Assembly: GCA_030529205.1 (NCBI GenBank)
Contig: JAUMXJ010000010.1
Location: 1-15,547 of the forward strand
Source: Bacillota bacterium
GTDB lineage: Bacteria > Bacillota > Clostridia > Peptostreptococcales > Acidaminobacteraceae
DNA: 15,547 nt
Direction of reading: 5' to 3'
This document shows positions 1-15,547 of this stretch, one piece after another. The notes below the pieces were generated by a model. It was not told the DNA's origin and did no database searches. It saw only the letters and a program-made list of their open reading frames with translations. The position numbers were made by a program, and so were the translations under genes. The stretch's first letter is position 1. Each line of letters opens with the position of its first letter.

Positions 1-996
1 TTACTGTTCGTCATCTCCGCTTTCAATGGTGTAGATATCGTTCGGATTGGTGCTGTAAAACATGCGCATCATGGCATCTTTTTTGCTCAAATCCGGAAAC
101 CAATACGAGAGACCGTCCATCATATCGTGATAGCCGGGAAGCAGGTAGGAGCTTACGCGATCCATATTGACCTTTTTGAGCAGGGTTGCGTAGCGCATCA
201 CTTCTTCAAGCGGCATGTCCGTTGCGACGTATTCGCCCTTGATGATGGTAGTAATCAGTGCAAACAGGTCGCTGCTGTTGAGCGCTTTTTCGATCATGGC
301 ATTGATGAAGTCTCTTTGCCTCTGGGTGCGCACCACATCTCCCTCTACGATACTGCCGTCGTTATTTTGTCTGAAGCGCAGAAATTTCAGTGTTCCCAAG
401 CCGTCCAAATGGTTCATTCCCGCCGGAATGTCGATGTGGAGCTCCGGAACCGCATCGACATCATCATACTTCATATGATACGGAACATAGACGTCGTAAC
501 CGCCCAGGGTATCCACAATGGATATGACCGAGGAGAAGTCGACCTTGATATAGTAATCGATCGGGACATTCAGAAGATTCGACACCTCATTCTTCATCCC
601 GATGACGCCGCCGTCCTCCTGATAACCGTAGACGGAATTAATCTTTCTCTGCCAAGCTTCGGGATATCCCCGCACCTCATGATAGGTGTCTCTGGGAATG
701 GAGAGAATATTCAGTCGATTCGTGCCGTAATTGAAACTGAACAGGACAATGGTATCCGCCAAACCGTCATTCAGTCCGAAGGCGAGGACATTGAGCACCT
801 TGTCCTTCTCTTCCGGCTTTTTGGGATTGTCGGGATCGTGATTCGTCGTATTTTCAATCAAATCTCCCGTATGAATCTGCGGAATGTTCGGAGTCTTGAC
901 ATCGGAGAACACTCCGACTCCGTAAAAAATACCCATAATTCCGATCATGGATACGACAAACGCAATCAAAAATGTATACAGATACTTTTTATTCAT
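1..996 (-). CDS. LytR-CpsA-Psr (LCP) family cell-wall polymer ligase
   Basis: 331 aa. LCP proteins are membrane-anchored enzymes that move lipid-linked wall teichoic acids or capsular glycans onto peptidoglycan outside the cell. A single N-terminal membrane segment (about residues 5-30) is followed by a Pro/Lys/Glu-rich stalk and the LCP domain (about 68-245). Family signatures seen are DTIVLFSF (D81), LNILSIPRDTY (R102, D103) and the arginine cluster GDVVRTQRQRDF (219-230). The ATG at 996 is preferred over an in-frame ATG 36 bp upstream because GGGGAGG lies 5-6 nt before it and the membrane helix follows at once. The start overlaps the lspA stop by 8 bp, so translation is probably coupled. 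The stop codon is at the very edge of the window (1-3). The polymer substrate cannot be told from sequence. Confidence 0.9.
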   Translation of the reverse strand: MNKKYLYTFLIAFVVSMIGIMGIFYGVGVFSDVKTPNIPQIHTGDLIENTTNHDPDNPKKPEEKDKVLNVLAFGLNDGLADTIVLFSFNYGTNRLNILSIPRDTYHEVRGYPEAWQRKINSVYGYQEDGGVIGMKNEVSNLLNVPIDYYIKVDFSSVISIVDTLGGYDVYVPYHMKYDDVDAVPELHIDIPAGMNHLDGLGTLKFLRFRQNNDGSIVEGDVVRTQRQRDFINAMIEKALNSSDLFALITTIIKGEYVATDMPLEEVMRYATLLKKVNMDRVSSYLLPGYHDMMDGLSYWFPDLSKKDAMMRMFYSTNPNDIYTIESGDDEQ

Positions 997-1570
997 TCTT
1001 CCTCCCCTCGACGAACAGTAAGTATATCGCACTCAAAACCGATCCGCAAGTCACACAGATATCGGCCACATTAAAAACGGGGAACTGAATGAAGAGCACT
1101 TCGATAAAATCCACCACATGACCGTCTCTGAATGCCCGGTCGATCAGATTTCCCGCTCCTCCGGCAAAAATCAGGGCAATCCCGAGTGCGAGAAGAATGC
1201 TGTTCCTGCCTCTGGTTTTAAAATAAAAATACGCCAACGCTCCGCAGCCGATGACCGGTGCGATCAGAAGAAGGAGGCGCTGCCCTCCGAGCATTCCCCA
1301 TGCCGCCCCGTTGTTCTCCAGAAAACGAAATCCCAGAATGTTATCCAAGAGGACAATCGGCGCTCTTCCCTGCAGATGCTGCAGTGCCAAGTACTTGGTC
1401 CACTGATCGAGTGCAATCAGCAGCAGGGAACAGACAATCCCGAACCGAAACCACAGCCCGGACAGCATTTTTTTAGTCGAAGGCACTCGTGACGGCTCCT
1501 GCAAAGGCTCATGCGACTGCCCTTGAGACGGCTCTTGCGACGACGCTTTGGCGAAGATCTTATTCCACAT
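989..1570 (-). CDS. lspA: Lipoprotein signal peptidase (signal peptidase II)
   Basis: 193 aa integral membrane aspartyl protease that removes signal peptides from prolipoproteins after lipidation. Motifs: DQWTK (55-59) at the end of the first helix, LENNGAAWG (84-92), GGAGNLIDR with catalytic Asp D144, and FNVAD with catalytic Asp D170. Four hydrophobic segments are visible. The start at 1570 has GAGGA about 10 nt upstream; an in-frame ATG at 1606 would lie deep inside pyrE and has no evident ribosome binding site. The gene overlaps the 3' end of pyrE by 11 bp and the LCP gene by 8 bp. Unusual: residues 11-32, before the first helix, form an extension of degenerate Ser-Gln-Glu-Pro tetrapeptides encoded by a 12-bp tandem repeat. 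Its substrates include the two lipoproteins encoded at 7955-9446. Confidence 0.95.
   Translation of the reverse strand: MWNKIFAKASSQEPSQGQSHEPLQEPSRVPSTKKMLSGLWFRFGIVCSLLLIALDQWTKYLALQHLQGRAPIVLLDNILGFRFLENNGAAWGMLGGQRLLLLIAPVIGCGALAYFYFKTRGRNSILLALGIALIFAGGAGNLIDRAFRDGHVVDFIEVLFIQFPVFNVADICVTCGSVLSAIYLLFVEGRKNE
1479..1538 (-). repeat. 12-bp imperfect tandem repeat inside lspA
   Basis: Five consecutive 12-bp units on the plus strand (1479, 1491, 1503, 1515 and 1527), for example gacggctcctgc at 1491 and gacggctcttgc at 1527. On the minus strand they encode degenerate tetrapeptides (EPSQ, GQSH, EPLQ, EPSR, VPST) in the hydrophilic N-terminal extension of LspA. The unit is a multiple of three, so copy-number change would keep the frame. 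Confidence 0.75.
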
Positions 1571-2189
1571 CGGTAAACATCCTCGGATTTTTGCTCCAGC
1601 TTGCAAGAAGTTCTTTCACCTCTCCCTTGACAAGGCCTGTTTCTTCAGCGAATTCCAGCACCTCGCCGTAATTGGTCAATGACGCGACGGGTACCTGAAT
1701 ATCAGAAAACACGTTGTCAACCGCAGGAAACCCGTAACTGAAAATCGCCAGACAGCCGAGCACATCCGCACCCTCCGCCTTCAGCGCCTTCACGGCGGCG
1801 ACGGAGCTTTTCCCGGTGGAGAGCAGGTCCTCGATCAGGACGACCTTGGAGCCTTCCGGCATATAGCCTTCAATGAGCTTCTGCGTTCCGTGGTCTTTGG
1901 AAGAAGAACGCACATACACCATCGGCAAACCCAAAATCTGTGCCACCCAAGCCGCATGCGGAATCCCTGCCGTGGCGGTGCCCGCAATCACCTGCGCATC
2001 CGGATACTTCGCGCGGATGGCGTCCGCAAAACCGTGCGCGACCATGTCGCGAATCTCCGGATACGAAATAATCAGCCTGTTGTCGCAATAGATCGGAGAC
2101 TTGATTCCCGAAACCCAGGTAAACAGGTTATCAGGGGTTGTCAACTTCACCGCCCGAATTTCCACCAATTTTTTTGCTATTTCTTTCAT
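1560..2189 (-). CDS. pyrE: Orotate phosphoribosyltransferase
   Basis: 209 aa cytosolic enzyme of de novo pyrimidine synthesis, converting orotate and PRPP to orotidine 5'-phosphate and pyrophosphate. The PRPP-binding motif is VVLIEDLLSTGKS (116-128). The flexible-loop residues SSKDHG (96-101) with K98 and the orotate-side segment FTWVSGIKSPIYCDNR (23-38) match the PyrE family. Length is usual for the family. The ATG at 2189 is preceded by AAGGTGAGG with 4-5 nt spacing. No other pyr gene is present in this window; instead pyrE is followed by lspA with an 11-bp overlap, suggesting co-transcription with envelope genes. The 87 bp upstream (2190-2276) show no convincing promoter or terminator, so read-through from the upstream DUF4015 gene is possible. 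Confidence 0.95.
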   Translation of the reverse strand: MKEIAKKLVEIRAVKLTTPDNLFTWVSGIKSPIYCDNRLIISYPEIRDMVAHGFADAIRAKYPDAQVIAGTATAGIPHAAWVAQILGLPMVYVRSSSKDHGTQKLIEGYMPEGSKVVLIEDLLSTGKSSVAAVKALKAEGADVLGCLAIFSYGFPAVDNVFSDIQVPVASLTNYGEVLEFAEETGLVKGEVKELLASWSKNPRMFTDVE

Positions 2190-2276
2190 CCAACCTCACC
2201 TTACACAGAATATCATTTTCCACAAAATAAATGGATTGTCATAATTCAATTCTAATATTCATCTGATTCAGCCGCC

Positions 2277-3758
2277 TCACTTCAACACGTCGATTTCGTA
2301 GTCATTGCTCGGATTCCACAGAAGGTATTCCTCGATGCCCTTCTCCTTGAGCGCCCGAATCTGCGCCTTGATTTCCTCCCTGCCGTATTCGATGTACTGA
2401 AGCCCCTGGTAGTAAATGTACGACGCGGTAAAATGCTGGATCCACGGCCTGAGAATCGCCGGATTCGTCACATTGCCGTTTCGGTCGATACAGTCCTGCG
2501 TTGCAGCCAGCACGGTTTCATACGGCTGCGTGTCCGGGTACTGAATCCCGAAATTCCACTCTCCGTAATGGCTCGGATAAATCATCGGGCACATATAGTC
2601 CACCACATTCGTCATGGCCTCCCAGTGCTGACCGATCTGCACATCATCCACCGCCGTCGCCGCCCAGCCGAAAATATCCGCCGCCAGGTACACCTTCTTC
2701 GCGTGCAGCCTCTCTCCCGCATAGCGCAGGAAACTCTGAATCGCATATGTCTTCGAATGCGTTCCCAAATCCTTGTAATAGAACTCCTTCGTCAGCGGCA
2801 CGGTCGGGAAACGCACATAGTCATACTGAATCTCATTGAATCCCAAATCCGCCGCCTCTTCGCCAAGTCCGATATTGTACTCCCACAGATTCCTGTCCAT
2901 CGGCGATGTCCACAAGAGCACCCCGTCCTCGGTAAACGGCGTATCCGTTCCCGCATAGGTGATGATTCCGTCTCGATTCTGTTCGGAATAAATCGGCGAT
3001 TTAAACGTCACAATACGCGCAATCAGGTAGATGCCCTTATCCTTCGCCTTCTTGATGATGGGGGCAAGTTGCGCCTTCTTCAACCTGGCATGCCTGTTGG
3101 CTTCGGGATTGTATTTGGCTGCAGCGTCGGACTCGAAGAGAAGCTCTTCGCTGTCATCTTTTATATCGATTACCAGGCTGTTGAGTTCAGTGTTTTCTAC
3201 CACATCCAGAATGTGATCGAACCCGCTTCCCGTCGTCGTCGAAATGGAGAGATACAGTGCGCGCGCCTTGATTCTCGGGTTTTCCGGAAAATCGGGAATG
3301 GTCCTGATATAGTCGTACTCGCAATCCTCTTCGGGAGCCGCGATGAATTCCTTGAGACTTTTCTTTACAGACGCCTCGGGGATAAATCCGAATGTCTCCG
3401 CATCGTCATAGCTGCGCTTTACTTCATAATGACCGTCTTCGAGACCGAGAGAATAAAACGACATCTTCCTGTCGGTGATAAAAATCTCCTTGCTGAGCTC
3501 CCTGTCATTGAATACACGAATTCCCGCATCCACATAGACCGTATTTTCCCGGATATGTTTTTCGAGCGCTTCGCGCTCCGCCGCTCTCCTCGCCTCGAGA
3601 TCCTCCGTCGTCTCGGTGGTGACCGTCGTCGTGGCGGTCGAGGTCGTCGGCTGTTCAAATATCGGGCCGCCTTCCAGAACAACGGACAGGACATATGCCA
3701 ACAGCACCATAATCGATGCCAACAATACGAGTATTACAGCCATTCTCCCTTTTTTCAT
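2277..3758 (-). CDS. Membrane-anchored putative glycoside hydrolase (DUF4015)
   Basis: 493 aa. A Lys/Arg start and one hydrophobic helix (about 6-28) suggest a signal anchor or uncleaved signal peptide, followed by a Thr-rich linker (39-52) and a charged, possibly helical stretch (53-70). From about 165 to the end it resembles the DUF4015 putative glycosyl hydrolase (TIM-barrel-like) family: KARALYLSIST (164-174), LVIDIKDD (195-202), GFNEIQYDYVRFP (307-319), LAADIFGW (358-365) and MCPMIYPSHY (389-398). The acidic residues in IDIKDD and EIQYDYVRFP are candidate active-site residues, but the chemistry of the family is not settled to my knowledge. Probable role: extracytoplasmic glycan or cell-wall processing, which fits lspA and an LCP ligase downstream. 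Start ATG has AGAGGTGAG 3-4 nt upstream. The region between 70 and 165 has no recognised fold. Confidence 0.8.
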   Translation of the reverse strand: MKKGRMAVILVLLASIMVLLAYVLSVVLEGGPIFEQPTTSTATTTVTTETTEDLEARRAAEREALEKHIRENTVYVDAGIRVFNDRELSKEIFITDRKMSFYSLGLEDGHYEVKRSYDDAETFGFIPEASVKKSLKEFIAAPEEDCEYDYIRTIPDFPENPRIKARALYLSISTTTGSGFDHILDVVENTELNSLVIDIKDDSEELLFESDAAAKYNPEANRHARLKKAQLAPIIKKAKDKGIYLIARIVTFKSPIYSEQNRDGIITYAGTDTPFTEDGVLLWTSPMDRNLWEYNIGLGEEAADLGFNEIQYDYVRFPTVPLTKEFYYKDLGTHSKTYAIQSFLRYAGERLHAKKVYLAADIFGWAATAVDDVQIGQHWEAMTNVVDYMCPMIYPSHYGEWNFGIQYPDTQPYETVLAATQDCIDRNGNVTNPAILRPWIQHFTASYIYYQGLQYIEYGREEIKAQIRALKEKGIEEYLLWNPSNDYEIDVLK

Positions 3759-3778
3759 ACACTCACCTCTACTTACCT

Positions 3779-3832
3779 CGGGAAAATCACCCCGGGAAAA
3801 TCACCGCGTGAAAATCGCCGCGGGGAAAAATT
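3779..3832 (+). repeat. 14-bp tandem repeat, nearly four units
   Basis: Units cgggaaaatcaccc (3779-3792), cgggaaaatcaccg (3793-3806), cgtgaaaatcgccg (3807-3820) and a partial cggggaaaaatt (3821-3832). Units differ by one to three bases from the first. The array fills most of the gap between the ROK gene stop (3831-3833) and the DUF4015 gene start (3758). The first unit is a small inverted repeat, GGG-AAAATCA-CCC, so a chain of weak hairpins is possible in either transcript. No T-run follows on the minus strand, so it does not look like an ordinary intrinsic terminator. Confidence 0.85.
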
Positions 3833-4781
3833 AAATACAGCCGATGTCGGCGTGCAGAGCAAACTGATATGCACCGTAGACGGCACTGATATTCCCGAGT
3901 TCCGAGATTAAAACCTTGACATTGCTGTTGTATCTCTGACTCCCGATCTGCGTCGCATAACGATTGATAAACTCCAGATACTTCGGACCGAAATAGTCAA
4001 ACAGCTCCCCGCCGAAAATCACCGCATCCGGGCGAACCAGATTCGTCAGATTGCTGTATGTCAGTGCGATAAACTTGAACGCGCGATTGACCGCCTCGAT
4101 GGCGATCTCGTCCCCTCTCTGGGTCGCGTTATATATCGCCTTCATCATCATCGGCCTGTTTCTCGACGCCGACTCTCCTACGATGGAGGTCCTTCCTCCT
4201 CTGCACTGCTGCTTGATATATTTTTGAATGGCGTCCTTGGATGCGTATGCCTCCAGACAGCCGTAGTTTCCGCATTTACACGCTGCACCGTCCGGAACCA
4301 ATGTGATATGCCCCAGCTCCGACGCACCGTACTTCCCCATGTAAAGCTCCCCGTTGATAATCAGCGCTCCTCCGACATGATCTCCGGCAAAAATGCCGAT
4401 TACATTCTTATCCAAAGTGTCGAAATACTTGTACGCCCCGTAGACGGAACAGTTGACATTGCTGTTGATCACCACGCCGCAACCGAATCTCTTTTTGATT
4501 TTTTCAGCGAGGGGCGTGTTTTCGAATGCATTGCCCACCGTGACCTCGACCGCGATGCCGGAAAAATCGTATTCATCCACTCCGACCCCCACCGTCTGAA
4601 GCTCAAAAATCTCGGACTCCACGAGTTTGGCAATCATCCCGACAATATCGTCCTCCACAGCTTCCAGGGGCACGCCCGGCCTTCTCTCGAAATCCGTCAT
4701 GTTCAGCTTTTTCCCGTACACATCGAACAATATCGCTACAACCTTCGTATCCTCAACACTCACGCCGACATAAACTCTCAT
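3831..4781 (-). CDS. ROK-family protein with degenerate kinase motifs
   Basis: 316 aa, usual length for a single-domain ROK sugar kinase and without an N-terminal helix-turn-helix. The sugar/zinc half is intact: ELGH (155-158) and CKCGNYGC (C168, C170, C175, with H158) form the ROK zinc motif. The nucleotide half is not. The phosphate-1 loop, usually DxGGTK, reads SVEDTK (8-13). The position of the catalytic Asp in the NDxN motif is Asn (SNVN, 107-110, N108). The second phosphate loop, usually GTGxGGG, reads GDHVGGA (133-139). This pattern suggests a protein that binds a sugar but does not phosphorylate it, as in ROK repressors, yet the DNA-binding domain is missing. GGAGG lies 5 nt before the ATG and fixes the start. 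It follows the phosphofructokinase gene by 28 bp and is probably co-transcribed with it. Substrate unknown. Confidence 0.85.
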   Translation of the reverse strand: MRVYVGVSVEDTKVVAILFDVYGKKLNMTDFERRPGVPLEAVEDDIVGMIAKLVESEIFELQTVGVGVDEYDFSGIAVEVTVGNAFENTPLAEKIKKRFGCGVVINSNVNCSVYGAYKYFDTLDKNVIGIFAGDHVGGALIINGELYMGKYGASELGHITLVPDGAACKCGNYGCLEAYASKDAIQKYIKQQCRGGRTSIVGESASRNRPMMMKAIYNATQRGDEIAIEAVNRAFKFIALTYSNLTNLVRPDAVIFGGELFDYFGPKYLEFINRYATQIGSQRYNSNVKVLISELGNISAVYGAYQFALHADIGCI

Positions 4782-4809
4782 GAATCCTCCAAATGACCTT
4801 AAGCGCCTA

Positions 4810-6114
4810 CTAAATCAACTTCAACTCTACCTTTCTCGCCTTTAATGAGGTTCCTTTTCTGAAATCCGTTCCGATCAGCGGATATGCATAATCGATAAAC
4901 GCGGGAGTGACATCATTGCCCGCTTCATTGATAAATTCGTCCGCCATATGCTTGGTCTTTGCCGCAACTTCCTGAATGTCCACCGTCCTGAACCCGGACG
5001 CATAGCCGTTCCCGAAATCCAGTGTCGCACCGTCCCGGCAACCGGAAGCGGTACTTCCCGCTACATCGTCACCGTTTGACGAACGGCATCGACCGGCTAT
5101 TCTTTCCATGACCACGGAAAAATCTCTTCCCGATGCATCCGAGAGCGCCGCCCTGACGCCGAACTCACCGGCAAATCGTGCTTCCTTCGCATCCACGTCG
5201 GATACGACGCCCAGGAAGGATCTCTGCATGTACCCGAGCGTATCGGCTCTGACACGGCTGATTCCGAGTTTCGCCTTAATCTCCTTGGCGAGCAGATCGC
5301 CGAGCGCACCGGTTCCCGAAAGCTGGACATTCCCGTGCGCATCACGTTCCACATTCTCCTGAAGTCTCGTCACGATCGGGGTCCCCTCCGCGTCCGCGAT
5401 CCCCTCGGAGACCGCGATTACACATCTGCCGTGTAAGTCATAACACCGTTTCACATCCTTCAGGAAGGTCTCGATATCAAACACTCTCTCCGGCAGGTAG
5501 ATCAGATGCGGTCCGGAGTTCTCGTCCTCGCGTGCAAGCGCCGACGCCGCGGTGAGAAATCCCGCATGTCTTCCCATGACGACACCGATGTAGACACCGT
5601 TCAAGGAACGATTGTCAAAATCCGCTCCGGCAAACGCCGAAGCGACATAGCGCGCCGCACTGCCGAATCCGGGCGTATGGTCATTGACCACGAGGTCGTT
5701 GTCAATGGTCTTCGGAATGTGCACCGCCTTCAGCTCATAGCCGTCCGCCTGCGCTTCTTCCGACACGATGCGCACCGTATCCGACGAATCGTTTCCTCCG
5801 ATATAGAAAAAGTAGCGAATATTCAATTTTTTCATATTTTCAAACATTTTTCTGCAGTATTCTTTATCCGGCTTCACCCGCGTGGAGAGGAGTGCGCTGC
5901 CCGGCGTGCGGGATACCTCTTCCAGATGCTCACGATCCAGCCCCGACAATACGACCAGATCGCCCTTTACAATACCCTCCACACCGTGCAGAGAACCGTA
6001 GACGGTCTCAATTTCACTGTATTTAGCGGCTTCCAAAACAACACCCGCCAGAGACTGATTGATAACGGCGGTCGGTCCGCCTCCCTGTGCAACCACGAGA
6101 TTTCCTTTTAGCAT
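4810..6114 (-). CDS. pfp: Pyrophosphate-type 6-phosphofructokinase
   Basis: 434 aa. Catalyses phosphorylation of fructose 6-phosphate to fructose 1,6-bisphosphate in glycolysis. Motifs: GGGPT (11-15) at the phosphoryl-donor loop, IGGNDSSDT (105-113), PKTIDND (134-140) with catalytic Asp D138, and MGRHAG (180-185). Donor type: Asp109 replaces the Gly of ATP enzymes, and Lys135 replaces the Gly of PGTIDND; both are known markers of PPi-dependent enzymes, where the reaction is reversible. The ATG at 6114 has GGGAGGA about 4 nt upstream; the frame stays open to 6249 but lacks another good start. Residues about 341-368 are a Gly/Ser/Asp-rich insertion not expected in the family. ATP use cannot be excluded without assay. 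The gene leads the operon that includes the degenerate ROK protein. Confidence 0.88.
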   Translation of the reverse strand: MLKGNLVVAQGGGPTAVINQSLAGVVLEAAKYSEIETVYGSLHGVEGIVKGDLVVLSGLDREHLEEVSRTPGSALLSTRVKPDKEYCRKMFENMKKLNIRYFFYIGGNDSSDTVRIVSEEAQADGYELKAVHIPKTIDNDLVVNDHTPGFGSAARYVASAFAGADFDNRSLNGVYIGVVMGRHAGFLTAASALAREDENSGPHLIYLPERVFDIETFLKDVKRCYDLHGRCVIAVSEGIADAEGTPIVTRLQENVERDAHGNVQLSGTGALGDLLAKEIKAKLGISRVRADTLGYMQRSFLGVVSDVDAKEARFAGEFGVRAALSDASGRDFSVVMERIAGRCRSSNGDDVAGSTASGCRDGATLDFGNGYASGFRTVDIQEVAAKTKHMADEFINEAGNDVTPAFIDYAYPLIGTDFRKGTSLKARKVELKLI

Positions 6115-6154
6115 TTGTCCTCCCATTCTGCATTCCATGCATGAAACTGTAAGA

Positions 6155-6163
6155 ATTATAACA
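6155..6163 (-). promoter_or_regulatory. Extended -10 promoter of the phosphofructokinase gene
   Basis: On the minus strand the sequence reads TGTTATAAT: a perfect TATAAT (plus-strand 6155-6160) with TG one base upstream. A clear -35 at 17 bp is not seen, which extended -10 promoters can do without. Predicted transcription start near 6148, giving a leader of about 34 nt. Confidence 0.6.
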
Positions 6164-6257
6164 TGAATCAACTTTTCAAAAAACTTTATGCCAAAAAAAT
6201 AACATTGTTGCAAAATTTGATATTCCTCCGAAAATACTATAATTTCCAACGTTCAAG

Positions 6258-6266
6258 TGCTATAAT
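6258..6266 (+). promoter_or_regulatory. Extended -10 promoter of the iminopeptidase gene
   Basis: TGCTATAAT: perfect TATAAT at 6261-6266 preceded by TG at 6258-6259. A second TATAAT at 6238-6243 with TTGATA at 6217-6222 (15-bp spacer) could act as an upstream alternative. The start would be near 6273, about 20 nt before the ATG, with the GGAGGA ribosome binding site at 6285-6290. Confidence 0.6.
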
Positions 6267-6293
6267 GACGGTACTATCAATATTGGAGGAAGT

Positions 6294-7235
6294 ATGCTTA
6301 AGACTTTATTTCCCGAATTGGAACCGTTTCAGACACATATGATCAAGGTCGACGACCTCCACGAAATCTATGTTGAAGAGAGCGGCAAAAAAGACGGAGC
6401 CCCCGTCGTATTTGTTCATGGAGGACCGGGAAGCGGTTGCGGCAACGATTCAAGAAGATTCTTAGATCCGGATTTTTATCGCATTATCTGCATCGATCAG
6501 CGCGGATGCGGAAGATCCAAACCTTTTGTCGAACTGCGCAACAACACCATACAGGCCCTTGCGGATGATATGGAAAAAGTCAGAGAGCTCCTCGGAATCG
6601 AACGCTGGCTCGTCTACGGCGGTTCATGGGGCACCACGCTCTCCCTTTATTATGCGGAGAACCATCCGGAGCGCGTAACGGCTCTGATTTTGAGAGGAAT
6701 TTTCCTTGGAAGAGACGAAGACATCAAGTGGCTTTATCAGGGCGGCGCCGGTATGTTTTTTCCGGAGGCGTATGCCGAATTCACCTCGCTTTTGTCCGAA
6801 GACGAAAGAAAGGACAATGTTCTGAGCTACTACAAACATCTGACTTCCGAAAATCCGGAGGAGAGAAGGAAGTTCGGCAAGGCGTTCAGCGACTTTGAGA
6901 CCTCCGTCGTCGCGCTTCACCCGCGCACTCTGTCCGAAGAAATCACGGATGGCGACATCTCTCTGGCGATGATGGAATGTCACTACTTCGTCAACGCGTG
7001 TTTCATGGAGGAAAATTATCTGCTGAACCATGTCGATCGGATTCAGGACATCCCGACATTCATCGTACACGGCAGGTATGATGTGGACTGCAGACCGGAA
7101 GGGGCGCATCTTCTCGCACAGAAGCTGAAAAACTGCGAGATCGTCTATCCGATTGCCGGCCACTCGTCGTTCGAGCCGGAGATCACCCACGAATTGATCT
7201 TGGCACAGGAGCGATTTAAGCGGTACTTTCAATAG
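6294..7235 (+). CDS. pip: Proline iminopeptidase (prolyl aminopeptidase)
   Basis: 313 aa alpha/beta-hydrolase of peptidase family S33, probably cytosolic (no signal peptide). It releases N-terminal proline from peptides. Motifs in order: oxyanion-hole segment HGGPGSG (42-48), the IDQRGCGRS strand-loop (67-75), the nucleophile elbow GGSWG with Ser111, Asp263 in VHGRYDVDCRP, and His290 in AGHSSFEPE. HGGPGSG together with GGSWGTTL is characteristic of prolyl aminopeptidases. GGAGGA lies 3 nt before the ATG, slightly tight but clear. It is monocistronic or leads into the SEC-C gene; only a weak hairpin lies between. It may work with the M42 peptidase at 9516 in peptide use. Other S33 hydrolases remain possible, but the motif set is close to the textbook family. 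Confidence 0.9.
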   Translation: MLKTLFPELEPFQTHMIKVDDLHEIYVEESGKKDGAPVVFVHGGPGSGCGNDSRRFLDPDFYRIICIDQRGCGRSKPFVELRNNTIQALADDMEKVRELLGIERWLVYGGSWGTTLSLYYAENHPERVTALILRGIFLGRDEDIKWLYQGGAGMFFPEAYAEFTSLLSEDERKDNVLSYYKHLTSENPEERRKFGKAFSDFETSVVALHPRTLSEEITDGDISLAMMECHYFVNACFMEENYLLNHVDRIQDIPTFIVHGRYDVDCRPEGAHLLAQKLKNCEIVYPIAGHSSFEPEITHELILAQERFKRYFQ

Positions 7236-7273
7236 ACGACCGACAATGCACACTCGAAGAACCGGTACGCCGT

Positions 7274-7300
7274 TTGACCGATACGGTCGTTTGATACATA
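7274..7300 (+). promoter_or_regulatory. Possible promoter of the SEC-C gene
   Basis: TTGACC (7274-7279) and TACATA (7295-7300) are separated by 15 bp, shorter than the ideal 17. The elements overlap a 5-bp inverted repeat (7276-7288). Weak candidate only. Confidence 0.3.
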
Positions 7301-7334
7301 CAAGAAAAGTTTGAATAAACAACGGGGGGATAAT

Positions 7335-7853
7335 ATGACATTATTTGAACAATGGAATAAGCGCCTCTCATCGGATCGTGTGACCAAGGAAGAGTGGGAT
7401 GAGTATCTCGCAAAAGAATTGAATTTCTACAAAGACCTTCTCTCCGAATACGGCGGCGAACTCGATGAGGACGCGACACTGAAAACCAAGCGCAGCATTT
7501 CCGGGTTGATGGAAGACTACAAACTGATGAATCTCGAAGCGGTAGGATTGTTCGACGGCATCAACGAAAGTCTGGTCGAGCCGCTCACGCTCGACTCCTG
7601 CGACGAGACGAGTGAAGTGGAATTTCATGTGGACTTCAAAAAACTCTATCTCAATATGCTGAAAGTGAAAGCGACTTGGCTGAGCTCTCTTCCCGAGTGG
7701 GACAAGGTTCTGTCTCACAATGCGAGAAGAGAAATCAGAGACGAATACGTTGCAAGCATTACCGCTAAAAGCAATAAGGAAGCGGGAAGAAACGATCCCT
7801 GTCCTTGCGGAAGCGGAAAAAAGTACAAAAAGTGTTGCGGAATCGGGAAATAA
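7335..7853 (+). CDS. SEC-C zinc-motif protein of unknown function
   Basis: 172 aa. The C-terminus carries a complete SEC-C motif, [18 protein letters not shown] (151-168), with Cys156, Cys158, Cys167 and Cys168 as zinc ligands. The same motif ends SecA and many uncharacterised bacterial proteins and there binds zinc and SecB or ribosomes. The preceding 150 residues are acidic and mostly helical in character; I do not recognise a family. No signal peptide or membrane segment. The ATG at 7335 is chosen because GGGGGGA ends 4 nt before it; an ATG 24 bp upstream has no such site. It is not SecA, whose motor domains are absent. Function cannot be assigned beyond a probable zinc-dependent protein or ribosome contact. 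Confidence 0.82.
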
Positions 7854-7954
7854 CACTCTCGATTACATACTTACTGTAAAACTATTTTCACTTTTTATTC
7901 ATATTATTATGATGTAATGAAAACAGGCAAAAAATAAATTTATAAGGTGGTTTT

Positions 7955-8662
7955 ATGAAAAACATAAAGAAGATTGCAGCTTTAACGCTTATCGGAGCCA
8001 TGACATTGGTACTTGGTGCTTGTAATTCAAACTCTTCCACCAAGACGTCTACGACTACAACGACGGGTGAAACCAAGATTACATCAAGCACAACAACCGA
8101 CGGAAAAAGCAACACATCTGATACAAATTCAACAACCACAACAACCGTGGCTGCGACAACCGCTACCACATCGGGCAGTACGGAAGCAACCACTCTCGCT
8201 GTGACAACCCCGACCAGAAAGGTGGACGGCGAAAAGATTTTCTTCCGCGATTTGGATTTGATGAAAGCGGACGGAACGACGGATAAATTATCCGGCAGCG
8301 CAAAGAAATACACCGTTGTATGTTTCTGGCAAACCGAATATCCGATTTGCATCGATCAGCTGTCCGTATTGGAATCTCTTGCGGCGGATGAAGCGGAAAT
8401 CGTGAGCGTCATCATGATCAACACCGGCGAATCGAAAGAGAAATTGGAGAGTTTCGCGAAAGAGAGAAGTTCGAATCTCACATTCTATCTCGACGAAGAC
8501 GGTTCCATCGCGAAAGACAATCAGGTGACCAGACTTCCATACCTCATGTTCCTGACGGAAGATCTCGAAGTGATGGGAACAGTCGGCGGTAAAATCAACA
8601 GAAACGATTTTAACGTCATCTTCGATAAAATTGACGAATTCAGGGCAAATAGAGGAGAGTAG
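7955..8662 (+). CDS. TlpA-like thioredoxin-fold lipoprotein lacking CxxC
   Basis: 235 aa. A lipoprotein signal peptide ends in LGAC (Cys23), followed by a long Thr/Ser-rich linker (about 25-88) and a thioredoxin-fold domain of the TlpA/ResA kind (about 95-230). The active-site region FWQTEYPIC (124-132) aligns with FWATWCHFC of the next gene. The first Cys of CxxC is replaced by Tyr129 and the Trp before it by Glu128, leaving Cys132 alone. The cis-Pro is present (P195 in TRLPYLMF). An extra Cys123 sits on the preceding strand. A dithiol exchange role is therefore unlikely; a monothiol, binding or structural role is possible. AAGGTGG lies 4 nt before the ATG. It is a tandem paralogue of the gene at 8820, sharing the NTGESKE motif and the C-terminal EFR-x-x-RG ending. 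Surface-anchored on the outer face of the membrane. Confidence 0.85.
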   Translation: MKNIKKIAALTLIGAMTLVLGACNSNSSTKTSTTTTTGETKITSSTTTDGKSNTSDTNSTTTTTVAATTATTSGSTEATTLAVTTPTRKVDGEKIFFRDLDLMKADGTTDKLSGSAKKYTVVCFWQTEYPICIDQLSVLESLAADEAEIVSVIMINTGESKEKLESFAKERSSNLTFYLDEDGSIAKDNQVTRLPYLMFLTEDLEVMGTVGGKINRNDFNVIFDKIDEFRANRGE

Positions 8663-8728
8663 GTCGAACCTTGCTCGCAGAACATCAACATCAAACATTC
8701 ACAAAAAGTAAAATAGGTCGAAATGATG

Positions 8729-8760
8729 AGTTAGCTTATTTTATAAGCTAACTTATTTAT
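8729..8760 (+). terminator. Hairpin terminator between the two lipoprotein genes
   Basis: A perfect 11-bp stem, AGTTAGCTTAT (8729-8739) and ATAAGCTAACT (8743-8753), with a TTT loop, followed by a T-rich tail TATTTATTAT. The stem is AT-rich, so termination may be partial. The surrounding gap (8663-8819) holds nothing else definite; TTGTTT at 8768 and AT-rich sequence before 8800 may hold a promoter for the next gene but no consensus pair is clear. Confidence 0.65.
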
Positions 8761-8819
8761 TATCAGCTTGTTTTATTTATATAAATCAAAATTTTTAATA
8801 GCACTACAAAGGAGAAAAA

Positions 8820-9446
8820 ATGCACAACAACATTTTAAAAAAGACCACAGCCGTAGTCCTTGCAATTGTCATGTTGCTCGGGATGGCATCGTGCCAAAAA
8901 AATGACAACCCTACTTCTTCGAACACCTCAAGTTCCGAGGCACAGAGCACAAGTCCGACCGGATCGCAAAATGCGGATGCCTCTTCTACAGATGCACAAC
9001 CGTCATCCACAAAAGAGGCTCATTATTTTGAAGACATCGAATTGAAGAATATCGACGGAACGACTGCAAAACTTTCCGAAGTTGCAAAAGAAAATACCAT
9101 TGTCGTATTCTGGGCGACCTGGTGCCATTTCTGCGTGAAGGAAATTCCGATCCTGGAAGAACTCGCGAAAAAGGAAGATGTCTCCATCGTCTTGCTGAAT
9201 ACCGGAGAGTCGAAGGAGACGGTAGAGGCGTTCAAACAATCGAGCAAAAGTCCTCTGACATTCTACTATGACGACCAATCCGTCGTTGCACAGAAATACG
9301 GAATCAGCGCATTCCCTGCCATCATGTTCCTCTCCGAGAAGCTGGAGATTATCGCATATGTCCGCGGAAAGATGGAAATGGATGAGTTTGAAAGTGCACT
9401 CACAAAAATCAAAGAATTCAGAACCGAAAGAGGAGATTTTAAATAG
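8820..9446 (+). CDS. TlpA-like thiol-disulfide oxidoreductase lipoprotein
   Basis: 208 aa. The signal peptide ends in MASC (Cys25 as lipidated residue; Met at -3 is tolerable), then a Ser/Thr-rich linker (27-65) and a thioredoxin-fold domain (about 68-205). The catalytic motif is WCHFC (101-105; Cys102 and Cys105) in FWATWCHFCVKEIP, typical of the TlpA/ResA branch, and cis-Pro166 lies in SAFPAIMF. The likely role is reduction or exchange of disulfides in extracytoplasmic proteins; the electron donor (usually a CcdA- or DsbD-type protein) is not encoded in this window. The ATG has AAAGGAG with 5-nt spacing. It is the redox-competent partner of the CxxC-less paralogue encoded just upstream; an intervening hairpin suggests separate or attenuated expression. 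Confidence 0.9.
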   Translation: MHNNILKKTTAVVLAIVMLLGMASCQKNDNPTSSNTSSSEAQSTSPTGSQNADASSTDAQPSSTKEAHYFEDIELKNIDGTTAKLSEVAKENTIVVFWATWCHFCVKEIPILEELAKKEDVSIVLLNTGESKETVEAFKQSSKSPLTFYYDDQSVVAQKYGISAFPAIMFLSEKLEIIAYVRGKMEMDEFESALTKIKEFRTERGDFK

Positions 9447-9449
9447 GCC

Positions 9450-9471
9450 ACGGCAGATAATCATCTGCCGT
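9450..9471 (+). terminator. Strong hairpin without a T-run
   Basis: Perfect 9-bp stem ACGGCAGAT (9450-9458) and ATCTGCCGT (9463-9471) with loop AATC, located just after the lipoprotein stop codon and 44 bp before the M42 gene. No T-tract follows, so it is more likely an mRNA-stabilising or attenuating structure than a full intrinsic terminator. Confidence 0.45.
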
Positions 9472-9515
9472 ACCTCAAATGAACCTCGGAATCCGGACAT
9501 GACATAGGAGGTTAT

Positions 9516-10565
9516 ATGAAAAAAAATAAGAACTCATATCGCATCGATCAGAAGTATCTTTTGAATACACTCAAAAAAATACTCGAAATTCCAAGCCCGA
9601 GCGGATATACAAAGGATGTGATGGCCGCACTGGCAGCTGAAGCGGAAAAACTTGGATACAAGCACAGCGCAAATCGCAAGGGCGGATTGCTCATTCACGT
9701 GCCGGGAAAAAGTAAAAAAACAGTCTGTGTGTCCGTGCACGCCGATACCAACGGGGCAATGGTCAGCAGCATAGAGAGCGGCGGAAACCTGCGTTTCAAA
9801 CGCGTAGGCGGACCGATTTCAGCTACTTTGGACTCCGAGTACTGCACCATCATTTCTCGTAAAAACAACAAGGAATTCCGCGGAACCATCCTGTCGGATT
9901 CCCCTTCTTCACACGTGTATCCCGATGCCGGAAGCCGAAAACGCGATACGGACAATATGTACATCCGTCTGGACGCCGATGTCTGCTCAAAGGATGATAC
10001 CCTGGCTCTCGGAATCGCTCCGGGAGACTATGTGGCAATTGATGTGAAGTTTGAACGCGCAGGCGGATTTGTAAAATCAAGGTTCCTGGACGACAAAGCG
10101 TCCGTTGCGACCGTGATGTCCGTCCTCAAGTATCTTTTCGACAACAAGCTGAAACCTCAGGACAATCTGATTATGATGTGTACCAACTTCGAAGAAGTCG
10201 GACACGGTGCGGCATACATTCCGGAAGAAATTGAGGAAATGCTTGCGGTCGACATGGGTTGTATCGGATTGGATCTGAGCTGTACGGAAAAAGATGTCTC
10301 CATCTGTGCCATGGACTCCAGCGGTCCATACGACTACGAGCTTACAAACAAGCTCATCGCTCTGGCATCCGCGCACAACATTCCTCATGCGGTGGATATT
10401 TATCCGATGTACGGATCCGACGCTTCCGCAGCGATGCGCGGCGGAAACAATATCAGAGCTGCACTCATCGGACCGGGAATTCAGGCATCGCACGGCATGG
10501 AGCGAACACATGAAACCGCGCTCTATGCAACAGCGGAGCTGATTCTGCACTATCTCGGCGTTTAA
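9516..10565 (+). CDS. M42-family metallo-aminopeptidase
   Basis: 349 aa cytosolic di-metal peptidase, family M42 (glutamyl aminopeptidase/TET/FrvX-like). Family landmarks in order: HAD (H75, D77) at the first metal site, RFLDDKAS (189-196) with the bridging Asp, NFEEVGHG (224-231) with catalytic Glu226 and ligand Glu227, VDMG (D246), GSDA (300-303) and ASHGMERTH (324-332), which supplies the last His. The usual HLDEIG after the first motif is replaced by HADTNG, marking a divergent subgroup. Length is usual. AGGAGG lies 4 nt before the ATG. It sits 69 bp after the thioredoxin-like lipoprotein gene and is followed by a strong terminator. M42 proteins have been called endoglucanases in old annotation; aminopeptidase activity is the better supported role. 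Substrate preference cannot be read from sequence. Confidence 0.88.
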   Translation: MKKNKNSYRIDQKYLLNTLKKILEIPSPSGYTKDVMAALAAEAEKLGYKHSANRKGGLLIHVPGKSKKTVCVSVHADTNGAMVSSIESGGNLRFKRVGGPISATLDSEYCTIISRKNNKEFRGTILSDSPSSHVYPDAGSRKRDTDNMYIRLDADVCSKDDTLALGIAPGDYVAIDVKFERAGGFVKSRFLDDKASVATVMSVLKYLFDNKLKPQDNLIMMCTNFEEVGHGAAYIPEEIEEMLAVDMGCIGLDLSCTEKDVSICAMDSSGPYDYELTNKLIALASAHNIPHAVDIYPMYGSDASAAMRGGNNIRAALIGPGIQASHGMERTHETALYATAELILHYLGV

Positions 10566-10650
10566 AGACGACGGAATCGCCGTAAAGAGAATTTTAGAGT
10601 TTTCTGTAATCGACAGAGTTTCCGAAAATGAAAGAATTTCTGTAATTGAA

Positions 10651-10687
10651 AAAGTCCCTTGGTTATCAAGGGACTTTCTTTATTTCG
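10651..10687. terminator. Bidirectional intrinsic terminator
   Basis: Perfect 11-bp stem AAAGTCCCTTG (10651-10661) and CAAGGGACTTT (10667-10677), loop GTTAT. On the plus strand the T-rich tail CTTTATTTC follows; on the minus strand the stem runs into TTTTTC. It ends the plus-strand M42 gene and the convergent minus-strand desulfoferrodoxin gene. Confidence 0.9.
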
Positions 10688-10716
10688 GTATTCAGTCCGC
10701 CCTTCGGCGTGCCGTC

Positions 10717-11094
10717 TTAGATATCGGCTCTCCACAAAGAATGAAGATTGCAGTACTCTCTAGCAAAAAGCGCCTTCTCATCCGTCACGAATTCCGCTTC
10801 CGGAGCACCTGTCGGATCGAGGAATCTGATCAACGAGCCGTTTTCGGTAACCAATTCAATCCACTGGATTTGGTGCGCTTCCGTCATCGGATGCAATGTG
10901 CTTCCCACTACCACTTTGTAACCGTCGGCAGTCTTCTCAACGACAGGAACATGTTTCTCAGTTGAGGAATCCGCAGTCTTTTCTTCGATGACAATCATCG
11001 GATGACCACAGCAACTCATCTCTCCCCCGCCGTTTACCATTACTTCCGCAATGTTTCCGCACTGTTCGCATTTCAGTAAACTCAGTCTCTTCAT
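10717..11094 (-). CDS. dfx: Desulfoferrodoxin (superoxide reductase)
   Basis: 125 aa, full-length two-domain form. It reduces superoxide to hydrogen peroxide in the cytosol of anaerobes without making oxygen. The N-terminal desulforedoxin-like domain has four Cys for the FeCys4 centre I (C9, C12, C28, C29). The C-terminal domain has all ligands of the catalytic FeHis4Cys centre II: H48 in EKHVP, H68 and H74 in HPMTEAHQIQWIEL, and C115 and H118 in EYCNLHSLW; Lys47 next to H48 is the conserved residue that steers superoxide. Start ATG at 11094 with AGGTGA 4 nt upstream, beginning within the TAG stop of rubredoxin 10 bp upstream. Rubredoxin is the expected direct electron donor, so the pair makes a functional unit. 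Confidence 0.96.
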   Translation of the reverse strand: MKRLSLLKCEQCGNIAEVMVNGGGEMSCCGHPMIVIEEKTADSSTEKHVPVVEKTADGYKVVVGSTLHPMTEAHQIQWIELVTENGSLIRFLDPTGAPEAEFVTDEKALFAREYCNLHSLWRADI

Positions 11095-11104
11095 ACGTCA
11101 CCTA

Positions 11105-11266
11105 CTACTCGACAGGAACGAACATGTCTTTTGTCACACCGCAAACAGGGCACATCCAATCATCCGGAATGTCTTCAAATGCCGTTCCCGGTGCAATACC
11201 GCTATCCGGGTCTCCTACTGCTGGATCGTAAATATATCCACATGCTTCACATTCATATTTTTTCAT
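11105..11266 (-). CDS. Rubredoxin
   Basis: 53 aa, usual rubredoxin length. Two CxxCG knuckles, CEACGY (C6, C9) and CPVCGV (C39, C42), bind one iron. The conserved core [14 protein letters not shown] (11-24), [11 protein letters not shown] (27-37) and the ending KDMFVPVE are textbook. Start ATG at 11266 with AAAGGAGA 4-5 nt upstream. It is a small cytosolic electron carrier; adjacency to desulfoferrodoxin (10-bp gap) indicates it feeds electrons to superoxide reductase. A TATAAT-type promoter lies directly upstream, so the pair can be transcribed apart from the kinase-chaperone genes that precede it on the same strand. Confidence 0.97.
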
Positions 11267-11300
11267 ACTGTCTCCTTTCCGCACATATTGTGCTGTCTGT

Positions 11301-11327
11301 ATTATATTACATCAAATTGCTAAACAA
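11301..11327 (-). promoter_or_regulatory. Promoter of rubredoxin-desulfoferrodoxin
   Basis: On the minus strand TTGTTT (plus 11322-11327), 15-bp spacer, then a perfect TATAAT (plus 11301-11306). The predicted start is near 11294, about 28 nt before the ATG. No intrinsic terminator is seen between the hsp20 stop (11335) and this promoter, so read-through from upstream is also possible. Confidence 0.6.
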
Positions 11328-11334
11328 GTTTTTA

Positions 11335-11706
11335 TCAAATTTTTAATTTTTGTATTTCCACTTTCAATATTCCCCTACTATAGTCCGCTCTGATGCTGTC
11401 AGGATCGATTCCTCTTATGAAAAATGAACGCTTGAACGGCCCATAGCAAATCTCATTTCTCAACAGCGTGAGTCCTGCCCTCTCCACAGCGGTTTTACTC
11501 GCGGAAATCTCGAGATAATCATCTGTATAGCTAATTTCAATGTCTGAACTGTTGCAGCCCGGAAGCTCGATGTACAGAATGTAACGCTTTTCATCATGGT
11601 ACACATCCACCGCGAAAGACTTATGCATGGTCGTGCACTTCGGAAAATTGTTGTCGTCCGTCACTTCCAAAAAAAGCTGAGCCATTACTTTTTTGTGATT
11701 TATCAA
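11335..11706 (-). CDS. Small heat shock protein (Hsp20/alpha-crystallin family)
   Basis: 123 aa ATP-independent holdase chaperone. The alpha-crystallin domain spans about 29-120: FAVDVYHDEKRYILYIELPG (31-50), DIEISYTDDYLEISAS, then YGPFKRSFFI and the signature ADYSRGILKVEI with GIL at 112-114. The N-terminal arm is short (about 28 aa) and the chain ends right after the last beta-strand, so the C-terminal tail with the I-x-I motif that joins dimers in most family members is missing. Start: a TTG at 11706 is chosen because AAGGAG (plus 11712-11717) lies 5 nt upstream, inside the last codons of the histidine kinase gene; the ATG at 11685 has no ribosome binding site. It follows the kinase stop by 2 bp, so it is probably translationally coupled to the two-component system. 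Confidence 0.85.
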   Translation of the reverse strand: MINHKKVMAQLFLEVTDDNNFPKCTTMHKSFAVDVYHDEKRYILYIELPGCNSSDIEISYTDDYLEISASKTAVERAGLTLLRNEICYGPFKRSFFIRGIDPDSIRADYSRGILKVEIQKLKI

Positions 11707-11708
11707 AA

Positions 11709-13100
11709 TTACTCCTTAAATATCTGAGCAGATACCGTAAAAATAAACACTACTCCGATATCCTCATTTGAATAAACATCGATTCTCTGGTTGTGCGCCT
11801 TCAAAATTTCTCTGACAATCGGCAAACCCAAACCGGACGAATTCTTTTCAATTCCTCTCGATGCATCCAATTTTGCAAAGCGATTCCATATTTTTACTCG
11901 GCTCTCATCGTCCAAAACCACTCCGGTATTTCCGATTCCGACGAAGTACGTGTCGCCGCGCAACTCCGTTTTCACGGACAGCGTTCCTCCGACATTGACA
12001 AACTTGGTGGCATTGTCGATCAGATTGTACACCACTCTCTGCATACCGGAAAAATCCCCGTGTGCCAAGACATTTTCACTTGAAAAATCAATTTCAAGTC
12101 TGAGCTCTTTTTCTATAATTTTTTGTTCAAATGAATCCAGGACATTTACAATCATCGACTTGAGATCGAAATCCGTCATCATGAGCGAAAGCTCCCCGGA
12201 CTCTATTTTTGCCAAATCCAGCAGGTTGTTCACCATAATCAGCAAGCGATCGCACTCGGAAACGACGACCGACAGATACTTGTCCTGCTTTTCTCTGTCG
12301 ATGGTCCCGTCCAAAATGCCTGATGAATACCCCTTGATGGTGGTCAGCGGAGTCCTGATATCGTGAGAGAAGCTGGAGACGAAGTTTTGGCGCGCTTCCT
12401 CCTGTTTCTTCAAGTCATCCCCCATCTTATTGAACGCATTGGCCAAATCAGCCAATTCAACCGCTCCCGAGGTTTTGATTTTGCTGTCGAATTCTCCGGC
12501 TGCGATTCTGGATGCCGCTCTGGTAATTTGCTCGATTTCCTCGGAAATTCTGTACGTTACTATATAAATAAAGACCAACGCCAACACGCCGGAGAACAGG
12601 AGAGACACAAAGATGATGACGGAAATACGTGCAATGGTGTCCTCAGTCTGAATCATCGGAACATCGGCAAAAATCGCGTAGCGATGTGATTTTACAACAA
12701 CCGGTGCTCCAATCACGAGCGAATGTCTCACCGGAACCCAGATTGCAAGCTTTTCTCCCCGCAAAACCCTGGGATACTCTTTTTCGAATAGGACTTCATC
12801 CGGAGTCAATTTTTCGGATACATCTTCATCGACCACAATATCTCCGTGCTCGTCGATGACCCACATGGAGACGCCCGTGTAGACTTCCAGCAAGCTCAAG
12901 TGCTCACCAAGGCTGAATGCATCTGTGGATTCGCTGTTGGCAAGTTTTTCATACGCCTTGACCCTGGTCAGTATATCTTCGCGAATCTGGTCCAGAAAGT
13001 ACCGCTCCAATGAAAAGCGCACTCCGATGACAATAATCGCAAAAGAAAACAGAAAAATCAAAAGGTAAATAAAAGCAAATTTTCGAAATACCGTCTTCAT
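11709..13100 (-). CDS. Membrane sensor histidine kinase
   Basis: 463 aa. Layout: membrane helix 1 (about 8-28), extracytoplasmic sensor region (about 30-155), helix 2 (about 157-182), HAMP linker (about 183-235), dimerisation/phosphoacceptor domain with SFSHDIRTPL (His246), N-box NLIDNATKF (359-367, N363), G1 region GIGNTG (387-392) and G2 box SSGLGLPIV (421-429). The G1 Asp is Asn391, a variant also known in other Firmicute sensors, so activity is expected to be kept. It phosphorylates the response regulator encoded 13 bp upstream. The start has only a weak ribosome binding site (CTGGG), which suggests coupling to the regulator's translation. The signal is unknown; location next to a chaperone and superoxide reductase genes hints at envelope or oxidative stress. 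Confidence 0.93.
   Translation of the reverse strand: MKTVFRKFAFIYLLIFLFSFAIIVIGVRFSLERYFLDQIREDILTRVKAYEKLANSESTDAFSLGEHLSLLEVYTGVSMWVIDEHGDIVVDEDVSEKLTPDEVLFEKEYPRVLRGEKLAIWVPVRHSLVIGAPVVVKSHRYAIFADVPMIQTEDTIARISVIIFVSLLFSGVLALVFIYIVTYRISEEIEQITRAASRIAAGEFDSKIKTSGAVELADLANAFNKMGDDLKKQEEARQNFVSSFSHDIRTPLTTIKGYSSGILDGTIDREKQDKYLSVVVSECDRLLIMVNNLLDLAKIESGELSLMMTDFDLKSMIVNVLDSFEQKIIEKELRLEIDFSSENVLAHGDFSGMQRVVYNLIDNATKFVNVGGTLSVKTELRGDTYFVGIGNTGVVLDDESRVKIWNRFAKLDASRGIEKNSSGLGLPIVREILKAHNQRIDVYSNEDIGVVFIFTVSAQIFKE
11712..11717 (-). promoter_or_regulatory. Ribosome binding site fixing the hsp20 TTG start
   Basis: AAGGAG on the minus strand, formed by the last two sense codons (Lys-Glu) of the kinase gene, 5 nt before TTG at 11706-11704. 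No comparable site precedes the ATG at 11685. Confidence 0.7.
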
Positions 13101-13113
13101 TCGTACCCAGGGG

Positions 13114-13803
13114 CTACTTCTTGTCTATCTTGAATTTGTAGCCGACTCCCCATACAGTCTTAATTTCCCACTTGTCGTCCGTATTATCGAACTTCTCTCT
13201 GAGTCTCTTGATATGGACATCGACCGTCCTCGTCTCACCGAAAAAGTCATATCCCCAAATCTTGTCCAGAAGCTGTTCTCTGGTAAACACACGATCAGGA
13301 TTGGAAGCGAGATAATGAAGCAGTTCAATCTCCTTCGGAGGAAGCTCGAAGTCTTTTCCGTAGTAGGTGACAACATAGTTGTCCAAATTAATGGACAAAT
13401 TATCAAACTCAACCTTCAGTCCGTGATCCGGCTGTTCTGTCGCCTTCGATCGTCTAAGCACGGCCTTCACTCTTGCCACCAGCTCTTTTCCGTCGAATGG
13501 TTTTGCAATATAGTCGTCCGCGCCCAGCTCCAAACCGATGATTTTGTCCATGGTTTCGTCTTTCGCTGTGACCATAATGAAAGGAATATCCGCAATTTTC
13601 TTGATTTCCTTCAAGGTGTCATAGCCGTCGATACCGGGCATCATCAAGTCGAGCAGCACCAGGTCCGGAATGCTGTTCTTAATTCTTTTGATTACAGCTT
13701 CTCCGCCTTCAAAAACTTCCACATCATAACTCTCCTTTTCCAGGTAAAGTTTGATGAGTTCCCTAATATTTGCGTCGTCATCTACAACAAATATTTTCTT
13801 CAT
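13114..13803 (-). CDS. OmpR/PhoB-type response regulator
   Basis: 229 aa. The receiver domain (1-115) has the acidic triad DDD (8-10), phosphoacceptor Asp52 in LLDLMMPG, Thr79 and Lys101 in KPF. A winged-helix Trans_Reg_C domain follows (about 130-226) with FELPPKEIELLHYLASNPDRVFTREQLL-type recognition features and the closing GVGYKF. It is the partner of the histidine kinase 13 bp downstream and probably controls its own operon including hsp20. GGGAGG is centred about 7 nt before the ATG and lies inside the palindrome GGAGGCCTCC (13804-13813). A consensus-like promoter lies about 100 bp upstream, leaving a leader of about 90 nt. Confidence 0.95.
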   Translation of the reverse strand: MKKIFVVDDDANIRELIKLYLEKESYDVEVFEGGEAVIKRIKNSIPDLVLLDLMMPGIDGYDTLKEIKKIADIPFIMVTAKDETMDKIIGLELGADDYIAKPFDGKELVARVKAVLRRSKATEQPDHGLKVEFDNLSINLDNYVVTYYGKDFELPPKEIELLHYLASNPDRVFTREQLLDKIWGYDFFGETRTVDVHIKRLREKFDNTDDKWEIKTVWGVGYKFKIDKK

Positions 13804-13900
13804 GGAGGCCTCCCGTTCATTATAAGCTATCGCCTAATCTTTATGTTTAACAGAATGTAAAATAAAATAAGAATGAAAAACATTTAATGTATCAAATACT

Positions 13901-13929
13901 ATATTAGAATACCAACGAAAAACTGTCAA
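13901..13929 (-). promoter_or_regulatory. Promoter of the two-component system operon
   Basis: Minus strand: perfect TTGACA (plus 13924-13929), 17-bp spacer, TAATAT (plus 13901-13906). The hexamer GATTGA occurs twice with a 13-bp period (plus 13926-13931 and 13939-13944), overlapping the -35, and could be part of a regulator-binding site. The predicted leader of about 90 nt has no recognised riboswitch. Confidence 0.75.
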
Positions 13930-13993
13930 TCGTTTTGCTCAATCTATTCCCGTTCGGTCACGGATAATTCATCAAAAAAAACCAAATTAAATA

Positions 13994-14022
13994 TTGACAA
14001 AACCTATATGGTCATGTAGTAT
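13994..14022 (+). promoter_or_regulatory. Promoter of the tRNA operon
   Basis: Perfect TTGACA (13994-13999), 17-bp spacer and TAGTAT (14017-14022). The start would fall near 14029, a few bases before tRNA-Leu at 14035. It diverges from the two-component promoter, about 65 bp away. Confidence 0.8.
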
Positions 14023-14034
14023 ATGCAAGTACAG

Positions 14035-14121
14035 GCCGTGGTGGCGGAATTGGTAGACGCACAGGACTTAAAATCCTGCGGTGGTGACACCGTACCGGTT
14101 CGACTCCGGTCCTCGGCACCA
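14035..14121 (+). tRNA. tRNA-Leu (anticodon UAA)
   Basis: 87 nt class II tRNA with encoded CCA. Anticodon stem CAGGA/TCCTG with loop CTTAAAA gives anticodon TAA. The long variable arm has stem GGTG/CACC and loop GTGA. T-arm ACCGG-TTCGACT-CCGGT. The acceptor stem GCCGTGG/CCTCGGC pairs at six of seven positions; position 5-68 is a U-U mismatch. Discriminator A73, as usual for Leu. Confidence 0.96.
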
Positions 14122-14126
14122 GATAT

Positions 14127-14203
14127 GGCGGCGTAGCTTAGTTGGTTAGAGCGTTCGGTTCATACCCGGAAGGTCGGTGGTTCGAATCCACTCGCCGCTA
14201 CCA
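14127..14203 (+). tRNA. tRNA-Met (anticodon CAU, elongator type)
   Basis: 77 nt with encoded CCA. Anticodon loop TTCATAC gives CAT; stem TTCGG/CCGGA contains one G-U pair. Acceptor GGCGGCG/CGCCGCT has a G1-U72 pair. The T-arm is GGTGG-TTCGAAT-CCACT. The 5' GGCGG and 3' CCGCTACCA ends resemble elongator tRNA-Met of Firmicutes; it lacks the three G-C pairs before the anticodon loop that mark initiator tRNA. tRNA-Ile2 (lysidine-modified CAU) is a less likely alternative. Confidence 0.92.
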
Positions 14204-14240
14204 TATTTTTTTTGGAATCGTTTCAATACTTCCACCACAT

Positions 14241-14315
14241 TGGGGATTCGCCAAGCGGTAAGGCACCGGACTTTGACTCCGTTATGCATAGGTTCAAATC
14301 CTATATCCCCAGCCA
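14241..14315 (+). tRNA. tRNA-Gln (anticodon UUG)
   Basis: 75 nt with encoded CCA. Acceptor TGGGGAT/ATCCCCA with the U1-A72 pair and G73 typical of tRNA-Gln. Anticodon loop CTTTGAC gives TTG; the stem CCGGA/TCCGT has a C27-U43 mismatch at its top. T-arm ATAGG-TTCAAAT-CCTAT is fully paired. Confidence 0.95.
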
Positions 14316-14317
14316 AC

Positions 14318-14349
14318 AACCTTTCCGTTATCGGAGAGGTTTTTTATTT
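14318..14349 (+). terminator. Intrinsic terminator of the tRNA operon
   Basis: Stem AACCTTTCCG (14318-14327) and CGGAGAGGTT (14332-14341), loop TTAT, with one G-U pair, followed by TTTTATTT. It lies 3 nt after the tRNA-Gln CCA end. Confidence 0.9.
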
Positions 14350-14383
14350 GCCAATAAAAAAGCAATCCTTCCGGACTGCTTTT
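14350..14383 (-). terminator. Intrinsic terminator of the TPM-domain gene
   Basis: On the minus strand AAAAGCAGTCC (plus 14373-14383) pairs with GGATTGCTTTT (plus 14358-14368) through one G-U pair, loop GGAA, and the arm continues into TTTTTTATTGG. It lies 27 bp after the stop codon of the TPM gene, back to back with the tRNA operon terminator. Confidence 0.85.
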
Positions 14384-14409
14384 CTCCTATCATGATCATG
14401 CCTTCGTAC

Positions 14410-15547
14410 TTAGAACTTTCCCCCGGCTCCGCCGCCCGAACCGCCCGAGCTTCCGCTGAACGATCCGCCGCCACCGCTGCTCTCGGATTTGACCTTGGTT
14501 CTCGTGATGGTGGTATGCGTGTACAGATCCGAGGATTGTGTGATTTTTACAGATCCCGGGACGATGTATTCCGTTGCATTGGATTTTCTCACCACAATTT
14601 TCTGACTGATCGCCGATATCGCCGTGATAATCAATGCGACAAGCGCGGATATGCCGACGCCCATCCCGAAATTCTTCATTCTTTCCGCTTTGTCGAGATC
14701 CCCGGAGAGCATTTGATCCATCAATGTGATGTGTTCGTTGACGGCATCAAAATATCGGGAATCACTCAGCAACGGCACGAAGCGATCTTTATTGTCTTCA
14801 AGCTTCTCATCCTGAATCAGATCCTGCGCCTTGCCTGTGGTGAAGGTGAAGTAGTCTCTTTCCTGCATATCGAGTCCGAACAGAATCCCGTCCTTCCTGC
14901 CGTTGTATCCGAAATCCAAGTAGTAAAACAAATCGAGCAGATATACCCTGAATTCAACATTATAACTGAGACTGTCGGAAAAAAAGTAAGCCAATTCTAC
15001 TTGGTGCTTCTGTTTGAACTGCACGATTCTCTCTTTCAGAATCCGTTCCTCTTCATCGGTCAGAATATCCGCAAAATCAAAGAGCTTGGCGTCACGGTCA
15101 TCCTGCAAAATCGCCGCTTCAATCAGGTCGATGGAATACATCACTCCTTCGAACATTCGATATTCTTTTCGGTATCCGTCGAGAACGGATGTGAAGATGT
15201 AATTCAGAGCGTTCTCATTGATGTAACTGTGCGCATCTCCGTAGAAGGTGTAAACGAACTGATCCATCGTATCGTCAACGGCAACCATAATCACCGGACC
15301 CGACTCCCCGATCCGATACTGCTCTTTCATCAAATCCAAAAATTCATAGAGCTCCATGTCCGAAGTCGAGCTCCGCAGGTCCATGGTAACGGAAAAGCCC
15401 AAATCCACTTTGGTTTTCTTGTAGAACTCCTCAAGTCGCTTTTCCAATGCCTCCATCTGGTCGCCACTGAGATAATCGGAGTAGATTCTCGTTTCCGGTG
15501 CTGAGAACGAGATCGATGTCGCAGGAAGACACAGTGCGAACAAAACG
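14410..15547 (-). CDS. TPM-domain membrane protein, 5' end outside window
   Basis: At least 378 codons are visible; the frame stays open to the right edge. The first residues (FALCLPATSISFSA) look like the end of a cleaved signal peptide, so the true start lies beyond 15547; a TTG at 15543 would cut this signal and has no visible ribosome binding site. Two TPM-like (YgcG-family) segments seem to follow each other: roughly IYSDYLSGDQMEALEKRL to about plus 15130, and a second starting at ADILTDEEERILKERI. A membrane helix (GISALVALIITAISAI, near plus 14610-14660) precedes a cytoplasmic region and a Gly/Ser-rich tail, a common ending for this family. Related proteins have been described in photosystem II repair and as phosphatases, but most bacterial members have no known role. 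Probable position: membrane, with the TPM domains outside. Confidence 0.8.
   Translation of the reverse strand, partial: VLFALCLPATSISFSAPETRIYSDYLSGDQMEALEKRLEEFYKKTKVDLGFSVTMDLRSSTSDMELYEFLDLMKEQYRIGESGPVIMVAVDDTMDQFVYTFYGDAHSYINENALNYIFTSVLDGYRKEYRMFEGVMYSIDLIEAAILQDDRDAKLFDFADILTDEEERILKERIVQFKQKHQVELAYFFSDSLSYNVEFRVYLLDLFYYLDFGYNGRKDGILFGLDMQERDYFTFTTGKAQDLIQDEKLEDNKDRFVPLLSDSRYFDAVNEHITLMDQMLSGDLDKAERMKNFGMGVGISALVALIITAISAISQKIVVRKSNATEYIVPGSVKITQSSDLYTHTTITRTKVKSESSGGGGSFSGSSGGSGGGAGGKF

Follow-up and report, generated by a model that had tools for sequence, protein, structure and literature searches.

Here we report a clade of ROK proteins that lack the catalytic residues of sugar kinases as well as the helix-turn-helix (HTH) of ROK repressors, and whose genes are linked to a gene for a PPi-type 6-phosphofructokinase (PFK). 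Its representative in the window, by which we mean the entire 15,547-nucleotide stretch of DNA analyzed, is a ROK-fold pseudokinase of 316 amino acids (P0001) encoded on the minus strand at 3831..4781, with an ATG start and an upstream GGAGGA on the same strand (4785..4790) that reads like a ribosome-binding site. Its features suggest a kinase fold turned over to contact with some other protein, possibly PFK.

The window protein matches Pfam ROK (PF00480) over residues 4-308 with 155 bits against a curated cut-off of 22.9, and a structural model compared with known structures predicts the ROK fold. Among the features of ROK sugar kinases, the DxGG(T/S) loop, the catalytic Asp of the ND motif, and the GTG loop are missing. 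Based on alignment, the metal-binding and phosphate-1 loop DxGGTK reads SVEDTK (residues 8-13; 4743..4760, minus), and the ND motif comprising the sugar-binding Asn and the catalytic base, corresponding to N104/D105 of the ROK kinase PsNagK (PMC10031466), is SN (residues 107-108; 4458..4463, minus) within the sequence N-S-N-V-N, placing Asn108 at the position of the Asp. The phosphate-2 loop GTGxGGG/A is GDHVGGA (residues 133-139; 4365..4385, minus), and the third glycine loop GGG(V/I) is GGEL (residues 257-260; 4002..4013, minus). The sugar-side loop (residues 69-84; 4530..4577, minus), which overlaps with the region modeled at the lowest confidence, has its PG...PN replaced, with changes at P69, G70, P82, and N83. 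ELGH is present at residues 155-158 (4308..4319, minus) and the zinc motif CKCGNYGCLE at residues 168-177 (4251..4280, minus). A first-pass annotation of this DNA had recorded SVEDTK, ELGH, and the pattern CxCGxxGC, which reads CKCGNYGC at residues 168-175, with the correct letters, and had also placed Asn108 correctly. Its description of GDHVGGA as an altered loop holds for the change of TG to DH, but not for the final Ala, since catalytic relatives read GTGVGGA. Similarly, its view that the zinc- and sugar-binding half is intact is borne out for the zinc ligands and, in the window protein, for ELGH and the Glu following the zinc motif, but not for the sugar-side loop or for Ser107 in place of the ND Asn.

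These replacements extend to all members of the clade. Alignment A4 contained 12 clade members and 106 other proteins, 118 in all, which is every one of the 120 listed except P0084 and P0120. In it, the metal-binding D8 was found in 0/12 clade members versus all 104 other rows that are not gapped at this position (2/106 are gapped there). The catalytic base D108 was likewise absent from the clade, with N in ten members and K in two, versus 106/106 others, as was the phosphate-binding Thr134 (0/12 versus 105/106). Position 259 is Glu in 11/12 clade members and Gly in 104/106 others. In a separate comparison with 25 chosen, closest catalytic rows, D8, D108, T134, and G259 were present in 25/25. 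Among a further 67 non-clade proteins (P0013-P0015 and P0241-P0304), D108 was present in all 67 and all three residues in 60, with D8 gapped in five and Thr134 missing in two. Both Asp residues are thus missing from 12/12 clade members, and because the losses are shared across the clade they cannot be attributed to chance or to sequencing error. The survey of homologues for the altered residues, which the first-pass annotation had proposed, places the losses in the whole clade.

Published mutants of PsNagK bear on the consequences of these changes. In that study (PMC10031466), D6 is the proposed metal ligand, D105 the base, and T10 and T132 phosphate-binding threonines, with S78, N104, D105, E154, H157, and D187 contributing side chains to sugar binding. 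Mapped by motif, D6, T10, N104, D105, T132, E154, and H157 correspond to S8, T12, S107, N108, D134, E155, and H158 of the window protein. The PsNagK variants D6N, D6A, and D105N had a kcat below 0.01 per s, under the limit of detection, compared to 202, and T10V and T132V were approximately 16-fold and 11-fold lower, respectively (PMC10031466). From these mutants of a relative, we infer with high confidence that sugar kinase activity of the window protein is very unlikely, because the metal Asp, the base, the phosphate loops, and the sugar loop are all changed. The earlier description of the protein as non-catalytic is thus well supported, both by the clade-wide residue losses and by the PsNagK variants. 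A residual kinase, which would draw the Asp from another part of the protein or use a different acceptor or donor, might be proposed because the window protein has gained acidic residues at positions 10, 11, and 134, beside or at the lost ones. However, position 134 is occupied by D, E, N, or R across the clade and residue 11 is variable; the only conserved new acid, residue 10, takes the place of a phosphate-loop Gly, and the sugar loop is altered as well. We consider such an activity very improbable.

In a phylogeny of 46 chosen ROK proteins, 11 homologous clusters and the window protein formed one clade with a support of 100/100 and a stem of 0.92, nested among catalytic Fusibacteraceae ROK proteins as its nearest relatives. 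The boundary of the clade is also apparent from database searches. A protein search returned 12 clade clusters followed by a drop in score from 241 to 179 bits, and a profile search of the protein database, considering the best 120 of 8000 scored, returned the same 12 clusters followed by a drop from 448 to 266 bits. Among the ROK proteins of the family that we inspected, the motifs were kept in 17/17 rows, 13 of them distinct. As read from the tree, the losses in the clade are a single event in the ancestor of one Fusibacteraceae lineage. The stem branch is long and has accumulated numerous changes in the active site, as could also be expected of a gene decaying without function. Against this, the proteins of all 12 clusters are full-length (308-316 amino acids), the six clusters closest to the window protein are each exactly 316 amino acids long at 68-82% identity, and new residues are conserved, so that decay is scarcely credible.

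The window is contig 85 of a genome assembly of 1.30 Mb that is 63% complete (G000), and the family relatives of this genome include Fusibacter bizertensis (L033, Fusibacteraceae). At E <= 1e-85, G000 was the only match among 393 genomes of the order and 391 of the class, sets that overlap and cover about half of the species. In 41 genomes of the family, the other ten matches at E <= 1e-70 scored 240-283 bits and were of the catalytic type, and a profile search of genome contigs with the clade alignment had relatives of 24-35% identity among the matches listed. No close relative of the ROK protein was matched in viral contigs. G000 encodes a second ROK-like protein on contig 221 (L002, about 592-1572), in a reading frame with a long N-terminal stretch. 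This protein keeps LGGS and ND and has no zinc motif; it is a different protein and was rejected as a counterpart of the one in the window.

Seven residues shared by all clade members, Q62, C111, A205, R207, L260, D312, and I313, occur in at most 2/25 of the closest catalytic rows. G102 and E259 are present in 11/12 clade members and again in at most 2/25 of these rows, and in the tail G314 and I316 are likewise found in 11/12 of the clade. Such clade-specific conservation argues for constraint rather than decay. Other candidates were dropped: Q186, I189, Q192, and R197 are present in 19-21/25 catalytic relatives, and K13 is Lys in 25/25 of the closest catalytic rows. The former four are uninformative on a new function because they are common to most catalytic relatives. 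It could be argued that the ATP pocket, once emptied, was remodeled to catalyze a different reaction, for example one employing the acidic residue 10, which is E or D in 12/12 clade members and Gly in 25/25 of the closest catalytic rows, and the near-invariant E259 would also fit a new enzyme. However, residues 12, 134, and 135 of the would-be site vary within the clade, and Lys13 as well as most of the Q186, I189, Q192, and R197 set are inherited. We thus regard a new enzyme as rather improbable.

The zinc ligands H158, C168, C170, and C175 are present in 12/12 clade members. Together with the zinc ligand His, the clade often keeps two Glu residues associated with sugar binding, E155 of ELGH (9/12) and E177 (11/12), and it was suggested in the first-pass annotation that the protein is a sugar sensor. 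Such a sensor of sugars or nucleotides without catalysis could bind a hexose through ELGH and Glu177 and signal by domain closure, a mode of action that could be combined with protein contact. Yet the sugar-side loop is altered clade-wide: P69 is present in 0/12, G76 in 3/12, P82 in 0/12, N83 in 1/12, and the ND Asn in 3/12 clade members, versus 25/25, 20/25, 23/25, 25/25, and 25/25, respectively, in the closest catalytic rows. In two clade members, P0008 and P0009, this loop is shortened by an 8-residue deletion, and the ELGH Glu is missing as well. In PsNagK, N104D and E154Q strongly raise KM (PMC10031466). The sugar-sensing proposal is weakened by these observations, and we consider it improbable.

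A role as a repressor is also unlikely, because the protein has no HTH. Its N terminus coincides with the start of the ROK domain, and it gave no match to any HTH family, confirming the absence of an HTH noted earlier; the further proposal that it does not bind DNA is well supported on the same sequence grounds. An HTH encoded by a split, adjoining gene was ruled out, since the flanking genes encode PFK and a DUF4015 protein. We compared this with ROK proteins more broadly by collecting 118 different open reading frames with a zinc motif from loci L004-L121 (none in L032, more than one in some loci). These loci were picked by similarity and thus do not represent a census of the ROK family, and the frames were read from stop to stop, so that extensions may contain a few untranslated residues. 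D8 or D108 was missing from 27/118, three of which are fragments without an N terminus; in the remaining full-length proteins, which lie outside the clade, the ROK domain is preceded by 83-105 additional N-terminal residues (24/24). An HTH family matched in 10/10 extension-bearing proteins scanned (E <= 0.01; that of L074 below curated cut-offs). The Asp of ND is kept in 19/24 of the extension-bearing proteins, and both Asp residues are missing only from L044, L076, and L079. Unlike these surveyed ROK proteins, the window clade combines the loss of both Asp residues with the absence of an HTH.

The gene 28 bp upstream of the ROK gene, on the same strand (4810..6114, minus), encodes the PPi-type PFK (P0121; 434 amino acids), which scores 452.8 bits in the NCBIfam subfamily NF010675, where the cut-off is 273. 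The PFK motifs GGND, PKT(I/V)DND, and MGRHAG are kept in 22/22 aligned sequences, and with these recognized motifs the window PFK looks active. PPi as its phosphate donor is assigned from its family, and PKTIDND is present; according to a review, the motif P(G/K)TIDXD alone does not prove the phosphate donor (PMC12203962). Toward its C-terminal part, at residues about 340-370, the window PFK has an insertion of approximately 30 residues; of the 22 sequences aligned, P0122 and P0124 share it in variable form. The window genome and that of G013, the relative whose PFK is most similar, each show a single PFK-family gene, compared to two in each of two Fusibacter-family genomes, a weak comparison given that the first two assemblies are 63% and 70% complete, respectively.

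Downstream of the ROK gene follow genes for DUF4015, a putative glycosyl hydrolase (2277..3758, minus), a pyrE-like phosphoribosyltransferase, lspA, and a LytR-type gene. A scan for promoters and terminators over 2200-6400 gave counts no higher than in shuffled sequence. Elsewhere in the window, tandem thioredoxin/AhpC-like proteins of the lipoprotein type are encoded at 7955-8662 and 8820-9446 (plus), of which the second has WCHFC (CxxC) and the first reads EYPIC at apparently the same place, without the first Cys. Three clustered tRNA genes, for Leu (taa), Met (cat), and Gln (ttg), occupy 14035-14315 (plus).

The linkage of ROK and PFK genes was also assessed outside the window, where a pair of ROK and PFK clusters was scored as linked if their longest contigs were of exactly equal length, a comparison of contig sizes and not of contig sequences. 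It included 119 of the 120 listed PFKs (the window's own row being left out) and 103 of the 108 listed non-clade ROK proteins (five have no length). An equal-length PFK partner was found for 6/11 other clade clusters, with matched lengths of 13322, 14472, 17660, 46674, 14596, and 23948, versus 1/103 other ROK proteins (Fisher p 1.2e-6), and this single match was a short contig of 2269 bases. The remaining 5/11 clade clusters had no match in the PFK list, which holds the best 120 of 8000 scored. For the seven pairs including that of the window, the divergence matrices of ROK and PFK were correlated with r = 0.89, a value reached by 10/5040 relabelings. A PFK tree was built from 30 sequences out of the 120 listed; 7/7 linked PFKs fell within one supported group of 14 rows, and the other 16 rows contained none. 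A link between ROK and PFK genes beyond a single window is thus supported by contig-size matches, in line with the earlier statement that the protein is encoded with a PPi-type PFK; gene adjacency itself was read in the window alone. Since the PFK-linked clusters include P0012, the basal member of the clade, it is likely that the linkage predates the split of the clade. The linked PFKs share few fixed differences (for example S41, G72, and D165 in 7/7), which form no pattern and include none that is obviously an interface.

In family relatives, a ROK gene was found near the PFK gene in 0/20 PFK loci, with the downstream side visible in 18; four of the 20 loci span only 5.9-8.0 kb up to contig ends, and the downstream side is almost unseen in L161 and L168. 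The best catalytic ROK gene was located on a different contig from PFK in 13/13 relatives. In G013, the gene order is lspA, pyrE, DUF4015, PFK, SEC-C, thioredoxin, and M42, so that DUF4015 is syntenic without a ROK gene. The slot between DUF4015 and PFK is occupied in G013 by a gene for a membrane-like protein of approximately 220 amino acids without a Pfam match (L152, 5064-5762, minus). No remnant of a ROK gene was detected in this slot at E <= 1e-3, and no ROK match was obtained anywhere in the G013 assembly at its 70% completeness.

As an explanation of these observations, we tentatively favor, at somewhat less than an even chance, a ROK pseudokinase that acts by protein contact and has PFK as its most probable partner. 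Action by contact fits because the zinc-stabilized fold and new conserved residues are kept. PFK is the first suspect because it is the conserved neighbor, and as a partner it is a leading guess that rests only on linkage and co-inheritance. The ancestor would have been a glucokinase-like ROK protein whose gene was linked to a PPi-type PFK gene in one Fusibacteraceae lineage. The metal Asp, the catalytic base, the ATP-phosphate loops, and the sugar-side loop would have been lost once, with retention of the zinc-stabilized ROK fold and gain of conserved residues that are new to the clade, among them a D-I-G-x-I tail at the C terminus. Presumably through co-transcription, the ROK protein is probably made together with PFK, and it would bind a protein, most likely PFK, and thereby alter its activity, assembly, or position. 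Congruent divergence of ROK and PFK would also follow from plain vertical inheritance in one lineage.

Operon neighbors often do not interact. The target of the ROK pseudokinase might be a transporter, another enzyme, or a regulator, with the operon serving only to tie its expression to glycolysis. That the ROK fold can serve protein contact is known from the ROK repressor Mlc, which works through a protein partner and has been solved bound to the phosphotransferase system (PTS) protein EIIB (3bp8), and this precedent concerns a partner other than PFK. However, linkage to PFK recurs throughout the clade down to its basal member P0012, for which a generic role gives no reason, and a search of the window's genome, 63% complete, gave no PTS EIIC. 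We regard a target other than PFK as somewhat unlikely. A narrower form of the favored contact with PFK is a dedicated non-catalytic regulator of PPi-PFK derived from a sugar kinase, in which the HTH-less ROK pseudokinase binds the enzyme and sets the flux or its direction. This proposal is possible but doubtful, and it would concern lineages that may rely on a single reversible PFK.

If true, a protein partner would suggest a means of controlling flux through the near-equilibrium PFK step. A dedicated partner for a bacterial PPi-PFK would be new, because a review calls all bacterial PPi-PFKs characterized so far non-allosteric (PMC12203962). Searches of the open-licence literature retrieved no account of a pseudoenzyme in the ROK family or of a partnership between ROK and PFK. 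The two-gene cassette of ROK and PFK is small and amenable to testing in Escherichia coli.

By comparison to ROK sugar kinases such as PsNagK and the glucokinases of Streptomyces griseus (3vgk) and Enterococcus (2qm1), the clade differs in the metal Asp, the catalytic Asp, and the phosphate and sugar-side loops. The catalytic ROK proteins of Fusibacteraceae, for example that of F. bizertensis, which are closest in the tree, keep DxGG(T/S)K, ND, and GTGxGG and are encoded apart from PFK in 13/13 genomes, whereas the clade is linked to PFK. The ROK repressors Mlc, NagC, XylR, and Lmo0178 resemble the clade as non-kinase ROK proteins with a zinc motif, but carry an N-terminal HTH, and motif-lacking ROK proteins with an extension mostly keep the ND Asp, which the clade does not. 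Fungal sensors related to sugar kinases, such as Gal3 and inactive hexokinase-like proteins, also reuse a kinase fold for regulation, although they belong to other kinase families and organisms. Plant PPi-PFK has catalytic and regulatory subunits and thus likewise a non-catalytic partner, but one that is homologous to PFK. ROK proteins have been described as sugar kinases or transcriptional regulators, for example in an earlier account (PMC4856308), and a conserved clade of HTH-less ROK pseudokinases tied to a glycolytic gene would represent a third outcome for this family.
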